64,000 nt of DNA, taken from contig CALXYM010000001.1 of the NCBI GenBank assembly GCA_944392965.1, positions 62,001 to 126,000 of the forward strand, in the 5' to 3' direction. The first letter of the stretch is position 1. Every line of letters starts with the position of its first letter. This DNA comes from an uncultured Spirochaetaceae bacterium. GTDB taxonomy: Bacteria > Spirochaetota > Spirochaetia > Sphaerochaetales > Sphaerochaetaceae. A program made the position numbers and the translations under genes. Of this stretch, positions 1 through 64,000 are shown one piece after another. The notes under the pieces are model-generated. The model was not told the origin of the DNA, ran no database searches, and saw only the letters and a list, made by a program, of their open reading frames with translations.

Positions 1-2
1 TT

Positions 3-440
3 CTGAGAACATATGGGTTAAGAGTAGATTCCTCCAGCCTCGCATATCTGAGAACATCCATTTTAAGAGAGGATACGGAGAATATGGTATCCATATTCCA
101 TGATGCGTTCGTGAACATCCCGTACGACATGTTCATAGAGAAGGAGAACAACTATCAGATAGCGTTCTACGCTGTACTGATGTTTCTGGGGTTTGAGAAG
201 GTAGAAGCCGAAGAGCGGACGAACATAGGGAGGATGGATATAGCTGTAACCGTGAGGAAAGGTCTGATATACATAATCGAGCTGAAGCTGGATGATAGTG
301 CGGATAAGGCGCTTAGGCAGATAAAGGAAAAGAAATATTACGAGAAATATAAAAAAGAAGGGAACAAGATACATCTTCTAGGAATAAACTTCTCCTCAAA
401 GGAGAGGAACATTACCGAGTGGAAAGAAGATGTCATATAA
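3..440 (+). CDS. PD-(D/E)XK nuclease domain, C-terminal part of a larger ATPase-nuclease protein (5' truncated by window)
   Basis: The frame is open from base 3, so the gene begins before the window; the ATG at 84 is internal. The visible 145 residues carry a nuclease-fold pattern: a hydrophobic strand, the acidic turn GRMDIAV, then YIIELKLD (the E-x-K of the PD-(D/E)XK motif) and a helix with DKALRQI. This is the usual C-terminal domain (DUF1703-like) of proteins with an N-terminal AAA ATPase domain, common in Bacteroidetes and spirochaetes. Their function is poorly known; they are often multicopy and resemble mobile or defence-related ATPases. The gene ends 30 bases before a convergent aldo/keto reductase gene. 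The family call is from recalled motifs; the N-terminal ATPase domain is not visible here. Confidence 0.75.
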   Translation: MRTYGLRVDSSSLAYLRTSILREDTENMVSIFHDAFVNIPYDMFIEKENNYQIAFYAVLMFLGFEKVEAEERTNIGRMDIAVTVRKGLIYIIELKLDDSADKALRQIKEKKYYEKYKKEGNKIHLLGINFSSKERNITEWKEDVI

Positions 441-469
441 AATGCGGCTATTTCTGACCGCATCTGATC

Positions 470-1315
470 TTATTTCTGTTCATCAACAGGGGGAACCCTT
501 TCCGCATATTTCTTAAGCATCTCGGGAGTACTTGTATAGTATCTTTTCTGTTTATCCATTGCAGAGATTCTCTTCATCTCGTCATCTGTGAGGGAGAAAT
601 CAAAGAGATCAAAATTAGCCTTTATATGCTCAGGGTTCTTTGATCCCGGGATTACGATGTTCCCATCCTGAATATGCCAGCGGAGGATTATCTGGGCATT
701 CGATTTCCCGTATTTCTTCCCAAGTTCTGAGAAGAGGGGTTCCTCTATCAGGGCCTTATCTCCATGTCCGAGTGGATACCAAGCCTGAATCACAATACCT
801 TCCTTACTGAGGAATTTCTTCAACTCCTTTTCCTGTGAATAGGGATGGACCTCCGTCTGCAGAACCGCAGGCTTCACTTCACAGATGGAAAGTATCTCTT
901 TTATACCGTCTTCCGTGAAATTTGAAAGGCCTATCGCCCTTACTTTTCCCTCTTTGTAGGCTTTTTCCATCTGGCGGTATCCCGCGATATAGTTTCCTGC
1001 CGGCTGGTGTATCAGAAGCAGGTCTATGTACTCTGTATCCAGCCTCTTAAGGGTTTTCTCAACTGCATCCTCGTCCTCATAGAATGAGGGCCAGAGCTTT
1101 GTCTCAAGAAAGATGTCCTCTCTCTTAACCCCAGATTTTCTCATGGCTCTGCCGACTGCCTTCTCATTCATATAGGCGTTTGCGGTATCGATAAGCCTGT
1201 AGCCGTTTTGAAGTGCGCTTAATACCGATGCTTCTGCCTCATCCGGGGTAAGAAGGAATGTTCCGATTCCTGCCATCGGCATCTTCACCCCATTATTTAA
1301 AACTGCATATTCCAT
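470..1315 (-). CDS. Aldo/keto reductase (AKR family, 2,5-diketogluconate reductase-like)
   Basis: This 281-residue protein is a NADPH-dependent carbonyl reductase of the small AKR type. The catalytic tetrad is visible: D43 and Y48 in LIDTANAYMN, K73 in LETKLW and H103 in LLIHQP; the family motif AIGLSNF and the cofactor-binding IPGSKNPEHI stretch follow. The start at 1315 is chosen because the minus strand reads GGAG a few bases before this ATG and because the protein then opens with the usual N-terminal strand (MEYAVLNNGVKMP). A longer frame to 1375 exists but its added residues are not family-like. It stands alone between a convergent gene and a divergent dehydrogenase. The physiological substrate cannot be told from sequence. 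Confidence 0.9.
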   Translation of the reverse strand: MEYAVLNNGVKMPMAGIGTFLLTPDEAEASVLSALQNGYRLIDTANAYMNEKAVGRAMRKSGVKREDIFLETKLWPSFYEDEDAVEKTLKRLDTEYIDLLLIHQPAGNYIAGYRQMEKAYKEGKVRAIGLSNFTEDGIKEILSICEVKPAVLQTEVHPYSQEKELKKFLSKEGIVIQAWYPLGHGDKALIEEPLFSELGKKYGKSNAQIILRWHIQDGNIVIPGSKNPEHIKANFDLFDFSLTDDEMKRISAMDKQKRYYTSTPEMLKKYAERVPPVDEQK

Positions 1316-1445
1316 TATATTTTCTCCTTTCATAATAGAAATATAAGGATGATTTTCCTCTGGGAGAAGTTTCAATTAGTTCCTCTGTTATAACAATAAG
1401 TTTTAAGAAAGGAAAAAAGAAAAGGGTATCGTTTTTAGCACTTGA

Positions 1446-1486
1446 TGATATAATCATCTTCAAAGGAGGATAAATGAAGAGGATAA
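1446..1486 (+). promoter_or_regulatory. Extended -10 promoter and duplicated start/RBS region
   Basis: TGATATAAT (TATAAT at 1449-1454 with the extended TG) lies upstream of a strong AAAGGAGGA site. The site is followed by an ATG at 1474 that opens only a 13-codon frame, and then by a second AGAGGATAA-ATG at 1487 that opens the dehydrogenase. The two starts sit in a short imperfect repeat (GGATAAATGA twice). Confidence 0.6.
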
Positions 1487-2530
1487 ATGAAAGGTACGTT
1501 CTTCCTAGGCTCTGATAGCCCGAAAAAATTTGAAGTGCGGGAAATGAGGGATTTAGGTGCTTCTTTAGGCCCTCATGAGGTGTTAGTCAAGAATATGGCA
1601 GCAGGAATATGTGGAACTGATATCCACATCTATTTGGGAGAAAAAGGGTCTGCGGAAGTAACACCTCCTGTTGTCCTTGGACATGAATACTCGGGAATAG
1701 TTGAGAAGGTCGGTGCGGAAGTTGCTGTAGTGAAGGTAGGCGATCATGTGACGGTTGATCCCAACATTTACTGTGGACGGTGCATACCCTGCAGGATGGG
1801 ACATAAGCAGAACTGCGAGAACCTTTTTGCATTGGGAGTGAATGTCAACGGAGGGTTTGCTGAGTATTCCATATGTCCCGATACACAGTGTTTCAAACTT
1901 AATGCCGACATTCCTTTTGATTATGGGGCGATGGCAGAACCGCTTTCATGTATACTCCATGGAGTCGATCTTGCCGGTATAAGGAGTGGGGAAAGCGTGC
2001 TCATAATAGGTGGAGGTACGATAGGGCTTATCATGGCGCAGGTCGCAAGACTCTCTGGAGCGGGGGCTGTGATTATCTCAGAGCCCGTTGAGATGAGAAG
2101 GAAGATTGCTCTTTCCTTGGGCGTGGATGCGGCTCTGGATCCTCTCAGCTCCGATTTGATCCCGCAGATAGTGGAAATTACAGGACGTCCCGGTGTAGAT
2201 AAGGTCATAGAGTGCGTGGGCAACAAGAGCGCCGCACTGGATGCTGTAAGATGTGCAGACCTCGGAGGAACGATACTGTTTTTCAGCGTACCGAGGGTAG
2301 AGGCAACCGTTGAACTTCCATTGTTTGATGTATATAAGAAGGAACTGAAGGTGATTGGATCCATGATCAACCCTGATACCTATCAGAGGGCTGTGAATCT
2401 TATAAATAGCAACAGACTGGTTTTGAAGCCATTAATTACCCATTCTTTCCCGAAAGATAGGCTTGAGGACGCAATTAGGATGCAGATGTCTAATGACTCG
2501 ATAAAGGTCGTAATCCATCCTTGGGACTGA
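1487..2530 (+). CDS. Zinc-dependent medium-chain alcohol dehydrogenase (sorbitol/threonine dehydrogenase-like)
   Basis: The 347-residue protein is a medium-chain dehydrogenase/reductase that oxidises or reduces a polyol or secondary alcohol with NAD(P). The catalytic zinc site is seen as C42 (GICGTDIH) and H66-E67 (LGHEYSG). The structural zinc lobe has four cysteines, C96, C99, C102 and C110, in YCGRCIPCRMGHKQNC. The Rossmann motif GGGTIGL lies near residue 176. The best strong RBS (GGAGG) precedes an ATG at 1474 that gives only 13 codons, so the gene must start at 1487. It is alone in its unit and ends before a separate promoter at 2560. Polyol versus threonine specificity cannot be decided. 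Confidence 0.9.
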   Translation: MKGTFFLGSDSPKKFEVREMRDLGASLGPHEVLVKNMAAGICGTDIHIYLGEKGSAEVTPPVVLGHEYSGIVEKVGAEVAVVKVGDHVTVDPNIYCGRCIPCRMGHKQNCENLFALGVNVNGGFAEYSICPDTQCFKLNADIPFDYGAMAEPLSCILHGVDLAGIRSGESVLIIGGGTIGLIMAQVARLSGAGAVIISEPVEMRRKIALSLGVDAALDPLSSDLIPQIVEITGRPGVDKVIECVGNKSAALDAVRCADLGGTILFFSVPRVEATVELPLFDVYKKELKVIGSMINPDTYQRAVNLINSNRLVLKPLITHSFPKDRLEDAIRMQMSNDSIKVVIHPWD

Positions 2531-2559
2531 ATATTCCACTTGGTTCTCCTATTAAAGTG

Positions 2560-2565
2560 TATAAT
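2560..2565 (+). promoter_or_regulatory. -10 box for the membrane protein/peptidase operon
   Basis: A perfect TATAAT preceded by AAAGTG lies 36 bases before the ATG at 2601; GTAGGAGGA supplies the ribosome site. The -35 is weak (CACTTG or TTGGTT). Confidence 0.6.
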
Positions 2566-2600
2566 GTTGTATCATGCCCTTGAAGTAGGAGGATTATTTT

Positions 2601-3329
2601 ATGAGTTATCTGGAAGCTGCAAACTCCCTGCCTCTATATCTCATTGTAGGGGCCATTCTTCTGTTTATAGCCCTTATGTGTCTTTTCTTCATCGTCAAAA
2701 GCTATAGGGCCGGGGTAAGAATAGGAATGGATAGGAAGGTGTTGAGGAGGGCTATAACAAGTTCTGCAACCTTTACCGTCCTGCCGTCTGTTTCGATTCT
2801 TCTTGGAGTGATCGCGCTCTCGGGATCGTTGGGTATCCCTGCATCCTGGCTCAGGCTTTCCGTTGTGGGAAACCTGCAGTATGAGGCAACCGTCGCAGAA
2901 ATTGCGGCTAACAGCATGGGCCTCAGCCTTAATTCATCCTCCCTCGATGTCTCGGCGCTCTCCACGATTCTCCTCGTGATGACCGTCGGCATAATATGGG
3001 GCTGCCTGCTCTCCATATTTACGATGAAGAAGTACTCTGCAAAACTCTCCTTGGGATCAAGAGGAGGAAACGGAAGTGGAGGTGGCTATGCCTCATGGGC
3101 CATGGTCGCGATGATGATAGGACTTTGCTCCACATTCGTCGGTTCTTATGTTGCGGATGCGGTGGTTACTAAGGATTTTGTTCCATTTTTCACCGTTTTG
3201 ATCTCTGCCTTGTTCATGGCTTTATTTGAACTGCTTTCAAAGCGTTTCAAGGTGTTTGAAAACTTCTCTTTGGCGCTTTCAATGTTCCTTGGCATGACGG
3301 GAGCTGTCGTCATTTCTCTTTTCATCTAG
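2601..3329 (+). CDS. Multi-pass membrane protein (DUF5058-like), first half of a paired system with an M20 peptidase
   Basis: The protein has 242 residues and about six hydrophobic segments: residues 13-33, 55-75, 115-140, 160-185, 195-215 and 220-242. A glycine-rich cytoplasmic stretch (RGGNGSGGG) lies before the fourth segment. It has no signal peptide or recognisable enzyme motif and resembles the DUF5058 family as I recall it. It is 9 bases from the next gene, another membrane protein, which is followed 10 bases later by an M20 peptidase, so the three are one transcript. The arrangement suggests a two-subunit secondary transporter for peptides or acylated amino acids cleaved by the peptidase. 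That role is inference from context only. Confidence 0.8.
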   Translation: MSYLEAANSLPLYLIVGAILLFIALMCLFFIVKSYRAGVRIGMDRKVLRRAITSSATFTVLPSVSILLGVIALSGSLGIPASWLRLSVVGNLQYEATVAEIAANSMGLSLNSSSLDVSALSTILLVMTVGIIWGCLLSIFTMKKYSAKLSLGSRGGNGSGGGYASWAMVAMMIGLCSTFVGSYVADAVVTKDFVPFFTVLISALFMALFELLSKRFKVFENFSLALSMFLGMTGAVVISLFI

Positions 3330-3338
3330 GAGCTGGAT

Positions 3339-4016
3339 ATGGAAAACGATACTTTTGACTATGGAAAATACAATGATTCTATTCATCGGGCAGGACGGAT
3401 AGGGCTATCAATTGGTGTTCTTATGCTTCTCTCTGCCCCATTCCTTTTCGCATGGTTTCTGGATGCGTCAATCGAATGGGATGGCTTCTTCTCCTCGATA
3501 TGGTCTGTCCTGATCGTCTATGTGCCATCCTGCGTCGTTGAGTACCTTATATATGTTCCTCTTCTGGGGCCGGGAGCAAGTTATCTTTCTTTCATAACTG
3601 GTAACATCACGAACTTGAAACTTCCATGTGCCGCAAATGCCAGAGAAATTGCCCATGCGGAAGTAGGGAGTAAGGAGAATGAGATAATATCGACGCTCTC
3701 TGTGGCCACATCATCCCTTGTCACGATGGTTGTGATTTTCATAGGAGTGCTTCTTCTCATCCCCCTTACACCCATACTTGAGAATCCCACCCTTGCACCG
3801 GCATTCGATAATGTCCTTCCCGCTCTTTTCGGAGCATTAGGCTACCAGTATTTCAGAAAGAGCCTGAAGATAACGGTCCTCCCACTCTCTTTCATGGTCC
3901 TGATATGCACACTTATCCCTTCTCTCATGGGTCAGACGAGTATCATGATCATAGCCTGTGGCGCGTTAAGCATAGGGCTGTCATGGATTCTTTGGAAAAA
4001 GCATATATTGAAGTAG
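3339..4016 (+). CDS. Multi-pass membrane protein, partner of the preceding gene
   Basis: This 225-residue protein has a charged N-terminal tail of about 20 residues and then roughly six hydrophobic segments. A conserved-looking loop between segments two and three reads GPGASYLSFITGNITNLKLPC; the TGN-T and proline residues look like a substrate or helix-break motif, and a helical stretch NAREIAHAEVGSKENEI follows it. I do not recognise an established family, but it appears as a constant neighbour of DUF5058-like proteins in my recollection. The RBS is GGAG, 9 bases after the previous stop. The function is unknown; a role as the second subunit of a transporter is inferred. Confidence 0.8.
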   Translation: MENDTFDYGKYNDSIHRAGRIGLSIGVLMLLSAPFLFAWFLDASIEWDGFFSSIWSVLIVYVPSCVVEYLIYVPLLGPGASYLSFITGNITNLKLPCAANAREIAHAEVGSKENEIISTLSVATSSLVTMVVIFIGVLLLIPLTPILENPTLAPAFDNVLPALFGALGYQYFRKSLKITVLPLSFMVLICTLIPSLMGQTSIMIIACGALSIGLSWILWKKHILK

Positions 4017-4026
4017 GAGGAATGAT

Positions 4027-5337
4027 ATGAGGATAGAAGAAAAACTTTCAGAGATGATAAAAATAGAGACGGTCAGTGAGATTGGGAAGGACAACCTTGA
4101 GAAGTTTGAGCGTTTTCAGAAACGGCTGAAGGAGCTCTTTCCCTCCGTTTTCAGGACTTTTGAATTCAACTCTTTCGATGGAGCACTGCTCCTGCGATGG
4201 CAAGGAAAGGATCCGTCGAAGCGTCCACTTGTTCTCATGAGCCATCAGGATGTGGTTGAAGCCACGGGGGAGTGGAGATACCCTCCGTTTTCAGGTACTA
4301 TCGCAGATGGAGCTGTCTGGGGTAGGGGAACTGTGGATACAAAGGGGTCTTTATGTGCTATTTTCGAATCATGTGAACGCTTGATAGATTCAGGTTATAC
4401 GCCAGAGATGGATGTTTACATATCATCTTCCAGCAGTGAGGAGATATCTGGGCCAGGAGCAGAGTGGTCTGTCGCATACTTTCAGGAAAGAGGAATAAAG
4501 CCGCTTCTTGTTCTCGATGAGGGGGGAATGATAAAAGCTGAACCTCTTAAAGGTGCTAAAGGGCGGTTTGCCATGATGGGGACATTGGAGAAGGGGACAT
4601 GTAATTTCCGTTTCATCGCGAAAGGAAGGGGAGGTCATGCCTCTGCTCCCGGGAGAAACACACCGTTGGTAAGGCTTGGTATGTTCATGAGTGAGATTGA
4701 GAAGCATGATCCGTTCAAAGCGAGGATGAACGAAACTACAAGTGAGATGTTCCGTCGTCTTGGAAAGCATACTCCGGGTGCGATGGGCTTTATTCTGAGG
4801 CATAACAAGGGACTCTCTCCATTACTTAACGTACTTCTTCCAAAGATAAACACTCTTGCTACCGCAATGATAAAAACTACACTCGCCTTTACCACCGCAG
4901 GAGGCTCCAATGGCCTTAATGTCCTTCCTGAGAGGGCTTTCGTTACTGGAAACAGCAGGGTGATACACCATGAGGATGCTGATTTCACCGAGAATAAGCT
5001 CAGAGAGATTGCAAAAAAATATGATATCGAAGTCGAGGTGATAATGAAACATCCTGCATGTCCTGTCGTGGATCACAATGGGCCGATGTTCCATTTCGTG
5101 GAGGATGTTGTCCATCAGGTGTTTCCTTCCGTCATAACATGTCCATATGCGATGACGGGAGGAACGGATGGCAGGCATTTTTCGGCAATTTCGGAGAACG
5201 TGATACGTTTCGCACCTCTTGAGATAAACGAACAGCAGTACCAGAGCATACATGGAATCGATGAAAACATCTCCATCTCCTGCCTGGAAAATGGAGTTCT
5301 TTTCTATGAGAAGATAATTAAGGACCTGTATAAGTAG
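4027..5337 (+). CDS. M20 family metallopeptidase (carboxypeptidase/deacylase type)
   Basis: The 436-residue protein is a di-zinc cytoplasmic peptidase of the M20/ArgE/DapE/CPS1 superfamily. Metal and catalytic residues are visible: H-x-D in LMSHQDVVEAT, the WGRGTVDTKG segment with the bridging Asp, SSSEEISGPGA with the Glu pair, VLDEGG, and a final HGIDENI histidine. The dimerisation domain is inserted in the middle (GRGGHASAPG onward). The length fits the CPS1-like long M20 group. It is the last gene of the unit with two membrane proteins and starts 10 bases after them behind AGGAGG. It probably hydrolyses dipeptides or N-acyl amino acids brought in by the pair. No signal peptide is seen. 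Confidence 0.9.
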   Translation: MRIEEKLSEMIKIETVSEIGKDNLEKFERFQKRLKELFPSVFRTFEFNSFDGALLLRWQGKDPSKRPLVLMSHQDVVEATGEWRYPPFSGTIADGAVWGRGTVDTKGSLCAIFESCERLIDSGYTPEMDVYISSSSSEEISGPGAEWSVAYFQERGIKPLLVLDEGGMIKAEPLKGAKGRFAMMGTLEKGTCNFRFIAKGRGGHASAPGRNTPLVRLGMFMSEIEKHDPFKARMNETTSEMFRRLGKHTPGAMGFILRHNKGLSPLLNVLLPKINTLATAMIKTTLAFTTAGGSNGLNVLPERAFVTGNSRVIHHEDADFTENKLREIAKKYDIEVEVIMKHPACPVVDHNGPMFHFVEDVVHQVFPSVITCPYAMTGGTDGRHFSAISENVIRFAPLEINEQQYQSIHGIDENISISCLENGVLFYEKIIKDLYK

Positions 5338-5378
5338 GGATATTCACTTTGTTTTGATTGTTTTTTTGTGAAAAAGAT

Positions 5379-5413
5379 GGGGTGGAATTACTCTTGTGTG
5401 CTTTTTCCGCCCC
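5379..5413 (+). terminator. Rho-independent terminator of the peptidase unit
   Basis: GGGGTGGAA (5379-5387) pairs with TTCCGCCCC (5405-5413) with one T-G wobble, a 17-base loop, then TTTTACCTTTTTT. Confidence 0.8.
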
Positions 5414-5609
5414 TTTTACCTTTTTTCCTGTTCGTTTGTATTAATAATCAAACATACAAATGGACAAAGTGGTGTTTGCCTAATAGTATAGATTTAAATT
5501 TTTATTGAATATTTTCTCGTTTTTTATTCAATTCTGTCTTTTTATCATGTAGACCCTCGTTAATAATCCCGATAAGATAGATTAACTAATTTCATTCAGG
5601 AGGAATTTG
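5414..5609 (+). promoter_or_regulatory. AT-rich promoter region of the DUF3798 operon with an inverted repeat
   Basis: There is no ORF here. ATTGAAT (5504-5510) and ATTCAAT (5526-5532) form an inverted repeat across 15 bases and may be an operator. Several AT-rich hexamers could be the -10; none stands out. The RBS is CAGGAGG, 6 bases before the ATG at 5610. Confidence 0.4.
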
Positions 5610-6848
5610 ATGAAAAAAGCATTAGTATTGCTCTTAGTGCTTCTTAGCGCTTCCTTCATATTCGCAGGTGGTGCATCAGAAAGTACGACAACAGCAACTA
5701 GTACCGATACCCAGGCTACAGTTCCAGAAGAATTCCACATCGGAATCGTAACCGGAACGGTCAGCCAGAGCGAGGATGACCTCCGTGGAGCTGAGGCTCT
5801 TATTGAAGAGTATGGTTCAGTTTCCAACGGTGGAATGATTCAGCACCTTACCTATCCTGACAACTTCATGGAGGAGCAGGAGACGACAATCAGTATTATC
5901 GCAGGTCTCGCAGACGATCCTCTTATGAAGGCTGTTATCGTAAACCAGGCTGTTCCTGGAACGACAGAGGCATTCAGAAGGATTAAGGAAGTAAGACCTG
6001 ATATCCTCTGCATCGCAGGAGAGGCTCACGAGGATCCAGGTGTAATCGCATCTGCTGCTGATCTCGTATGTAACAACGACTTCGTATCCCGTGGCTACCT
6101 CATCATTCACACAGCTCACGAGCTTGGATGTGACACATTCGTACATATCTCATTCCCTCGCCACCTCTCCATGGAGACAATGAGCCGCCGTCTGGCTATC
6201 ATGCAGAGAACATGTGAAGAGCTTGGAATGCAGTTCGTATCCGTATCCGCTCCAGATCCGACAAGCGATGTCGGTATCGCAGGTGCACAGCAGTACATCC
6301 TCGAGCAGACACCATCATGGCTTGAGCAGTATGGACCTAACACAGCATTCTTCTGTACGAACGATGCTCACACAGAGCCGCTTCTTCGCCAGCTCATCAA
6401 TCTTGGAGCAGGTTACTTCATCGAAGCAGACCTTCCTTCTCCTCTCATGGGTTATCCTGGAGCTCTTGGTATTCAGCTTGATGATGTTTCAGGAGATTTC
6501 CCTGCAATTCTCAAGAGAGTTGAGGATACAGTTGTAGAGCGCGGTGGTGCTGGAAGATTCGGAACTTGGGCTTATAGCTATGGTTACACAGTATCTGCTG
6601 GTCTCGGACAGCACGCTATCAACGTCATCCGCGGTGAAAGTGAGCTTCTCAACAGGGCAGATATCATGCGCGCTTATGCTCAGTTCTCACCAGGTGCGAA
6701 CTGGAACGGTGCCAACTACGTTAACGTAGACACAGGCGTAGGACTGAGAAACTTCTTCCTCGTATACCAGGATACATATGTCATGGGTAGAGGTTATATG
6801 CATGCTACAGAGGTCGAGGTACCTGAGTGGGCATATACAGTCAGATAG
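5610..6848 (+). CDS. Exported substrate-binding protein, DUF3798 type
   Basis: The 412-residue protein has an N-terminal signal peptide (MKKALVLLLVLL...) ending FAGG-ASES and then a Thr/Ser-rich linker. There is no lipobox cysteine, so it is probably a periplasmic protein cleaved by signal peptidase I. The mature part has the two-lobe pattern of a type 1 periplasmic binding protein (FHIGIVTGTVSQSE at the start, FFCTNDAHTEPL at the hinge region). I recall this family as DUF3798; the ligand is unknown. The ATG at 5610 is preferred over a TTG at 5607 because of RBS spacing. It heads an operon with an ABC ATPase, two permeases and a small anchored protein, and a hairpin follows its stop. Confidence 0.85.
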   Translation: MKKALVLLLVLLSASFIFAGGASESTTTATSTDTQATVPEEFHIGIVTGTVSQSEDDLRGAEALIEEYGSVSNGGMIQHLTYPDNFMEEQETTISIIAGLADDPLMKAVIVNQAVPGTTEAFRRIKEVRPDILCIAGEAHEDPGVIASAADLVCNNDFVSRGYLIIHTAHELGCDTFVHISFPRHLSMETMSRRLAIMQRTCEELGMQFVSVSAPDPTSDVGIAGAQQYILEQTPSWLEQYGPNTAFFCTNDAHTEPLLRQLINLGAGYFIEADLPSPLMGYPGALGIQLDDVSGDFPAILKRVEDTVVERGGAGRFGTWAYSYGYTVSAGLGQHAINVIRGESELLNRADIMRAYAQFSPGANWNGANYVNVDTGVGLRNFFLVYQDTYVMGRGYMHATEVEVPEWAYTVR

Positions 6849-6873
6849 TCTATCTGATAGTCTAATTTTCAAA

Positions 6874-6891
6874 GGGGAGGGATGCCTCCCC
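6874..6891 (+). terminator. Intercistronic hairpin (attenuating terminator) after the binding protein gene
   Basis: GGGGAGG (6874-6880), loop GATG, CCTCCCC (6885-6891), then TTGCATTTTGTTT. It sits between the binding-protein gene and its ABC genes with no new clear promoter after it, so it would let only part of the transcription continue. A second inverted repeat (CAGATA...TATCTG) overlaps the stop codon just upstream. Confidence 0.75.
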
Positions 6892-6925
6892 TTGCATTTT
6901 GTTTCCGATTAAGGTGATTAAAGTA

Positions 6926-8542
6926 ATGGAATATTCTTCTACGCCCCTTCTAGAGATGAAGGGAATCAGCAAGGAATTTTCTGGCAACAAAGTTCTAAAC
7001 GACATTAATTTCAAACTTTATCCGGGGGAGATACTCGGGCTTGTCGGTGAGAATGGTGCTGGTAAGAGCACGCTCATGAAGATTCTTTTCGGTATGGATG
7101 AGATAAGGGATACCGGTGGGTATGGTGGAGATGTCCTCATTGATGGGAAAAAGGTGAACTTCGCCTCTTCCGAGGATGCCATCAAAGAAGGTATTGGAAT
7201 GGTTCATCAGGAATTCTCTCTCATACCGGATTTCACTGTTGCCGAGAACATTCTTTTAAACAGAGAACCAGAGAAATATAGTGTTGTAAGTGAGATTTTT
7301 GGAAAGAGACTCAACACTCTTGATGCGAAAGAAATGCAGAGAAGGGCTTTAAAGGCCATAGAGCGCCTTGGAGTTGAACTCGATGCAAATAAAAAGATTT
7401 CGACACTTCCTGTAGGTTATAAGCAGTTTACTGAGATTGCGAGAGAGCTCAGCAAGGAAGATGATGAGAGGACTGCTGATACAAAGGGTATCAGGCTTCT
7501 TGTCCTGGATGAGCCGACTGCCGTTCTCTCAGAGCATGAAGCACTTGCCCTTTTGAAGGCGATGAAGATGCTCTCGGAGGCGGGAATTGCGATTATCTTC
7601 ATTTCTCACCGCCTGCAGGAGATCATTGACGTATGTGATTCGATCATGGTCATGAGGGATGGCCTTATCATCAAGCATGTTGATAAGAGCGAGGCGGACG
7701 TTCAGAAGATTGCCTCTTGGATGGTCGGTCGCTCTGTAAAGCAGGATAGGATCGAGCGCCATGTTTCCCATGTGAGTGATGATGTGGTGTTCAAGGTTTC
7801 CCATCTGCGTGTCGACATGCCCGGTGAGATGGTCAAGGATGTCTCTTTTGAGGTTAAGAAAGGTGAGATCTTCGGCCTTGGCGGACTCGCAGGACAGGGA
7901 AAGATCGGTATTCCTAATGGGGTAATGGGGCTCTATCTTGCGAAAGGAGATGTGGAGTTTGATGGAAAATCCATAAAACTCAATAACCCATCTGAGCCTC
8001 TGAATTCCAAAATAGCGTTCGTAAGTGAGGATCGCCGTGGAGTAGGGCTTTTGCTTGATGAGTCTTTGGAGTGGAACGTCTCCTTTGGAGCGATGCAGGT
8101 TAATAACAGCTTCCTGAAGAAGATTGGTCCGGTAAAGTTCAGAGACAACGATGCTATCAGGAAAGTCACGGAGGATTATGTCGAATTGCTACAGATCAGA
8201 TGTACATCTACGAAGCAGAAGGCACGTCAGCTCTCTGGAGGAAACCAGCAGAAGATATGTCTGGCAAAGGCATTCGCACTCAATCCTAAGCTTCTGTTCG
8301 TCTCCGAGCCGACAAGGGGTATTGACGTAGGAGCAAAAGCCCTTGTTCTTGATGCTCTGAGAAAGTACAACGAGGAAAACGGCACGACTATTATCATGAT
8401 CTCCAGCGAGCTTGAAGAGCTCAGGAGCATCTGTGACCGTATCGCTATCGTACACGATGGGAAGATTGCCGGTACGCTCGATGCGACCCGCCCGAGTGAG
8501 GATTTCGGTATTCTCATGCTCGGTGAGATGAAGGAGGCTTGA
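6926..8542 (+). CDS. Tandem ABC transporter ATPase (sugar/nucleoside import type) of the DUF3798 system
   Basis: This protein of 538 residues has two fused nucleotide-binding domains like RbsA/MglA. Domain 1 has a good Walker A (GENGAGKST), the Walker B VLDEPTAVLS and a weak signature (LPVGYKQ). Domain 2 has a degenerate Walker A (GLAGQGKIG), a good signature (LSGGNQQK) and EPTRGIDVGAK. The asymmetry is usual for the class. The ATG at 6926 is taken as start (AAGGTG 9 bases upstream); a TTG at 6899 would lie inside the terminator region. It energises the two permeases directly downstream. Confidence 0.9.
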   Translation: MEYSSTPLLEMKGISKEFSGNKVLNDINFKLYPGEILGLVGENGAGKSTLMKILFGMDEIRDTGGYGGDVLIDGKKVNFASSEDAIKEGIGMVHQEFSLIPDFTVAENILLNREPEKYSVVSEIFGKRLNTLDAKEMQRRALKAIERLGVELDANKKISTLPVGYKQFTEIARELSKEDDERTADTKGIRLLVLDEPTAVLSEHEALALLKAMKMLSEAGIAIIFISHRLQEIIDVCDSIMVMRDGLIIKHVDKSEADVQKIASWMVGRSVKQDRIERHVSHVSDDVVFKVSHLRVDMPGEMVKDVSFEVKKGEIFGLGGLAGQGKIGIPNGVMGLYLAKGDVEFDGKSIKLNNPSEPLNSKIAFVSEDRRGVGLLLDESLEWNVSFGAMQVNNSFLKKIGPVKFRDNDAIRKVTEDYVELLQIRCTSTKQKARQLSGGNQQKICLAKAFALNPKLLFVSEPTRGIDVGAKALVLDALRKYNEENGTTIIMISSELEELRSICDRIAIVHDGKIAGTLDATRPSEDFGILMLGEMKEA

Positions 8543-8544
8543 TC

Positions 8545-9603
8545 ATGGATGCGACAGTACTGAAAGAAAAGTCTCTGCACGCTGTGAAGTCATTCGGCTT
8601 GCCCAGACTTATAATAACGCTATTCCTCCTGCTGTTATTCATAATCGCACCATTTGCAAACGTGAATATCGCATCAGGAATTTCTGATATGCTTACGAGA
8701 TTCGGAATGAATGCCGTCCTCGTTCTTGCTATGGTTCCAATGGTACATTCTGGATGCGGCCTTAATTTCGGGTTGCCACTTGGAATCATCTCCGGCCTTT
8801 TGGGTGCCACGCTTACCCTTGAGTTCGGTTATACCGGCTTTTCTAGCCTTATGATGGCAATACTCTTTGCAACCCCGTTTGCCATTATTCTCGGTGCAGG
8901 GTATGGAGCCCTGCTTAACAGGGTAAAAGGTGGAGAGATGATGATCGCGACCTATGTCGGATTCTCTTCCGTTGCCTTCATGTGTATAATGTGGCTTCTC
9001 TTACCTTATGATAATCCGTCGATGGTATGGGGATATGCGGGAACCGGATTAAGGACGACAATCTCGGTAGAGGGGGCTTATCTTGGTGTTCTTGATAATT
9101 TCCTCAGGATCCAGATCGGTCATTTCGCCGTTCCCACAGGAACGATACTTTTCTTTGCATTCCTTGCTCTTCTCATGTGGCTCTTTTTAAGAACCAAGAC
9201 GGGAACTGCGATGACGGCAGTAGGATCAAACCCTATCTTTGCAACTGCAAGCGGTGTAAGTGTTGACAGGATGAGAACTCTTTCCGTAATTCTCTCCACA
9301 TGGCTTGGTGCCGTGGGTATCATCATATATGAGCAGTCTTTCGGATTCATCCAGCTCTATATGGGTCCGTTTAACATGGCCATGCCTGCTGTAAGTGCAA
9401 TCCTTCTCGGAGGTGCGAGTGTCAATAAGGCATCGATTGCCAATGTTGTTATCGGAACCCTTCTTTTCCAGGGAATCCTGACAATGACTCCAAGCGTTAT
9501 GAACGGACTTATCCAGATGGACGTCTCCGAGGTCATCAGGATTATCGTCTCCAACGGTATGATCCTTTATGCTCTTACCAGAAAGCAGGAGGCGACAAGA
9601 TGA
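8545..9603 (+). CDS. ABC transporter permease (BPD_transp_2/RbsC type)
   Basis: The protein has 352 residues and eight to ten hydrophobic segments. The family loop at residues about 225-245 reads GSNPIFATASGVSVDR, the RbsC/BmpC-type contact with the ATPase. AILLGGASVNKASI near residue 285 is the second typical motif of this permease class. Start ATG 8545 follows GGAGG and lies 2 bases after the ATPase stop. It pairs with the next permease to form the channel for the DUF3798 ligand. Confidence 0.9.
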   Translation: MDATVLKEKSLHAVKSFGLPRLIITLFLLLLFIIAPFANVNIASGISDMLTRFGMNAVLVLAMVPMVHSGCGLNFGLPLGIISGLLGATLTLEFGYTGFSSLMMAILFATPFAIILGAGYGALLNRVKGGEMMIATYVGFSSVAFMCIMWLLLPYDNPSMVWGYAGTGLRTTISVEGAYLGVLDNFLRIQIGHFAVPTGTILFFAFLALLMWLFLRTKTGTAMTAVGSNPIFATASGVSVDRMRTLSVILSTWLGAVGIIIYEQSFGFIQLYMGPFNMAMPAVSAILLGGASVNKASIANVVIGTLLFQGILTMTPSVMNGLIQMDVSEVIRIIVSNGMILYALTRKQEATR

Positions 9604-10706
9604 CGAGGAAGCTAGAAATGAATAATCTTAAGATTTCACCAAAGGAACTTCTTATAAACAACCTTGTTCCTATCATGTTCATCTGTATCTGTGTCGTCGG
9701 TATACCAATCTCAGGATACTCAGGTTCTTACCTCTTGAATGAAATACTCTCCCGTCTGGGAAGGAACTCATTCCTTGTTCTCTCTCTTCTTATTCCTGTA
9801 ATGGCAGGTATGGGAATGAACTTCGGTATGACGCTTGGTGCTATGGCTGGACAGATCGGACTTATCCTCGTCACGGACTGGAATATCGTGGGAATTCCTG
9901 CGATGGTTCTTGCCGCGATAATCTCAACACCGATCTCGATTCTGCTCGGATGGCTCTGTGGAACGATTCTTAACAGGGCAAAAGGCAGGGAGATGGTCAC
10001 AAGCTACATTATTGGATTCTTCATGAACGGTGTCTATCAGCTGGTAGTTCTCTATTTCATGGGTTCGATCATTCCAATCGCCTCATCGGCTCTCGTTCTT
10101 CCCCGTGGATACGGTATCAGGAACACGGTGAACCTAGAGGGAATAAGGAAATCCCTTGATAACCTCATCCCATTCAACATCTTCGGTGCAAGTGTACCTG
10201 TCGCAACATTCATCCTTGTTGCGGTGTTCTGTGTTGTCATACTCTGGTTCAGAAGAACGAAGCTCGGACAGGATATGAGAGCGGTCGGTCAGGATATGGA
10301 GGTTGCCCGTCAGGCGGGTATCAAGGTCGAGAGGACGAGACTTCTGTCAATCATCCTTTCCACTGTTTTCGCTGGATTCGGTATGATCATATATCTCCAG
10401 AACATTGGAACGCTCAACACCTATAACAGCCACTCCCAGATCGGTATGTTCTCAATCGCTGCCCTTCTCGTAGGTGGAGCGAGTGTAGATAAGGCGAATA
10501 TCAGGAACGTGTTCATCGGTATCATCCTGTTCCACCTGATGTTCACGATCGCACCTACGGTCGGAAGAAACCTTATCGGAGAGGCTCAGCTGGGTGAGTA
10601 CTTCCGCGTATTCGTCAGCTACGGTGTCATCACATTCTCCCTTGTCCTTTATGAGATCAGAAAGAAGAGGGAGGCTAAGAAAGCGCTTGAGGAGGCAGAA
10701 GCATGA
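9600..10706 (+). CDS. ABC transporter permease (BPD_transp_2/RbsC type), second subunit
   Basis: The 368-residue membrane protein is homologous to the preceding one: MAGMGMNFGMTLGAMAGQIG corresponds to its CGLNFGLPLG segment, AVGQDMEVARQAGIKVERTR is the ATPase-contact loop, and ALLVGGASVDKANIRN is the second motif. It starts with an ATGA overlap on the previous stop, which indicates translational coupling. The C-terminus is a charged tail (IRKKREAKKALEEAEA). Confidence 0.9.
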   Translation: MTRKLEMNNLKISPKELLINNLVPIMFICICVVGIPISGYSGSYLLNEILSRLGRNSFLVLSLLIPVMAGMGMNFGMTLGAMAGQIGLILVTDWNIVGIPAMVLAAIISTPISILLGWLCGTILNRAKGREMVTSYIIGFFMNGVYQLVVLYFMGSIIPIASSALVLPRGYGIRNTVNLEGIRKSLDNLIPFNIFGASVPVATFILVAVFCVVILWFRRTKLGQDMRAVGQDMEVARQAGIKVERTRLLSIILSTVFAGFGMIIYLQNIGTLNTYNSHSQIGMFSIAALLVGGASVDKANIRNVFIGIILFHLMFTIAPTVGRNLIGEAQLGEYFRVFVSYGVITFSLVLYEIRKKREAKKALEEAEA

Positions 10707-11170
10707 AAATCGGAAGATCGTTTTATATTCGTATCGCCGCAATAATACTTGTTATTCTCCTTGGCGTATGGATGTTCTTCATCGGCAAGCAGCATACCAT
10801 TCTTCTTGACAATAATAGATACGAGGAGATAAGGGCACTTGACGAGGTTGCCGTAAGCGTTGACGGAGGGGAAGATATCGACCTATATTCCAGAATGAGG
10901 GATCAGGCGATTGTTACGGGACAGGGACATACAATCAGTGTCACCTATACCGATTCTTCCTGGGAGGAGCATACGATCGTAAGGGACATCGATATCCCTC
11001 TTGGAGAGAACATGATGATCATCTATCTTCCATATCTGGTGGAGAATCCTGATTCTCCACAGGAGGAATGGCTCCAGCACTTTGAAAGTCAGGCAGTTAC
11101 CGTAAGTCCTTCTTCAAGTGATTCTGCGGTCGTCACGGACGACAGTGCCGGACTTATGATGGATTTCTAA
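10703..11170 (+). CDS. Small membrane-anchored extracytoplasmic protein at the end of the DUF3798 operon
   Basis: The 155-residue protein has one N-terminal hydrophobic segment (residues 8-27) and an extracytoplasmic beta-rich domain. It starts by ATGA overlap with the second permease, so it belongs to the transporter operon. No enzyme motif is seen. I recall a family DUF6672 in this setting but am not certain. It could be an accessory subunit that docks the binding protein to the permeases; this is inferred from the coupling only. The C-terminal 30 residues are Ser/Asp-rich and look disordered. Confidence 0.75.
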   Translation: MKIGRSFYIRIAAIILVILLGVWMFFIGKQHTILLDNNRYEEIRALDEVAVSVDGGEDIDLYSRMRDQAIVTGQGHTISVTYTDSSWEEHTIVRDIDIPLGENMMIIYLPYLVENPDSPQEEWLQHFESQAVTVSPSSSDSAVVTDDSAGLMMDF

Positions 11171-11189
11171 TATTCAACCGTTCTTCTAT

Positions 11190-11213
11190 AAGGGGTCTGT
11201 TCGCAGGCCCCTT
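11190..11213 (+). terminator. Terminator of the DUF3798 operon
   Basis: AAGGGGTCTG, loop TTCG, CAGGCCCCTT followed by TATTACT; ten-pair stem with one T-G wobble and a UUCG tetraloop. Confidence 0.85.
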
Positions 11214-11232
11214 TATTACTATGTTTATATGT

Positions 11233-11312
11233 ACTAAAAGTTGTAAATATTATATTGTAAACACTTATAGTATGTTGGTTTAAACTGGATAAGAAATCAT
11301 ACTTTTAGTATG
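11233..11312 (+). promoter_or_regulatory. Three-copy inverted operator and promoter of the XRE regulator
   Basis: ACT-N3-AGT occurs three times: ACTAAAAGT (11233-11241), ACTTATAGT (11263-11271) and ACTTTTAGT (11301-11309). The last is extended to CATACT-TTT-AGTATG (11298-11312) and overlaps the start codon. A promoter TTGGTT (11275-11280), 17-base spacer, CATACT (11298-11303) lies between and on the repeats. This fits autorepression by the downstream HTH protein. Confidence 0.6.
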
Positions 11313-11654
11313 GCAAGACAAAGAACAAAGGAAGACTTGGCAAAACTTGTCGGATCTAATATAAAAAGGCTCAGGCAGAGCAAGGGGTTAAGCCAGGAGG
11401 AACTGGCTGAGATGCTGTTCTTGTCAAAAAACTATATAAGTCTGCTTGAGACGGGAGCCAAGTTCCCTTCTGCAGAGACTTTGGTCAAACTGTCGGATGC
11501 ACTTGATGTCGATTGCTGTGTGTTCTTCACGGATGGCAGTCTCATAGCGAAAGAAGTCGGTAGGCAGGTAACTATGATCATACAATCGTCCGTAAAGGAA
11601 GAACTAGACAAGATTCTTGATCCAAAAGATAAACAAGGTAATATCTCTAGATGA
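11310..11654 (+). CDS. XRE/Cro-type helix-turn-helix regulator
   Basis: The protein has 114 residues. Residues 12-66 form a classic HTH_3 domain (LVGSNIKRLRQSKGLSQEEL, AEMLFLSKNYISLLETGAK, LVKLSDALDV). The C-terminal 40 residues are helical and may mediate dimerisation. There is no Shine-Dalgarno site; the -10 CATACT ends 6 bases before the ATG, so the mRNA is probably leaderless. The gene is followed 34 bases later by a Phd/YefM-like gene. The operator array upstream suggests that it represses itself and perhaps the neighbour. Confidence 0.85.
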   Translation: MARQRTKEDLAKLVGSNIKRLRQSKGLSQEELAEMLFLSKNYISLLETGAKFPSAETLVKLSDALDVDCCVFFTDGSLIAKEVGRQVTMIIQSSVKEELDKILDPKDKQGNISR

Positions 11655-11675
11655 TCCTGTGTTCCATTTCTATGT

Positions 11676-11681
11676 TATAAT
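11676..11681 (+). promoter_or_regulatory. Extended -10 promoter for a leaderless antitoxin mRNA
   Basis: TGT-TATAAT (TATAAT 11676-11681) lies 7 bases before the ATG at 11689, placing the transcription start at or one base from the start codon. Confidence 0.65.
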
Positions 11682-11688
11682 CAATTCT

Positions 11689-11955
11689 ATGAAAGTAGAT
11701 TTGAGAGATGTGTTCAATTTCAGTGAGGTCGTAAATGAGTGCAGGGCTGTGTTCAACGCCGTTGATAAGGATGGGGTTGCGGTAGTCTACAAGCACAACA
11801 GGCCTACCTATGTCATTCTGCCTTATAGCGATGATTATGAGATAGATGATGAAGATGTGAAGGACTGGGATGGCAGTCCTGAGGAGCTAGAGGAGATAAA
11901 CAGGATGAATGAAGAGCTCCTAAGAGACCTGAATTTAGAGAATAATACCGTATAA
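11689..11955 (+). CDS. Phd/YefM-like antitoxin-family protein
   Basis: The 88-residue protein has the Phd/YefM N-terminal pattern: a first strand with VFNFSEVVNECRAVFNAVD, then GVAVVYKHNRPTYVILPYSDD, which is the DNA-binding/dimer fold of this antitoxin family. The C-terminal 35 residues are very acidic (DYEIDDEDVKDWDGSPEELEE) and helical, as in the toxin-wrapping tails. The longer frame to 11617 is not used because the promoter -10 lies inside it. No RelE/ParE/Doc gene follows; the next gene is a lyase with its own RBS. It may be an orphan antitoxin or act as a co-regulator with the XRE protein. Confidence 0.75.
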   Translation: MKVDLRDVFNFSEVVNECRAVFNAVDKDGVAVVYKHNRPTYVILPYSDDYEIDDEDVKDWDGSPEELEEINRMNEELLRDLNLENNTV

Positions 11956-12061
11956 TTGCATAAATTTGCAAAAAAAATTAATAAAAATGTATATTAAAGC
12001 TTGAATATGCCATTCAGAAGTGGGAAACTTTTTCTAATTTAAATTCAAAAAGAGGTTTGGA

Positions 12062-13507
12062 ATGGCTGAAATCAAGTTTTACTCAGGAGAAAATATTCCT
12101 TTAGAGCTCCATAAAGTCAGAATCGTACAGAAACTTGATCTTGTGGATGTCGACAGGAGAGCAGAGGCTATAAAAGAAGCAGGGAATAACACATTCCTGT
12201 TAAAGAATAAGGATATCTTTCTTGATATGCTCACAGATAGCGGCGTTAATGCCATGAGTGACAGGCAGCTTGCAGCGATGATGATCGCAGATGACAGTTA
12301 TGCGGGAAGCGCTACTTTCACTCGGCTTACAGATAAACTCAAGGAGATATTCGATACCGATTATTTCCTTCCTGCCCATCAGGGAAGGGCAGCTGAGAAC
12401 ATTCTTGCGATGACATTTGTCCAGAAGGGAACCATCATTCCGATGAACTACCATTTCACGACAACTAAGGCCCATATCACAAGACTTGGTGGAAGGGTTG
12501 AGGAGCTTGTGATAGATGAAGGGGTAAAGACTACGAGCAGTTATCCTTTCAAAGGCAATTTCGATCTGGATAAGCTTAAATCATTAATAAAGAGGGAGAG
12601 GGATAACATACCCTTTATCCGATTAGAGGCGGGAACAAACCTCATTGGAGGGCAACCCTTATCTCTTGAGAATATTAAAGCTGTTTCCGAAATGGCAAGG
12701 GAGAACGGTATCCTTACCGTGATGGATGCATCCCTTCTGCAGGATAACCTCTATTTCATAAAGACAAGGGAGGAAAGCTGTAAGGATAAGAGCATTCGTG
12801 AGATCACCAAGGAAATTTCAGATGCGATGGATATAATATACTTCTCTGCGCGTAAGCTCGGTTTCGCACGTGGTGGTGGCATCGCAACAAAGAGAAAGGA
12901 TCTTTACTTGAAGATGAGGGAGCTTGTTCCGATGTTTGAAGGCTTTTTAACATATGGTGGAATGAGCGTAAGGGAGATGGAGGCAATGACTGTAGGTCTT
13001 GAGGAGACGATGGATATGGATGTCATCTCTCAAGGACCTCTATTTATCGAATATATGACTGATGAGCTGATCAAGAACGGAGTCCCTGTCGTCACTCCCG
13101 CAGGAGGTCTCGGATGTCATTTGAATGCCCTTGAATTCATTCCTCATGTAAAACAGGAGGAGTATCCTTCAGGAGCCCTAGCTGCAGCTGTATACATCGC
13201 AGGGGGGATCAGAGGAATGGAAAGAGGCACCATCTCAGAGCAGAGGGAAGAAGATGGGTCAGAACATCTTGCGGCGGTCGAGCTTTTACGTCTGGCTATG
13301 CCGAGGAGGGTATTCACCCTTTCACAGGTTAAATATGCTGTTGACAGGATCAAATGGCTCTATGACAACAGGAATCTGGTTGGCGGACTTAAATTCGTAG
13401 AAGAACCGTCATCTCTGAGATTCTTCTTCGGACGTCTTGAGCCCACATCCGACTGGCAGGATAGACTTGTAAAGAAATTTAAAGAGGATTTCGGCGATAG
13501 CCTGTAA
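12062..13507 (+). CDS. Tryptophanase/tyrosine phenol-lyase family beta-eliminating lyase
   Basis: This PLP enzyme of 481 residues cleaves an aromatic amino acid to the ring compound, pyruvate and ammonia. Family motifs include LTDSGVNAMSDRQLAAMM (about 58-75), SYAGSATF, PAHQGRAAEN and NYHFTTTKAH, with the PLP lysine in SARKLGFARGGG (about 264). FLTYGGMSVREMEAM and MERGTIS follow. The length matches the family. Indole versus phenol production cannot be settled by motif alone. A 106-base upstream region holds no visible TnaC-like leader with a Trp codon. RBS AGAGG is a few bases upstream and a strong terminator follows. Confidence 0.9.
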   Translation: MAEIKFYSGENIPLELHKVRIVQKLDLVDVDRRAEAIKEAGNNTFLLKNKDIFLDMLTDSGVNAMSDRQLAAMMIADDSYAGSATFTRLTDKLKEIFDTDYFLPAHQGRAAENILAMTFVQKGTIIPMNYHFTTTKAHITRLGGRVEELVIDEGVKTTSSYPFKGNFDLDKLKSLIKRERDNIPFIRLEAGTNLIGGQPLSLENIKAVSEMARENGILTVMDASLLQDNLYFIKTREESCKDKSIREITKEISDAMDIIYFSARKLGFARGGGIATKRKDLYLKMRELVPMFEGFLTYGGMSVREMEAMTVGLEETMDMDVISQGPLFIEYMTDELIKNGVPVVTPAGGLGCHLNALEFIPHVKQEEYPSGALAAAVYIAGGIRGMERGTISEQREEDGSEHLAAVELLRLAMPRRVFTLSQVKYAVDRIKWLYDNRNLVGGLKFVEEPSSLRFFFGRLEPTSDWQDRLVKKFKEDFGDSL

Positions 13508-13524
13508 GAATAAAGAATTATAAT

Positions 13525-13550
13525 CATGGCCTATTGTTTTGTAGGCCATG
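13525..13550 (+). terminator. Terminator after the lyase gene (bidirectional)
   Basis: CATGGCCTA (13525-13533), 8-base loop TTGTTTTG, TAGGCCATG (13542-13550). It serves the lyase and probably also the convergent LysR gene. Confidence 0.85.
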
Positions 13551-13564
13551 AATGTTTTCGCACC

Positions 13565-14437
13565 TTACAGTTTGAATGTCTTTATGTATTTCATAAACCG
13601 TTCTTTTTCCTTAAATGGGTAACTATTATTTTTCCATACCAGACTTACCTCCTCTTTTAATGGAGGAGACAGAACAATCGATTTTATTTCTTTTTCATTT
13701 TTAAGCATTGGACTGAGCAGAAAACCAATAGCAAGATTGCTTTTAATCATGCTCATTATCGTTGAAACTTGTGATGATTGGAATATTATGTTAGGTTTTA
13801 TTCCTGCACCATGGAATCTTGATTTTATCAATTCTGTTTGATAAAAGCTGTCGGAGAAAAGTACGATATTCTCATCTTCAAGATCTTTAAAAGATATTTT
13901 TTCTTTCTCTGCCAATCTATGTTGAGGGGAGAGACAGCATACGACATCGATACTCATTACTTTTATCGAATGAAGTTCTTCATCCAAAGCTCCTGAATGA
14001 GCGAGAAACAGCATATCGATTTCATCATTATTTAATTGATTTAAAGATATGCTTCTTGCGTTTTCTGATATCTGGATATTCAATTCTGGATGTTTTATGA
14101 AATAATGCTTGAAAAGTGAAGGTAACAAAACGGATCCAATCATCGGGCCGATTCCGATTCTTAGGATATGCCGTTTTTCTCCCATTTCCTCCATGACCCT
14201 GCTCAGTGAATCTGCTTGGACAAGCAGATCTTTTGATAGTTCAAGAAGTTTTCTCCCTGGCTCTGTAAGAGTCATTCCTCTGTATTGGCGCTTAAACAGG
14301 GGAAGGGAGAACTCATCCTCCAGTTCTTTTATTGCAAGAGATATGGAGGGCTGGGAGATATTCATAGCCTCAGCAGCTTTAGTAACCGTCCCATATAGGC
14401 ATACAGCCTGAAAATATCTTAGTTGCAGTAAATTCAT
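13565..14437 (-). CDS. LysR-family regulator divergent from the D-malate/tartrate dehydrogenase gene
   Basis: The 290-residue protein has the LysR N-terminal HTH (MNLLQLRYFQAVCLYGTVTK, AAEAMNISQPSISLAIKELE) and a periplasmic-binding-like effector domain from about residue 90. Start ATG 14437 is chosen because LysR proteins begin right at this motif; the frame continues to 14521 without sense. It is divergent from an isocitrate/malate-type dehydrogenase 104 bases away, the same layout as dmlR-dmlA in E. coli. It probably activates that gene in response to the substrate acid. Confidence 0.9.
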   Translation of the reverse strand: MNLLQLRYFQAVCLYGTVTKAAEAMNISQPSISLAIKELEDEFSLPLFKRQYRGMTLTEPGRKLLELSKDLLVQADSLSRVMEEMGEKRHILRIGIGPMIGSVLLPSLFKHYFIKHPELNIQISENARSISLNQLNNDEIDMLFLAHSGALDEELHSIKVMSIDVVCCLSPQHRLAEKEKISFKDLEDENIVLFSDSFYQTELIKSRFHGAGIKPNIIFQSSQVSTIMSMIKSNLAIGFLLSPMLKNEKEIKSIVLSPPLKEEVSLVWKNNSYPFKEKERFMKYIKTFKL

Positions 14438-14541
14438 CTTTATTCCAATATTATTAATTTTACCTATAATACTCAATAAAAAATATATTTTACATATAGT
14501 TTTTCGTCCTTTAAGATTCATTTAGAAACTGGAGGAAAAAT

Positions 14542-15603
14542 ATGGCTCATAAGATTGCTGTTATTGCCGGGGACGGAATCGGACCGGAGGTCATAGGCGA
14601 AGGTATTAAAGTTCTAAAAGAAATAGAGAGACTGGATGATACCATATCCTTTGAATTTGATTTTTTCCCATGGGGATGTGAGTACTATCTCAAACATGGA
14701 AAAATGATGGATGAGGATGGGATGGAGAGGCTCTCTCATTTTGAAGCGATTTATCTTGGGGCTGTTGGTTATCCCGGGGTTCCTGATCATATCTCATTAC
14801 GGGATCTTCTTCTGGTTATAAGAAAAGGTTTTGATGAATACATTAACTTACGTCCAGTAAAACTTTTAAAAGGGGCTCCGTGTCCTTTGAAAGGGGTATC
14901 TGAGAGTGATATCGACATGGTTTTCATAAGAGAGAACAGTGAAGGAGAGTATTACGGTACAGGAGCTTGGCTCTATAGGGATAGCCCCCAAGAGGTGGTT
15001 ATTCAGGATAGCGTATTCTCACGTAAAGGATGTGAACGGGTTATTCGATATGCGTTCAATCTGGCTAGGACTCTAGGAAAGAGTGTCACAAGTATAAGTA
15101 AAGGTAATGCGCTTAACTACTCAATGGTTTTCTGGGATCAGATATTCGAGGAGATATCAAAAGAATATCCCGATGTCGAGACTCATTCTCTTTTAGTCGA
15201 TGCGGCAAGTATGTTCATGGTCAAAGCTCCAAAGAGATTTGGTGTTGTCGTGACATCAAATCTTTTCGGTGACATCCTTACTGATCTTGGTGCTGCGATT
15301 TCTGGTGGAATGGGGCTTGCCGCAGGAGCAAACCTTAATCCTGAAAGGAGATTTCCCTCGATGTTTGAACCTATTCATGGTTCTGCTCCTGATATCGCAG
15401 GACAGGGGAAAGCCAATCCTCTAGCCTCGATCTGGTCTGCAAGTCAGATGCTTGAATTCCTTGGATATAAGAAGTGGGCAGATAAACTGATTACCATTAT
15501 CGAGGAGATTCTTGAGGAGAAGAAGGTCATGACACCCGATCTCGGAGGCTGTGCAAGCACATCAGATGTAGGAAATGAGGTCGTAAGAAAACTTTCAGAA
15601 TAA
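14542..15603 (+). CDS. D-malate/tartrate dehydrogenase-type beta-decarboxylating dehydrogenase
   Basis: The 353-residue protein belongs to the isocitrate/isopropylmalate dehydrogenase family. It opens with IAVIAGDGIGPEVIGEG, has FIRENSEGEYYG (substrate phosphate/serine loop), the metal site VTSNLFGDILTDLGAAISGG and the NAD site EPIHGSAPDIAGQGKANP. The VPDHISLRDLL segment (LeuB has SVRPE-type residues there) is what I associate with tartrate/D-malate dehydrogenases (TtuC/DmlA). It oxidises a 2-hydroxyacid to a keto acid with loss of CO2. RBS GGAGG; it is read with the hydrolase gene 29 bases on. Confidence 0.85.
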   Translation: MAHKIAVIAGDGIGPEVIGEGIKVLKEIERLDDTISFEFDFFPWGCEYYLKHGKMMDEDGMERLSHFEAIYLGAVGYPGVPDHISLRDLLLVIRKGFDEYINLRPVKLLKGAPCPLKGVSESDIDMVFIRENSEGEYYGTGAWLYRDSPQEVVIQDSVFSRKGCERVIRYAFNLARTLGKSVTSISKGNALNYSMVFWDQIFEEISKEYPDVETHSLLVDAASMFMVKAPKRFGVVVTSNLFGDILTDLGAAISGGMGLAAGANLNPERRFPSMFEPIHGSAPDIAGQGKANPLASIWSASQMLEFLGYKKWADKLITIIEEILEEKKVMTPDLGGCASTSDVGNEVVRKLSE

Positions 15604-15632
15604 AGAAAAACAAAACAAAAGGGAGATTAAAT

Positions 15633-17387
15633 ATGAGGGAAAAAGGAAAAGTACATATACCCGCATTAATCGTGTCGTCATTAGTTCTTTTTGCATGTGT
15701 CTTTCTCATGTGGGGATTTGCGACCTCATGGGGACGCGTGGAGATTGAAAGAAATACCGGGTTATATAAGAATGGGGAGAGATACAGTTATATCTCTTAT
15801 GTACAGAAGGATGCGACAAGTGAGAACAGAATGCCTGCTGTCGTTATCCTACATGGTAATAATGATAACGCACAGGGGTTCTCCGGTTGGGCAATTGAGC
15901 TTGCCCGCCGTGGTTATAATGTTTTTATCCCAGATCAGGATGGTGTTGGACTTTCTGATTGGGGGTGGGAGGATAATACTGAATTCTCCTTATATTTCAC
16001 GCAGATGATCATAGACCTTCCATTTGTCAGCGATGTTGTAGTCAGTGGGCATTCTCTTGGAGGAAATTACTCGACGGTAATTACGCAACAGCTGGATGTC
16101 GCAGGTTGTGTTTCCGTCTCCGCTATTATTCCTCCTGTGGAAGACGGGGAAAGTGCGGTTGGTAACATGGCATTCATTATCGGAAAAGGGGATGAGAAGA
16201 ACCAGTTTGATCCCCCTTCAAGGTTCGTAGAGCAGTCATTCTCAACATTTGCAAGACAGATGTTTGGTACGGACTGGCTTCCTGAACTTGATACTGTTTA
16301 TGGTTCCGTTGAGGACAATAACTATAGGATGTTCTCAATTTATGATGGCTTTCTATCCAATCATAGTGCGGCCCGTTATAGTTCCGATGTGATTGAATAC
16401 CTCTGTTATCATGCAGAGCTTTTTGCCCCGACTGATACGACTCTTTCTCCGTCATCACAGATGTATAAATGGTATAGTTTCGTCTCATTTATCGGCATGT
16501 TCGCTTTTGCCTCTGTTGCAGTATCCCTATTCATAACACTAATGCGACATCCGTTCTTCAGTAGTATTCATAGGGAGATGCCACCCCTTGTTGCAAATAA
16601 GGGGAAGAAGTGGATCATATCAGCGGCAATTGGTATGGTTGCAATAATCCCGATTTTCCTTGCTGGGTGCTGGTTCGTAATTAGCTGTACGGATCTAAAG
16701 GATGGAAATGCTCTTCTTCCTATTGGAAACATGAATCGTTACATCGGATTCTTGCTTCTTCTTGGATTATTTGAAATTGCTGTGTTCTATTTTCTCTTCT
16801 TCCGACCTAAAAAACTCACGATGGAAAAGTGCGGGCTATCATGGAGTGAAAGGAATGGGGAGAATATCATAAAGACGGTTGCGCTTGCTGTAATTACAGG
16901 GGCGGTAATGCTAACCTTTCTTTACCTTCTTGATATCATATTCGGTCTTGCATTCACCTGTGGATGGATGGTTCTTCGTGTTCCTTCCCTTGCCCGTGAG
17001 ATGATAAGTCTTGCCTACATCCCGATATTCCTTATTCTATTCATCGGGGTAAATCTGGGAGGTAACATCACAAGACGTCTGGAACCTCTTGAAAACCAGA
17101 ATTTAAGTATGCTTCGGGATATCGTTGTGAATACGATAGTAAGTGCTCTTGTCATCACCCTCATGTTCTTCTTCAATATGTGGTGTAACAGCCAGCAGAT
17201 TTTCATCCGCCTTTTTGAAGGTGTAAACACATACTATCTCTATAATTTCATGATGATTGCGGCCCTTGCCCAGATCATAAATACAGTACTCTATAGGAAG
17301 AGTGGGACAATTTGGCCCGGAGTGATGCTTTGCACGGTGCTCTTTGGTGTCATGCTTCCCGCAAGTTTTCCGGTGGCGTTTTACTAA
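15633..17387 (+). CDS. Membrane-bound alpha/beta hydrolase with C-terminal multi-pass domain
   Basis: The protein has 584 residues: one membrane segment at 10-29, an extracytoplasmic alpha/beta-hydrolase domain at about 45-270, and a C-terminal region with seven or so further segments. The hydrolase has the oxyanion motif VILHGNN, the nucleophile elbow VSGHSLGG (about 142-149) and GVGLSDWGW. The fold suggests an esterase or lipase acting outside the membrane. It follows the dehydrogenase in one transcript, so it might release a hydroxyacid substrate from an ester; this is inferred. RBS GGGAG 7 bases before ATG. The membrane domain does not match a family I know. Confidence 0.8.
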   Translation: MREKGKVHIPALIVSSLVLFACVFLMWGFATSWGRVEIERNTGLYKNGERYSYISYVQKDATSENRMPAVVILHGNNDNAQGFSGWAIELARRGYNVFIPDQDGVGLSDWGWEDNTEFSLYFTQMIIDLPFVSDVVVSGHSLGGNYSTVITQQLDVAGCVSVSAIIPPVEDGESAVGNMAFIIGKGDEKNQFDPPSRFVEQSFSTFARQMFGTDWLPELDTVYGSVEDNNYRMFSIYDGFLSNHSAARYSSDVIEYLCYHAELFAPTDTTLSPSSQMYKWYSFVSFIGMFAFASVAVSLFITLMRHPFFSSIHREMPPLVANKGKKWIISAAIGMVAIIPIFLAGCWFVISCTDLKDGNALLPIGNMNRYIGFLLLLGLFEIAVFYFLFFRPKKLTMEKCGLSWSERNGENIIKTVALAVITGAVMLTFLYLLDIIFGLAFTCGWMVLRVPSLAREMISLAYIPIFLILFIGVNLGGNITRRLEPLENQNLSMLRDIVVNTIVSALVITLMFFFNMWCNSQQIFIRLFEGVNTYYLYNFMMIAALAQIINTVLYRKSGTIWPGVMLCTVLFGVMLPASFPVAFY

Positions 17388-17393
17388 TCAATG

Positions 17394-17425
17394 AATAAGG
17401 GGCAGCTCATCAACTGCCCCTTATT
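17394..17425 (+). terminator. Strong bidirectional terminator
   Basis: AATAAGGGGCAG (17394-17405), loop CTCATCAA, CTGCCCCTTATT (17414-17425), a perfect 12-pair stem. It closes the hydrolase unit and, read on the other strand, the small membrane gene at 17449. Confidence 0.9.
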
Positions 17426-17448
17426 CCCATAGGTACGGTTTATTGGAT

Positions 17449-17619
17449 TTAGATTCCTATTATGTTTGCTATTCCGGCAAGAATTAAAATTACGCCAATA
17501 ACACGTAGAACCCAATTCAGGACAATCCAACCTACCGCTTTTGCTGTTGAATCCGTAATGTGCATGACTTTTCCAAATACGATTGCAACTAGTCCAATAA
17601 TAATCAAAACAAAACCCAT
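17449..17619 (-). CDS. Small two-helix membrane protein, 56 residues
   Basis: The minus-strand frame from ATG 17619 to TAA 17449 encodes 56 residues with two hydrophobic segments: 2-16 (GFVLIIIGLVAIVFG) and about 37-56 (LRVIGVILILAGIANIIGI). A polar loop between them has HITDSTAK. A good RBS (AAGGGG, 7 bases upstream) and a terminator directly after it support expression. No family is recognised; its size and layout resemble small stress or transporter-modulating membrane proteins. It stands alone between two convergent or tandem terminators. Confidence 0.7.
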   Translation of the reverse strand: MGFVLIIIGLVAIVFGKVMHITDSTAKAVGWIVLNWVLRVIGVILILAGIANIIGI

Positions 17620-17759
17620 TTTGAGCCCCTTTTACTTTTATTTATTGCTTTTCGAATGTGAGCGTTCCTGCTCCATATCCAACTAAGTAGGGGTATTGTA
17701 AAAACTCTATTGATAGGTTCTTATTGTCTCGGCAACCAAATGTTATAATAAAATAAAAA

Positions 17760-17785
17760 ACGGCTTGCCATTGAAAACAAACCGT
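17760..17785 (-). terminator. Terminator of the amino-acid ABC operon
   Basis: On the minus strand ACGGTTTG pairs with CAAGCCGT (one G-T wobble) across a 10-base loop and runs into TTTTTATTTTATT. Confidence 0.85.
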
Positions 17786-17800
17786 TCTTCTCTGTTTTTG

Positions 17801-18538
17801 TTATCCGTTAGTGAACCTTGAAAGGAATTCCTTTGTCCTTTCGCTTTTCGGATTATAGAAGATCTCCTTTGGAGAGCCTTCTTCCTCGATCTTTCCGTCT
17901 GACATGAACATCACGCGGCTTGAGATATCCCTTGCGAATGCCATCTCATGCGTGACAACAAGCATTGTCATTCCTGTCCGGGCAAGATTGCTCATTACAT
18001 CAAGTACTTCTCCTACCATCTCTGGGTCCAGTGCGGATGTAGGTTCATCAAAGAGCAGCACCTCTGGATCCATTGAGAGTGCACGTGCGATGGCAACCCT
18101 CTGTTTCTGTCCCCCTGAGAGCTGACGTGGTTTCGCGTTTATATACTGGTCCATGCCGACTTTCGTCAGATACTGCATAGCCTTTGCTTTCGCTTCCGTC
18201 TTGTTTCTTTTCAACGCGTGAGTTTGGCCTAATATGCAGTTGTCAAGAACGGTATAGTTGTTAAATAGATTAAATGATTGGAAAACCATGCCGACCCTTG
18301 TACGGTACGCATCCTCATTCACTTCTCCCTTCAGGATATCTTTTCCATGGTATAGTATGCTGCCTCCTGTGGCATCTTCGAGCATGTTTATACATCTGAG
18401 AAGGGTGGATTTCCCGCTTCCTGAAGAACCGATGATACTTATGACATCCCCCTTGTTCACTGAGAAGTCGATGTCTTTCAGGACCTTGTTATTGCCGAAA
18501 TCCTTCACAAGATGTTCTATTTTCAGGATCTCCTCCAT
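17801..18538 (-). CDS. Polar amino acid ABC transporter ATPase (GlnQ/HisP type)
   Basis: The 245-residue ATPase has Walker [13 protein letters not shown]-loop [13 protein letters not shown], signature [15 protein letters not shown], Walker [15 protein letters not shown] and the switch histidine in VTHEM. The [12 protein letters not shown] and ALSMDPE phrases are typical of the amino-acid group. Its ATG overlaps the permease stop by one base (TGATG). It powers the permease and binding protein encoded just upstream in the operon. Confidence 0.95.
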
Positions 18539-19338
18539 CAGTGTGTTCCTCCCTTCTTCTCATCATATTTCGTAAGACCGCTTGTGAATGCAAGCATATC
18601 GGTTGTCGCAAGATCGAAATTTGATGGACCATCCATCTTCGATTCAACCCATCTGAGTATTCTTGAACATGCGAATGTAAGAATGAAGTAGATTATCATA
18701 GTGATGGTGGCCGCTTCAAAGTATGTATAGAGCGCTCCTGAGATGCTTCTGAACGTGAAGAAGAGCTCAACTGTTCCTATGATGGAGAGTACGCATGTAT
18801 CCTTGATGTTGATTATCAGGTTGTTTCCAATCTGAGGCATTACGTTTCTCAGGGCCTGTGGAAGTATCACAAGCATCATCGACTGGCTCTGTGAGAGTCC
18901 GATTGCTCTCGCTCCCTCCTTCTGTCCCGGATCAACGGAGAGGATACCACCTCTTACTGTCTCAGCCATGTAGGCTCCCGTGTTTATGGACACTATTATG
19001 ATTGCCGCTGTCCACATTCCGAGGTTTATATTGAAAAGGGAACTAGCTCCATAATATATGAATGCCGCCTGGAGCATCATAGGTGTTCCTCTGAATACCT
19101 CGACATAAGCCGTTAGAATTGCTTTTACAACCTTCAACAGCCCTCTTTTAAACAGACCATCTTTCTTCTTCGGTTCAATGGTCTGAACAAGGCCTACTGC
19201 GAATCCGATTACACAGCCAAGTGCTGTACAGATTATCGCAATGGCCATCGTAGTAGCAGCTCCCCTTAAAAGGGAGCCGCTGTAACGTTCGAGGATGTAG
19301 AGCATCCTCTGAAAGAAATTCATCTCTGCAAGTGTCAT
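18538..19338 (-). CDS. Polar amino acid ABC transporter permease (HisM/GlnP type)
   Basis: The protein has 266 residues and five to six membrane segments. The family elements are [16 protein letters not shown] near the N-terminus, [12 protein letters not shown], and the EAA loop [20 protein letters not shown]. It starts 11 bases after the binding-protein stop with a GAGG site. Probably a homodimeric channel since only one permease gene is present. The C-terminal tail of about 35 residues after the last segment ([18 protein letters not shown]) is longer than usual. Confidence 0.92.
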
Positions 19339-19349
19339 TTCAACCTCAG

Positions 19350-20204
19350 TTACTGGTTAAGTGGCTGGACCTGGATTGCCTCATCCATCATCCTGTTGAA
19401 GTCCTCGACCGTGAGTGTGTCAAGCACGCTGTTGATGGCGTTGAGAAGTTCCGTGTTTCCCTTCCTTACGGAGATTCCAATATTGATTTCCTCTTCACTT
19501 ACCTGGAAGTCATCATCGCTTCCAGAGAAGTCGAGAAGCGTCATGTCTGGATAAACCATCAGCGCAGCCTGTGCTGTCGGCATATCCGTACATACGAGAT
19601 CGACTCTGCCACTGTTAAGCGCTACGAGCATCGCAGGGGCACTGTCCTGCGCGGGAAGGATGTTTGCATCTGGAATCTGAGGAAGACATACATCATACCA
19701 GATAGTTCCAAGCTGGCTTGTACACGTGGCTCCTGCTAGATCGCTTATTCCCTGAGCAGATGCATATGGACTGTTATTATTTGTAAGACATACGACGGTC
19801 GCATAGTAATAGGGGCTTGTGAAATCCACCATCTGCAGTCGGTCAGAGGTGATTGACTGCCCGGCAATGGCACAGTCTACAGTACCGCTCTGGACCGCAG
19901 GAACGAGGGAATCCCAGTCGAGACGTACGATCTCAAGATCGTATCCGATGTTCTCTGCGATGAGCTTTGCCATCATCACGTCATAACCATATGCATAATC
20001 CTGTGAACCTGAGATGGGAACAGCACCATTTGCATCTGTCGGCTGTGTCCAGTTATATGGAGCGTAACCGCATTCCATAGCAACCCTGAGTACAGGGCGT
20101 CCGGATGTACTTACTTCAGCGCTCTCAGAGGATCCCCCTGCGAAAGCGAACATGATTGCGAATATTGAAATCAAAACCAAAGCAACGATTCTCTTGTTTC
20201 TCAT
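19350..20204 (-). CDS. Amino acid-binding periplasmic protein (family 3 solute-binding protein)
   Basis: The 284-residue protein has a signal peptide (MRNKRIVALVLISIFAIMFA) ending FAGG-SSESAE with no lipobox cysteine. The mature part has the family 3 pattern: RVAMECGYAPYNW, GYDVMMAKLIAENIG, WDSLVPAVQSGTVDCAIAG, SITSDRLQMVDFTSPYY and a ligand lysine/arginine context VDLVCTDMPTAQ. The ligand is probably a polar amino acid. Start ATG 20204 has GGAGG upstream; the longer frame to 20249 would include the promoter-proximal leader. It is the first gene of the operon with permease and ATPase. Confidence 0.93.
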   Translation of the reverse strand: MRNKRIVALVLISIFAIMFAFAGGSSESAEVSTSGRPVLRVAMECGYAPYNWTQPTDANGAVPISGSQDYAYGYDVMMAKLIAENIGYDLEIVRLDWDSLVPAVQSGTVDCAIAGQSITSDRLQMVDFTSPYYYATVVCLTNNNSPYASAQGISDLAGATCTSQLGTIWYDVCLPQIPDANILPAQDSAPAMLVALNSGRVDLVCTDMPTAQAALMVYPDMTLLDFSGSDDDFQVSEEEINIGISVRKGNTELLNAINSVLDTLTVEDFNRMMDEAIQVQPLNQ

Positions 20205-20231
20205 AACTGCCTCCTGAGTATTATGCTGAGT

Positions 20232-20282
20232 ATTAAAATGTAAAAACAAAATAATGTCAATAAGTTATCAAGAAAACTTGAT
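20232..20282 (-). promoter_or_regulatory. Promoter and upstream palindrome of the amino-acid operon
   Basis: On the minus strand TTGACA (20260-20255), 17 bases, TTTAAT (20237-20232). Just upstream of the -35 is a palindrome ATCAAG-AAAA-CTTGAT (20267-20282), well placed for an activator or repressor. Confidence 0.6.
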
Positions 20283-20387
20283 GTTATTATTATAACAAAC
20301 TAAAATTAGAATATTTTCCTTTATCCGTTTTTCTTTTTTTCTTAGAATCTAATTATGACATCTATTCTTATATTATAGGAGGCTCGG

Positions 20388-21014
20388 ATGAAGATCACAT
20401 GGATCGGACATTCATGTTTCAAAGTGGAAAAGGAAGGCTTTTCAATTGTAATAGACCCTTATAAGGATTCCTATGTTCCAGGGCTGAAACCTGTAAGGAC
20501 TGAGGCGGACAGGGTGCTTTGTACGCATGAGCATGCTGACCACAACTTCCGTGAGGGGATCAGCATAGTACATGGAGAGGGCAGACCTCTCTTAGTGGAG
20601 GAAGTCGCGTCATTCCATGATGATGAGAATGGAAAGAAGAGGGGAGAAAACAGGATTTTCATCATCTCTGACGGAGAAGAGCGGATTGCGCATTTCGGTG
20701 ATCTGGGGACATTTCCTGAGAACCTTGAGCTATTTAAGGGTCTGGATGCTGTTCTGATTCCCGTCGGGGGCTACTATACCATAGACGGAGTGAAGGCTGC
20801 AGAACTGATTAAGAGAATAAAGCCTCGTATTGCCATTCCCATGCATTTTAAAAGTGTAGAGAAGGGATTTGGTTTCGATGTATTAAGTACCGTGAAGCCA
20901 TTTAGGGACTGTTTCGACAGGGTATTAGAAGTTGAGGAATGTACGCTAGACACGAGGATGGAGTATGGGGCAGAGGTTGTCATTCTAACACCGGAAAACG
21001 CTGTGAATAGATGA
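20388..21014 (+). CDS. Metallo-beta-lactamase-fold hydrolase (UPF0173-like)
   Basis: The 208-residue protein has the zinc motif THEHADH (about residues 46-52), an initial WIGHSCF, and later FGDLGTFPE and IPMHFKS with the remaining metal ligands. This belongs to the MBL group related to UPF0173 and UlaG. Function is not settled; such proteins hydrolyse small molecules or phosphodiesters. It has its own TATTAT -10 and AGGAGG site and is divergent from the amino-acid operon. Confidence 0.88.
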   Translation: MKITWIGHSCFKVEKEGFSIVIDPYKDSYVPGLKPVRTEADRVLCTHEHADHNFREGISIVHGEGRPLLVEEVASFHDDENGKKRGENRIFIISDGEERIAHFGDLGTFPENLELFKGLDAVLIPVGGYYTIDGVKAAELIKRIKPRIAIPMHFKSVEKGFGFDVLSTVKPFRDCFDRVLEVEECTLDTRMEYGAEVVILTPENAVNR

Positions 21015-21050
21015 TTTTTAACTTCCTGTTCTTCAAAACTAAATATTGTT

Positions 21051-21108
21051 TTGACATTACCTTGACTTGTTCTTCATAATTAAAGAAGGACTTAGCTTTT
21101 TCAAGTCC
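21051..21108 (+). promoter_or_regulatory. Promoter and 5' hairpin of the BMP operon leader
   Basis: TTGACA (21051-21056), 18 bases, CATAAT (21075-21080). The transcript would start near 21087, right at the hairpin GGACTT (21088-21093), 9-base loop, AAGTCC (21103-21108). Confidence 0.6.
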
Positions 21109-21141
21109 TCAAATCTATTTTAAGGAGGAAGCAGGGGAGAC

Positions 21142-21162
21142 ATGCCTGTTTTCCTTGCGTAG
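21142..21162 (+). other. Possible six-codon leader ORF before the BMP gene
   Basis: ATG at 21142 follows GGGGAG and AAGGAGG sites and encodes MPVFLA before TAG. The main ATG at 21168 begins 5 bases later and has little Shine-Dalgarno sequence of its own. Reinitiation or coupling is possible. A partial stem (GCAGG...CCTG) spans the leader start codon. Confidence 0.4.
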
Positions 21163-21167
21163 AGCGT

Positions 21168-22187
21168 ATGAAGAGACTATTTCTTGCTCTCGTTGTTCTT
21201 GTCGCATCGTGCGCAGTCGTTTTTGCCGGAGGTAGCAGTGAGACTGCCACATCATCCGATGAAGGTCAGTATAAAGTTGCTCTCATAATTGAGAATACGA
21301 TTGACGACAGGGGCTGGTGCCAGGCCATGCATGAGGGAATTCAGGGGGCTATAGAGCAGCTTCCCGGAAAGATCCATTATGAGTATTCTGAAAGGATGAC
21401 GACGGTGGATTCTGAATCGATCGCAAGGCAGTACATCGCTGATGGATTCGATCTCATCATTGCCCACGGTTCCCAGTACAGGAACATGGTTTCAGATCTT
21501 GCTTCCGAGTTCCCTGATGTCTCATTCGCATTTGGAACATCGAGTGATATCATAGCAGATAACGTGTTCACCTACATGCCAGAGTCAGAAGAGACGGGAT
21601 ATCTTTCAGGATTGATTGCCGGAATGTTGACGAAGGCTAATAACGTGGGACTCGTTGGCCCTGTGGACAGTGGAGATGCCGCTCGTTACAACAGGGGATT
21701 CATTCTTGGTGTACAGGCTGTGAATCCGGATGCGAAGGTTAATGTCGCCTATACCGGTAGTTTCTCTGATTATGTCCGTTCCGGAGAGCTTGCAACGACA
21801 CAGATCCTCGCAGGAGCAGATGTCCTCACAGGTTCTTCTCAGCAGGCGATTGGAGCTCTCAGGGCATGTGCCGAATATCCAGATGTCCTCTGGCTCGGAC
21901 AGGATCTTGCTCAGCTTGATACCCCGGAGGGACAGGCAAAGTGTGTTGCGGCTTCCGCATATAATTATACGGCTGTCGTGGTCGGTCTTATCGAGAGTCT
22001 TGATGAAGGTGTGAAGGGTGGAGTATGTATTCCTATGAACTTCAACAATGACGGGTTCGTATTTGATTACAATCCTGCACTTGAGAGCGTTGTGACAGAT
22101 GAGATAAGAGCTACTGTAGATGAGGCCATTGCCTCATTCAGGGCAGCACCTGGTGTTCTTGCCAACTGGGCAGACGTTCAGATCTGA
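21168..22187 (+). CDS. BMP-family nucleoside-type substrate-binding protein
   Basis: The 339-residue protein has a signal peptide ending VFAGG-SSETAT and the BMP/PnrA fold: KVALIIENTIDDRGWCQAMH, ARQYIADGFDLIIAHGSQY, FAFGTSSDI, ESEETGYLSGLIAGMLTK and IGALRACAEYPDVLWLGQD. BMP proteins bind purine nucleosides or related compounds. The lipobox cysteine common in this family is not at the junction (a Cys at residue 15 lies inside the hydrophobic core, VASCAVV), so lipidation is doubtful. First gene of an operon with a double ATPase and two permeases, separated from them by a hairpin. Confidence 0.92.
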   Translation: MKRLFLALVVLVASCAVVFAGGSSETATSSDEGQYKVALIIENTIDDRGWCQAMHEGIQGAIEQLPGKIHYEYSERMTTVDSESIARQYIADGFDLIIAHGSQYRNMVSDLASEFPDVSFAFGTSSDIIADNVFTYMPESEETGYLSGLIAGMLTKANNVGLVGPVDSGDAARYNRGFILGVQAVNPDAKVNVAYTGSFSDYVRSGELATTQILAGADVLTGSSQQAIGALRACAEYPDVLWLGQDLAQLDTPEGQAKCVAASAYNYTAVVVGLIESLDEGVKGGVCIPMNFNNDGFVFDYNPALESVVTDEIRATVDEAIASFRAAPGVLANWADVQI

Positions 22188-22198
22188 GTATATAACAA

Positions 22199-22232
22199 AA
22201 GGGCATCATTCCTATCGGGATCTGGTGCCCTT
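22199..22232 (+). terminator. Intercistronic hairpin after the BMP gene
   Basis: AAGGGCATC (22199-22207) pairs with GGTGCCCTT (22224-22232); inside it ATTCC pairs with GGGAT around loop TATC. TATCTTTACC follows. It lies between binding-protein and ATPase genes and should attenuate the downstream genes. Confidence 0.8.
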
Positions 22233-22254
22233 ATCTTTACCTTTAAGGAAGTAT

Positions 22255-23790
22255 ATGGAAGATAAGATTAAATCATTGAAGATGGAACATATCACGAAGC
22301 GCTTTCCCGGTGTCCTCGCTTCTGACGATATCTCTCTTAACGTGGAAGAAGGGGAGATTCTCGCTCTTGTAGGTGAGAATGGTGCGGGTAAGACTACTCT
22401 TATGAATATCTTGATGGGAATATACCAGCAGGATGAGGGCAGGATATTCATAAACGGGAAAGAGGTGCGTTTCCGCGGACCCGAGGATGCTTTCAAGGCT
22501 GGTCTCGGTATGGTTCATCAGCAGTATATGCTGGTACCGAACATGACCGTTACGGAGAATGTTGCCCTGGGGTATAAGAAGGCATGGAAACCTTTCCGTC
22601 TTGATCTTGAGATGGTCCGTGAAAGGGTGGAGGAGATCAGTTCCCGTTATGGCCTGGCGGTGAATCCTGATGCCTATATATGGCAGCTTTCGGTCGGTGA
22701 GCAGCAGAGGGTCGAGCTCGTGAAAACACTCTGCCTTGGTGCGAAATTCCTTATCCTTGATGAGCCTACTTCCGCACTCACTCCTCAGGAGACGGATGAG
22801 TTGATAGACCTGCTGAAGAAGATGAAGAGGGAGCTTTCAATAATCTTCATCTCCCATAAGCTCAATGAGGTGAAAGCCTTGAGTGACAAGGTCGTGATTC
22901 TTCGCCATGGGGCGGTCGTTTTCTCTGGAAACACCTCCGATTACTCTCCCAGTGAGATTGCAGCACTCATGACGGGACATGAGATCGTTCTCCCTGAGAA
23001 CAGGGAACCTGACATGCATGGAGATGTCGCTCTAGCAATAAGCGATCTATATGTCCGTTCTGACAGGGGATTCTTTGCCGTCAACGGTTTGAATCTCGAA
23101 GTCCGGGAAGGTGAGATCGTAGGTCTTGCCGGAGTCTCCGGAAATGGACAGAAAGAGCTGGCGGAGGCAATAAATGGATTAAGGCCGATAGAGAAGGGTA
23201 AGATAGAATTCTTCGGTGAGGATATCGCCAATAAAACTCCCTATTATGTCATCGAGCATGGAATGGGATATATTCCAGAGGAGAGGAACATCGAGGGAAT
23301 TGTCCCATCCTTCCAGATAAAAGAGAACTTCATCCTTAAAGACAGTGATGATGAGAAATTCGCCCGTCATCGTTTTCTTAAGAAGAAGGAGATCAACAGC
23401 AATGCGGAGATTCTTCGACAGAATTTCGATATCCGGTGTCCCGGAACCAATACCGCAGCAGGTGCCCTTTCAGGAGGAAACATACAGAAGGTCATACTTG
23501 CAAGGGAGATAACGAGGGCTCCGAAATTCCTTATCGCCGTTTATCCTACGCGAGGTCTGGATATGGGAGCCATAGAATTCATCCATCAGGAACTTCTGAA
23601 AAAGAGAAGAGAAGGAATCGGGATACTCCTGGTAAGTGAGGAGCTTGATGAGATCATGAACCTCTCAGACAGGATCGCCGTAATTTATAAAGGTGCCATA
23701 CAGAGCATTCTTCATCATGGAGAGGCCACAAAGAAGAGCCTTGGAATACTGATGGCTGGACTGGGAAATGAGGAGGAAAAGAATGACTAG
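22255..23790 (+). CDS. Tandem ABC ATPase of the BMP-type nucleoside importer
   Basis: This ATPase of 511 residues has two domains. Domain 1: Walker A GENGAGKTT, Q-loop VHQQYMLVPNMTVTEN, signature LSVGEQQRVEL and LILDEPTSALTPQE. Domain 2: degenerate Walker A GVSGNGQKEL, signature LSGGNIQKV and YPTRGLDMGAIEF. These are typical of NupO/YufO-like proteins. The ATG at 22255 follows AAGGAA; the frame reaches back to 22120 inside the BMP gene but without family residues. The stop overlaps the next permease start. Confidence 0.92.
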   Translation: MEDKIKSLKMEHITKRFPGVLASDDISLNVEEGEILALVGENGAGKTTLMNILMGIYQQDEGRIFINGKEVRFRGPEDAFKAGLGMVHQQYMLVPNMTVTENVALGYKKAWKPFRLDLEMVRERVEEISSRYGLAVNPDAYIWQLSVGEQQRVELVKTLCLGAKFLILDEPTSALTPQETDELIDLLKKMKRELSIIFISHKLNEVKALSDKVVILRHGAVVFSGNTSDYSPSEIAALMTGHEIVLPENREPDMHGDVALAISDLYVRSDRGFFAVNGLNLEVREGEIVGLAGVSGNGQKELAEAINGLRPIEKGKIEFFGEDIANKTPYYVIEHGMGYIPEERNIEGIVPSFQIKENFILKDSDDEKFARHRFLKKKEINSNAEILRQNFDIRCPGTNTAAGALSGGNIQKVILAREITRAPKFLIAVYPTRGLDMGAIEFIHQELLKKRREGIGILLVSEELDEIMNLSDRIAVIYKGAIQSILHHGEATKKSLGILMAGLGNEEEKND

Positions 23791-24874
23791 GAATTTCAAG
23801 ATAGCCTATAAGGTGGTGATAATACTGCTTGCCATCCTTGCAACAATTCTTCTCTCCTCTGTCATCCTCCTTATTCTCGGAGCGGATGTCTGGCGTACGT
23901 TCTACACGATAGTGATCACTCCGCTGACAAGGGTTGGCCATCTTACTGAGGTATGTGTCCGTGCTGTTCCCTTATGTATAATAGCCTTGGGGGTTGCGAT
24001 CGCGTACCGTTCAGGCATTGTAAATATCGGAGCAGAGGGGCAGATGGCGATGGGTATTCTCGGTTTTACCACTGTCGCACTTACCCTTCCTGATCTTCCC
24101 AAGCCTGTACTGCTTCCATTTGCCCTCTTTGCAGCTGTCGTCTCCGGTGGTCTCTGGGGCTTCATTCCTGGGATATTGAAGGCAAAGCTTCAGGTGTCGG
24201 AACTGCTATCAACTGTCATGCTCAACTATATCGCAGCTCAGTTCTATTCCTTCTGTCTCCGCGTTCCCATGCTCGATCCTGTGGAGGCTCTCTCTGGGGC
24301 AGGAACTCCTCAATCGGCCCGTCTTACGACGAATATAGAAATTGGAAGGATCACTGGTCGTCTGCATTATGGCATATTCATCGCACTTGTTCTTGCCGTA
24401 CTCGTTTATCTCTTCTTATGGAAGACGAGCTTCGGTTATAAGATGAGAGCAAGTGGAGCAGAACGGCGCGCTGCACGTTATGGGGGAATCAACGTGCCGT
24501 CATATATAACGCTTGCCATGGTGATATCAGGAGCTTTCGCAGGACTTGCAGGTGGTGTGGAACTTGCTGCTGTCCATAGAAGGGCGATAGAAGGCATTAC
24601 GAACAACTATGGATTCAGTGCCGTTGTCGTAGCCCTTTTCGGCATGCTTCATCCATTTGGAATAATCCCCGCATCCTTCTTTTTCGCTCTCCTGATATAC
24701 GGCTCCACTTTGACACCGCGTGCAGTCGGAGTACCCGCGAATATCGTGGATGTGATGCAAGGCCTCATAATCATCGTTATTGTCACCGTCCAGATGATAC
24801 TCCAGAACTCCTACCTTGAGGATAAGGTATGGCACTGGTATTCCGTTAGATTCAAGAAGGAGGAAGAGAAATGA
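23783..24874 (+). CDS. Nucleoside-type ABC permease, first subunit
   Basis: The 363-residue protein has about ten membrane segments. The YufP/NupP-like phrase FRSGIVNIGAEGQMAMG here reads AYRSGIVNIGAEGQMAMGI (residues about 72-90), and the ATPase-contact loop reads ASGAERRAARYGGINVPSY. The RBS AGGAGG lies at proper distance from ATG 23783, so this start is preferred over ATG 23768. It overlaps the ATPase stop. Confidence 0.92.
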   Translation: MTRNFKIAYKVVIILLAILATILLSSVILLILGADVWRTFYTIVITPLTRVGHLTEVCVRAVPLCIIALGVAIAYRSGIVNIGAEGQMAMGILGFTTVALTLPDLPKPVLLPFALFAAVVSGGLWGFIPGILKAKLQVSELLSTVMLNYIAAQFYSFCLRVPMLDPVEALSGAGTPQSARLTTNIEIGRITGRLHYGIFIALVLAVLVYLFLWKTSFGYKMRASGAERRAARYGGINVPSYITLAMVISGAFAGLAGGVELAAVHRRAIEGITNNYGFSAVVVALFGMLHPFGIIPASFFFALLIYGSTLTPRAVGVPANIVDVMQGLIIIVIVTVQMILQNSYLEDKVWHWYSVRFKKEEEK

Positions 24875-25815
24875 ACATCATCATAAACATACTTTCAATG
24901 ACCGTACCGTTTTCCGTGGCTCTCCTTCTTGCATCCCTTGGAGAGATGTTCAATCAGAGAAGTGGTGTATTCAACCTCGGCTGTGAGGGAATAATGGCCA
25001 TGGGTGCTTTCGTGGGGATGCTCATCCCGTTTTCAATCGGAGGAGGTGGTGCTGTCGCAGCAGGATGGAACTATCTGGGAATCCTTCTGGCTGCCGTCGT
25101 CGGTGCTCTTCTAGGGCTTTTCTTCGGAGTAGTTGTTGTCACGTTCCGCGCACCCCAGGGAATTGCTGGAATCGGTCTGCAGATGTTCGGCGTTGGAACG
25201 GCAGGAACACTTTTCAGGCATTTCGTGGGAGGAACGCAGTCCATCCCTGGCCTATCATCCAATCCTATTCCCTTTTTGTCAGATATACCGATAGTCGGGA
25301 GGATATTCTTCTCCCATAACATCATCGTCTATCTGGCGTTCCTCTTCGTTCCTGTAGCCTGGTACATATTGCAGAAAACGAGCTGGGGGCTGGAAGTAAG
25401 GGCCTGTGGTACATATCCCAGGGCTGCTGACAGCATGGGAATAAACGTCAACAGGATACGGTATGAGGCTCTTGCCGTAGGTGGTGCACTTGCCGGTCTT
25501 GCCGGTGCTTATCTCTCTGTGTGTCAGATAAAGATGTTCTCCGATGAGCTTATCGCGGGAAGGGGATTCATCGCGGTTGCACTCGTATATTTTGGACACT
25601 GGAAGCCTGTGAGGATCATGCTAGGAGCGCTTCTCTTCTCATTTACCCAGACGATACAGTATAACGTGCAGGGACTTGGTATAAACATTCCGTATGAGTT
25701 CTTCGTAATGCTCCCTTATGTTGTCGTTGTCGTTGTTCTGGCTTTCACGTCGAAGAATCAGACCACGAGCCCTGCGGCCCTTGGAAAGCCGTTTAACAGG
25801 GAAATAAGGACATGA
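24871..25815 (+). CDS. Nucleoside-type ABC permease, second subunit
   Basis: The 314-residue protein starts by ATGA overlap. It contains LGEMFNQRSGVFNLGCEGIM (about 23-42), the YufQ/NupQ counterpart, and the loop ACGTYPRAADSMGINVNRIR (about 184-203) contacting the ATPase. Eight or so hydrophobic segments. Last gene of the operon; a strong terminator follows 18 bases later. Confidence 0.92.
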   Translation: MNIIINILSMTVPFSVALLLASLGEMFNQRSGVFNLGCEGIMAMGAFVGMLIPFSIGGGGAVAAGWNYLGILLAAVVGALLGLFFGVVVVTFRAPQGIAGIGLQMFGVGTAGTLFRHFVGGTQSIPGLSSNPIPFLSDIPIVGRIFFSHNIIVYLAFLFVPVAWYILQKTSWGLEVRACGTYPRAADSMGINVNRIRYEALAVGGALAGLAGAYLSVCQIKMFSDELIAGRGFIAVALVYFGHWKPVRIMLGALLFSFTQTIQYNVQGLGINIPYEFFVMLPYVVVVVVLAFTSKNQTTSPAALGKPFNREIRT

Positions 25816-25833
25816 TTTGACCTCTTAAGGGGT

Positions 25834-25870
25834 AAAAGGGCGGGAAGATTTTTCATTATACCGCCCTTTT
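25834..25870 (+). terminator. Terminator of the BMP operon
   Basis: AAAAGGGCGG (25834-25843) pairs with CCGCCCTTTT (25861-25870), loop of 17 bases, then TTCATCC. Confidence 0.85.
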
Positions 25871-25962
25871 TTCATCCCTTTTATCCTATCTTTTTCGTAT
25901 TGTGCTTTCTCTGTCTCCTTTGTATTGCTATTTGCGACTTTTTTTCTAGTTTTAATTAAAAA

Positions 25963-26114
25963 TGATAACGTTTACATAAAAATATTTTAAAATTTAGTAT
26001 AAAATAATTCTATATATAATATATAATTACTATAGAGTATTACTTTAAAATAATGTTAAAAACATTTTATTAAAATAAAAACGTTTGACAATATCTGAAA
26101 AGTGGGCTTATGAT
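25963..26114 (+). promoter_or_regulatory. Promoter with two AACGTT-centred LacI-type operators
   Basis: TTGACA (26085-26090), 18 bases, TATGAT (26109-26114). AAACGTTT (26079-26086) overlaps the -35 and a second site TGATAACGTTTACA starts at 25963, about 115 bases upstream. The LacI-family regulator encoded in the operon (29301) is the obvious ligand. The surrounding 340 bases are very AT-rich and hold no gene. Confidence 0.6.
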
Positions 26115-26154
26115 TTATATGTAATGATTTAAACCTGAACAAATGGAGGTAGAT

Positions 26155-27480
26155 ATGAAAAAACTTTTATCGGTATTGCTTATTGCACTTCTTTCATCTT
26201 TCGTCCTCTATGCAGGTGGCAGCAGTGAGACTGCCTCCGCTCCCGTCGCAACGGCGGAAGTGAATCCTGCTATTGGAGAACGTTTTGCTCAGACAGTGAA
26301 TATTTCTCTTATGAATTCAAAGCCTGAGATCACGGATGCTCTTGAAGAGGGTGCAGCTCTTTTTGGAAGCACGTATAACGTGAATATCGAGGTCGTCGAG
26401 ACCGACAATCCTGGCCTTACGATCGCCCAGCGCTATGCATCAGGTGATGCTCCTACAATCGCCATCGTTGATTCAGCCCAGGTAAAGGAGCTCGCAGGAC
26501 AGAGAATCGCAGATCTCTCCAATGAGCCATGGGTCGAGTATGGTGGAGACGTCATGGGTTACAAGGTAGATGGAAAGGTATACGGAATGCCTCTGACGAT
26601 CGAGAGTATGTGTATCCTTTATAACAAGACAGTCATCGAGGATCTTCTTGGAAGAGAATTCGTTCCGGCTGATTATACATCCCTTGATCAGTTCACAGCT
26701 CTTGTTGAAGAACTCGTGGCAGCGGGAATGGAAACACCTGTTATCCTCTGTTCTGAGGACTGGGCTCTCGGCCATAAGCCAATCCAGTATGTTTATGACT
26801 ATCAGGATGGAACCAAGGCTGGTGCAATCGCATTCCTGAAGGATGTCCATGATGGAAATACGACATTCGAGGACAACAAGGTATTCAACGATGTATATGA
26901 CACGCTTGACCTCTTCATCAAGTACAACATCAACCGTGACGATCCTCTCGCAGCAGACTATGACCTCAATGCAAGTTATCTCGCAGAAGGGGATGCTGCT
27001 TTCTGGGTAAACGGAACATGGGCATGGCCAGATTTCGAGCCATATGCTGTTGAAGGATCTGAGTATGGAATCCTTCCATTCCCAATCAATGACAACCCTG
27101 GACAGGGTAAGGTCGTTGTAGACTCCACAAAGTATATCGTTGCTGATATCATCAACGCTTCTGAAGAACAGCAGCAGGCTGCCAAGATGTTCCTTAACTG
27201 GCTCGTCCTTGATTCTGCAGGACAGGATGTGCTCATCAACAAGTGTCAGATCGTAACAGCATTCTCCAATATCACGCTTCCTCCTACGAACCCGTTCAAC
27301 CTCGGACTTCAGGAGTATATCAATGCAGGCATGACCGTTGATGGTGCTTCTTATATGCCATCTGATCACAGAACAGTACTTGCTCCTGTAATGCAGGCTT
27401 ATGCGGCAGGAGAGGTGTCTAGAGCAGAGCTCGCGACAGCGCTTGATGACTACTGGAAGGCAAATCTTCCTATAGAGTGA
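26155..27480 (+). CDS. Sugar ABC transporter substrate-binding protein (family 1)
   Basis: The 441-residue protein has a signal peptide ending YAGG-SSETAS without a lipobox cysteine. The mature protein has family 1 sugar-binding features: NISLMNSKPEITDALEEGA, YGMPLTIESMCILYNK, AFWVNGTWAWPDFE and the C-terminal region with DDYWKANLP. The start at ATG 26155 has GGAGG 6 bases upstream; an ATG at 26143 contains the RBS itself. It heads an operon with two permeases, LacI, a sucrose phosphorylase and a phosphodiesterase, so the ligand is likely an alpha-glucoside such as sucrose. A hairpin follows the stop. Confidence 0.92.
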   Translation: MKKLLSVLLIALLSSFVLYAGGSSETASAPVATAEVNPAIGERFAQTVNISLMNSKPEITDALEEGAALFGSTYNVNIEVVETDNPGLTIAQRYASGDAPTIAIVDSAQVKELAGQRIADLSNEPWVEYGGDVMGYKVDGKVYGMPLTIESMCILYNKTVIEDLLGREFVPADYTSLDQFTALVEELVAAGMETPVILCSEDWALGHKPIQYVYDYQDGTKAGAIAFLKDVHDGNTTFEDNKVFNDVYDTLDLFIKYNINRDDPLAADYDLNASYLAEGDAAFWVNGTWAWPDFEPYAVEGSEYGILPFPINDNPGQGKVVVDSTKYIVADIINASEEQQQAAKMFLNWLVLDSAGQDVLINKCQIVTAFSNITLPPTNPFNLGLQEYINAGMTVDGASYMPSDHRTVLAPVMQAYAAGEVSRAELATALDDYWKANLPIE

Positions 27481-27492
27481 TTGAGCTTTCAG

Positions 27493-27516
27493 GAAGGATG
27501 CCGCGAGGCATCCTTC
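27493..27516 (+). terminator. Intercistronic hairpin after the sugar-binding protein gene
   Basis: GAAGGATGCC, GCGA tetraloop, GGCATCCTTC: a perfect 10-pair stem followed by ATCTTTAAATAAGG. It lies between the binding-protein and permease genes. Confidence 0.85.
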
Positions 27517-27540
27517 ATCTTTAAATAAGGAGGTTATGCT

Positions 27541-28425
27541 ATGTGGGGAAAGTTGAAGGCAAGACAGAAAGCCCTTTATTATCTGGGCTTTGCAGGTCCT
27601 GCAATGCTTTTTTTCATCATGGTCGTTCTTGTTCCTCTGGTCTATGGTGTCTATCTGACATTCACCGACTGGAATGGAATATCTCTTGATATGAATTTCA
27701 TAGGACTTGAGAACTACAGACAGGTTTTCCATGATACTGTATTCTGGCGTTCACTTGGTCTTACCGTTCTCTATTCCGCTGTTGCCGTTGTCACGACGAA
27801 TCTTGTTGCATTCGGTCTTGCCTATCTTCTCACATCGAAGATAAAAGGGCAGAACCTGCTTCGTGCTGGATTCTTCACTCCGAACCTGATCGGAGGAATC
27901 ATATTGGGTTACATATGGCAGTTCCTTTTCAGCCGTGTCCTTGTAAACCTCTATGATTATATCGGACTTGAAATATTCCGTCGTTCCTGGCTTTCGTCGA
28001 CAGGGCTGGCATTCGCTGCTCTCGTCATTGTCACGACATGGCAGTATTCAGGATACATGATGCTTATCTATATCTCCGGTTTCGTCGGAATCCCACAGGA
28101 TTTCATTGAGGCCGCACGTATCGATGGCGCAACTGATGGAATGATTACAAGACGTATCCGTCTTCCTCTTATGATGCCTTCCATCGTCATCTGTCTTTTC
28201 CTTTCGATAACGAGGACGTTTAAGGTCTATGACCTCAACCTCTCCCTCACAGAAGGAGGACCTTATGGTACTACTAAGATGGCGGCAATGCACATATTCT
28301 CAAAGGCTTTTGAGGAGTACCGTTATGGCATAGGACAGGCAGAGGCGCTTGTATTCTTCGTCATAATAGCCGTTATCGCACTTACCCAGACATATATCGG
28401 TAAGAAAAGAGAAGTGGAGATGTGA
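27541..28425 (+). CDS. Sugar ABC permease (MalF/UgpA type)
   Basis: The 294-residue protein has six membrane segments. The EAA loop reads EAARIDGATDGMITRRIRLP (about 191-210) and the N-terminal phrase FAGPAMLFFIMVVLVPLVYG is typical of family 1 sugar permeases. RBS AAGGAGG. It forms a heterodimer with the next permease. Confidence 0.93.
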   Translation: MWGKLKARQKALYYLGFAGPAMLFFIMVVLVPLVYGVYLTFTDWNGISLDMNFIGLENYRQVFHDTVFWRSLGLTVLYSAVAVVTTNLVAFGLAYLLTSKIKGQNLLRAGFFTPNLIGGIILGYIWQFLFSRVLVNLYDYIGLEIFRRSWLSSTGLAFAALVIVTTWQYSGYMMLIYISGFVGIPQDFIEAARIDGATDGMITRRIRLPLMMPSIVICLFLSITRTFKVYDLNLSLTEGGPYGTTKMAAMHIFSKAFEEYRYGIGQAEALVFFVIIAVIALTQTYIGKKREVEM

Positions 28426-28427
28426 TT

Positions 28428-29279
28428 ATGGACGCAACTATGACAAAAAGAAAAATTCTCTCCGTCATCAAGACGGTATTCGTATACTTTTTACTGATTC
28501 TCTACATGGTGCCGTTCGCTCTCGTTCTCATCAACTCATTAAAGAGCAAGGTCAACATTGTCCGCTATCCGCTTGAAATCATTGATCCGAACGGGCCTCA
28601 GTGGGGAAACTATGTGACTGCATGGGTGGATATGGCTTTCATGCGTTCATTCATGAACAGCTTCATTATAACCGGCTGCAGTATCATACTGCTTCTGGTT
28701 TTCTCCGCCATGGCTGCATATCTTTTTGTCCGCACAGACTGGAAGATCTGCAAAGTAAGCTTTTCCGTGATGGTCGCATCCATGGTTATCCCGTTCCAGG
28801 TCATCATGATTCCTCTCGTGTCAATCTATGGAGCAAAGTTCGGGATCCTTAATTCGAAGACCACTCTCATACTGATGAACTTCGGATTTGGAACGGCAAT
28901 GTGTACGTTCATGTGTCATGGATTCATAAAAAGCAACATACCGATGGCAATAGAGGAGGCTGCACGTATCGATGGAAGCTCTCCGATCGGGGTATTCTTC
29001 AGGATTGTCTTTCCTCTGATGAAACCCATACTCTCAACCATTGCGATCCTAGAGATCCTCGGGCTTTGGAATGATTATCTCCTTCCATCATTGATTCTTA
29101 CACATAAGGAGCTCTATACACTTCCAATCGCCATAAGGACGTTCTATGGAAGTTTCTCGAATGATTACGGTAACATCATGGCAGGCCTTGTTATGTCTGT
29201 TTTTCCGATCATCGTGATCTATCTCTTCTTCCAGAAACATATAACCGCGGGTATAATATCAGGTGCTGTGAAAGCATGA
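28428..29279 (+). CDS. Sugar ABC permease (MalG/UgpE type)
   Basis: The 283-residue protein has six membrane segments and the EAA loop EEAARIDGSSPIGVFFRIVF. The ATG at 28428 lies 2 bases after the first permease stop, with GGAG upstream. LWNDYLLPSLIL is the usual MalG-type C-terminal phrase. No ATPase gene accompanies the pair; a shared MsmK/MalK-type ATPase from elsewhere must serve. Confidence 0.93.
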   Translation: MDATMTKRKILSVIKTVFVYFLLILYMVPFALVLINSLKSKVNIVRYPLEIIDPNGPQWGNYVTAWVDMAFMRSFMNSFIITGCSIILLLVFSAMAAYLFVRTDWKICKVSFSVMVASMVIPFQVIMIPLVSIYGAKFGILNSKTTLILMNFGFGTAMCTFMCHGFIKSNIPMAIEEAARIDGSSPIGVFFRIVFPLMKPILSTIAILEILGLWNDYLLPSLILTHKELYTLPIAIRTFYGSFSNDYGNIMAGLVMSVFPIIVIYLFFQKHITAGIISGAVKA

Positions 29280-29300
29280 TATTTTAAAGAGGTGTTTGAT

Positions 29301-30272
29301 ATGGTTACCATCAAGGATGTTGCTAAGAAGGCTGGGGTCTCAACTGCTACCATTTCAAGGGTCATAAACAATAAGGGATCCTTAAGTGGAAAGACAATAG
29401 CTAAGGTGAACAAGGCTATGAATGAGCTAGGTTACAGCCCTAACAGTCTTGCGAGATCTCTTGTAAAGGGGCTTTCTACTTGTATCGGGGTTATCCTTCC
29501 TTCTCTTAAGCAGCCATATTGGGCTTTGGTGGCCAATGAGCTTGAGCGGGTTGCTGCGAAAATGGGATATACGGTAATGATTACGGTTTCAGAAGATGAT
29601 CCCGAGTTGTATAAGAAGAAATATGCCTCCTTGGAAGCCAGTAGGCCGGTAGGAATAGTGACTTCCTATATAAATGATACGGAGGATTTCATCAGCAAAC
29701 CCTCCGTACCGACGGTCATCTGGGCAAACACGAACTACAGCCCATCTGTCGCTTCTGACGACTATCAGGGAGGAGTCCTTGCCACCCGTCATCTGATAGC
29801 AAAAGGCTGTCGAAATCTCATCCATGTTGGTGGAAATCTAAAAGGAAGAAGTTCCGGTAATGCCAGGTCTTTCGCTTTTATTGAGGAGTGTAAGAAGGCC
29901 GGAATAAAATACAAGGTGTATGAGGTGAGTGAGAAGGATACCAGGAATCTCGATTACTCGCAGATCATAAGTCAGGTTTTCTATGAGAATACGGACTTTG
30001 ACGGAGTTTTCGCCAGTAATGACGTCCTTGCCATCCATTGCATACACATGGCGTACTCAATGGGATATAAGATCCCTGAAGATATAAAGATAGTGGGATA
30101 TGACGATGTGGATTTCTGCACGCTCATATATCCGCAGTTGACAACAGTGCATCAGCATATCGATAAGATTGCTGAGAGGGTGCTGGATACACTTTTTTGT
30201 ATCGCAGAAGGGAGGGAAGTTCCTGAAAAACAGGTTCTTCCCGTCTCGTTAGTAGAAAGAAAGACTACTTAG
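29301..30272 (+). CDS. LacI-family repressor of the sucrose-type operon
   Basis: The 323-residue protein has the LacI HTH (VTIKDVAKKAGVSTATISRV) with the hinge helix NSLARSLVKG and a sugar-binding core (VIWANT, GCRNLIHVGG, FASNDVLAIH, VGYDDVDF). ATG 29301 after GAGGTG is used; the frame opens 9 bases earlier at GTG. It is encoded inside the operon it probably controls, with AACGTT sites at the operon promoter. Effector unknown, likely the imported glucoside or its product. Confidence 0.92.
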   Translation: MVTIKDVAKKAGVSTATISRVINNKGSLSGKTIAKVNKAMNELGYSPNSLARSLVKGLSTCIGVILPSLKQPYWALVANELERVAAKMGYTVMITVSEDDPELYKKKYASLEASRPVGIVTSYINDTEDFISKPSVPTVIWANTNYSPSVASDDYQGGVLATRHLIAKGCRNLIHVGGNLKGRSSGNARSFAFIEECKKAGIKYKVYEVSEKDTRNLDYSQIISQVFYENTDFDGVFASNDVLAIHCIHMAYSMGYKIPEDIKIVGYDDVDFCTLIYPQLTTVHQHIDKIAERVLDTLFCIAEGREVPEKQVLPVSLVERKTT

Positions 30273-30281
30273 GAGGTTTTG

Positions 30282-31748
30282 ATGCAACAGAGGATTGCAA
30301 ACAAGATAATGTTGATCACCTATCCGGACAGCATCGGAAATAATTTCCATGATCTGGATGAGTTCTTGACCCGTTACTATGATGGGGCGATTGGAGGGCT
30401 TCACATCCTTCCGTTCTTCCCATCCTCTGCGGACAGGGGTTTTTCTCCCATCACGTATAAGGAGGTGGATTCCTCTTTCGGTTCATGGAAGGACATAATG
30501 AATTTCAGTCAGAAATACTATCTGATGTACGATTACATGATCAATCATATTTCTGATGAGAGCGAAGTGTTTAAGGATTTTGTAAAGAATAAGGATAAAT
30601 CAAAATACTGGGATTTCTTCATAAAGTATAAGGATTTCTGGAAAAACGGAAACCCGACGGAAGAGGAAGATGCCATTCTTTACAAGAGAAAGGAGCATCC
30701 ATATGTCGACGTTAAATTCGAAGACGGTTCTGTTGAGAGGATCTGGAGCACTTTCAGTGATCATCAGATGGATATCAATATACAGCGCTCAGCGGTCGCA
30801 AAGGACTTTATGAAGGAGAACCTCAGCTTCCTTGGGGAGCATGGTGCTGCATTGATCCGTCTCGATGCGTTCGCATACGCGACGAAGAAGGCCGGAACCG
30901 ACTGCTTCTTCGTAGAGCCGGAGGTCTGGGACCTGATTGATGAATGCAGAAAATTCCTCGCGCCCTATGGAGTGGAGGTCCTCCCAGAGATCCATGAGAA
31001 CTATTTCATCCAGAAGAAGCTTGAGGAAAGAGGTTACTGGACTTATGATTTCCAGCTTCCGATGCTGATAATCAACGCGTTCTTTACCGGACGGACCCTT
31101 TATCTTAAGAACTGGATGACATTCTGTCCGAGAAAGCAGTTCACGACTCTTGATACGCATGACGGTATAGGAGTTGTCGATGTACGTTATCTTCTTCCTG
31201 ATGATGAACTGTTGAAAACGAAACAGCATGTGTTTGAGATCAATCCGAATATCACGGAGGTATATGCGAAGACGAACAGGGCGATCACGTTCTCATCCTT
31301 TGATACTTACCAGATCAACTGTACATATTTCTCTGCCCTCGGAGAGGACGAGAAAAAATACCTGATCTCCCGTGCCGTACAGTTCTTTGCACCGGGTATC
31401 CCTCAGGTCTATTACTGCGGTCTCTTCGCAAGCAAGAATGATTTCGATCTCTTCCATAAGACAGGGGAGCCGAGAAATGTCAACAGGCATTATTACACCC
31501 TTGAGGATGTTGAGAAGGAGATGGAACGTCCTGTTGTAAAAGCATTGAAGCGCTTGATGCTCTTCAGGAACAACCATCCTTCATTTAATGGAACGTTCTC
31601 CCTCCTTTCTTCTGACGAGCATTCTGTAAGAATCCGCTGGCAGAACGGCATCGAGTACTCAGAGCTTTATGCGAACTTCAAGAACTTGGAATATAGGATT
31701 ATCTATTCAGACAATGCTGAGGAGAAGGTCCTGGAGGTCGAACAATGA
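30282..31748 (+). CDS. gtfA: Sucrose phosphorylase (GH13_18)
   Basis: This enzyme of 488 residues cleaves an alpha-glucoside, classically sucrose, with phosphate to give glucose-1-phosphate. GH13 residues are visible: nucleophile Asp in LIRLDAFAYATKKAGT, acid/base Glu in EVLPEIHENY and the third acid in LDTHDGIGVVDV. The phrases QINCTYFSALG, RAVQFFAPGIPQVYYCG and RNVNRHYYTLE are those of sucrose phosphorylase, and the length equals that family. Related GH13_18 enzymes act on glucosylglycerol, glucosylglycerate or sucrose-6-phosphate, so the acceptor is not certain. RBS AGGAGG; ATG 30282 rather than TTG 30279. Overlaps the phosphodiesterase start. Confidence 0.88.
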   Translation: MQQRIANKIMLITYPDSIGNNFHDLDEFLTRYYDGAIGGLHILPFFPSSADRGFSPITYKEVDSSFGSWKDIMNFSQKYYLMYDYMINHISDESEVFKDFVKNKDKSKYWDFFIKYKDFWKNGNPTEEEDAILYKRKEHPYVDVKFEDGSVERIWSTFSDHQMDINIQRSAVAKDFMKENLSFLGEHGAALIRLDAFAYATKKAGTDCFFVEPEVWDLIDECRKFLAPYGVEVLPEIHENYFIQKKLEERGYWTYDFQLPMLIINAFFTGRTLYLKNWMTFCPRKQFTTLDTHDGIGVVDVRYLLPDDELLKTKQHVFEINPNITEVYAKTNRAITFSSFDTYQINCTYFSALGEDEKKYLISRAVQFFAPGIPQVYYCGLFASKNDFDLFHKTGEPRNVNRHYYTLEDVEKEMERPVVKALKRLMLFRNNHPSFNGTFSLLSSDEHSVRIRWQNGIEYSELYANFKNLEYRIIYSDNAEEKVLEVEQ

Positions 31749-33037
31749 GAAAGGTCGTAGTCGTCTCTTCTGATGCAATGGTCGGAGAGGATCTTGAAAT
31801 CTATAAGGAGATGCCAAGCTACAAAAGGCTCTTTGAAGGTGGGTCGAGGGTCCAGAAGGTCTCCTCGATCTATCCTACTGTGACATTTCCTGCTCATGCG
31901 ACGATGATGAGTGGATTCTATCCAGGAAGACACGGTATCTTTTCGAACATGCAGCTCATCCCAGGAAGCGATCCCACACCATGGCAGTGGAACAGTGATT
32001 TCCTTAAGTGTACAGACATTTTCAAAGAGGCAAAGAAGAAAGGGCTTACAACCGCCGCAGTCCTCTGGCCTGTCACTGCTTTCAATCCCTCAATCGATTA
32101 TCATATTGCAGATTACTGGGCCCAGGGAGATGGCGATACCACCCTGGAAGCATTTAAAAGGGCTGGTGCATGTGACAGTGTCATGGAGATCATTAAGAGA
32201 CATATGCCTCTCTTTGAAGGCAGAGAGAGGATACATCCGTACAGGGATGATTTCGGGATGCACTGTGCTGCGGACATCATCAGGGAGTTTGCTCCTGATC
32301 TTCTTATGGTACATCCTGCGAACATCGATGATGCAAGGCATAAGTACGGGGTATTCGGGCCTCATATCAAGGATGCTTTGAGAGATCTTGATAAATGGAT
32401 GCTCTTGATAGCCGATGCCCTTGAGGAGAGAGGAATCCTGGAAGAGACGGATATCTTCCTTGTAAGTGATCATGGACAACTTGATGTCAGAAGAAACATA
32501 GCGTTGAATGTGATATTCAGGGAGAATGGTCTTATCGATGTAGCTGAGGATGGAAGCATCAGAGACTGGAAGGCCTGGTGTCTTTCAAACGGCATGTCCG
32601 CAATCGTTTTCCTCAAAGATAAGAGGGACAAGGATCTTCATGACAGGGTACGTTCTCTTCTCGATGATCTTCTTGAAGAGGGTCTTTACGGATTCTCACG
32701 CATATTCGAGGAAGAGGAGGCGATGAAGATCTACAGCTATGGAGGACCTTTTTCCTTTGTGCTTGAGACGGATGGCTACACCGCATTTGCTGACTCATAT
32801 GAACGGCCACTTGTAAAACCTCTTGATAATTCTGATTACAGATTCGGTAATGCGACCCATGGCTATCTGCCAGAGAAGGGGCCTCAGCCGCTTCTGGTTG
32901 CAAAGGGTCCTCATATAAAAAGCGGTATAGTGGTAGAAAAGAGCCACATAGTAAATGAGGCTCCTACATACGCATCCATATTGGGCTTTGAGATTCCCGG
33001 TGCAGATGGCACTGCGATAAAGGAAATACTAAAATGA
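31745..33037 (+). CDS. Type I phosphodiesterase/nucleotide pyrophosphatase-family enzyme
   Basis: The 430-residue protein is an alkaline phosphatase superfamily hydrolase. The nucleophile Thr lies in YPTVTFPAHATMMSG (about residues 42-56); further metal ligands are in VSSDAM, PANIDDARHKYG, VSDHGQLD and NATHGYLPE. No signal peptide is seen, so it is probably cytoplasmic. It is coupled to the phosphorylase by an ATGA overlap, which implies that the imported substrate or its product carries a phosphodiester or pyrophosphate bond; this is inferred. It closes the operon, with a terminator after it. Confidence 0.85.
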   Translation: MRKVVVVSSDAMVGEDLEIYKEMPSYKRLFEGGSRVQKVSSIYPTVTFPAHATMMSGFYPGRHGIFSNMQLIPGSDPTPWQWNSDFLKCTDIFKEAKKKGLTTAAVLWPVTAFNPSIDYHIADYWAQGDGDTTLEAFKRAGACDSVMEIIKRHMPLFEGRERIHPYRDDFGMHCAADIIREFAPDLLMVHPANIDDARHKYGVFGPHIKDALRDLDKWMLLIADALEERGILEETDIFLVSDHGQLDVRRNIALNVIFRENGLIDVAEDGSIRDWKAWCLSNGMSAIVFLKDKRDKDLHDRVRSLLDDLLEEGLYGFSRIFEEEEAMKIYSYGGPFSFVLETDGYTAFADSYERPLVKPLDNSDYRFGNATHGYLPEKGPQPLLVAKGPHIKSGIVVEKSHIVNEAPTYASILGFEIPGADGTAIKEILK

Positions 33038-33042
33038 TTACT

Positions 33043-33064
33043 GCACCTCTCAGATGGGAGGTGC
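33043..33064 (+). terminator. Terminator of the sucrose-type operon
   Basis: GCACCTC (33043-33049), loop TCAGATGG, GAGGTGC (33058-33064), then TTTCTTT. Confidence 0.85.
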
Positions 33065-33084
33065 TTTCTTTAAAAGAAAAGGTT

Positions 33085-33118
33085 TTGAATATCTCTTTCC
33101 TGGTGTTATGCTTATGGC
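33085..33118 (+). promoter_or_regulatory. Promoter for a leaderless mRNA
   Basis: TTGAAT (33085-33090), 16 bases, TGT-TATGCT (-10 33107-33112); the ATG at 33119 follows after 6 bases and has no RBS. Confidence 0.6.
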
Positions 33119-34039
33119 ATGAAGAAAACATTTTTAACAATTCTTTCTATCATGCTTTGCCTCTCAGCTTTCGCTTCTGAGCCGTTTGTGACAATCTCAA
33201 CTGCAGCTCCTTTGATGCTCTATTCCGGAAGCATGGAAAGCGAAAGCATGGATATTTCATCTGTTTATGGCTATTCAGCCCAGCCCGTGATAATTCCATT
33301 TATTGTAAGAGATTCTGGTCTCAGTTTTGATGACTTGATTTCAAATAATCCATTCAAGGTCGCTCAAGCTGTAGTTGATGCAATCGTCCTTGCCGGATCA
33401 TTTAGTGATTTCTATGCTATAAGCGGTTCTGGTTCCATTACCATTTCTCCAGATATGTCTACAATCGAGGATGGGATATTCTCTTTCCAGATCGGATATG
33501 ATGATGTCTCCATGATCTATCAGGCAGGCGGTTATAGTGAGGCATCATCTATTGATGGAACATCTGCTATTTCCATTATCTGGTCAGATGATTCGATATT
33601 CACCCTTTCTGTTGATGCTGATACCACGCTCTCGGGCAAGGGAGATGTTTCCATTGATGTTTTCCTCGATTATGATACCCTGAACGCGTATCTTGATAGC
33701 TCCGGTTATTCTCTTTCAGAATTGAGACCTTATATCATTGAGATGCTCTCTGCAGAGTTCGCTCCAGAGCTTATCTCAATGCTTGTCGGAGTTGATATCT
33801 CATCTGTCAGCACTGATGATCTGATTGCAATATTAGAAGAGAGGAACATGCTTGATATCCTTGATGCCCTCACTTTCATAATCATGGCATCAGAGGATTA
33901 CCGGTTGAGTTCAACTGATCCATTCACGATGTGCTTTACCCCTGTCTTAAGTGTGGATGGGCATGTCAGGGATGATTTTGATCTGGATTCCCTTATAAAG
34001 ACATTCGTGAAAGTTTATCATTTCACAGAAATGTTCTGA
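33119..34039 (+). CDS. Exported protein of unknown function
   Basis: The 306-residue protein has a signal peptide (MKKTFLTILSIMLCLSAFAS) cleaved near AFA-SEP. The mature part is rich in Ser, Asp, Tyr and Ile with alternating strands and little charge (GSGSITISPDMSTIEDGIFS), suggesting a beta-rich surface or periplasmic protein. Two helical stretches lie near the C-terminus (LRPYIIEMLSAEFAPELISM, LDILDALTFIIM). I recognise no family. A leaderless promoter and its own terminator make it a single-gene unit. Confidence 0.75.
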   Translation: MKKTFLTILSIMLCLSAFASEPFVTISTAAPLMLYSGSMESESMDISSVYGYSAQPVIIPFIVRDSGLSFDDLISNNPFKVAQAVVDAIVLAGSFSDFYAISGSGSITISPDMSTIEDGIFSFQIGYDDVSMIYQAGGYSEASSIDGTSAISIIWSDDSIFTLSVDADTTLSGKGDVSIDVFLDYDTLNAYLDSSGYSLSELRPYIIEMLSAEFAPELISMLVGVDISSVSTDDLIAILEERNMLDILDALTFIIMASEDYRLSSTDPFTMCFTPVLSVDGHVRDDFDLDSLIKTFVKVYHFTEMF

Positions 34040-34140
34040 TTATGGAATTTTCCTAAGAGGGATGTATTTCTGCTTTGTATGTTCCATTCAAATGTTGATA
34101 ATGGATATTTATAACATTCTTTAAACGATTTCATTTTCAT

Positions 34141-34167
34141 TGCTTCCGGACGTCTCATTCGGAAGCA
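34141..34167 (+). terminator. Terminator after the exported protein gene
   Basis: TGCTTCCG (34141-34148), 11-base loop, CGGAAGCA (34160-34167), then TTTTTATTTATTG. Confidence 0.85.
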
Positions 34168-34233
34168 TTTTTATTTATTGCTGATTAAATTGCTGTTTAT
34201 ATATAGTTTATCTCTATCATGTAAAACTTGGTT

Positions 34234-34818
34234 ATGATAAAGAAGATAATAACTTCTATCAGCCTTGTGTTGTTATTAGCGATAGTCGTTGCGGCCGTTG
34301 TGTTTCTTCGGCAGGGGTTTTTCAGTGATCAGCAGCGGCTTATCGACCTGGTAAAAGGATATGGAATGATAGGTCCTATACTATTTCTCCTCATCCAGAT
34401 TATACAGGTCGTTCTTCCTATAATTCCCGGAGGGATAAGCTGTCTTGCCGGAGTCCTTGCCTTTGGAGCTCTGAAGGGGTTCATCCTAAATTATATCGGA
34501 ATCTGTATCGGTTCCGTGTTCGCATTTCTTCTATCACGTCGATATGGAAGGAGAGTGATAGAAAACTTATTTGATCATGAGCAGATAGCAAAATATGATG
34601 ATAAGACTAGATCCAAGACGTTTAACATGTTCTTCGCATTCGCAATCTTTTTTCCTTTCGCTCCTGATGATCTTCTCTGCTATCTTGCGGGAACCACCCG
34701 TATGAGTTTTAACAGCTTCCTATGCATAATCCTTTTCTGCAAGCCGTTCTCCATATTCCTTTATAGTCTTTTTTTGCAAATCGGATGGGATAAGGCTCTT
34801 TCCTTTCTTGGAGGATGA
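34234..34818 (+). CDS. TVP38/TMEM64 (DedA-like) membrane protein
   Basis: The 194-residue protein has four to five membrane segments and the SNARE-associated/VTT pattern: LIQIIQVVLPIIPGGISCLAGVLAFG, the GSVFAFLLSRRYGRRV arm and FFPFAPDDLLCYLAGTTRMS. VTT proteins are thought to act in lipid scrambling or transport. Start is ATG 34234, or TTG 34228 which lies 7 bases after a TATCAT -10; no RBS is seen for either. The gene runs into the glycosyltransferase gene, whose RBS (GGAGG) lies at its end, so the two are likely co-transcribed. Confidence 0.85.
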   Translation: MIKKIITSISLVLLLAIVVAAVVFLRQGFFSDQQRLIDLVKGYGMIGPILFLLIQIIQVVLPIIPGGISCLAGVLAFGALKGFILNYIGICIGSVFAFLLSRRYGRRVIENLFDHEQIAKYDDKTRSKTFNMFFAFAIFFPFAPDDLLCYLAGTTRMSFNSFLCIILFCKPFSIFLYSLFLQIGWDKALSFLGG

Positions 34819-34819
34819 T

Positions 34820-35815
34820 ATGGTCGTATGTGTATATGAAGGAGACTATAAGATTGTCAGGAGAAGTGGTGTCGGGATTGCCATACGCCATCAGCGTAAA
34901 GCTCTGGAAAGGGCAGGGGTAACGCTTTCTTCCAAGATCAGGGATGCTGATATCATTCATATAAACACCGTATTCCCACTTTCCGTAGCCTCTGCCATCT
35001 TTGCTAGGATGAAAGGAAAGAAAGTCGTGTATTATGGACATTCGACGAAGGAAGATTTCAAGAACTCTTTCTTCCTCTCAAATGCCATCGCACCTCTTTT
35101 CAAATGTTGGATAAAGTTCTGCTATAATCTTGGAAATATCATAATAACTCCTTCTGAATATGCGAAAGATCTATTAACCGGGTATGGTATGAGAAAACCC
35201 CTTTATACACTTTCAAATGGTGTTGATACTGAGTTCTTTAAAAAGAGTAGGGACGGTGCATTACGTTTTAGAAGAAGATATGGAATAACGGAAAAAGATA
35301 AGGTTGTAATCTCCGCTGGTCACATGATAGAGCGCAAGGGTATTCTTGATTTCATACGCATTGCACGGAAATTCCAGTCTGTCACTTTCATATGGTTCGG
35401 CCATACTCCCGATGGCATGATAACAAAAAAGGTCAGGAGTGCCTTGAAAGATATTCCAGAGAATCTCATACTTGCAGGGTTTGTCTCCCAGGAAGAATTG
35501 AGGGACGCCTATTCAGGTGCGGATGTTTTCCTCTTCCTTAGCAGGGAGGAGACTGAAGGTATTGTCATTCTTGAAGCTCTCAGCACGTCCTGCCTTGTAA
35601 TAGTCAATGATATTCCTGTATATCGGGGATGGCTGACCGATGGAAAGAATGTGTTGAAATGCAATCCGTCAAACGCCGATGATGTCCTTTCTGCAGCTCT
35701 TTCTTCTGAGAATGATCTTATCGTCTCAAATGGGAGAAAAACGGCAGAGGAGAGGGACCTGAAGATGATAGGGAAAAAACTTTCAGAAATGTATGAGGAA
35801 CTATTACCTGTGTGA
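34820..35815 (+). CDS. Glycosyltransferase family 4 protein; stop codon supplied by a transposon end
   Basis: The 331-residue protein is a GT-B retaining transferase. Seen are the N-terminal GVGIAIRHQRKAL, a mid-chain ITPSEYAKDLL and LSNGVDTEFF, and the donor-binding C-domain VISAGHMIERKGILDF, AGFVSQEELRDAYSGADVFL and EETEGIVILEALS. ATG 34820 follows GGAGG. Coupled with the VTT protein it may glycosylate a diacylglycerol-type lipid; this is inferred. The last codons are CCT GTG TGA, and the TGA lies within the terminal GTGAA of the downstream TnpB element, so the native C-terminus may have been different. Confidence 0.9.
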   Translation: MVVCVYEGDYKIVRRSGVGIAIRHQRKALERAGVTLSSKIRDADIIHINTVFPLSVASAIFARMKGKKVVYYGHSTKEDFKNSFFLSNAIAPLFKCWIKFCYNLGNIIITPSEYAKDLLTGYGMRKPLYTLSNGVDTEFFKKSRDGALRFRRRYGITEKDKVVISAGHMIERKGILDFIRIARKFQSVTFIWFGHTPDGMITKKVRSALKDIPENLILAGFVSQEELRDAYSGADVFLFLSREETEGIVILEALSTSCLVIVNDIPVYRGWLTDGKNVLKCNPSNADDVLSAALSSENDLIVSNGRKTAEERDLKMIGKKLSEMYEELLPV

Positions 35816-35819
35816 ACCA

Positions 35820-35851
35820 CTCCATCCTTCGCTAATGCTTAGAGGATGGAG
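35820..35851 (-). ncRNA. Right-end hairpin, presumed 3' end of the TnpB omega-RNA
   Basis: In known TnpB elements the guide RNA covers the end of tnpB and the right end, and the guide is the flanking host DNA. Here the scaffold hairpin is followed by GGTTCAC and then by ACAGGTAATAGTTCCT, which is the 3' end of the glycosyltransferase gene in antisense. The RNA itself is inferred from family knowledge. Confidence 0.5.
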
Positions 35852-37163
35852 CTTCCGGGCTCTTTCCCTTCCCAGGGCGTCTCGCAGAATGCTCCCATAT
35901 CTCATACGAGGTATAAAAGTCTGATTTCCGCTCCTCCGGAGTATCCGTGTATTCCGCACGGATGCAGGCTCGTTTATGCTCACCTGCAAGAAGCAGTGTT
36001 TTCGCAGCCTTTACATCACGGTCTTCACTGTATCCGCACCCGCAGGTGAATATCCTGTCAGAAAGCGTGATGTCCTCATTGATGACTCCACAGCCCGGAC
36101 ACATCTTCGTCGAAGGGAAGAACCTGTCGACAACAAGCACATTGGGATTTGCAATGAGCTTCGCCTTCAGAGTCCCGAGCGCGCTGTTCTGTACCTGTCT
36201 GCCAAACAGCCCCTTATGCCATCCCTTGATATTCTCATCCTGGATGACGATAAGCTTTCTCCCTTTCGTGATGTCATGGTATGCCTGATTGGCCTTTGCC
36301 CTCCTCTTATTGGCAAGCTTCTCATATTCTCTCCTGATGAGATGTCTCGTATCATACCAGCCCCTGGAACCCTTCTTCTGGCGGGCGAACTTCTTCTGCA
36401 GGCCCTTGAGGCGTTCCGGTTCTCGGACTGTTATGTCGATCTTCTCTCCTTCGGAGGTCGTTATTGTCGTCTTGATGCCGAAGTCGAGACCAATTGACGG
36501 TTTATCCTCTGACTCTGATTTCCCTTTGCTTTCCGGTATATAGCATGTCAGCATCAGGTATATCCCTGACGGCCTCTTCACAAGCTTTGCATTTGCGAAT
36601 TCCGCATCTGGAGGAATCTGTTCCATTCCGAACACCCTTATGGGCCGTTTGATACCTGAGATGTGAACTGTATTCCGGTACTTCCCATTCCTGTTTCCAT
36701 CATTGCCATAGCAGATCCAGTGGGTGTTCCCATACTGATTAAGTTCTATTGCATTGTATTCGCTTCTGAACTTCAGCTTACCGTTCTTCTTTCCTGTCTT
36801 CTCACGCTTTGCGGCAAGGGATGTCATATCCTGCTTGATGGATGAATATACCGCCTGGATGAACTTGGCAGGCATTGTAAGCTGACGTTCAACAGGATTG
36901 CCTTCCTTATCCAGGGATGTGATGTCTCTTGCTTTCGTATTGAATGTTTTGAAATCGTCACCTGAAAGTGAAATGAGGTAGTTGCATAACCAGCGGCACT
37001 GGGTGAAGTAATGCCAGAGCTTTTCCTGCTCTGCCTTGTTAAGGCATTTCAGGTCAAGCTTCATTTCAATGACAGCAGGACGCAGCGAAGCGTGACGGGC
37101 ACGGGTTTCCTTGCCGTGCTCCTTGATGACACTATTCTTCTCGATGCGTGCTGATCCATCCAT
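35832..37163 (-). CDS. tnpB: TnpB, RNA-guided nuclease of an IS605-type element
   Basis: The protein of 443 residues has a full RuvC set: D in GLDFGIKTTIT, E in VIQDENIKGWH and D in CGYSEDRDVKAAKT. A zinc ribbon is formed by CPGCG and CGCG. The N-terminal wedge/REC part (LDLKCLNKAEQEKLWHYFTQ) and the length fit active TnpB proteins, and there is no frameshift or stop. TnpB is guided by omega-RNA to cut DNA next to a short motif. No RBS precedes ATG 37163; a TGG-TAGAAT -10 lies 5 bases before it, so translation may be leaderless. The C-terminal tail (RRPGKGKSPEAPSSKH) is encoded across the right-end hairpin. Confidence 0.93.
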   Translation of the reverse strand: MDGSARIEKNSVIKEHGKETRARHASLRPAVIEMKLDLKCLNKAEQEKLWHYFTQCRWLCNYLISLSGDDFKTFNTKARDITSLDKEGNPVERQLTMPAKFIQAVYSSIKQDMTSLAAKREKTGKKNGKLKFRSEYNAIELNQYGNTHWICYGNDGNRNGKYRNTVHISGIKRPIRVFGMEQIPPDAEFANAKLVKRPSGIYLMLTCYIPESKGKSESEDKPSIGLDFGIKTTITTSEGEKIDITVREPERLKGLQKKFARQKKGSRGWYDTRHLIRREYEKLANKRRAKANQAYHDITKGRKLIVIQDENIKGWHKGLFGRQVQNSALGTLKAKLIANPNVLVVDRFFPSTKMCPGCGVINEDITLSDRIFTCGCGYSEDRDVKAAKTLLLAGEHKRACIRAEYTDTPEERKSDFYTSYEIWEHSARRPGKGKSPEAPSSKH

Positions 37164-37225
37164 AATTTATTCTACCATATCATGTTAATTCCATCAACAA
37201 GTCATGTACACCAGGCAATTCATCT

Positions 37226-37243
37226 CCACCCTATAGAGGATGG
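37226..37243 (-). repeat. Left-end hairpin of the TnpB element
   Basis: CCATCCT, loop CTAT, AGGGTGG on the minus strand (7 pairs, one wobble). The same CCATCC core is in the right-end hairpin. Confidence 0.6.
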
Positions 37244-37259
37244 ATCTTTCTTGCCGATT

Positions 37260-37430
37260 TTATCGGTAAAACATATCGCCAAGGATATAGATGTCGTCCC
37301 TGTCTGTGACCCTGCTGTCCCAGTTGTCGATGAGAGTCCTGTTCATTTCCTCAGCAGAGGAGAATGGACGATTGGAGAATCTGATGATGTTCTCATGTCC
37401 AAAATGAAGATCGGAAGTAAAATATGTCAT
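37260..37430 (-). pseudogene. Metallophosphoesterase, N-terminal fragment cut by the TnpB element
   Basis: ATG 37430 with a GGAG site opens a frame of 56 residues starting MTYFTSDLHFGHENIIRFSN and ending DIYILGDMFYR, then TAA. The D-x-H (SDLHFGH) and GD motifs are the first metal-binding blocks of calcineurin-like phosphoesterases, which are normally three or more times longer. The break coincides with the left end of the TnpB element. The missing C-terminal part is not on the other side, where a glycosyltransferase gene lies, so DNA was also lost. Confidence 0.8.
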
Positions 37431-38100
37431 GCAATTCTCCTTTTATAAATGATGTACTGTTTTAATACCTTAAATAAGGTAATCACTAATATCATGAGTT
37501 TCCCAATCTCACATTCGCGTTTACAGTCAGTATCCGGTGTTAATGATTTCTGATAACAATGCTTCTATTTCCTTCTGCCAGTCTTTATGGAAATCGATGG
37601 TCAGCTTCTGATTTCCGATACCTCATCCTCATATTCGTCTTGGTGGGACTTCTGCTAATTTCATTTTACAATTCTCTTTCTGCTTCATAATCATACTAAA
37701 TATCTATTAGGCTTTTTTCCTCTGTCCATATGAGGGCGAACAATTTGTATTCTTAGATCTCAGATTCGTGTCTAATAACAGCACACCATTTATAATGGAT
37801 ATGATAAAAACCTTACAAATACAAGAAAAATTTATACTTTAAGTTTATTCTTATGCTTATAGAAATACTATAAGAAATGACATATTGTTTTTCTTCATAC
37901 AGAACAATAAACCTGACTAGGTACTGTTGCATTGATGACAAGAAATCGAATTATGACCTCTCTGTGTGGTATTTTACATTTAGGATTATAGACATTTGCA
38001 TGACTCGTGAAATGAATATTAATTAACTATAACTCAATAAAAATCACTTATATTATGATTTTTCTGGACTTAAAAATCATTTCAATCATAATATATAGGT
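37431..38100. other. Gene-free accessory stretch with decayed coding remnant
   Basis: No intact gene is seen. On the minus strand at about 37620-37529 a short frame reads TIDFHKDWQKEIEALLSEII and ends with TGA, probably the tail of a lost gene. The rest is AT-rich with stops in all frames. A promoter-like TGGACT...CATAAT (38065-38092) lies just before the ATPase gene. Confidence 0.4.
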
Positions 38101-39420
38101 ATGTACAGGAAGATAGAGAAGACGCTTGAGTCATGGAAGCTTACAAAACAGAGGAAACCTTTACTTATCATAGGAGCAAGGCAGACTGGTAAGACGTATA
38201 TCATGAAGGACTTTGGTTCAAGATCCTTCGATTCGACCATTTTCATTGATTTTGAGAAAAAGCCGCAGGCGAAGGCCATATTTGAAGGGGATCTTGATCC
38301 ATCTATTATACTGCCACAGCTTGAAGCAATAACGGGAACACGTTTTATCGCTGGCAGGACGCTGGTAGTTTTTGATGAGATTCAAGCATGTCCCCGTGCG
38401 ATAACGGCACTAAAATACTTTTATGACAGTGGCCTGGATATCCACGTGATAGGAGCGGGAAGTCTTCTTGGTGTTGCCATACGACGGGACGACTTCTCTT
38501 TTCCCGTCGGCAAGGTGAAGACGATAAGGCTTTTTCCTCTGGATTTTGAGGAATTCCTTATCGCTATGGATAAGATGATCATCCTTGAGGCATGCAGATC
38601 CTCATTCATTTCAGCTTCCCCCCTTCCTTCTGCGGTACATGAAGAGCTTCTTTCTCTGTATAGGACTTATCTGGTGATAGGAGGAATGCCTGAGGTTGTA
38701 TCGACTTATCTGAAAGAGGGGAGTTACATCGCTGCTCAAGAAGTACAGGCTGGAATATTTTTCGATTACAGATCCGATATCGCAAAATACGCGGATGATT
38801 CGGATAAGGTCCTCGCCCAGAGGGCATTTGATACGATACCTATGCAGCTTGCAAAGGAGAATAGAAAGTTTCAGTACAACCTCATTAGGAAGGGGGCAAC
38901 TTCTGCAATTTTTGGGAAATCACTTGAATGGCTATGTGCTGCGGGGCTTACTCTCAGATGTGTTAAAGTCACGACACCGGATATGCCTATCAAAGCCTAT
39001 GAGGATGTCTCCTCGTTCAAGCTGTATCTACTTGATCCGGGGTTGCTTGTTGAGATGTCTGGCCTGCCGAAGGAGGTCATATTGAATCAGCTTGGAGAGC
39101 GTTTCATGGGTGGTCTAACGGAGAACTATGTCGCTTCCAGTCTTGTATCCAGCAACATACCGCTCTATTACTGGGAGTCGACAGGACAGGCCGAGGTGGA
39201 TTTTCTCATGCAGGCAGGGACTGTAGTCGTCCCAATAGAGGTTAAAGCGAATGAGCATGTTAGATCCCGGAGTCTTTCTGTCTATCGTGAGAGATTTAAT
39301 CCGCTATTGAGCATAAGGCTATCTACAAGGAATTTCGGGCTTGATGATGGGCTTCTATCTGTTCCTCTCTATGCGGCATGGTTGCTTAATGAGGAGAATA
39401 TCTTACACTTTATTGAATAA
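38101..39420 (+). CDS. AAA ATPase with C-terminal DUF4143 (nuclease-like) domain
   Basis: The 439-residue protein has Walker A GARQTGKTY (about 22-30), Walker B LVVFDEIQACPRA, sensor motif HVIGAGSLLGVAI and the C-terminal DUF4143 block ENYVASSLV...YYWESTGQAEVDFL, followed by VVPIEVKANEH, an E-x-K nuclease-like site. Such proteins are widespread, multicopy and of unclear role; many lie in accessory regions. The ATG has no RBS; CATAAT lies 8 bases upstream, so a leaderless or very short leader is likely. No partner gene is adjacent. Confidence 0.9.
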   Translation: MYRKIEKTLESWKLTKQRKPLLIIGARQTGKTYIMKDFGSRSFDSTIFIDFEKKPQAKAIFEGDLDPSIILPQLEAITGTRFIAGRTLVVFDEIQACPRAITALKYFYDSGLDIHVIGAGSLLGVAIRRDDFSFPVGKVKTIRLFPLDFEEFLIAMDKMIILEACRSSFISASPLPSAVHEELLSLYRTYLVIGGMPEVVSTYLKEGSYIAAQEVQAGIFFDYRSDIAKYADDSDKVLAQRAFDTIPMQLAKENRKFQYNLIRKGATSAIFGKSLEWLCAAGLTLRCVKVTTPDMPIKAYEDVSSFKLYLLDPGLLVEMSGLPKEVILNQLGERFMGGLTENYVASSLVSSNIPLYYWESTGQAEVDFLMQAGTVVVPIEVKANEHVRSRSLSVYRERFNPLLSIRLSTRNFGLDDGLLSVPLYAAWLLNEENILHFIE

Positions 39421-39825
39421 TGAATGTTATTGATGGTACCCATACCACAATAGTAATGGCGAAAAGAAGATCCCTGTTAGAAGGACATAGGGACTGGTAT
39501 GAATTCAATAGAGCAAGTTCCAGCTAAAGTTCCTGAGTTCCGTGTTGGAAAATAATACTTCAGTGGGATGTCTATATATTTCCTTCCTTTGATATCATGA
39601 CGTTTGGATTCCCTAATAAGGAATGAATCGTATAGAGAATTAATCATTTACTTTTACTTTTTTCTTTCGACCAGATGAAAAGTTAATTTCCAAATCAATA
39701 TTAAGAATTGAGAATAAGCAGTAGCCATGATAATCTTTTTCTCAGTTATAATGATATAGAAGCTATAACTTTAGGAAACAGGTTATCCTATGTCCTAGCT
39801 ATTATATCATTTATAAATCCTTTTT
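39421..39825. other. Gene-free accessory stretch
   Basis: AT-rich, no convincing gene. A 23-codon frame (MAKRRSLLEGHRDWYEF...) at about 39456 has no RBS or family signature and is probably a remnant or chance. No repeats noted. Confidence 0.3.
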
Positions 39826-40053
39826 ATGGTATTTGTTGGTAAGCGTGCAATGATTGAAAATTTTGATAAAGATGTTAGATTTGAAAATATAGAAGATGAA
39901 GAGATAAAGAGGCTAGGTGTCAAAGCTAAAGAGGCATTTGATACTTCTCCTGAAAAGAGCCTTTCCTTAATAATAGAAATTGCAAAGAAACTTTCAAAAA
40001 AGATAATTTGTTTTTGCGGCTTAGATACTATAGAGGAGTATAAACATCATTAA
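39826..40053 (+). CDS. Small protein of unknown function, possibly a fragment
   Basis: The frame encodes 75 residues, highly charged and helical (EIKRLGVKAKEAFDTSPEKSL, LIIEIAKKLSKKI). It could start at ATG 39826 or ATG 39850; neither has an RBS, but TATAAA lies 8 bases before the first. The helical repeat with AKEAF...SLSLIIEIAKKL resembles the N-terminal helices of DUF4145/HsdR-type proteins, but only weakly. It may be the broken start of a larger gene lost in the accessory region. Confidence 0.35.
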   Translation: MVFVGKRAMIENFDKDVRFENIEDEEIKRLGVKAKEAFDTSPEKSLSLIIEIAKKLSKKIICFCGLDTIEEYKHH

Positions 40054-40151
40054 GAATAAGATTTACATTTTGTTATATTTAATACAAGTTAACAACTGAT
40101 AATAAAGTATGATAATCGGCTCGAAACATCCTGTTTGAAGGGCAGAAAAAG

Positions 40152-40182
40152 AAACAACTCAATGAAAATCAATTAGTTGTTT
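40152..40182 (-). terminator. Terminator beside the third tRNA-end copy
   Basis: AAACAACT (40152-40159) pairs with AGTTGTTT (40175-40182); on the minus strand it is followed by CTTTTTCTG. It lies just downstream of the tRNA 3'-end copy, as in the intact tRNA gene. Confidence 0.6.
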
Positions 40183-40186
40183 TAGT

Positions 40187-40206
40187 TGGTGCTGATCGGG
40201 ATCGAA
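40187..40206 (-). repeat. tRNA-Ala 3'-end copy (att-like), one mismatch
   Basis: TGGTGCTGATCGGGATCGAA matches 19 of 20 bases of the T-arm and acceptor end of the tRNA-Ala gene at 51107, in the same orientation. The rest of the tRNA is absent. Likely an attachment-site remnant of an earlier integration. Confidence 0.75.
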
Positions 40207-40438
40207 GGGATTCGTAGTTTTTCCCACTTGTGTTTAATCTTAAACAAATATAGCTATTACAATTATTTGTAACTTTACAGAAATTGGAAAACTTTACCGA
40301 TAAGCACAAACTTCTCAGCCATTATTCATTCTAAAAACCATTCTTAACAGTCTCTGTCTCCATGCTGAAACTGCGTATGAATCTTCTCTTCTGCAAATTA
40401 CCAGCAAATTTCCAGCAAGTTGGCAACAAATGAATTGC

Positions 40439-40624
40439 CTATGCCCAGAAGGGAATATACTTGATGTATCTGTTCGTGATTGACTCATCCAGTTGCTTTA
40501 TCATCTGTTCCTTCATAAGCCTCCTTGATGAGCCTTGAGATATGGGATGCTGGAATGAAGAACAACTCTTGTGCTTTCCTCGTATCTCCTGAGTTTGGGG
40601 CTTCCAATCATTTGAACTCTCCAT
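40439..40624 (-). pseudogene. C-terminal remnant of an AlbA_2/COG2865-type ATP-binding regulator (copy 1)
   Basis: The minus-strand frame ends with KEQMIKQLDESITNRYIKYI PFWA and stop. The Y-I-P-x-WA ending is typical of ATP-binding proteins with a C-terminal winged helix (COG2865). Upstream of the match the frame shifts: HISRLIKEAY continues in another frame. A related copy is at 42403, in the same position relative to the tRNA-end repeat. Confidence 0.6.
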
Positions 40625-41088
40625 ATTTGAGAATCGGTGACTTTTGATTGCACTAGGACACTATATATCCTGGTGGTTGTTCCATACTGGCCCTGTCAGA
40701 AGGAGAAAAGTCATGGAAGTGCAGACGAACATCGTCGGTTTTCTCACTGGGCTCGGGCTGTCCGGGACGCAAATCAACCTCTTGAATTCAGAAAAGAAAA
40801 CTTAAATAATCTGGAGGTAGGTCAAGTCCAAGAAAACGTCTGCATCCCCACCGGTTGGCTGTTGATGACCGACTCTAACAAAACAAAGATAAAGTTTCTA
40901 TTTTGCCGAGAAATCCAGAAGCGCCTTCACAGAAATGATCCTGACTATCTAGATGGGAAATATTGGGCATCCCAAGGATGGTTAGATGCCTCGAGACCAT
41001 GGAAATGGAAAGGGTGAGGAGTTCTGATAGAATGAAGGATGCAATGCTATATATAATAGAAATAATATTGCCACCAAGGAGGATTATG
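40625..41088 (+). other. Region upstream of the RhuM-Fic gene
   Basis: No certain gene. A 30-codon frame at 40713-40805 (MEVQTNIVGFLTGLGLSGTQ...) has a good AAGGAG site and might be a small protein or the start of a decayed gene. The following sequence reads GKYWASQGWLDASRPWKWKG in one frame, perhaps a remnant. A TATATAATAGAAAT -10-like stretch (about 41050) precedes AAGGAGG for the next gene. Confidence 0.35.
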
Positions 41089-42036
41089 ATGGGCGACAGC
41101 AAGATGATAGACAATACGGCATTGGTAACATTTCATGATGGTTCGCTTGATCTTGATGTAGCTGTTTCTTCAAGTGAAAATACCGTATGGCTTTCGCTTG
41201 ATCAGATATCCACTCTCTTTGAAAAGGACAAATCGACGGTATCAAGGCACATAAGAAACATTTTTTCTGATGGAGAGCTTGAAGAAAAGGCAGTTATTGC
41301 AAAATTTGCAACAACTGCTACAGATGGGAAAACATACCATGTAACATACTACAATCTCGATGTAATCATCTCGGTTGGTTACAGGGTAAAGTCAAAGAGA
41401 GGCGTTGCATTCAGAAAATGGGCTACAAGCATACTTGCTGACTACATGCTCAAAGGGTACGCAGAAAACAGCAAGCGGCTTCACGCTCTTGGAAAGACAA
41501 TCGAGCTGCAATCCAGGATCATTGCCCATATGGCAGAGATCGAGGAAGACGAGATGACTTCTGTCATCAATCAATATACCAGAGCATTGGATCTTCTCGA
41601 TGATTATGATCATCAGTGCCTGAGGCGGCCCAAAGGAGAAAGCAGTTATGTACCTCTTGAAATAGAAGAATGCAGGTCTTTGATCAATTCAATGAAGTTC
41701 TCATTGTCATCTGATGTATTCGGAACAGAGAAGACTGAAGGTGCACTTGAAGGTATTCTTGGAGCTGTATATCAATCAGTGTTTGGTAAGGATGTGTACC
41801 CGAGTATAGAAGAGAAGGCGGCATCGCTTCTATATTTCCTTGTAAAGGATCATCCCTTCAATGATGGATGCAAGAGGATTGGAGCTGCGCTCTTCCTTGC
41901 ATTTCTTCAGAAAAATGGAAAGCTTTACACAGATGCAGGCAAGCAGGTGATTTCAAACAGTACCCTTGTTGCGATTACCTTGATGCTTGCAGAGTCCATA
42001 CCCGATGAAAAAGATGAATGGTTTCTCTGCTTATGA
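41089..42036 (+). CDS. RhuM-type protein fused to a Fic/Doc domain
   Basis: The 315-residue protein has a RhuM/virulence-protein N-terminal domain (VWLSLDQISTLFEKDKSTVS, HIRNIFSDGELEE, YYNLDVIISVGYRVKSKRGV) and a C-terminal Fic-like domain with HPFNDGCKRIGAALFLAFL at about residues 262-280. The Fic motif is normally HPFxxGN(G/K)R; here Cys replaces the conserved Asn. Fic enzymes transfer AMP or related groups; Doc-like ones phosphorylate EF-Tu. ATG 41089 has the better spacing to AGGAGG than ATG 41086. Located between two tRNA-end repeats; no antitoxin gene is obvious nearby. Confidence 0.85.
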   Translation: MGDSKMIDNTALVTFHDGSLDLDVAVSSSENTVWLSLDQISTLFEKDKSTVSRHIRNIFSDGELEEKAVIAKFATTATDGKTYHVTYYNLDVIISVGYRVKSKRGVAFRKWATSILADYMLKGYAENSKRLHALGKTIELQSRIIAHMAEIEEDEMTSVINQYTRALDLLDDYDHQCLRRPKGESSYVPLEIEECRSLINSMKFSLSSDVFGTEKTEGALEGILGAVYQSVFGKDVYPSIEEKAASLLYFLVKDHPFNDGCKRIGAALFLAFLQKNGKLYTDAGKQVISNSTLVAITLMLAESIPDEKDEWFLCL

Positions 42037-42132
42037 ATTTGCTTTCAGCGTGATGGGGTGGGTAACTATCGGATCTGGCAAAATACTTGTTTTACGGTGA
42101 TTCTCTATTCCTGGAAGCTCTGAAAAACGAAA

Positions 42133-42157
42133 CAACTCCCAGACTTTGAGGGAGTTG
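42133..42157 (-). terminator. Terminator beside the second tRNA-end copy
   Basis: CAACTCCC (42133-42140) and GGGAGTTG (42150-42157) form an 8-pair stem; minus-strand reading continues TTTCGTTTTTC. It corresponds to the terminator that follows the intact tRNA gene. Confidence 0.7.
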
Positions 42158-42164
42158 CTTTGAG

Positions 42165-42184
42165 TGGAGCTGATCGGGATCGAA
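42165..42184 (-). repeat. tRNA-Ala 3'-end copy (att-like), perfect
   Basis: TGGAGCTGATCGGGATCGAA is identical to the last 20 bases of the tRNA-Ala gene (51107-51126) and has the same orientation. It marks the far end of the segment that lies next to the tRNA. Confidence 0.85.
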
Positions 42185-42402
42185 TGGATGTTGCACTCTC
42201 CGTGCTTTTATCAAACCTTTACAATTCTTTACATGCAAATTTACCGATGGAGTACATTTTGCAAAACAATTCAGGAGAGCTCAAATCCTCTATTGATATG
42301 TGTATTGATTTGCAATTCTGAGAGCACATACGCTCAATGAAAATGATAGTACTGGATGACGGTGTGATTACTATACGAGCAAATGGCCAGCAAATGAAAT
42401 TG

Positions 42403-42560
42403 TCATGCCCAGGAGGGGATGTACCTGATGTATCTGTTTGAAGTCGAGTCATCCAGCGGTTTGATTATCTGTTCCTTCACTGCTTCTTTGATCAGCCTTG
42501 ATATGCTGGCTGAGTAAGTGTCTGCAAGGCCGAATCTTTCCCTTAGAGACTTGTTGGCCT
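42403..42560 (-). pseudogene. C-terminal remnant of an AlbA_2/COG2865-type ATP-binding regulator (copy 2)
   Basis: The minus strand reads NKSLRERFGLADTYSASISR, LIKEAVKEQIIKPLDDSTSN and RYIRYIPSWA before TGA; a TAG stands in frame just upstream. This is the winged-helix tail of COG2865-type proteins whose N-terminal ATPase/AlbA part is gone. It lies about 220 bases inside the island from the perfect tRNA-end repeat. Confidence 0.7.
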
Positions 42561-42774
42561 ATTCTCCGGTACATCCGGTGTTTTCCCGGATGTACCGAGG
42601 CTTTGCATGCTTTTTTTGTTTGAAGCAGTCACCGATTGGCATAGCGAAATATGGAATCATGGATTCGATATTAATTGCAATATTAAACTGCATTCAGGCA
42701 TTTTTATTTTATTTCTTTGGAAACATCGACCGTTCGGCTTTTGTTTCCGTTTTACGCAGCGATTTCGAAAAAAC
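42561..42774. other. Gene-free stretch before the island operon
   Basis: Short frames only. CGGTACATCCGGTGTTTTCCCGGATGTACCG contains a long inverted repeat (GGTACATCCGG / CCGGATGTACC, about 42569-42597), possibly a terminator-like or mobile-element end structure. No gene seen. Confidence 0.4.
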
Positions 42775-42827
42775 TTGACAGATAGTGAAGGTGTGGTACA
42801 ATTATTGTTGTTGAAACGGTTCAACAA
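42775..42827 (+). promoter_or_regulatory. Promoter and LacI operator O1 of the island operon
   Basis: TTGACA (42775-42780), 16 bases, TACAAT (42797-42802), with the palindrome TTGTTGAAACGGTTCAACAA (42808-42827) at the transcription start. RBS AGGAGG follows. The site matches LacI-family operators and is repeated at 43873. Confidence 0.8.
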
Positions 42828-42839
42828 AGGAGGCCCTGC

Positions 42840-43859
42840 ATGAAGAAGACAGTGACGATCAAGGATGTTGCACGACATGCCGGCCTCTCTGTGGGGACAG
42901 TTTCCATGGCATTGAACAATAGCTCCAGGATCGCTGATGAAACCAAGGAAGCGGTAAGAAAAGCAGTAACGGAGTTGGGGTATAGGGCAAATCCGTTTGG
43001 ACGTTTTCTTTCTACGAATACATCCCTCTCCATAGGATGTCTTGTTCCCGATCTTACAAATCCGTTTTACGGACAGCTTCTTGAATCTATCCAGGGGGAA
43101 GTAGAGAAAAAGGGATACTCGCTTCTCATCGGATTGACGAATGAGAAAAGCAATACGGAGAACAAGCTGATAAACAAGTTCATAGATCAGGGAGTCGACG
43201 GTATCATGATGGTTCCTTCAACGGATACGAAACGCGATCTCCGGGTCATCGAAAAACTATTGTCCGACAGGTTTCCTCTCTCCTTCATTTCTTCGAATTA
43301 TTCGGAGTTCCCGGTCAATACCGTAATGTCGGATTTGCGGACAGGATCATATATGATGGCCAAGCATCTCATATCGATAGGGCAGAAAAAGATAGTTCTG
43401 GTTTCCGGCAACAAGGAATTCGTGCAGTTCGATGAACGGATAAAGGGATACGAGGATGCTTACAGCGAAGCCGCCATGGATTTCGATCGATCTTGGATCA
43501 TTGAGTCGGATGTCGTTACATACCAGGGCGGATACAATGCAGTTCAAGGAGTGTACGAAGAGAAAAAACCCGATGCGATAATGGCTATCAATGATGTAAT
43601 GGCCATGGGAATCATCGGGCAGTTGAAGGCAAATGGCATAAGGGTGCCTTTTGATGTGTCTGTCGCCGGTTATGACGATCTGACCATTTCGGCCATCCAG
43701 GAAACTCCGTTGTCTACCGTGAAGCAGAATTTCGCTGCCATGGGAAGTGAAGCTGTGTCCATGCTTTTCCGTCTGATTAAGGGAGGAGAGCCTGAAGGCG
43801 TGGTGAGGATTCCTGTCGAACTGATTTTGAGGAAATCGACAGAGGAAACAATCCTGTAA
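42840..43859 (+). CDS. LacI-family repressor of the island sugar operon
   Basis: The 339-residue protein has the LacI HTH (VTIKDVARHAGLSVGTVSMA), hinge helix NPFGRFLSTNT and effector domain (IGCLVPDLTNPFYGQLLESI, DGIMMVPS, KIVLVSGN, DAIMAINDVMAMG, VAGYDDLTISA). Its operator copies lie in its own promoter and between it and the epimerase gene, so it represses both. It is the first gene of the LacI-AGE-RbsABC unit. Codon choice (many TTG/CTG leucines) differs from the flanking chromosome. Confidence 0.93.
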   Translation: MKKTVTIKDVARHAGLSVGTVSMALNNSSRIADETKEAVRKAVTELGYRANPFGRFLSTNTSLSIGCLVPDLTNPFYGQLLESIQGEVEKKGYSLLIGLTNEKSNTENKLINKFIDQGVDGIMMVPSTDTKRDLRVIEKLLSDRFPLSFISSNYSEFPVNTVMSDLRTGSYMMAKHLISIGQKKIVLVSGNKEFVQFDERIKGYEDAYSEAAMDFDRSWIIESDVVTYQGGYNAVQGVYEEKKPDAIMAINDVMAMGIIGQLKANGIRVPFDVSVAGYDDLTISAIQETPLSTVKQNFAAMGSEAVSMLFRLIKGGEPEGVVRIPVELILRKSTEETIL

Positions 43860-43872
43860 AAAATTTCTGCAA

Positions 43873-43892
43873 TTGTTGAAACGGTTCAAAAA
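43873..43892 (+). promoter_or_regulatory. LacI operator O2 between repressor and epimerase genes
   Basis: TTGTTGAAACGGTTCAAAAA repeats operator O1 in 18 of 20 positions, 1,065 bases downstream. It may allow looping or an internal control point; no clear -10 is visible between it and the next ATG. Confidence 0.75.
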
Positions 43893-43905
43893 TAGGAGGA
43901 AGTAT

Positions 43906-45174
43906 ATGAATTACGGAAAACTTAAGGATGAAATGCTTGGAACATTGCGAGATTATATAATCCCGTTCTGGTTGGATAGATCCGTGGACTCGGAATATGG
44001 CGGGTACCTGACATGCTTCGATGAGAAAGGAAAATTCGACGGCAATGGTATAAAGAATGTCGTGACGCAGTGCCGAATGATCTGGGGATTCTCCTCCCTG
44101 TTGCCTTATGCGAAAACGGAAGACAGAAAGCGCATGGAGGAGGCTGCGAAGCAGGGTGTCGACTTTCTGTTGGAAAAGTTCTGGGATTCCGAATTCGGAG
44201 GGGTATATTGGCTTCTGGAAAGGAATGGCCAGGTAAAGGATCCTGCCAAACTGACATACGGGGAGGGCTTTGCGATCTATGCTCTTGCCCAATATTACCT
44301 GACATATCATGACACGCGCGCTCTGGAATATGCTGAAAAGATATTCGATTTGCTTCAGGTGTATGTTGCCGATACTGAGAACGGAGGGTACTTCGAGAAT
44401 ATCGAAAGAGACTGGACGCTTTCTCCTGCAGGGGCATACGCAGGGGATAGGAAGAGTCTGGATATCCATATGCATCTGTTGGAAGCTTTCTCTGTTCTGG
44501 CCAAGGCTTCCGGCAAGGAAATCCATAAAAGAAAGTTGAAGGAAGTATATGGAATCATTTCAGAGCATATGGTGAATCATGAGATCGGATATGGCTTCAA
44601 CCAGTTCGATGTAAAGTTCAATAAGATTCCTGCCATTGCGATTCTTCGTACATGGAATGCTGAAAGGGAAAGCAACGAGAAGATTGCGAATCCTGAAGAT
44701 ACGACGAGCTATGGCCACAATGTAGAGTTGAGCTGGCTGGCTGATTTTGCTTTGAAGGTCATAGGAAGTCGCACGGAAGAGGATTCTGCCCTCCTGCTTA
44801 GGTTGTTGGATCACGCATTGAGACATGGCTATGACTATGAACATGGCGGAATATACCGTGATGGAATCGCCGATGGTCCCGCTCTTGTGTTGGATAAAGA
44901 GTGGTGGCAGAACTTTGAATCTATGACAGGTTTCCTGAATGGATACCTTCTTTCCGGCAACGAAAAATATTTTGACGCATATGCCAAGCTTTGGGATTTC
45001 GTAAAGACGAGATTCATGAATTATGAGGTAGGGGAATCCCGTCAGCTTCTGGACAAGGAAGGAAATGTGATCGTAGGAAACATCGGAAATCCTTGGAAGG
45101 GTATATATCATACTGGAAGAGCTTTTGCCGAATGCATAAGCCGACTTGAATACTTGCAGAAGGAGGCGAAATGA
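43906..45174 (+). CDS. AGE-family sugar 2-epimerase (cellobiose 2-epimerase-like)
   Basis: The 422-residue protein belongs to the N-acylglucosamine/cellobiose 2-epimerase family, an (alpha/alpha)6 barrel that epimerises the C2 of a reducing sugar. Conserved blocks are YGGYLTCFDEKG, VTQCRMIWGFS, KSLDIHMHLLEAF, TTSYGHNVELSWL, KEWWQNFESMTGF and KGIYHTGRAFAE, containing the catalytic histidines. The start is ATG 43906 with AGGAGG. It precedes a Rbs-type importer, so it probably converts the imported sugar, for instance an epimeric disaccharide or mannose-type sugar. Exact substrate unknown. Confidence 0.87.
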   Translation: MNYGKLKDEMLGTLRDYIIPFWLDRSVDSEYGGYLTCFDEKGKFDGNGIKNVVTQCRMIWGFSSLLPYAKTEDRKRMEEAAKQGVDFLLEKFWDSEFGGVYWLLERNGQVKDPAKLTYGEGFAIYALAQYYLTYHDTRALEYAEKIFDLLQVYVADTENGGYFENIERDWTLSPAGAYAGDRKSLDIHMHLLEAFSVLAKASGKEIHKRKLKEVYGIISEHMVNHEIGYGFNQFDVKFNKIPAIAILRTWNAERESNEKIANPEDTTSYGHNVELSWLADFALKVIGSRTEEDSALLLRLLDHALRHGYDYEHGGIYRDGIADGPALVLDKEWWQNFESMTGFLNGYLLSGNEKYFDAYAKLWDFVKTRFMNYEVGESRQLLDKEGNVIVGNIGNPWKGIYHTGRAFAECISRLEYLQKEAK

Positions 45175-46679
45175 TAGGTCAGGAAATTGTAAGAATGGAA
45201 CATATCTCCAAGTCTTTTCCGGGAGTAAAGGCTTTGGATGATGTCTCTTTTTCCCTCCGAAGCGGGGAGGTCATGGCTCTTCTAGGAGAGAATGGGGCTG
45301 GAAAGAGTACCCTCATGAAGGTCCTTTCCGGAATATATGAGAAGGACGAAGGATCGATTTGGCTTTTTGGAGACAAGATGGATGTGTATTCGCAGAAGAT
45401 TGCCAGAGAAAAAGGAATTGCGATCATCCATCAGGAACTCAACATGTGCCAGCATCTGACTGTCAGTCAGAACATGTTTCTCATGCGGGAGCCGCTAAAG
45501 CATGGCCTGGTGGATCAGAAAAAGATGAATGAGGAAGCCAGTGCAATCCTTTCCTCTCTCGGTGTCGATATCTCTCCTACGGCGTTGACAGGAAGTTTGG
45601 CTGTCTCGAAGCAGCAGATGGTCGAGATTGCAAAAGCTCTGTCCATGAATGCCAAGGTCCTGATCATGGATGAGCCTACCAGTGCTCTGACGTCAAAGGA
45701 AATCGACGATCTGTTCAAGATCATAAGGGATCTCAAGGCCAAGGGATGCGGTATTGTGTACATTTCGCATCGCTTGGAAGAACTTAGGCACATTGTCGAT
45801 CGAGTTACCATAATGAGGGATGGCCACTTCATTAAAAGCGCGGATTTCAGCGAAATGTCGATGGAAGACATAATCACGGCTATGGTAGGCCGTGAAATCA
45901 AGGAGAAATACCCGCATATCGAGACACCTGTCGGCAAGGTGGTCTTCGAGGTGAAGAATCTGAATGCGGGGCATCAGGTCCGGAATGTGTCGTTTTCTGT
46001 GCGAGAAGGAGAGATCGTCGGAATTGCAGGACTTATGGGAGCAGGCAGGACCGAAACCACAAGAGCGATTTTCGGTGCAGATCCCAAAGATGGAGGAACG
46101 ATAATCCTCGACGGAAAGGAAGTTAAGATAAATTCTCCACGCGATGCGATAAAAGCCGGTATCGTCCTTGCTCCTGAAGACAGGAAGAAGGACGGCCTAT
46201 GTACCAAGTTGCCGGTAAGGTCCAACATATCCCTTCCAAATCTGGATTTGCTTTCCGACAGGTTTGGGCGAGTATTCAGGAAAAAGGAAGACGATATGAG
46301 TCACAAGTCCGTCAAGGATTTGAACATAAAACTTCCCAGCATCGATACTAACGCCCAGAATCTTTCTGGTGGCAATCAACAGAAAGTCGTTGTCGGCAAA
46401 TGGCTTGCTAGGGATGCCAGAATTGTCATATTCGATGAACCTACGAGGGGTATAGATGTTGCCGCAAAGGTAGAAATATACAACCTGATGAATACTTTGA
46501 AGGAACAGGGAATCGGAACACTGTTCGTTTCATCTGAGATGCCTGAGGTCCTAGGAGTATCCGATAGGATAATCGTCATGTGCGATGGACGAGTGACCGG
46601 AGAACTATCCCGGCAGGAAGCCACGCAGGAAAAAATCTTGAAACTTGCGACTCAGTTCGAAAGCAAAATGGAGGAATGA
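45171..46679 (+). CDS. Tandem sugar ABC ATPase (RbsA/MglA type)
   Basis: The 502-residue ATPase has Walker A GENGAGKSTLM, Q-loop IHQELNMCQHLTV, a degenerate first signature LAVSKQQM and LIMDEPTSALTSKE; domain 2 has GLMGAGRTETTRAI, LSGGNQQKVVVGKWLA and DEPTRGIDVAAK. The start overlaps the epimerase stop (ATGA). It energises the permease encoded next. Confidence 0.94.
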   Translation: MIGQEIVRMEHISKSFPGVKALDDVSFSLRSGEVMALLGENGAGKSTLMKVLSGIYEKDEGSIWLFGDKMDVYSQKIAREKGIAIIHQELNMCQHLTVSQNMFLMREPLKHGLVDQKKMNEEASAILSSLGVDISPTALTGSLAVSKQQMVEIAKALSMNAKVLIMDEPTSALTSKEIDDLFKIIRDLKAKGCGIVYISHRLEELRHIVDRVTIMRDGHFIKSADFSEMSMEDIITAMVGREIKEKYPHIETPVGKVVFEVKNLNAGHQVRNVSFSVREGEIVGIAGLMGAGRTETTRAIFGADPKDGGTIILDGKEVKINSPRDAIKAGIVLAPEDRKKDGLCTKLPVRSNISLPNLDLLSDRFGRVFRKKEDDMSHKSVKDLNIKLPSIDTNAQNLSGGNQQKVVVGKWLARDARIVIFDEPTRGIDVAAKVEIYNLMNTLKEQGIGTLFVSSEMPEVLGVSDRIIVMCDGRVTGELSRQEATQEKILKLATQFESKMEE

Positions 46680-47689
46680 TGGACAACAAGGAAAAGAATG
46701 GAGTGATGCATAGGTTGATATCACGTCCTGGAATGGGTCAGGTAATCACGGCTTTCATAGGTCTGATTGTACTTGTCTTGGTATTCGGTTTGATCAACCC
46801 GACGTTTTTTTCTCAGAGAAACATTAGTAATCTCCTGAGACAGATTGCACCTTTCATACTGATTGGAATAGGTCAGTCTTATGTCCTTATCACGGGAAAT
46901 ATAGATCTGTCCATCGGCTCGATAGTGGGCATGTCTACGATGCTGAGCGCAACCATGATGACGAAGAACGTCAATCCTTGGCTGGCAATGATACTGACAA
47001 TATTTGCTGCGCTTGCGGTCGGTGTGTTCAATGGATATCTCGTGGCCGGATTCAAACTTCCTCCGTTCATCGCCACATTGGGTACGATGACGATAGCTCG
47101 TGGCATAGCGCAGATTTCGAACGGGAACTACAATACAAATGCGATCGGGCCTGCGGCGGAAGGATTCAGGAATTTCTTCTATTATGGAAAGACGCTTGGC
47201 CTGTACAATGCCATCTGGATAGCTATTGCGATATTCCTTGTATTCAACTTTTTCCTGGGACGGACCAGAAGCGGAAGGTACATATATGCGCTAGGGTCCA
47301 ATCCGGAGGCTGCAAGATTGTCCGGCGTGAATGTTGTCAAGACTACCGTCATTGTCTATACGGTATCGGCATTCTGCGCATCCATTGTCGGCTTGACACA
47401 GTGTGCAAGTGCTGGAATGGGCGCAATGGATGCAGGTAATTCCTATGAAATGTATGCTGTCGCTGCTTCCGTCATCGGCGGTGTCTCCACATTGGGAGGC
47501 CAGGGAATATTGCTTGGAACGGTCGTCGGTGCCTCGATCTGGGCTGTTCTTCAGAATGGGCTGCAGTTCGCAGGTGCTCCGGTCGCGATTAGAAACATTG
47601 TCATCGGTCTGATCGTCATTGTTTCCGTTCTGCTTGACATCATTGTCAGAACCGGCAAGGCAAAGACCTTTCGGAAAAAAGCGAAATAA
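46679..47689 (+). CDS. Sugar ABC permease (RbsC type)
   Basis: The 336-residue protein has about ten membrane segments. Typical phrases are GQSYVLITGNIDLSIGSIVG, LPPFIATLGTMTIARGIAQI, ALGSNPEAARLSGVNV and GGVSTLGGQGILLGTVVGA. The start may be ATG 46676 or 46679; the second has the better spacing to GGAGG and overlaps the ATPase stop. One permease gene implies a homodimer as in RbsC. Confidence 0.94.
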   Translation: MDNKEKNGVMHRLISRPGMGQVITAFIGLIVLVLVFGLINPTFFSQRNISNLLRQIAPFILIGIGQSYVLITGNIDLSIGSIVGMSTMLSATMMTKNVNPWLAMILTIFAALAVGVFNGYLVAGFKLPPFIATLGTMTIARGIAQISNGNYNTNAIGPAAEGFRNFFYYGKTLGLYNAIWIAIAIFLVFNFFLGRTRSGRYIYALGSNPEAARLSGVNVVKTTVIVYTVSAFCASIVGLTQCASAGMGAMDAGNSYEMYAVAASVIGGVSTLGGQGILLGTVVGASIWAVLQNGLQFAGAPVAIRNIVIGLIVIVSVLLDIIVRTGKAKTFRKKAK

Positions 47690-47708
47690 TGCATTGCCTA
47701 GCGATGCA
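47690..47708 (+). terminator. Intercistronic hairpin before the sugar-binding protein gene
   Basis: TGCATTGC, loop CTA, GCGATGCA (one wobble pair), then AAAAAAATAAAGGAG. In this operon the binding-protein gene comes last, so the hairpin may protect its mRNA 5' end after processing rather than terminate. Confidence 0.5.
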
Positions 47709-47729
47709 AAAAAATAAAGGAGAAAAAAT

Positions 47730-48656
47730 ATGAAGAGAAGACTATTAGTTTGCTTGCTAGTAGCTTTGGTTGCAGTCATGGCTGCATTCGCACAGGGGCA
47801 AAAAGAGACCTCCGACAACTACAAGGTATTCCTCATCTCCATGGACCAGATGGACCAGCATTGGGTCAAGGTTGATGAAGGAGCACGTGCAGCTGCCGAA
47901 GAGCTCGGAAATATTGATTATACCTGGAGCGCACCGGATGTCAAGGACGATGCCAAGCAGATAGAGTGTGTGAACAACGCAGTCGCTGCTGGTGCGGACT
48001 GCATTCTTGTCGCACCAAACGGACCTGATGCAATCACAGCCTCCTTGAAGGAAGCCGTGGACGCCGGAGTCAAGATTGTCTACGTCGATTCTGCGGCCAA
48101 CTTCCCTGGTGAGAGACTTCTTGCAACGGACAACAGAGCAGGTGGTCGTCAGGTTGGAGAGACTCTGCTTGCCGAACTTACAGAAAGAGGAATCACCAGC
48201 GGCATGATCGGCATAATCGGTGTCAATGCGGCTACGGAAAGCTGCAACGAGCGTGAGTTCGGTTTCCGCGATGCATTTGAGGGAACTGATTTCACACTTC
48301 TTGAGACTCAGTACTGCCAGGGAGATGCCGCAACGGCAAAGGATATGGCAGCGAACTTCATTGCCCAGGGCTGTGTAGCTGTCTATGGCGCCAATGAAGG
48401 CTCGACGGTCGGTGTTGGAAATGCTGTCATGGAAGCAGGATCCGATGTGATCGGTTGTGGTTCCGATGCTTCCGACATGAATCTTTCTCTCGTAAGAAGT
48501 GGCGCCCTGCTTTGCATCATGGGGCAGAATCCATATGCTATGGGATACGAAGGAATGTATTCCGCAGTCGATGTTCTCAATGGAAAGAAACTTGATCCTT
48601 ACTATGTCGATACTGGTGTAGAGATCATCACGCTTGACAATATCGACGATGTATAA
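47730..48656 (+). CDS. Periplasmic sugar-binding protein (RbsB type)
   Basis: The 308-residue protein has a signal peptide ending AAFA-QGQKETSDN with no lipobox cysteine. The mature fold is PBP type 1: FLISMDQMDQHWVKVDEGA, CILVAPNGPDAI, KIVYVDSAANFPGE, AVYGANEGSTVGVG, VIGCGSDAS and YAMGYEGMYSAVDVLNGKK. It closes the island operon and a terminator follows. The sugar is not determined. Confidence 0.93.
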   Translation: MKRRLLVCLLVALVAVMAAFAQGQKETSDNYKVFLISMDQMDQHWVKVDEGARAAAEELGNIDYTWSAPDVKDDAKQIECVNNAVAAGADCILVAPNGPDAITASLKEAVDAGVKIVYVDSAANFPGERLLATDNRAGGRQVGETLLAELTERGITSGMIGIIGVNAATESCNEREFGFRDAFEGTDFTLLETQYCQGDAATAKDMAANFIAQGCVAVYGANEGSTVGVGNAVMEAGSDVIGCGSDASDMNLSLVRSGALLCIMGQNPYAMGYEGMYSAVDVLNGKKLDPYYVDTGVEIITLDNIDDV

Positions 48657-48680
48657 GTATAGTTCCTGTTGAGGACTCTT

Positions 48681-48706
48681 AGCCGTTTACCTTGAGGTAA
48701 GCGGCT
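48681..48706 (+). terminator. Terminator of the island sugar operon
   Basis: AGCCGTTTACC (48681-48691), TTGA loop, GGTAAGCGGCT (48696-48706), 11 pairs with one wobble, then GTTTTTTTC. Confidence 0.9.
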
Positions 48707-48997
48707 GTTTTTTTCGATGCCTGACGAGTTGGTCTTTCCTTGGGGCTGGCTATTTCAATGCTATCAGAAACTGCAGAAATAGGTAGTTATCTCAATTCGC
48801 GATATGTCCGCATGCTGATGATCTTTACAAATCTGTTTCTATCCGATTTTTTACCAGGAGCGGGTCAAAGCATTTCGATTATCTGATTTCCCTGTAGCAT
48901 GACGATTTGATTGGTAAGGACAGGCTCAGAGCATCCTTTTGGAGGTGTTCGACAAATTCGGACTTTTGAGAAAGAAAGGCATCTGGCAGCCTGATGT
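48707..48997. other. Gene-free stretch in the island
   Basis: No ORF of note on either strand and no clear repeat. It may hold decayed mobile sequence. Confidence 0.3.
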
Positions 48998-49084
48998 TTA
49001 GATTTTGTTTTCAGCCGACAGTTTGTTATACCATTTCTTCATCGATGGAAACACCTCGGAATCTGTTCCGATGAGCATGAGTCC

Positions 49085-49276
49085 TTAATACATGCAGTTG
49101 TAAAAGATTTCATTGCCCTCAAAGACATGTATGCCCGGTTCCTCCGGGCAGTCTATCATCTGTCCCAGCCTGTTGTCGAAGGCTTTTTTGACGGCCTTTG
49201 ATAGAACCTCGATCTTTTCGGAATCCAGGCCATCCTGAAATCTGATTGTCAAAGTATATTCGAATGTCTTACCCAT
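49085..49276 (-). CDS. Small protein of unknown function, perhaps truncated by an in-frame TAA
   Basis: From ATG 49276 the frame encodes 63 residues with an alternating strand-helix pattern (MGKTFEYTLTIRFQDGLDSE, KIEVLSKAVKKAFDNR, GIHVFEGNEIFYNCMY). Directly after the TAA (49087-49085) the same frame stays open for 28 more codons (GLMLIGTDSEVFPSMKKWYN...) to TAA at 48998, so the gene may originally have been about 92 residues. There is no RBS before 49276; TTGACC lies upstream as a possible -35. I do not recognise a family. Confidence 0.45.
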   Translation of the reverse strand: MGKTFEYTLTIRFQDGLDSEKIEVLSKAVKKAFDNRLGQMIDCPEEPGIHVFEGNEIFYNCMY

Positions 49277-49598
49277 TTTTTTAATCAAATCTTAAACCCA
49301 ATAACTTTGGTATGGTCAATTGTTTTACATTGTCGATGCTTATACAAGCGCTAAGCTCACACAATCATTCCCGTCCTTCCTATCCTTTTTCAGAAAAAAA
49401 CAGTGACGGCGCTGATTATATAGGATAGATTGCAATCATGGCCAGATTCGGTGAACACTGTCGATTGGTCTACCTATATGGTGGCGTACGTATCTGTACC
49501 TCCGTGGGAAACCGGTTATGTTTTGTGATAATCATCACCGCGGGGGAATTGTTTTCTTGCATTTCGGACGAATGCTTCTGTTTTATGACTGTTATTGC
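49277..49598. other. Stretch between small gene and second TnpB gene
   Basis: No gene. A small hairpin GTGAT-AATC-ATCAC (49525-49538) lies before the tnpB frame and may be part of the element's left end. Confidence 0.35.
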
Positions 49599-50855
49599 AT
49601 GTGGTTGGTTAGACAGACAAACGTGAAGCTTGACCCTGCGAGGGAGATTGTTGTCGGGCATCTTTGCTATTCTGCGGCAAAAGTATAGAATGCCGCATTG
49701 TATGAGAGAATCAGGTTTCTCACCGGTCACGGTAAGATCGCTCCGGATCTTCACTCCCAGACAATCAGCTTGCAGAGTAATATATTTTTCCTTCAGTTGG
49801 GGATGGATATCGCAATTGAGGTTCTCAAGAAGGTGGAATGGGCATGGAAGAGCTATTTGGCGAGAAAGAAAATCAATGAAAATGAAGCAAGACTTCCAAG
49901 GTATAAAGGTGATGACTTTATCTGTGTGATTCCGAAGAGCTGTTATTCATGCAAAGGGAATACGGTCATTGTGGCCTTGAGTCAGGTTCTGAAAAATCAT
50001 ATGAAAAAAAGATTCAATATCGATGTCTCTTCTTTGATATTGGAAAACAACGTTTTCCCGGAGACTGAAAATATTGCACATGTCGAACTGCATGCTCCTT
50101 TGTCCGGTGCATGCAGAGTCGACCTGCTTTATAGAAAAAATGAGGAACCGGTTAGACCAGACAACGAAAGATATCTTGCAATCGATCTTGGGATCAGGAA
50201 TCCTGTCACAATGTGTTCGCCATCTACCGACGAGGTATTGATTCTCGGAAGAGAATGGCTTGAGTGTTCGCAGTATTTTGCAAAGCAGATAGCAAGATAT
50301 CAGATCTTGGATAAAAACAAGGATGATGGCAGACGTTTCAATTCCAAAAAGGTTGCATGGCTTTATGAAAAGAGGAACAACAAGATAAAAGAGATACTTA
50401 ATATCGTTACGCGTTATATTGTTTCGTATGCCCTTGATAATTCGATAAATACCGTGATTGTCGGAAACCTCAACGGTATAAGAATAAACAACGACAAAGG
50501 AAAGAGGATAAACCAGATGATCCATTCTTTTCCATACGACCGTTTTTATAAGATGCTCGGATACAAGCTCAAGATGATGGGAGTGCAGCTTGTGATGATC
50601 GATGAATCCTTCACCAGCCAATGCTCCCCGTATTCAAAGGCGATAGACAAGGAGCATGCGGAAAAGGAAAGACGAATTAAAAGAGGGCTGTATCAGGATC
50701 ATTCTGGAGCGAACTTCAATGCGGATGCGGTAGGGGCGTGGAATATATATCGGAAGTATGTTTTGCAGAAAGGAGGTTTTGTCGATTATCAGGATTTGAG
50801 CATGCTCTCACATCCAAAAGTGATACATTTTCCTGTAATTCCAGGAAAATGTTGA
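49599..50855 (+). pseudogene. TnpB-like gene with an amber codon and no zinc ribbon
   Basis: The frame opens at ATG 49599 (MWLVRQTNVKLDPAREIVVG), meets TAG at 49686-49688 in HLCYSAAKV-stop-NAALYERI, then runs 389 codons to 50855. The TAG stands where relatives have Trp (AKLWN-like), so it is one base from TGG. RuvC-like blocks: LAIDLGIRNPVT with Asp, IVGNLNGIR where the usual acid is Asn, IDESFTSQCSP and FNADAVGAWNI. The CxxC pairs of the zinc ribbon are missing. It resembles the TnpB subgroup that lacks the ribbon. No TnpA is present. Confidence 0.75.
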
Positions 50856-50961
50856 AGGTAACTGCTATCAGCAGTAGAGGCGTCAACGGCATGCCATATA
50901 CCGATAGGTATAGAAGCAAGACATTGCCATCTTATCTATGCTAGCTATGGTAAGTCTTGGC

Positions 50962-50989
50962 AATGGCATTAGCAGCCGCTAATGCCATT
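50962..50989 (+). repeat. Long perfect hairpin at the right end of the second TnpB element
   Basis: AATGGCATTAGC, loop AGCC, GCTAATGCCATT: 12 perfect pairs, followed by CAGTTCATTGAATTG. Position about 107 bases after tnpB fits a right-end/omega-RNA scaffold hairpin. Confidence 0.6.
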
Positions 50990-51047
50990 CAGTTCATTGA
51001 ATTGAGAAGTCTTTATTGTAAATGCTGGTGGATTGTCGTACATTTCC

Positions 51048-51067
51048 GGCATTCAATAGGTAGTCGG
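51048..51067 (+). repeat. Inverted copy of the tRNA-Ala anticodon-to-T-arm segment
   Basis: GGCATTCAATAGGTAGTCGG on the plus strand is identical to 20 bases of the tRNA-Ala gene, which lies on the minus strand (51146-51127). The two copies therefore form an inverted repeat around the tRNA terminator. Confidence 0.85.
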
Positions 51068-51082
51068 AGTCAGAAGGCATAA

Positions 51083-51107
51083 AAAAAGTCCTGGACCAGG
51101 ACTTTTT
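51083..51107 (-). terminator. Terminator of the tRNA-Ala gene
   Basis: AAAAAGTCCTGG-A-CCAGGACTTTTT, a 12-base palindrome directly at the tRNA 3' end, with a T-run on the minus strand. Confidence 0.9.
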
Positions 51108-51180
51108 GGAGCTGATCGGGATCGAACCGACTACCTATTGAATGCCATTCAATCGCTCTAGCCAGGTGAGCTACAGCCCC
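51107..51180 (-). tRNA. tRNA-Ala (anticodon GGC)
   Basis: The 74-base minus-strand sequence folds as a tRNA: acceptor GGGGCTG/CAGCTCC with one G-T pair, D stem GCTC/GAGC, anticodon stem ATTGA/TCAAT with loop ATGGCAT (anticodon GGC), T stem GTCGG/CCGAT with loop TTCGATC, discriminator A. CCA is not encoded. The 3' half is duplicated at 42165 and 40187, which marks it as an integration target. Confidence 0.93.
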
Positions 51181-51193
51181 GTTCAACTTCTGT

Positions 51194-51222
51194 AAAATAT
51201 CTTATTTTTTGAGAAATATCAA
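51194..51222 (-). promoter_or_regulatory. Promoter of the tRNA-Ala gene
   Basis: Minus strand: TTGATA (51222-51217), 17 bases, TATTTT (51199-51194), 13 bases before the tRNA 5' end. Confidence 0.6.
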
Positions 51223-51431
51223 TTACTTTTTTTTCATATGTTTTTACATTCTGGAAAAAATGTTTCATTCTCTGAGTTTATAATCGTAAGGGAGAAAAAG
51301 ATTAACAGATGTTCGTTATTGTATTAATAATAAGTAAAATTTATAACCATATATAATTAAAGAGGTTGACCCTCGGGGGTAAAAGCATTAATCTTGCCTT
51401 ACCTTATTTATTAGGACGAGAAAGAAAAGGA

Positions 51432-52454
51432 ATGGAAAGTAAAAAGATTAAAGTCGCTGTTATTGGCGCTACTGGTGCAGTTGGCCAGGTTTTCATGTGG
51501 ATGCTTTCAGAGCACCCATGGTTTGAGTTGAGTTACGTAACCGCATCCGCCGCAAGGGTGGGACAGAAATATGCGGCTACCGTACATTGGGTCATGCCAT
51601 TCGAGATGCCGGAGAGCATCAAGGACATGGATGTCAGGGAATTCAATTACGCTCAGATGAAGGAGGCAGGAGTAAGAATCGTATTCTCAGCTCTTCCTGC
51701 CGCAGTTGCCTCGGAAGCGGAGCCTCAGCTCAGGGCAAATGGTTTTTACGTATTTTCCAATGCCGCGGCCATGCGTTATGACTCGAACGTTCCAATCCTG
51801 ATTCCTGAAACGAATGTGGAGCAGCTTGAGCTTATAAGGAAGCAGGGGTATCCTCAGACTGGATTCTGTGTTACGAATGCCAACTGTGTTACAACAGGGC
51901 TTGCCATGGCTCTTGCACCTCTTAAGAAATATGGAATAAAGACCATTACGATCAACAGTTATCAGAGTGTCTCCGGTGCAGGTTATCCAGGTCTTTCCTC
52001 TTTTGATATCACAGATAACTGTATTCCTTTCATCAAGGGAGAGGAGGAGAAGATAGAGAAGGAGATTAAGAAGATCCTCTCCATAGATCCGGAAGTATAT
52101 GCCTATACTGTAAGGGTTCCCGTTATGTTCGGACACCTTGAGACGGTATGGCTTGAGACCGAGCAGGATGTGAGTGAGGAGCAAATAATCGAGGATTGGC
52201 ATAATTTCAATACTGTTCCAGATCTTCCATCGACTCCGGCTCAGCCTATCGAGTATTCTGCGGAGCCAACATTTCCTCAGCCGAAATATGCTTTCTGGGG
52301 TAATCCGAAAGGAATGGTGGTCTATACGGGAAGACTCAAGAAGAAGAACGGTAAGATTGGATTCTGTCTTCTTGTGAATAACATTGTAAAAGGTGCTGCC
52401 GGCGGGTCAATCCAGAATGCCGAGGCCTTTGTTCAGAAATTCGGATTAATATAA
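51432..52454 (+). CDS. asd: Aspartate-semialdehyde dehydrogenase
   Basis: The 340-residue enzyme reduces beta-aspartyl phosphate to aspartate semialdehyde for lysine, threonine and methionine synthesis. It has VAVIGATGAVGQVF at the NADP site, the catalytic Cys in TNANCVTTGLA, the GAGYPG loop and RVPVMFGHLETVWLE with the catalytic His. This is the archaeal/fungal-type branch rather than the E. coli type, judged by the NANC and PVMFGH motifs. The start at ATG 51432 begins the Rossmann strand; its RBS is poor (AAGGA directly before ATG) and the frame reaches back to a TTG at 51366. A bidirectional terminator follows. Confidence 0.92.
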   Translation: MESKKIKVAVIGATGAVGQVFMWMLSEHPWFELSYVTASAARVGQKYAATVHWVMPFEMPESIKDMDVREFNYAQMKEAGVRIVFSALPAAVASEAEPQLRANGFYVFSNAAAMRYDSNVPILIPETNVEQLELIRKQGYPQTGFCVTNANCVTTGLAMALAPLKKYGIKTITINSYQSVSGAGYPGLSSFDITDNCIPFIKGEEEKIEKEIKKILSIDPEVYAYTVRVPVMFGHLETVWLETEQDVSEEQIIEDWHNFNTVPDLPSTPAQPIEYSAEPTFPQPKYAFWGNPKGMVVYTGRLKKKNGKIGFCLLVNNIVKGAAGGSIQNAEAFVQKFGLI

Positions 52455-52472
52455 AATATATCAGTTTCCTCC

Positions 52473-52499
52473 AGCCCTCTTAAGTCTCTTAGGAGGGCT
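52473..52499. terminator. Shared terminator of asd and the U32 gene
   Basis: AGCCCTCTTAAG, loop TCT, CTTAGGAGGGCT (one wobble). The 3' arm overlaps the stop codon of the convergent U32 gene. Confidence 0.8.
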
Positions 52500-54492
52500 C
52501 TTCTTTTACTATCGTCTGACAGTCTCTTACGAGGACAAGGTATTCCTTTCCGTTCTGCTGAATATGGTAATCATGTTTTTTCCCACATCCTTCACAGCTC
52601 TTTCTTTTTGAATCATGACGATAGCAGCTTCTTGAGAGGAACAGCGGTGGTTTAAAGCCGTTTAACGGTGTGGGGGTGACGGGCCATGGTTTTTCGTATG
52701 AGTTGAAATCGAATGTCAGATACGCCCCTTTGAGATTGTCACCAAGAACATCTCTTACGAGAGCCACGCTTTCCCTGTTTGATGCATACATGTAGATGTC
52801 CATGAAGTATGAGTATTCTGGATGACGCTTTGCCCAATATAGGTCTGCTATGTTGTTCAATCCAATCAGCACAGGGCCTTTTGTGTGTCTCAGATTCTCC
52901 AGAATCCTTTCGTACTTTTCCTCTTCTTTGTACGTGATAGGGGAGAGCGTGAAATACGTTACTCCATCTATTTTGACTCCATTTTCATTCCACGGGGTAT
53001 CAACATCAGTTAACAACGATCTTTCGGGAAGAGAGATACTTTCTTCATTCCATTCTTCTTTTCGATAATACTTTTCATCCGTTTTCATCTCCTCTAGTGC
53101 TGAGAGGAAATTCCTTCTTGCTTCTTTTGCTTCCTTTTCCCTGACCGATAGCCCATCTTTGTTTTCAATTTCCGTTATGGCAAGAACCTTGTCCGTGGTA
53201 CTCTGAGAGAATATCCTGCGTATGTTTTCCGTGTTGTTTTTTCTCTCTGCTTTCTCCGTCTCTACTTGATAGCTTTTCTCAAGGATATCCGTGGTGACGG
53301 TTATCGTATTGGGAGAAATCATTACTTTGGCTTTTACTTCCTCTTTTTCCTCTTTTAGAGCATCGGTGTTTATCTTTTTAAGAGTAATTGAGGAGTCACT
53401 TATCTTATAGACCGGTAATCCGTATGAGAAGGTGATGTCGTCATTCAATAACACCTCTCCTTTCCCTCTGGTCTTTGCAGAGAACTTGTATGCACTGTTA
53501 TCTTTCTGCAGTATCATCAGTCCGTCTCGGTCCTTTATCTCTTCTGAGAGTGCGATTTGCAGTACTTTCCCCCTTTGTCCTGTGATCCTACCGACGGCTT
53601 TTCCCTCATGTCCCGTGTAGTTTTCCGTTATCAGGTTGTCGTGTCCCGGGCCCTTATAATGGAAGAATCCATCGGAGTGTTCTCTTAAGAACGTATAGGG
53701 GTGCATGTCCTCATCATCTTTACCATCTAAGATGGAACGATAGTATCGTGCGGTATAATAAACGTATTCGTTACCTTTCATCCGTCCTTCGACCTTGACG
53801 CTGTCTATTCCCATCTTTTCCAAGGTAAGGATGTCTTTCCCTGCATCCATGTCCTTCATGCTGAATGGGAAAAGATGATCTTTATCCTCATCCTTGAACC
53901 ATGTCCGGCAGATCTGGGCACACTCTCCTCTGTTCGCACTGCGTCCCGTTTTCTCCAAAGATGCCATGCAAAGGCCTGAGAAGCCGTAACACATCGCTCC
54001 GTGTATGAATACCTTCAGTTCGATCTCAGGATTGTTTTTTCTTATTTTCTCTATCTCTTTTAAACTGAGCTCCCTTGATAGCACCACGCGTTCAGCTCCG
54101 AGTTCTCTGAGCATCTTAACCCCGTAATTCGTATGCACCGCAAGCTGGGTGGAGGCATGTATGCCAAGGGTTGGAAAGTGATTTTTCAGTAATCTTATCA
54201 CACCAAGATCCTGAACTATGATGCCATCAACTCCGCATTTTTCTATCTCTTTCAGCACATCAAATACTCTTTCCAGTTCACTGTCCCGGATGAGCGTATT
54301 TATCGTGATGTATATCTTCCTGCCATTGTCTTTCGCGTATTTCCTTATCTTCCGGTAATCGCTGAAGGAGAAGTTCTCCGCCCCTTTCCGGGCCGAGAAA
54401 TCTTTGAGGCCGAAATATACAGAGTCTGCTCCGCCTAAGAAGGCATATACGGCATTTTCCAGATTTCCTGCGGGCATTGAGAGTTCTATCAT
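52489..54492 (-). CDS. Peptidase U32 family protein (RlhA/TrhP-like)
   Basis: The 667-residue protein has a U32 domain: MPAGNLENAVYAFLGGADSV, FVRELSLKEI-type segment (VLSRELSLKEIEKI), and the signature IHGAMCYGFSGLCMASLEKT with RSANRGECAQICR. Members are linked to collagen degradation or, in E. coli, to RNA hydroxylation (RlhA, TrhP). The C-terminal third has an extra Cys cluster (CYRHDSKRKSCEGCGKK), probably metal-binding. There is no RBS; TGA-TACACT (54507-54499) lies 6 bases before ATG 54492, so the mRNA is probably leaderless. The gene is divergent from the cyclic-nucleotide-binding gene. Confidence 0.9.
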   Translation of the reverse strand: MIELSMPAGNLENAVYAFLGGADSVYFGLKDFSARKGAENFSFSDYRKIRKYAKDNGRKIYITINTLIRDSELERVFDVLKEIEKCGVDGIIVQDLGVIRLLKNHFPTLGIHASTQLAVHTNYGVKMLRELGAERVVLSRELSLKEIEKIRKNNPEIELKVFIHGAMCYGFSGLCMASLEKTGRSANRGECAQICRTWFKDEDKDHLFPFSMKDMDAGKDILTLEKMGIDSVKVEGRMKGNEYVYYTARYYRSILDGKDDEDMHPYTFLREHSDGFFHYKGPGHDNLITENYTGHEGKAVGRITGQRGKVLQIALSEEIKDRDGLMILQKDNSAYKFSAKTRGKGEVLLNDDITFSYGLPVYKISDSSITLKKINTDALKEEKEEVKAKVMISPNTITVTTDILEKSYQVETEKAERKNNTENIRRIFSQSTTDKVLAITEIENKDGLSVREKEAKEARRNFLSALEEMKTDEKYYRKEEWNEESISLPERSLLTDVDTPWNENGVKIDGVTYFTLSPITYKEEEKYERILENLRHTKGPVLIGLNNIADLYWAKRHPEYSYFMDIYMYASNRESVALVRDVLGDNLKGAYLTFDFNSYEKPWPVTPTPLNGFKPPLFLSRSCYRHDSKRKSCEGCGKKHDYHIQQNGKEYLVLVRDCQTIVKEEPS

Positions 54493-54553
54493 GACTAAAG
54501 TGTATCAAAATATTGTCAAAGAGCATATAATCAGAATAATTGAGGAGGTTGAA

Positions 54554-55096
54554 ATGGAATACGATGCAGGTAATAAGGTTGTGAATGTTCCCAAAGGGCA
54601 TGTTCTCTATCATCAGGGGGATGAGTGCAATACCATGTTCGTCCTCCTTAGCGGTGCTATGGGACTTTATCTTAATTACGGAACGAAGGATCAGTTCGCA
54701 CTCATAGTCCTATCCGACAAGGGAGCGAGCCTTGGCGAGATGGGACTCTTGGAAGGAGAGCCGAGGAATGCGACAGCGGTCGCTTTGGCTGATTCTGTTC
54801 TCATTGAGTTGGAGGAGGCTCATTTCCAGGAGTTCCTTGAGAAGCACCCTAATCTTGGAATGAAGATGATAAAGGATCTCGCAGGACGATTCAAAGTCGT
54901 TACTGAGGAACTTCAGAACGCTCAGGATGTCGTGCGGACGATAGTCTCCGAGCTTGAGAGCGATAAGAGCAAGGAGAAGAAGAGTATAAGGGAGAAGCTG
55001 AAGGGAATAGCGGATGTCCTTCTGGATGTTCCCAAGGATGTCCCACCTGATTTATATGTCACATGCTATACCCGGACACATGGCAATCTACACTGA
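54554..55096 (+). CDS. Cyclic nucleotide-binding domain protein without DNA-binding domain
   Basis: The 180-residue protein has a cNMP-binding fold from residue 8 to about 115: VVNVPKGHVLYHQGDECNTM, LLSGAMGLYLNYG and the phosphate-binding-cassette-like GEMGLLEGEPRNATAVA. The C-terminal part is helical and charged (LESDKSKEKKSIREKLKGIA) and shows no Crp-type HTH, so it is probably not a direct transcription factor. ATG 54554 follows GGAGG; the frame runs back into the divergent U32 gene. It may sense a nucleotide or act as a stand-alone regulator of neighbouring functions. The ligand Arg/Ser of CRP is replaced in part (EPRNATA). Confidence 0.87.
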   Translation: MEYDAGNKVVNVPKGHVLYHQGDECNTMFVLLSGAMGLYLNYGTKDQFALIVLSDKGASLGEMGLLEGEPRNATAVALADSVLIELEEAHFQEFLEKHPNLGMKMIKDLAGRFKVVTEELQNAQDVVRTIVSELESDKSKEKKSIREKLKGIADVLLDVPKDVPPDLYVTCYTRTHGNLH

Positions 55097-55116
55097 ATAG
55101 ATAATAGATTATCTAT
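55097..55116 (+). promoter_or_regulatory. 20-base palindrome upstream of pckG
   Basis: ATAGATAATAGATTATCTAT is a perfect palindrome (9 bases each side of AG) between the cNMP protein gene and pckG. It may be an operator. A second small hairpin TCTGGA-TAAC-TCCAGA lies at 55162-55177 before the RBS. Confidence 0.5.
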
Positions 55117-55197
55117 ATTGCAAAAGAAGGGTTATTCCGATACTCTTAAAGATGAAAATATTCTGGATAACTCCAGATTAATATAAGGAGAATTCTA

Positions 55198-57021
55198 ATG
55201 ACGGTTAATGATCTTAAGCATGCAAAGCTCGTCAGCTGGATTGAGGAGATTAAAGCTCTCTGTGAACCGGATGACGTAGTAATCGCGGATGGCTCCAAGG
55301 CTCAGTATGATGAGCTCATCAAAGGATGTGTTGATTCCGGACTTGCCATTCGTCTGAATGAAGAGAAGAAGCCGGGATGTGTTCTTTTCCATTCCGATCC
55401 TTCTGACGTTGCACGTGTAGAGAAGAGGACGTTCATCGCTTCTGAAAAGGAAGAGGATGCCGGTCCTACAAACAACTGGATTGATCCGAAAGAACTCAAG
55501 GCTACGATGACGGAGCTTTATAAGGGATGTATGCATGGCAGGACCATGTATGTAATTCCATTCTCAATGGGCCCACTCGGTTCCCCGATTTCAAAGATCG
55601 GTGTTGAGATCACGGATAGCGCATACGTTGTATGTAACATGATGATCATGACACGTGTTGGTGTGAAGGTTCTCGACCTCCTTGGAACGGACGGATACTA
55701 TGTACCATGTCTTCACTCCGTAGGTAAGCCACTTGCAAAGGGCGAGAGCGACAATGGAAAGTGGCCATGTGCACCAATGGAGCACAAGTACATCAGCCAG
55801 TTCCCAGAGACAAGAGAGATCTGGTCATACGGTTCAGGATACGGTGGAAACGCTCTTCTTGGTAAGAAGTGTCTCGCACTGAGAATCGCCAGCGTACTTG
55901 CACGTGATGAGGGATGGCTCGCAGAGCACATGCTCATCTTGAAGATTACTAACCCAGAGGGAAAGAGCAAGTATGTAACAGGTGCATTCCCATCAGCTTG
56001 TGGAAAGACGAACCTTGCCATGCTTATTCCTACCATCCCAGGATGGAAGGTTGAGACGATTGGAGACGATATCGCATGGATGAAGCCTGGAAAGGATGGA
56101 AGGCTCTATGCTATCAACCCAGAGGCAGGTTTCTTCGGTGTAGCACCTGGAACAAGCGCAAGCAGCAACTATAACGCACTCATGGCTGCAAGCAAGAACA
56201 CGATCTTCACGAACGTTGCTCTTACAGAGGATAAGGATGTATGGTGGGAGGGAATCGGATACGATGCTCCTGGCAAGCTTATCGATTGGCACGGAAATGA
56301 GTGGATTCAGGACAAGGGCAATAAGGAGCAGGCTCCTGCTGCACATCCAAATTCAAGATTTACAGCTCCAGCTTCACAGTGCCCATGTATCGCACCAGAG
56401 TGGGAGGATCCCGCAGGAGTTCCAATTTCTGCAATCCTCTTCGGTGGTAGAAGACCTTCAACTATCCCACTGGTACACATGGCACGCAACTGGAACCATG
56501 GTGTATTCCTCGGTTCAATCGTAGGATCTGAGGTAACGGCTGCAACACTCGATGTCAAGGCTGGAACAATCAGAAGAGATCCGTTCGCAATGCTCCCATT
56601 CTGTGGATACAACATGGGTGACTATTTCCAGCACTGGATTGATGTAGGTAAGGCAGCTCCAAGTGAGGATGTTCTTCCAAAGATCTTCTATGTCAACTGG
56701 TTCAGAAAGACGGCTGACGGCAAGTGGCTATGGCCAGGATACGGTGATAACAGCCGTGTTCTCAAGTGGATCTTTGAGTGCTGCGATGGAACAGCAAAGA
56801 CTGTTGATACGGAAATCGGTATCATGCCTACAGTTGATGCTATCGATCGCCCGGAGGGAGTATCTGAAGAGGATATGAAGGCCCTTCTCACAGTCGATAA
56901 GGCTGGATGGCTCAAGGAAGTTGAGGACATCAGGACCAACCATTATCCGAAGTTCGGAAAGCACCTTCCAAAGGAGCTTTCAGAGATGCTCGATACTCTT
57001 GAAGCAGCTCTTAAGAAATAA
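55198..57021 (+). CDS. pckG: Phosphoenolpyruvate carboxykinase (GTP)
   Basis: The 607-residue enzyme interconverts oxaloacetate and PEP with GTP. It has the kinase-1a P-loop [12 protein letters not shown] (about 262-273) with the reactive Cys, the kinase-2 [11 protein letters not shown], the PEP-binding [11 protein letters not shown] (about 217-227), and [18 protein letters not shown]. Length and motifs are of the GTP class, not the ATP class. It probably works toward oxaloacetate in a fermentative organism. RBS AAGGAG. Codon use is markedly biased (GGA, CTC, AAG), which suggests high expression. Its own terminator follows. Confidence 0.96.
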
Positions 57022-57028
57022 CTTCCAT

Positions 57029-57050
57029 CCCCAGGGCTTCGGCCTTGGGG
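57029..57050 (+). terminator. Terminator of pckG
   Basis: CCCCAGGGC, TTCG tetraloop, GCCTTGGGG, then AGATTTTTTTCAC. Confidence 0.93.
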
Positions 57051-57114
57051 AGATTTTTTTCACAAAGAATTTACGTATTCTTTATTGTTTTTTCTTTTAT
57101 CACTGTTATTCTTA

Positions 57115-57290
57115 TCATAGAAAAGATGAAAGCGATGCGCTGAAAGGAGAATCCCTTAGGCGGAAAAATAGGAAGAGCCTGTACGTGGCTTTCCAGCTAA
57201 GAATGGCCAAGGATCCCGTATTTATAGAGCGCAGAGCTTCTTCTTCATTATAATAGGCTGTTACGGGTACTCGAAGGAGTACCTTTTGTT
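57115..57290 (+). ncRNA. Candidate small RNA or decayed leader between pckG and the WYL gene
   Basis: About 240 bases without a credible gene lie between two terminators. A promoter-like stretch TTGTTT...TATTCT or TATCAT (about 57085-57117) precedes it, and GGTACTC-GAAG-GAGTACC (57266-57283) with TTTTGTTTT ends it. A transcript of about 160 bases would result. The sequence does not match SRP, RNase P or tmRNA signatures that I can recognise. A plus-strand frame in it is short and lacks a start signal. Confidence 0.35.
57266..57283 (+). terminator. Hairpin terminator abutting the WYL promoter
   Basis: GGTACTC, loop GAAG, GAGTACC, then TTTTGTTTTATAC. The T-run overlaps the -10 (TATACT 57292-57297) of the next gene. 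Confidence 0.7.
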
Positions 57291-57303
57291 TTATACTTCT
57301 CTT

Positions 57304-58203
57304 ATGAGCCAGACAGAGAGGATTTTTCATATTCTGGATCTCCTGATGGAGAGGGGAAGTTTCCGTCGGGATGAGGTTGCCAGGTTTTTTGAGGTTTCAG
57401 AGAAACAGATCTGGCGAGATAAGGAGTATCTTCGTGACCGTTGCCCACTCTCATGTGGAAACCTTGATATCATATTCGACAGAAAGCTCAGAGCCTATGT
57501 CCTTACTCCTGAGTCCGCTGATGCTCTTATCCGATGGAGGGCGGAGTCTTCTTTAAACATTGCAAAGGAAAAAGGGGAGGGAAAGAGCTCCTCTTTTTCA
57601 AGCAGCATGGTCCTCTCCGATGCATCCTACATAACCTATAAGAGCTATGCCAAGGAGAATTTCTCTCCATCCGTCTATGAGAGGATAATGCTTGCTCTGA
57701 AAACGAAAAGAAGGATAGTCATTTCTTATCCGACATCAAAAAGACATCCTACGAGAACCGTTGAGCCACTACATTTGATAAACTATGGTGAGATATGGTA
57801 TCTTCTAGCCGCTGTGGATGGTGTCATACTCACTTACAGTCTTTCCCGTATCGCGGATGTCACCGTTACGGATATTCCCATCTCTTTCTCCGACGAGGAG
57901 AAGCTGAGGCGTCTGATTGATGGTTATGGAATATATTCAGATGATAGGAATAGCAGGGAATATGTGATATGGTTCTACTCCTGGGCTATACCTATTGTCT
58001 CCAATCAGGTATGGCAGAAGGATCAGAAGATGAGGCTTTTAGAAGGGGGAAGAATTCTCGAGCTCTCTCTTCCGATAAGCAATCATACAGAACTCATGTC
58101 CAGAATCCTTTTCTATGGGGATGCCGCGGAACCCAGGGCACCGGAGGATTTTGTCGCCGAGTATAAGATGAAATGCAGGGATATGGCTGAACGTTATGAA
58201 TGA
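57304..58203 (+). CDS. WYL-domain transcriptional regulator
   Basis: The 299-residue protein has an N-terminal winged HTH (MSQTERIFHILDLLMERGSF, VARFFEVSEKQIWRDKEYLR) and a WYL domain in the middle (RIVISYPTSKRHPTRTVEPL, INYGEIWYLLAAVDG) followed by a C-terminal WCX-like region. WYL proteins sense nucleic acids or nucleotides and often control DNA-damage or defence genes. TATACT ends 6 bases before ATG 57304 and no RBS is seen, so it is probably leaderless. The gene overlaps the next one by 8 bases. Confidence 0.88.
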   Translation: MSQTERIFHILDLLMERGSFRRDEVARFFEVSEKQIWRDKEYLRDRCPLSCGNLDIIFDRKLRAYVLTPESADALIRWRAESSLNIAKEKGEGKSSSFSSSMVLSDASYITYKSYAKENFSPSVYERIMLALKTKRRIVISYPTSKRHPTRTVEPLHLINYGEIWYLLAAVDGVILTYSLSRIADVTVTDIPISFSDEEKLRRLIDGYGIYSDDRNSREYVIWFYSWAIPIVSNQVWQKDQKMRLLEGGRILELSLPISNHTELMSRILFYGDAAEPRAPEDFVAEYKMKCRDMAERYE

Positions 58204-59077
58204 TTTTGAATATATTACCACTGATTCAAGACTCATAGAGCTTGTTTCAGATTTTGAAAAGAGCGATTCAATCGCTGTTGATTTCGAGGAGGAGTGTAAT
58301 CTGCATGCATATGGGGAACATATCTCGATAATCCAGATCTATGACAGGAGGAACTTCTATATAATCGATGTCCTTTCCAAGGATATAAGCGATAAGGGGT
58401 TAAAAGCTCTCTTTACTTCAGATGTTGAAAAGATTTGGTTTGAGTGTCACTCCGATCTTGCAATCCTATACAAGAAACATCACATAAAGGCGAGGAACGT
58501 ATTCGATCTGAGGGTTCTTGCAAAAGCTTTAGGAGATATCCACGGACTCGATTCTATTCTCAGAACATTCTTAGGAATAGAGCGGGAGGAGGGGAAAAAG
58601 AAGAACCAGAGGGAGAACTGGATGAAGCGTCCTATAGAAGAGGGAATGCTTACTTATGCGCTCAAAGATGTTGAGTATCTCTTTGATCTGAAAGATGTCC
58701 TATTAAAGGAAGTTGAAAAGAAGAAGCTTTTGAAACAGGTCCTTCACACGATGAAGAGCGTTACGGATATAAAGCCTTCCAAGCCGGGGTGGATGAAGAT
58801 ATGCAACACCAGTATGCTGAGTGCTAAGGAGCGTGTCTACCTGAAGAACATCTTCAATGCAAGGGAGAGGATCGCAGAGCGTTTCAATACGCCTGCTGTG
58901 AACGTTCTTGAAAAGAAAGATGTGATTGCTCTTGCAAAGTTATCTCCTCTTTCCGATGAAGAGATAAAAGAATTCTTGAAAAAAGCACCAGCCAGATATC
59001 GCAGATTCCTGCTTGACGGAGTATTGAAAGCTACTATATCGAGCAGAAGAGAGTGCGAGGAGAAGGGGATAAAATAA
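58196..59077 (+). CDS. rnd: Ribonuclease D-like 3'-5' exonuclease
   Basis: The 293-residue protein has the DEDDy exonuclease fold: IAVDFEEECNLHAYGEHISI (motif 1), WFECHSDLAILYKKHHI with VFDLRVLAKALG (motif 2) and TYALKDVEYLFDL (motif 3 with Tyr and Asp). A HRDC-like helical domain follows (ERIAERFNTPAVNVLEKKDV). RNase D trims tRNA 3' ends. Translation is coupled to the WYL gene by an 8-base overlap. The first motif has D-F-E instead of the commoner D-T-E, which still provides both acids. Confidence 0.88.
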   Translation: MNDFEYITTDSRLIELVSDFEKSDSIAVDFEEECNLHAYGEHISIIQIYDRRNFYIIDVLSKDISDKGLKALFTSDVEKIWFECHSDLAILYKKHHIKARNVFDLRVLAKALGDIHGLDSILRTFLGIEREEGKKKNQRENWMKRPIEEGMLTYALKDVEYLFDLKDVLLKEVEKKKLLKQVLHTMKSVTDIKPSKPGWMKICNTSMLSAKERVYLKNIFNARERIAERFNTPAVNVLEKKDVIALAKLSPLSDEEIKEFLKKAPARYRRFLLDGVLKATISSRRECEEKGIK

Positions 59078-59122
59078 GGAAAAAATGATGAATGACTCCT
59101 CCCTTTCTGCTATTCTTTAACC

Positions 59123-60112
59123 ATGTATGAAGCACAGAAAGACAGATACGATAACATGATGTACAGGAGAGCAGGTCGGAGCGGACTGGTCCTTTCTGCC
59201 CTCAGTTTAGGTTTTTGGCATAATTTCGGTGCAAACGGGGATTATGGCGAGATGAAGAGGATGGTCTATACCGCTTTCGATAACGGTATAATGAGCTTTG
59301 ATCTTGCGAATAATTATGGCCCTCCAGGAGGAGAGGCAGAGCTGAACTTCGGCAGGATATTCAAAGACGGCTTAAGATCTTATAGGGATGAGATCGTGAT
59401 AAGTACGAAGGCCGGTTATCAGATGTGGCCGGGGCCATCAGGAAAAGGTGGAGGTAGGAAGCATCTTCTTGCCTCCCTGGATCAGAGCCTTGAGAGGATG
59501 GGACTTGATCATGTTGATATATACTACCATCATTGTCCTGATCCTGAGACTCCTCTGGAAGAGACTGTGGATGCTCTCTGTGATGCTGTCAGAAGTGGAA
59601 AGACCCGCTATGTTGCTCTTTCAAAATATAGTGCGGATGAGACTAGGAAGGCTTATGATCTTTTCAAGGAGTATGGAATACATCCGGTTCTAAATCAGGT
59701 AAGGTACTCGATATTGAATCGGGAATCAGATAAGGACAATCTCTTCCTCACTCTGAATGGTCTTGGCATGGGAGCTGCAATATTCTCTCCACTGGCACAA
59801 GGTCTTTTAACGGATAAGTATCTCTCAGGTGAAGTTCCTGTAGCATCACGTGCTCATGAGAACGTTTATCTTAAAGAAAGTGATATCACGGCAGGTCTGC
59901 TTGCCCGTCTTGAGGAGCTTAGAAAAATTGCCTCCCTACGGGGCCAGAGTCTTGCGGAGATGGCCATCGCCTTCGCCCTCTCCCAGCGCAGTGTCACAAC
60001 TGTCCTTGTCGGGGCGAGAAATACCGAGCAGCTTCTTGAGAACATAAGAACTCTTGAGACAGATCTTAATTTCACTTCTGAAGAGGTTGATGAGATCCTG
60101 TCTTACGCCTGA
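59123..60112 (+). CDS. Aldo/keto reductase (YghZ/GpR-like)
   Basis: The 329-residue protein belongs to the AKR14/Kv-beta-like group. The opening YRRAGRSGLVLSALSLGFWH and FDLANNYGPPGGEAELNFGR carry the Asp and Tyr of the tetrad, STKAGYQMWPGP the Lys, and VDIYYHHCPDPETPLEETVD the His. The GPPxGxAE phrase is that of E. coli YghZ, which reduces L-glyceraldehyde-3-phosphate and methylglyoxal. TGC-TATTCT ends 6 bases before ATG 59123 and no RBS is present, so it is probably leaderless. It converges with the xanthine dehydrogenase gene with no gap at all. Confidence 0.92.
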   Translation: MYEAQKDRYDNMMYRRAGRSGLVLSALSLGFWHNFGANGDYGEMKRMVYTAFDNGIMSFDLANNYGPPGGEAELNFGRIFKDGLRSYRDEIVISTKAGYQMWPGPSGKGGGRKHLLASLDQSLERMGLDHVDIYYHHCPDPETPLEETVDALCDAVRSGKTRYVALSKYSADETRKAYDLFKEYGIHPVLNQVRYSILNRESDKDNLFLTLNGLGMGAAIFSPLAQGLLTDKYLSGEVPVASRAHENVYLKESDITAGLLARLEELRKIASLRGQSLAEMAIAFALSQRSVTTVLVGARNTEQLLENIRTLETDLNFTSEEVDEILSYA

Positions 60113-62665
60113 TTATTTCCCTTTCCTGTAATACGTGTCATCAAGAGGGAGGGAGTATCTCTCTTTCCCATCAAGATCGAGGTATGCGTTACGGATTGCG
60201 GGTGCTGTGGGAATCGCGCATAATTCGCCGATTCCCTTCGCTCCGTATGTGGAGCCGCTCTTACCTTTACCATGAACCATTATCACATCAATCTCGGGAA
60301 CTTCTGTGCTTCTTAAAAGTCCGAGTGTGCCATATTTGCTCTTTACATAACCATTCTCTGTTATGAAGTTCTCCCTCACTGCGTATCCCATTCCCGTGAC
60401 GACACCCCCTTCAATCTGGCCTTCTATCATTGTCCTGTTTATGACGGTTCCTGCATCAGAACTTGCTATTATCCTTTCTATTCTCCCTTCATCGGAAAGG
60501 ATTGCAAGCTGCGCAGAGTAGGAATATGCCAGATGGCTTACAGGATGTTTCTTTTCAGATCCCAGAGGATCTGTCGGAGGGGAGAACTCCTTATATATTT
60601 CAAGCCCCTCCAGTTCTCTCAGCGTGTTTTCTCTCAGCTTCTCATGTAGTTCAGCTGCTGCAAGACGTACAGCCTCTCCTGTGAACGCTGTCTGGCGTGA
60701 GGCCGTCGATGTTCCACTGTCTGGAGTACGGGCAGTATCCGGCTCTTCCACGATGAAAAGGCTTGGATCAAGAGATGTCGTCTCCACGGCAACCTGCAAG
60801 GCCATGGTCTTTAATCCTTGTCCCATGCATGCGGCGCTTGTACGGATATGGATCTTTCCTTTCTCAACGCTTATGATACATCGTCCTGTATCCTTTACTC
60901 CCATCCCAACACCTGCGTTCTTGAATGCCAGAGCCAGTCCTTTATGGCGTGCTTTATAGTATTCGTCTTTTATTGCCATCAGGCATTCATAGATCGCAGT
61001 ATCATCAGAGGCTATCTGTCCATTTGGCATGATGTCTCCTGGACGTAGTACGTTGATTTTTCTTATCTCAAACGGATCGATTCCTATGATCCTTGCCATC
61101 TCATCCAGTGCCGATTCTATTGCGAAGCATGCCTGTGTCACTCCGAAACCGCGGAACGCACCGCTTGGAACGTTGTTTGTGTATGCGGCTCTTCCCCTGA
61201 CTTTGATGTTCTGGAAGTTATAAGGACCTCCTGCATGCGTGCATGCCCTTTGCAGTACAGGTCCCCCCAGAGAAGCATATGCTCCCGTGTCTGCTATGAT
61301 ATCCTCTTTCAATGCCAATATTCTTCCTTTCTCATCACAGGCAAGGGTCAGATCAAGTTTCATTGGATGCCTCTTGGGATGGACGATGAGACTTTCCTGA
61401 CGTGAGAATGTGAGCTTTACAGGTCTCTTCAGCACATACGCCGCGAGTGCTGCATGGTGCTGTACGGACATATCCTCTTTCCCTCCGAAACCACCACCGA
61501 CGAGGCAGGATGTGACTCTTACTTTCTCCTCCGGAATGGAGAGCATTCTTGCACATTCTCTTCTCTCATCATATATGCTCTGTCCTGCTGTATAAAGATG
61601 AACACCGTCATCAACGGGGATCGCGATAGCCGCTTCCGGTTCCATGAATGCGTGTTCTGTATACGGAGTATGATAGGTTCTGTGAAGGACATGAGGGGCT
61701 TCTGCTATTACCTTTTCCGCATCTCCCCGTACGATGTTCTCCTCCCTATAGAGGTTCGTCTTTTCCCAGAAGTGCACGATATTCTCATCTTTCAGCGCTA
61801 TTTCCGCATCAAAGACTCCTTCCAATTCCTCTACTTCCAGTTTTACAAGACTTTTCAGCTCTCCCAATGCGTTTTTATCCTCACTTGCTATTATGAGGAT
61901 CGCATCTCCTATGTAAGATGTTACATCCCCCTCTCCATAGAGTACTGGCCAGTCCTGTGTCAGGTGTCCATGCCGATTGAACGGGACATCCTTCTTTCTT
62001 ATGATTCCATTACAGCGATCATCCTTTTCCAAAAGGGATGTGTCTATTTTTATTATCCTGCATTTTGGATAGGGAGTTCTGAGAACAGTGAGATAGACCA
62101 CGTCATCAAGCTGGATGTCATCAACGAATATTCCCTTTCCCAGGGCTTTTTCAACAGCATCGATTCGCATGAAGCGTTCTCCGAGTCTTGCACTCTCCCT
62201 CTCTTCATCCCTTTTTTCCTCCTTGAAGAGGGTAGAGGCCATGAGAATAGCTTCTTCTATCTTCTTATAGCCCGTGCAGCGGCATATGTTACCTCTGATG
62301 GCCTTTTTCACATCTTCTCTTGTTGGTTCCGGATTTACATCCAGAAGGGCTTTTGCACTCATCACCATGCCGGGGGTACAGTAGCCGCATTGTACGGCCC
62401 CTGCCTTTGCAAAGGCATAGGAGTAGATGTCTTTTTCCTTTTCTGTCAGCCCTTCTATTGTGATTATGCTTTTCCCTTCCAGTCTGGAGAGCTTCTGGAC
62501 ACAGGCCCTCTGTGCCTTCCCGTCGATGATTACGGTACAGGCACCGCAGGCACCTTCCGAGCACCCATCCTTGGTTCCCTCGAGCTTTAAAACGTCTCTG
62601 AGAAACCGTAAAAGTGTCATATCTTTTTCTATTTGGTAATGAATGCCGTTAACTAAGATATCCAT
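60113..62665 (-). CDS. Xanthine dehydrogenase-family molybdenum hydroxylase, fused iron-sulfur and molybdopterin domains
   Basis: The 850-residue protein starts with a 2Fe-2S ferredoxin domain (Cys at 35, 40, 43 and 55), then a second 2Fe-2S domain (QCGYCTPGMVMSAKALL and GNICRCTGYKKIEEAI). A large molybdopterin domain follows with GGFGGKEDMS, AFRGFGVTQACFAIESALDE, the C-terminal Mo motif GQGLKTMALQVA and GAKGIGELCAIPTAPAI (catalytic Glu). No FAD subunit is fused. Length and order resemble the selenium-dependent xanthine dehydrogenase family as I recall it; no in-frame selenocysteine codon is involved, since selenium there is a labile cofactor. GGAG precedes ATG 62665. Confidence 0.9.
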   Translation of the reverse strand: MDILVNGIHYQIEKDMTLLRFLRDVLKLEGTKDGCSEGACGACTVIIDGKAQRACVQKLSRLEGKSIITIEGLTEKEKDIYSYAFAKAGAVQCGYCTPGMVMSAKALLDVNPEPTREDVKKAIRGNICRCTGYKKIEEAILMASTLFKEEKRDEERESARLGERFMRIDAVEKALGKGIFVDDIQLDDVVYLTVLRTPYPKCRIIKIDTSLLEKDDRCNGIIRKKDVPFNRHGHLTQDWPVLYGEGDVTSYIGDAILIIASEDKNALGELKSLVKLEVEELEGVFDAEIALKDENIVHFWEKTNLYREENIVRGDAEKVIAEAPHVLHRTYHTPYTEHAFMEPEAAIAIPVDDGVHLYTAGQSIYDERRECARMLSIPEEKVRVTSCLVGGGFGGKEDMSVQHHAALAAYVLKRPVKLTFSRQESLIVHPKRHPMKLDLTLACDEKGRILALKEDIIADTGAYASLGGPVLQRACTHAGGPYNFQNIKVRGRAAYTNNVPSGAFRGFGVTQACFAIESALDEMARIIGIDPFEIRKINVLRPGDIMPNGQIASDDTAIYECLMAIKDEYYKARHKGLALAFKNAGVGMGVKDTGRCIISVEKGKIHIRTSAACMGQGLKTMALQVAVETTSLDPSLFIVEEPDTARTPDSGTSTASRQTAFTGEAVRLAAAELHEKLRENTLRELEGLEIYKEFSPPTDPLGSEKKHPVSHLAYSYSAQLAILSDEGRIERIIASSDAGTVINRTMIEGQIEGGVVTGMGYAVRENFITENGYVKSKYGTLGLLRSTEVPEIDVIMVHGKGKSGSTYGAKGIGELCAIPTAPAIRNAYLDLDGKERYSLPLDDTYYRKGK

Positions 62666-62717
62666 CGTGTTCTCCAAAAATATTGTCCAATCCTAATGGA
62701 CTGCTGTCAATGGAAAG

Positions 62718-63203
62718 TTAGAACTTGAGAATAAGCTCCCTTTTCGCCGGGGTTAACTGGACGAGTTCCACACCCGCAGATGTAAGCATTTTCACAGATG
62801 CTTTTGTCGCGTCCGTATCCTTGTATTTGTTTGAGAGATATATGACTTTTTTTATCCCAACCTGTATGATTGCTTTCGCACATTCATTGCATGGAAACAG
62901 CGCCACGTACAGTGTCGCACCCTTTAAAGATGGAAGGCTGGAATTGAGGATAGCGTTCAGCTCGGCATGGCACACATAAGGGTATTTCGTCTCTATCCAG
63001 TCCCCGTTCCTGTCCCAGGGCAGTTCATCATCACTGCATCCGATGGGAAATCCGTTATATCCTACGCCTATGATCTTCTTGTCAGGGCTGACGATACATG
63101 CTCCCACCTGCGTATTAGGATCTTTGCTCCTCATGCTTGATAGCACCGCTATCCCCATGAAGTACTCATCCCATGATATATAATCATCTCTTTTTGAACT
63201 CAT
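62718..63203 (-). CDS. Deoxycytidylate deaminase-like protein (ComEB type)
   Basis: The 161-residue zinc deaminase has CHAELNAILN (His and catalytic Glu, about 79-88) and LFPCNECAKAI (zinc cysteines, about 103-113), with NTQVGACIVSPDKKIIGVGY upstream. It converts dCMP to dUMP, feeding dTMP synthesis; family resemblance also includes ComEB. The ATG overlaps the hydrolase stop (ATGA), so the two are co-translated. It is followed 52 bases later by the xanthine-dehydrogenase-type gene, a likely nucleotide-salvage grouping. Confidence 0.92.
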   Translation of the reverse strand: MSSKRDDYISWDEYFMGIAVLSSMRSKDPNTQVGACIVSPDKKIIGVGYNGFPIGCSDDELPWDRNGDWIETKYPYVCHAELNAILNSSLPSLKGATLYVALFPCNECAKAIIQVGIKKVIYLSNKYKDTDATKASVKMLTSAGVELVQLTPAKRELILKF

Positions 63204-64000
63204 CTGTCATCCTCCTTTGCAAAAAACTTGAGTATCATATCTGTGTATTCCCTCTTACATGAATCATACATCAAGAGGGAGTGATGCGTATGCCTATAGT
63301 TTGGCATTTTAGGACTATGCGACTCAATATCCCTGCTTCTGACAGAGTCAAGGATTATCTTCTGATTACGGAATGGGACCGTTTTGTCTCCTTGGTCATG
63401 AATGCTTATCATGGGAACGATGACTCTGCATAGATTTCTTCGTATGCCTTTCAGATTGTATATGAGGGAGATTCCCTGACGGGGAAATGTTCCACCGTAT
63501 CCCGTCCATTCCTCATTACCATCCTCTCCATCTGGAAGTCCATCAATATTTTTCGCCTTTATTGACTTTATGAAGAGCGCTATGGTCCGTCCTATATATG
63601 CTGCCCAGCTTGTGACTATGCCATCCTTTATGATGCTGTTGTATACGACAGGTGCTGCGAGTACTGCGATCCGTGTAGGGGAGAGAGGTGTATTTGAATA
63701 TTTCTCCGCAAGACCAAGCGTCATCGCACCTCCCATTGACACACCGATTACATATACATCCTTATATCTTTTTTTCAGATCCTGATAATATTCATCAATA
63801 TATGCAAACCACTGAGAGAAGTTTGACTTCTCAAATTCCTTGTAGTCCGATCCGAATGTGGGAATGAGTGGGGCGAATACGTCATAGCCATTCTCACTGA
63901 ATACCTTCGCAGGATATGCATACATATGAGGTGTAGTTGGAAAACCGTGTATGAAGAGGGCTGCTTTATCATTTCCTTCTTCATATATTATTGATCTGCA
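63200..64000 (-). CDS. Alpha/beta hydrolase (carboxylesterase/lysophospholipase-like), 5' end outside the window
   Basis: The minus-strand frame is open to the window edge, 266 residues visible. It shows the oxyanion loop FIHGFPTTPHMYAYPAKVF, the nucleophile elbow VIGVSMGGAMTLGLAEKY (about residue 87 of the visible part) and the acid/His region SIHDQGDKTVPF and YRHTHHSLL. The HGFxxTP phrase is that of Est30-like esterases. It precedes the dCMP deaminase in one transcript. The insert ITSWAAYIGRTIALFIKSI forms a hydrophobic lid. Confidence 0.9.
   Translation of the reverse strand, partial: CRSIIYEEGNDKAALFIHGFPTTPHMYAYPAKVFSENGYDVFAPLIPTFGSDYKEFEKSNFSQWFAYIDEYYQDLKKRYKDVYVIGVSMGGAMTLGLAEKYSNTPLSPTRIAVLAAPVVYNSIIKDGIVTSWAAYIGRTIALFIKSIKAKNIDGLPDGEDGNEEWTGYGGTFPRQGISLIYNLKGIRRNLCRVIVPMISIHDQGDKTVPFRNQKIILDSVRSRDIESHSPKMPNYRHTHHSLLMYDSCKREYTDMILKFFAKEDDR

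What the first reader, a model, noticed from the sequence alone, without database searches (positions are those of the whole stretch)
49599..50999. Second TnpB: amber codon, no zinc ribbon, altered RuvC position
The frame is intact except for TAG at 49686, where relatives have Trp. The usual acidic residue of the second RuvC block is Asn (IVGNLNGIR) and the CxxC pairs are missing, while Asp of block 1 and Asp of FNADAVGAWN remain. A nearby Glu in IDESFTSQ may take over. A subgroup of TnpB proteins with rearranged catalytic residues and no ribbon is known. The perfect 12-pair hairpin at 50962 suggests that the RNA part is kept. The gene might be dead, read through, or start downstream as an RNA-guided repressor.
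Basis: partly seen in the sequence, partly recalled or inferred. Interest (0 to 1): 0.55.

Follow-up and report, generated by a model that had tools for sequence, protein, structure and literature searches.

The report
Stop-interrupted TnpB with rearranged active site
A gut spirochaete carries a transposon gene for an RNA-guided DNA cutter of a known type in which one catalytic residue has moved; this copy is probably switched off by an early stop codon although its guide-RNA region is well preserved, so it is mostly an ordinary decaying copy, with one curiosity: its front and back halves have different histories.

Summary
The frame is a TnpB gene (above NCBIfam's guided_TnpB cut-off) interrupted by TAG at 49686-49688, codon 30 of 418. 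That is the published 'Ealt' arrangement (PMC10711439); one RuvC-II-rearranged TnpB is reported active (PMC10278001). Close relatives also lack a full zinc ribbon. Two spirochaete relatives have the gene open where readable; four Hespellia loci have it open beside an IS200-type TnpA frame. Here it is single-copy and TnpA-less; no CTA-anticodon tRNA among 43 tRNA matches, no Shine-Dalgarno at the start or first four restarts, no guide target above background. Best reading: a dead nuclease relic with preserved omegaRNA/right end. Read-through or downstream-start repressor is unsupported; sequencing error cannot be excluded. Unexpected: the gene is a mosaic. Synonymous differences from relative G035 fall from 61/124 to 25/176 codons at about 50268 (0 of 500 shuffles), so the N-lobe and RuvC halves have different histories.

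The parts
49599..50855 (+). TnpB frame, 418 codons plus stop, interrupted once; TnpB-only element without adjacent TnpA
   Evidence: profile of relatives spans all 418 positions with one TAG inside
49686..49688 (+). premature amber codon (codon 30); relatives have Trp
49698..50855 (+). 385-codon open stretch after the stop, possible TTG start without a Shine-Dalgarno match
50184..50186 (+). RuvC-I Asp (LAIDLG)
   Evidence: invariant in 10 of 10 rows
50268..50268 (+). best breakpoint between the diverged N-lobe half and the near-identical RuvC half (approximate; transition about 50200-50268)
50463..50465 (+). Gly at the canonical RuvC-II Glu position (IVGNLNGIR)
50604..50606 (+). alternative RuvC-II Glu, 'Ealt' (IDESFTSQ)
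   Evidence: invariant in 10 of 10 rows; definition from PMC10711439
50622..50633 (+). vestige of the zinc ribbon (CSPY)
50724..50726 (+). RuvC-III Asp (NADAVGAWN)
   Evidence: invariant in 10 of 10 rows
50825..51012 (+). inferred omegaRNA scaffold and right end; both borders approximate
   Evidence: fold z -4.96 and -4.13; 81% identical in G035 and G003; homology ends at 51002 by BLAST
50962..50989 (+). perfect 12-bp hairpin with a 4-nt loop near the right end
51013..51028 (+). inferred guide: flanking sequence just beyond the right end (start uncertain by about 10 nt)

Best explanation
This is a decaying, TnpB-only derivative of an IS200/IS605-type transposon. Its TnpB belongs to the known class with a rearranged RuvC site: Asp, alternative Glu, Asp, with Gly where the canonical Glu sits. 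The ancestral protein would have bound an omegaRNA made from the 3' end of its own transcript and the right end, taken its guide from the flanking chromosome and cut matching DNA, which favours keeping the element. In this copy an amber codon at position 30 most likely abolishes the enzyme and leaves a preserved RNA/right-end module without a protein. Shown here: the stop, the complete triad, the rearranged class by alignment, intact relatives, a TnpA partner in Hespellia, purifying selection on the RuvC half, the mosaic. Inferred: cleavage by the ancestor, the omegaRNA and its guide, present inactivity.
For: Stop at codon 30 and no other lesion apart from ending two codons before G035. Open homologues in G035 and in four Hespellia loci, and in the part of the G003 gene that its contig holds. 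Triad and Gly/Glu pattern invariant in 10 of 10 rows, aligned against Cas12f. RuvC half of the model (mostly pLDDT 64-89 with dips to 41) resembles Cas12f (Z 16.3), mimivirus Fanzor2 (Z 15.3) and TnpB (Z 13.6). One such locus in the genome and one right end. TAG is a normal stop, no CTA tRNA. 8 of 14 guided_TnpB matches in this genome cover less than half of the model, so TnpB decay is common here.
Against: dN/dS of the RuvC half against G035 is 0.076 and there is no frameshift, so death would be recent; window-only replacements at outgroup-invariant columns exceed G035-only ones 17 to 8, not significant (p 0.11). All three internal stops flagged in transposase matches of this genome are TAG, three cases only. 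A draft assembly can carry an error. The intact G035 gene also lacks an evident Shine-Dalgarno (by eye), so absence of one at the window start says little.
Confidence: 0.78

Rival explanations
1. The TAG is a sequencing or assembly error, or segregates in the population, and the gene is a live rearranged-site TnpB nuclease.
For: Strong purifying selection on the RuvC half, no other lesion; the genome is a 38-contig assembly judged 95% complete.
Against: No second assembly of the species was found to compare; 17 to 8 excess of window-only replacements hints at relaxed constraint. The locus lies in a 400,900-base contig.
Confidence: 0.1
2. The amber codon is read through and a full-length nuclease is made.
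For: Frame intact after the stop; the three internal stops flagged in transposase matches of this genome are all TAG.
Against: TAG terminates 7 of 47 hand-picked window ORFs; no CTA anticodon among 43 tRNA matches, though the genome is 95% complete and near-cognate read-through was not testable.
Confidence: 0.04
3. Translation starts downstream and the shortened protein acts as an RNA-guided repressor (TldR-like).
For: 385 open codons follow the stop; RNA part preserved; the GTG at codon 79 has GAGG upstream.
Against: No Shine-Dalgarno match at the first four restarts, while 21 of 24 control genes have one of 3 or more bases; the lost 33 residues carry strand 2-10 and most of helix 13-42 of the modelled N-lobe and residues 1-77 of the truncated model are under pLDDT 50; catalytic residues intact; guide matches elsewhere (two, with 2 mismatches) equal the control (two).
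Confidence: 0.04
4. The protein is dead but the right-end RNA is still made and serves as a guide for another TnpB of the cell.
For: RNA structure kept; PMC13418256 suggests gRNA supply in trans for a frameshifted tldR (figure-legend passage).
Against: No other TnpB of this family in the genome and no second right end; the other TnpBs were found only with the general model, and the C8 copy shows a canonical IEDL motif and CxxC pairs by eye.
Confidence: 0.03

Closest known systems
Ealt / RuvC-II-rearranged TnpBs with a DPhiG motif (PMC10711439; RII-r clades of PMC10278001)
   Same: Gly at the canonical Glu position, Glu in the ExYTS position, D-Phi-G (here DLG), NAD in RuvC-III
   Different: This copy has a premature stop; which RII-r clade it falls in was not determined
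TnpB of Hespellia stercorisuis (L064, L067), with an IS200-type TnpA
   Same: About 36% identity, same catalytic pattern, CSPY, no ribbon
   Different: Hespellia has a TnpA frame 13 bp upstream and a much shorter right end; the window has neither
TldR, TnpB-like nuclease-dead repressors (PMC13418256, passages)
   Same: TnpB-derived, with an RNA region beside the gene and no adjacent TnpA
   Different: Nuclease triad complete here, no flagellin or csrA gene seen adjacent, no target found, N-terminus lost to a stop
Fanzor2 (mimivirus, 9b0l)
   Same: RuvC-half fold (Z 15.3); alternative Glu (class feature, PMC10711439)
   Different: Fanzors have DPG, this has DLG; bacterial; IS200-type rather than IS607 partner in relatives

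Membership tests
TnpB (OrfB_IS605 / guided_TnpB) | Family profile above curated cut-off | tested here: met
   guided_TnpB 109.4 bits against 100; PF01385 56.7 against 30.5 and PF07282 37.1 against 26.3
TnpB (OrfB_IS605 / guided_TnpB) | Uninterrupted N-lobe and RuvC in one protein | tested here: not met
   TAG at codon 30; the locus is filed as a disrupted TnpB gene
TnpB (OrfB_IS605 / guided_TnpB) | Right-end RNA transcribed, processed and bound | not testable with these tools
   Only structure and conservation were seen
Ealt (RuvC-II-rearranged) TnpB | Glu absent from the canonical RuvC-II position | tested here: met
   Gly256, 10 of 10 rows; alignment to Cas12f
Ealt (RuvC-II-rearranged) TnpB | Glu at the alternative position, six residues before the zinc finger | tested here: met
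   Glu303 aligns with the Pro six residues before the first Cys in Cas12f; here one residue between Glu and Cys is deleted, so the literal spacing is five
Ealt (RuvC-II-rearranged) TnpB | Glu close to the two Asp in three dimensions | not tested
Fanzor / pro-Fanzor | DPG motif in RuvC-I | tested here: not met
   DLG
TldR | Loss of nuclease active-site residues | tested here: not met
   Asp, alternative Glu and Asp present
TldR | Guide matching a promoter or gene elsewhere in the genome | tested here: inconclusive
   16-base guide: no match beyond control level in the held genome, guide border uncertain, genome 95% complete
IS200/IS605 transposon | TnpA adjacent | tested here: not met
   None beside the window copy or G035 (neighbours HNH_2 and DUF3737); three Y1_Tnp matches elsewhere in the genome; present in four Hespellia loci by frame position, profile run on one
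IS200/IS605 transposon | Recognisable left and right ends | tested here: inconclusive
   Right end by homology drop; no left-end hairpin seen in the window; no empty site found

The most novel reading that the evidence does not exclude
A natural lobe swap: recombination joined a diverged guide-RNA/TAM-binding N-lobe to a near-identical rearranged RuvC half, putting a new specificity on an old nuclease; in this copy the RNA module then outlived the protein and still acts, for instance as a guide supplied in trans.
Probability: 0.04. Interest if true: 0.5.

Novelty: new member of a known kind. Interest (0 to 1): 0.2.

Why it matters
It resolves a suspected oddity: the Gly/Asn and the missing ribbon are normal for a published class of TnpB, and what is special to this copy is a stop codon. 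The mosaic of N-lobe and RuvC halves is the point worth keeping. If found in more copies it would show that TnpB lobes are exchanged in nature, which bears on how TnpB and Cas12 specificities evolve.

Tried and rejected
Rejected: a frame or alignment artefact at the Asn (relatives share the motif). Rejected: Cys to Tyr as damage (L064-L067 also have CSPY). Rejected: an amber-suppressor tRNA (no CTA among 43 matches). Rejected: rescue by a second copy in the genome (none).

Led nowhere: two scans of viral contigs (18 and 193 pattern stretches, no relative confirmed); Rfam (whole window at gathering score: the tRNA only; 50600-51250: the tRNA and one match at E 0.76; L062-L064: none); the search for an empty site with both flanks over 48 genomes and by local comparison. 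The model of the intact relative is weak in the RuvC half (pLDDT mostly under 60), so its Foldseek list (63 matches at E <= 0.001, led by Cas12f and TnpB) is only family-level support. Distances between catalytic residues could not be measured. Altae-Tran 2023 (PNAS) and Wiegand 2024 (Nature) are not held; I saw only citations of them. For the mosaic one literature search was made (3 papers listed, none opened), which does not show that it is not in print.

Weak or dropped rows: L022 was a fragment and L005 is cut by a contig end, and the window's other TnpB aligned poorly; none of these entered. L069 (30% over a part) was not used. L068 lacks the first 74 residues. One search counted only columns with at least four outgroup letters; 45 further columns where both sequences differ from the outgroup were not assigned.

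Full report
Observation. The + strand frame 49599-50855 is open but for TAG at 49686-49688. The stretch after the stop (385 codons) passes the cut-offs of PF01385 and PF07282 and of NCBIfam guided_TnpB. A profile of relatives aligns over all 418 positions with one TAG inside. The locus is a TnpB gene with a premature stop at codon 30.

Catalytic residues. In ten aligned TnpBs, window included (others: G035, G041, Hespellia, two phage records from human gut, a lactobacillus plasmid, a methanogen plasmid, a cyanobacterial plasmid, a Helicobacter phage), Asp163, Gly256, Glu303 and Asp343 (numbered from 49698) are invariant. These rows were found as relatives of the query, so this shows a shared arrangement, not how common it is. 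PMC10711439 (passages; one section) defines this Glu as Ealt, reports clear separation of Ealt from canonical sequences, and splits Ealt into a DPhiG clade and a DPG clade with the Fanzors; this gene has DLG. PMC10278001 (passages) reports one RII-r5 ortholog active on dsDNA. The arrangement is known and compatible with cutting. Which RII-r clade applies here I did not determine.

Ribbon. G035 and G003 keep one CxxC (CSPC), L018 has CSPH, L064-L067 have CSPY and L068 CPPH. The Tyr here is a family variant.

Relatives and mobility. In 100 near genomes two besides the window's own carry a close relative (G003, G035; 75% identity); four others have none as close: three distant matches at 26-35% and the rest of the 100 none at E 1e-10. 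In 392 genomes of the phylum only the window's genome and G035 reach E 1e-40 (G003 is not in that listing). A scan of 84,980 species' genomes confirmed 8 loci: the two spirochaete MAGs, two loci in Hespellia stercorisuis, two Hespellia MAGs, another clostridial MAG (34-36%), and a weak partial match in a Lokiarchaeota MAG. In the four Hespellia loci a frame of TnpA type ends 13 bp before TnpB; the profile was run on one (PF01797, 2.9e-41). The window and G035 copies have no TnpA beside them; three Y1_Tnp matches lie elsewhere in the window's genome. The copies lie at different places: the window's beside tRNA-Ala(GGC) and asd, G035's beside a DUF3737 gene and an HNH gene, some 15 kb from its own tRNA-Ala. 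Homology on the right ends near 51002-51013; G035 and G003 are 99% alike up to their right end and diverge at once after it. G035 has a small hairpin just before the start codon, the window does not, and no empty site was found.

RNA part. The right-end region folds better than all 200 shuffles (z -4.96; -4.13 window and -4.29 G035). The hairpin arms are the same in the three spirochaete copies except the outermost base, with a longer loop in G035 and G003. Of 56 consensus pairs, 4 are changed on both sides and kept, but 10 are broken or gapped in the window, among them the outer four-pair helix, and the covariation term is slightly unfavourable (+0.46). G035 and G003 are nearly identical, so this is in effect a comparison of two lineages. 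It supports a conserved structured end, not a fully conserved fold.

Is it alive? For: dN/dS 0.076 in the RuvC half and no other lesion. Against: the stop; no CTA anticodon among 43 tRNA matches (30 loci, 12, one; matches); TAG ends 7 of 47 window ORFs that I picked by hand; no Shine-Dalgarno match at the original start nor at codons 34, 58, 67 and 69, though GTG codon 79 has GAGG (21 of 24 control genes have 3 or more bases). Of 14 guided_TnpB matches in the genome 8 cover less than half of the model. Two of those 14 and one of three Y1_Tnp matches have a stop inside, all TAG; three cases are too few to argue for read-through but are told here. Window-only replacements at outgroup-invariant columns are 17, G035-only 8 (p 0.11). 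The first 33 residues contain strand 2-10 and most of helix 13-42 in the intact relative's model, where the N-lobe is mostly pLDDT 67-93; in the truncated window model residues 1-77 are under pLDDT 50. Both models rest on 8 sequences and differ in which lobe is confident, so this is supportive only.

Guide. Bases 51013-51028 match only themselves exactly; two sites with two mismatches equal the two control matches. No sign of a repressor target, within the uncertainty of the guide border.

Mosaic. Between window and G035 the synonymous difference is saturated in the 5' half (ps 0.73) while dS is 0.33 in the 3' half. Of 300 codons with the same amino acid (Met and Trp left out), 61 of 124 differ before and 25 of 176 after the best breakpoint at codon 224 (50268); LR 43.8, 0 of 500 shuffles. 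Amino-acid identity is 58% and 94% in the two halves, but 32% and 45% to L064, while L064 to L018 runs the other way, 81% and 74%. The N-lobe is thus not simply faster; recombination is the likeliest cause. Constraint on the RNA level of the 3' half is an alternative that I did not test.

Verdict. A disrupted member of a known TnpB class; low interest, with the lobe mosaic as the point to follow.

Noticed in passing
window 51048-51067 and 51127-51146: A 20-nt inverted copy of part of tRNA-Ala(GGC) lies beyond its terminator hairpin, between the TnpB right end and the tRNA; G035 and G024 show weaker inverted similarity at their tRNA-Ala loci.
   Followed up: partly
window 35832-37163: The window's other TnpB has two further matches in the genome with equal scores to each other (C2:235679 and C16:32977), all without internal stops, so that family looks multi-copy and intact.
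   Followed up: no
window 48827-49265: The stretch before the TnpB has no long ORF and shares 78-86% pieces, in rearranged order, with G003:C5: a decayed region of unknown origin.
   Followed up: partly
window 50825-50852: A 14-nt inverted repeat (93%) spans the last codons of the TnpB frame, perhaps a first stem of the RNA.
   Followed up: no
L008 1344-2781 (G003:C10): Right at the transposon right end G003 has 1.4 kb where G035 has 80 bp, with two frames, one weakly HIRAN-like and below the cut-off.
   Followed up: partly
L136 (G000:C8:47500-49500): Another TnpB of the window's genome is split between two frames, with a canonical IEDL motif and CxxC pairs by eye.
   Followed up: partly
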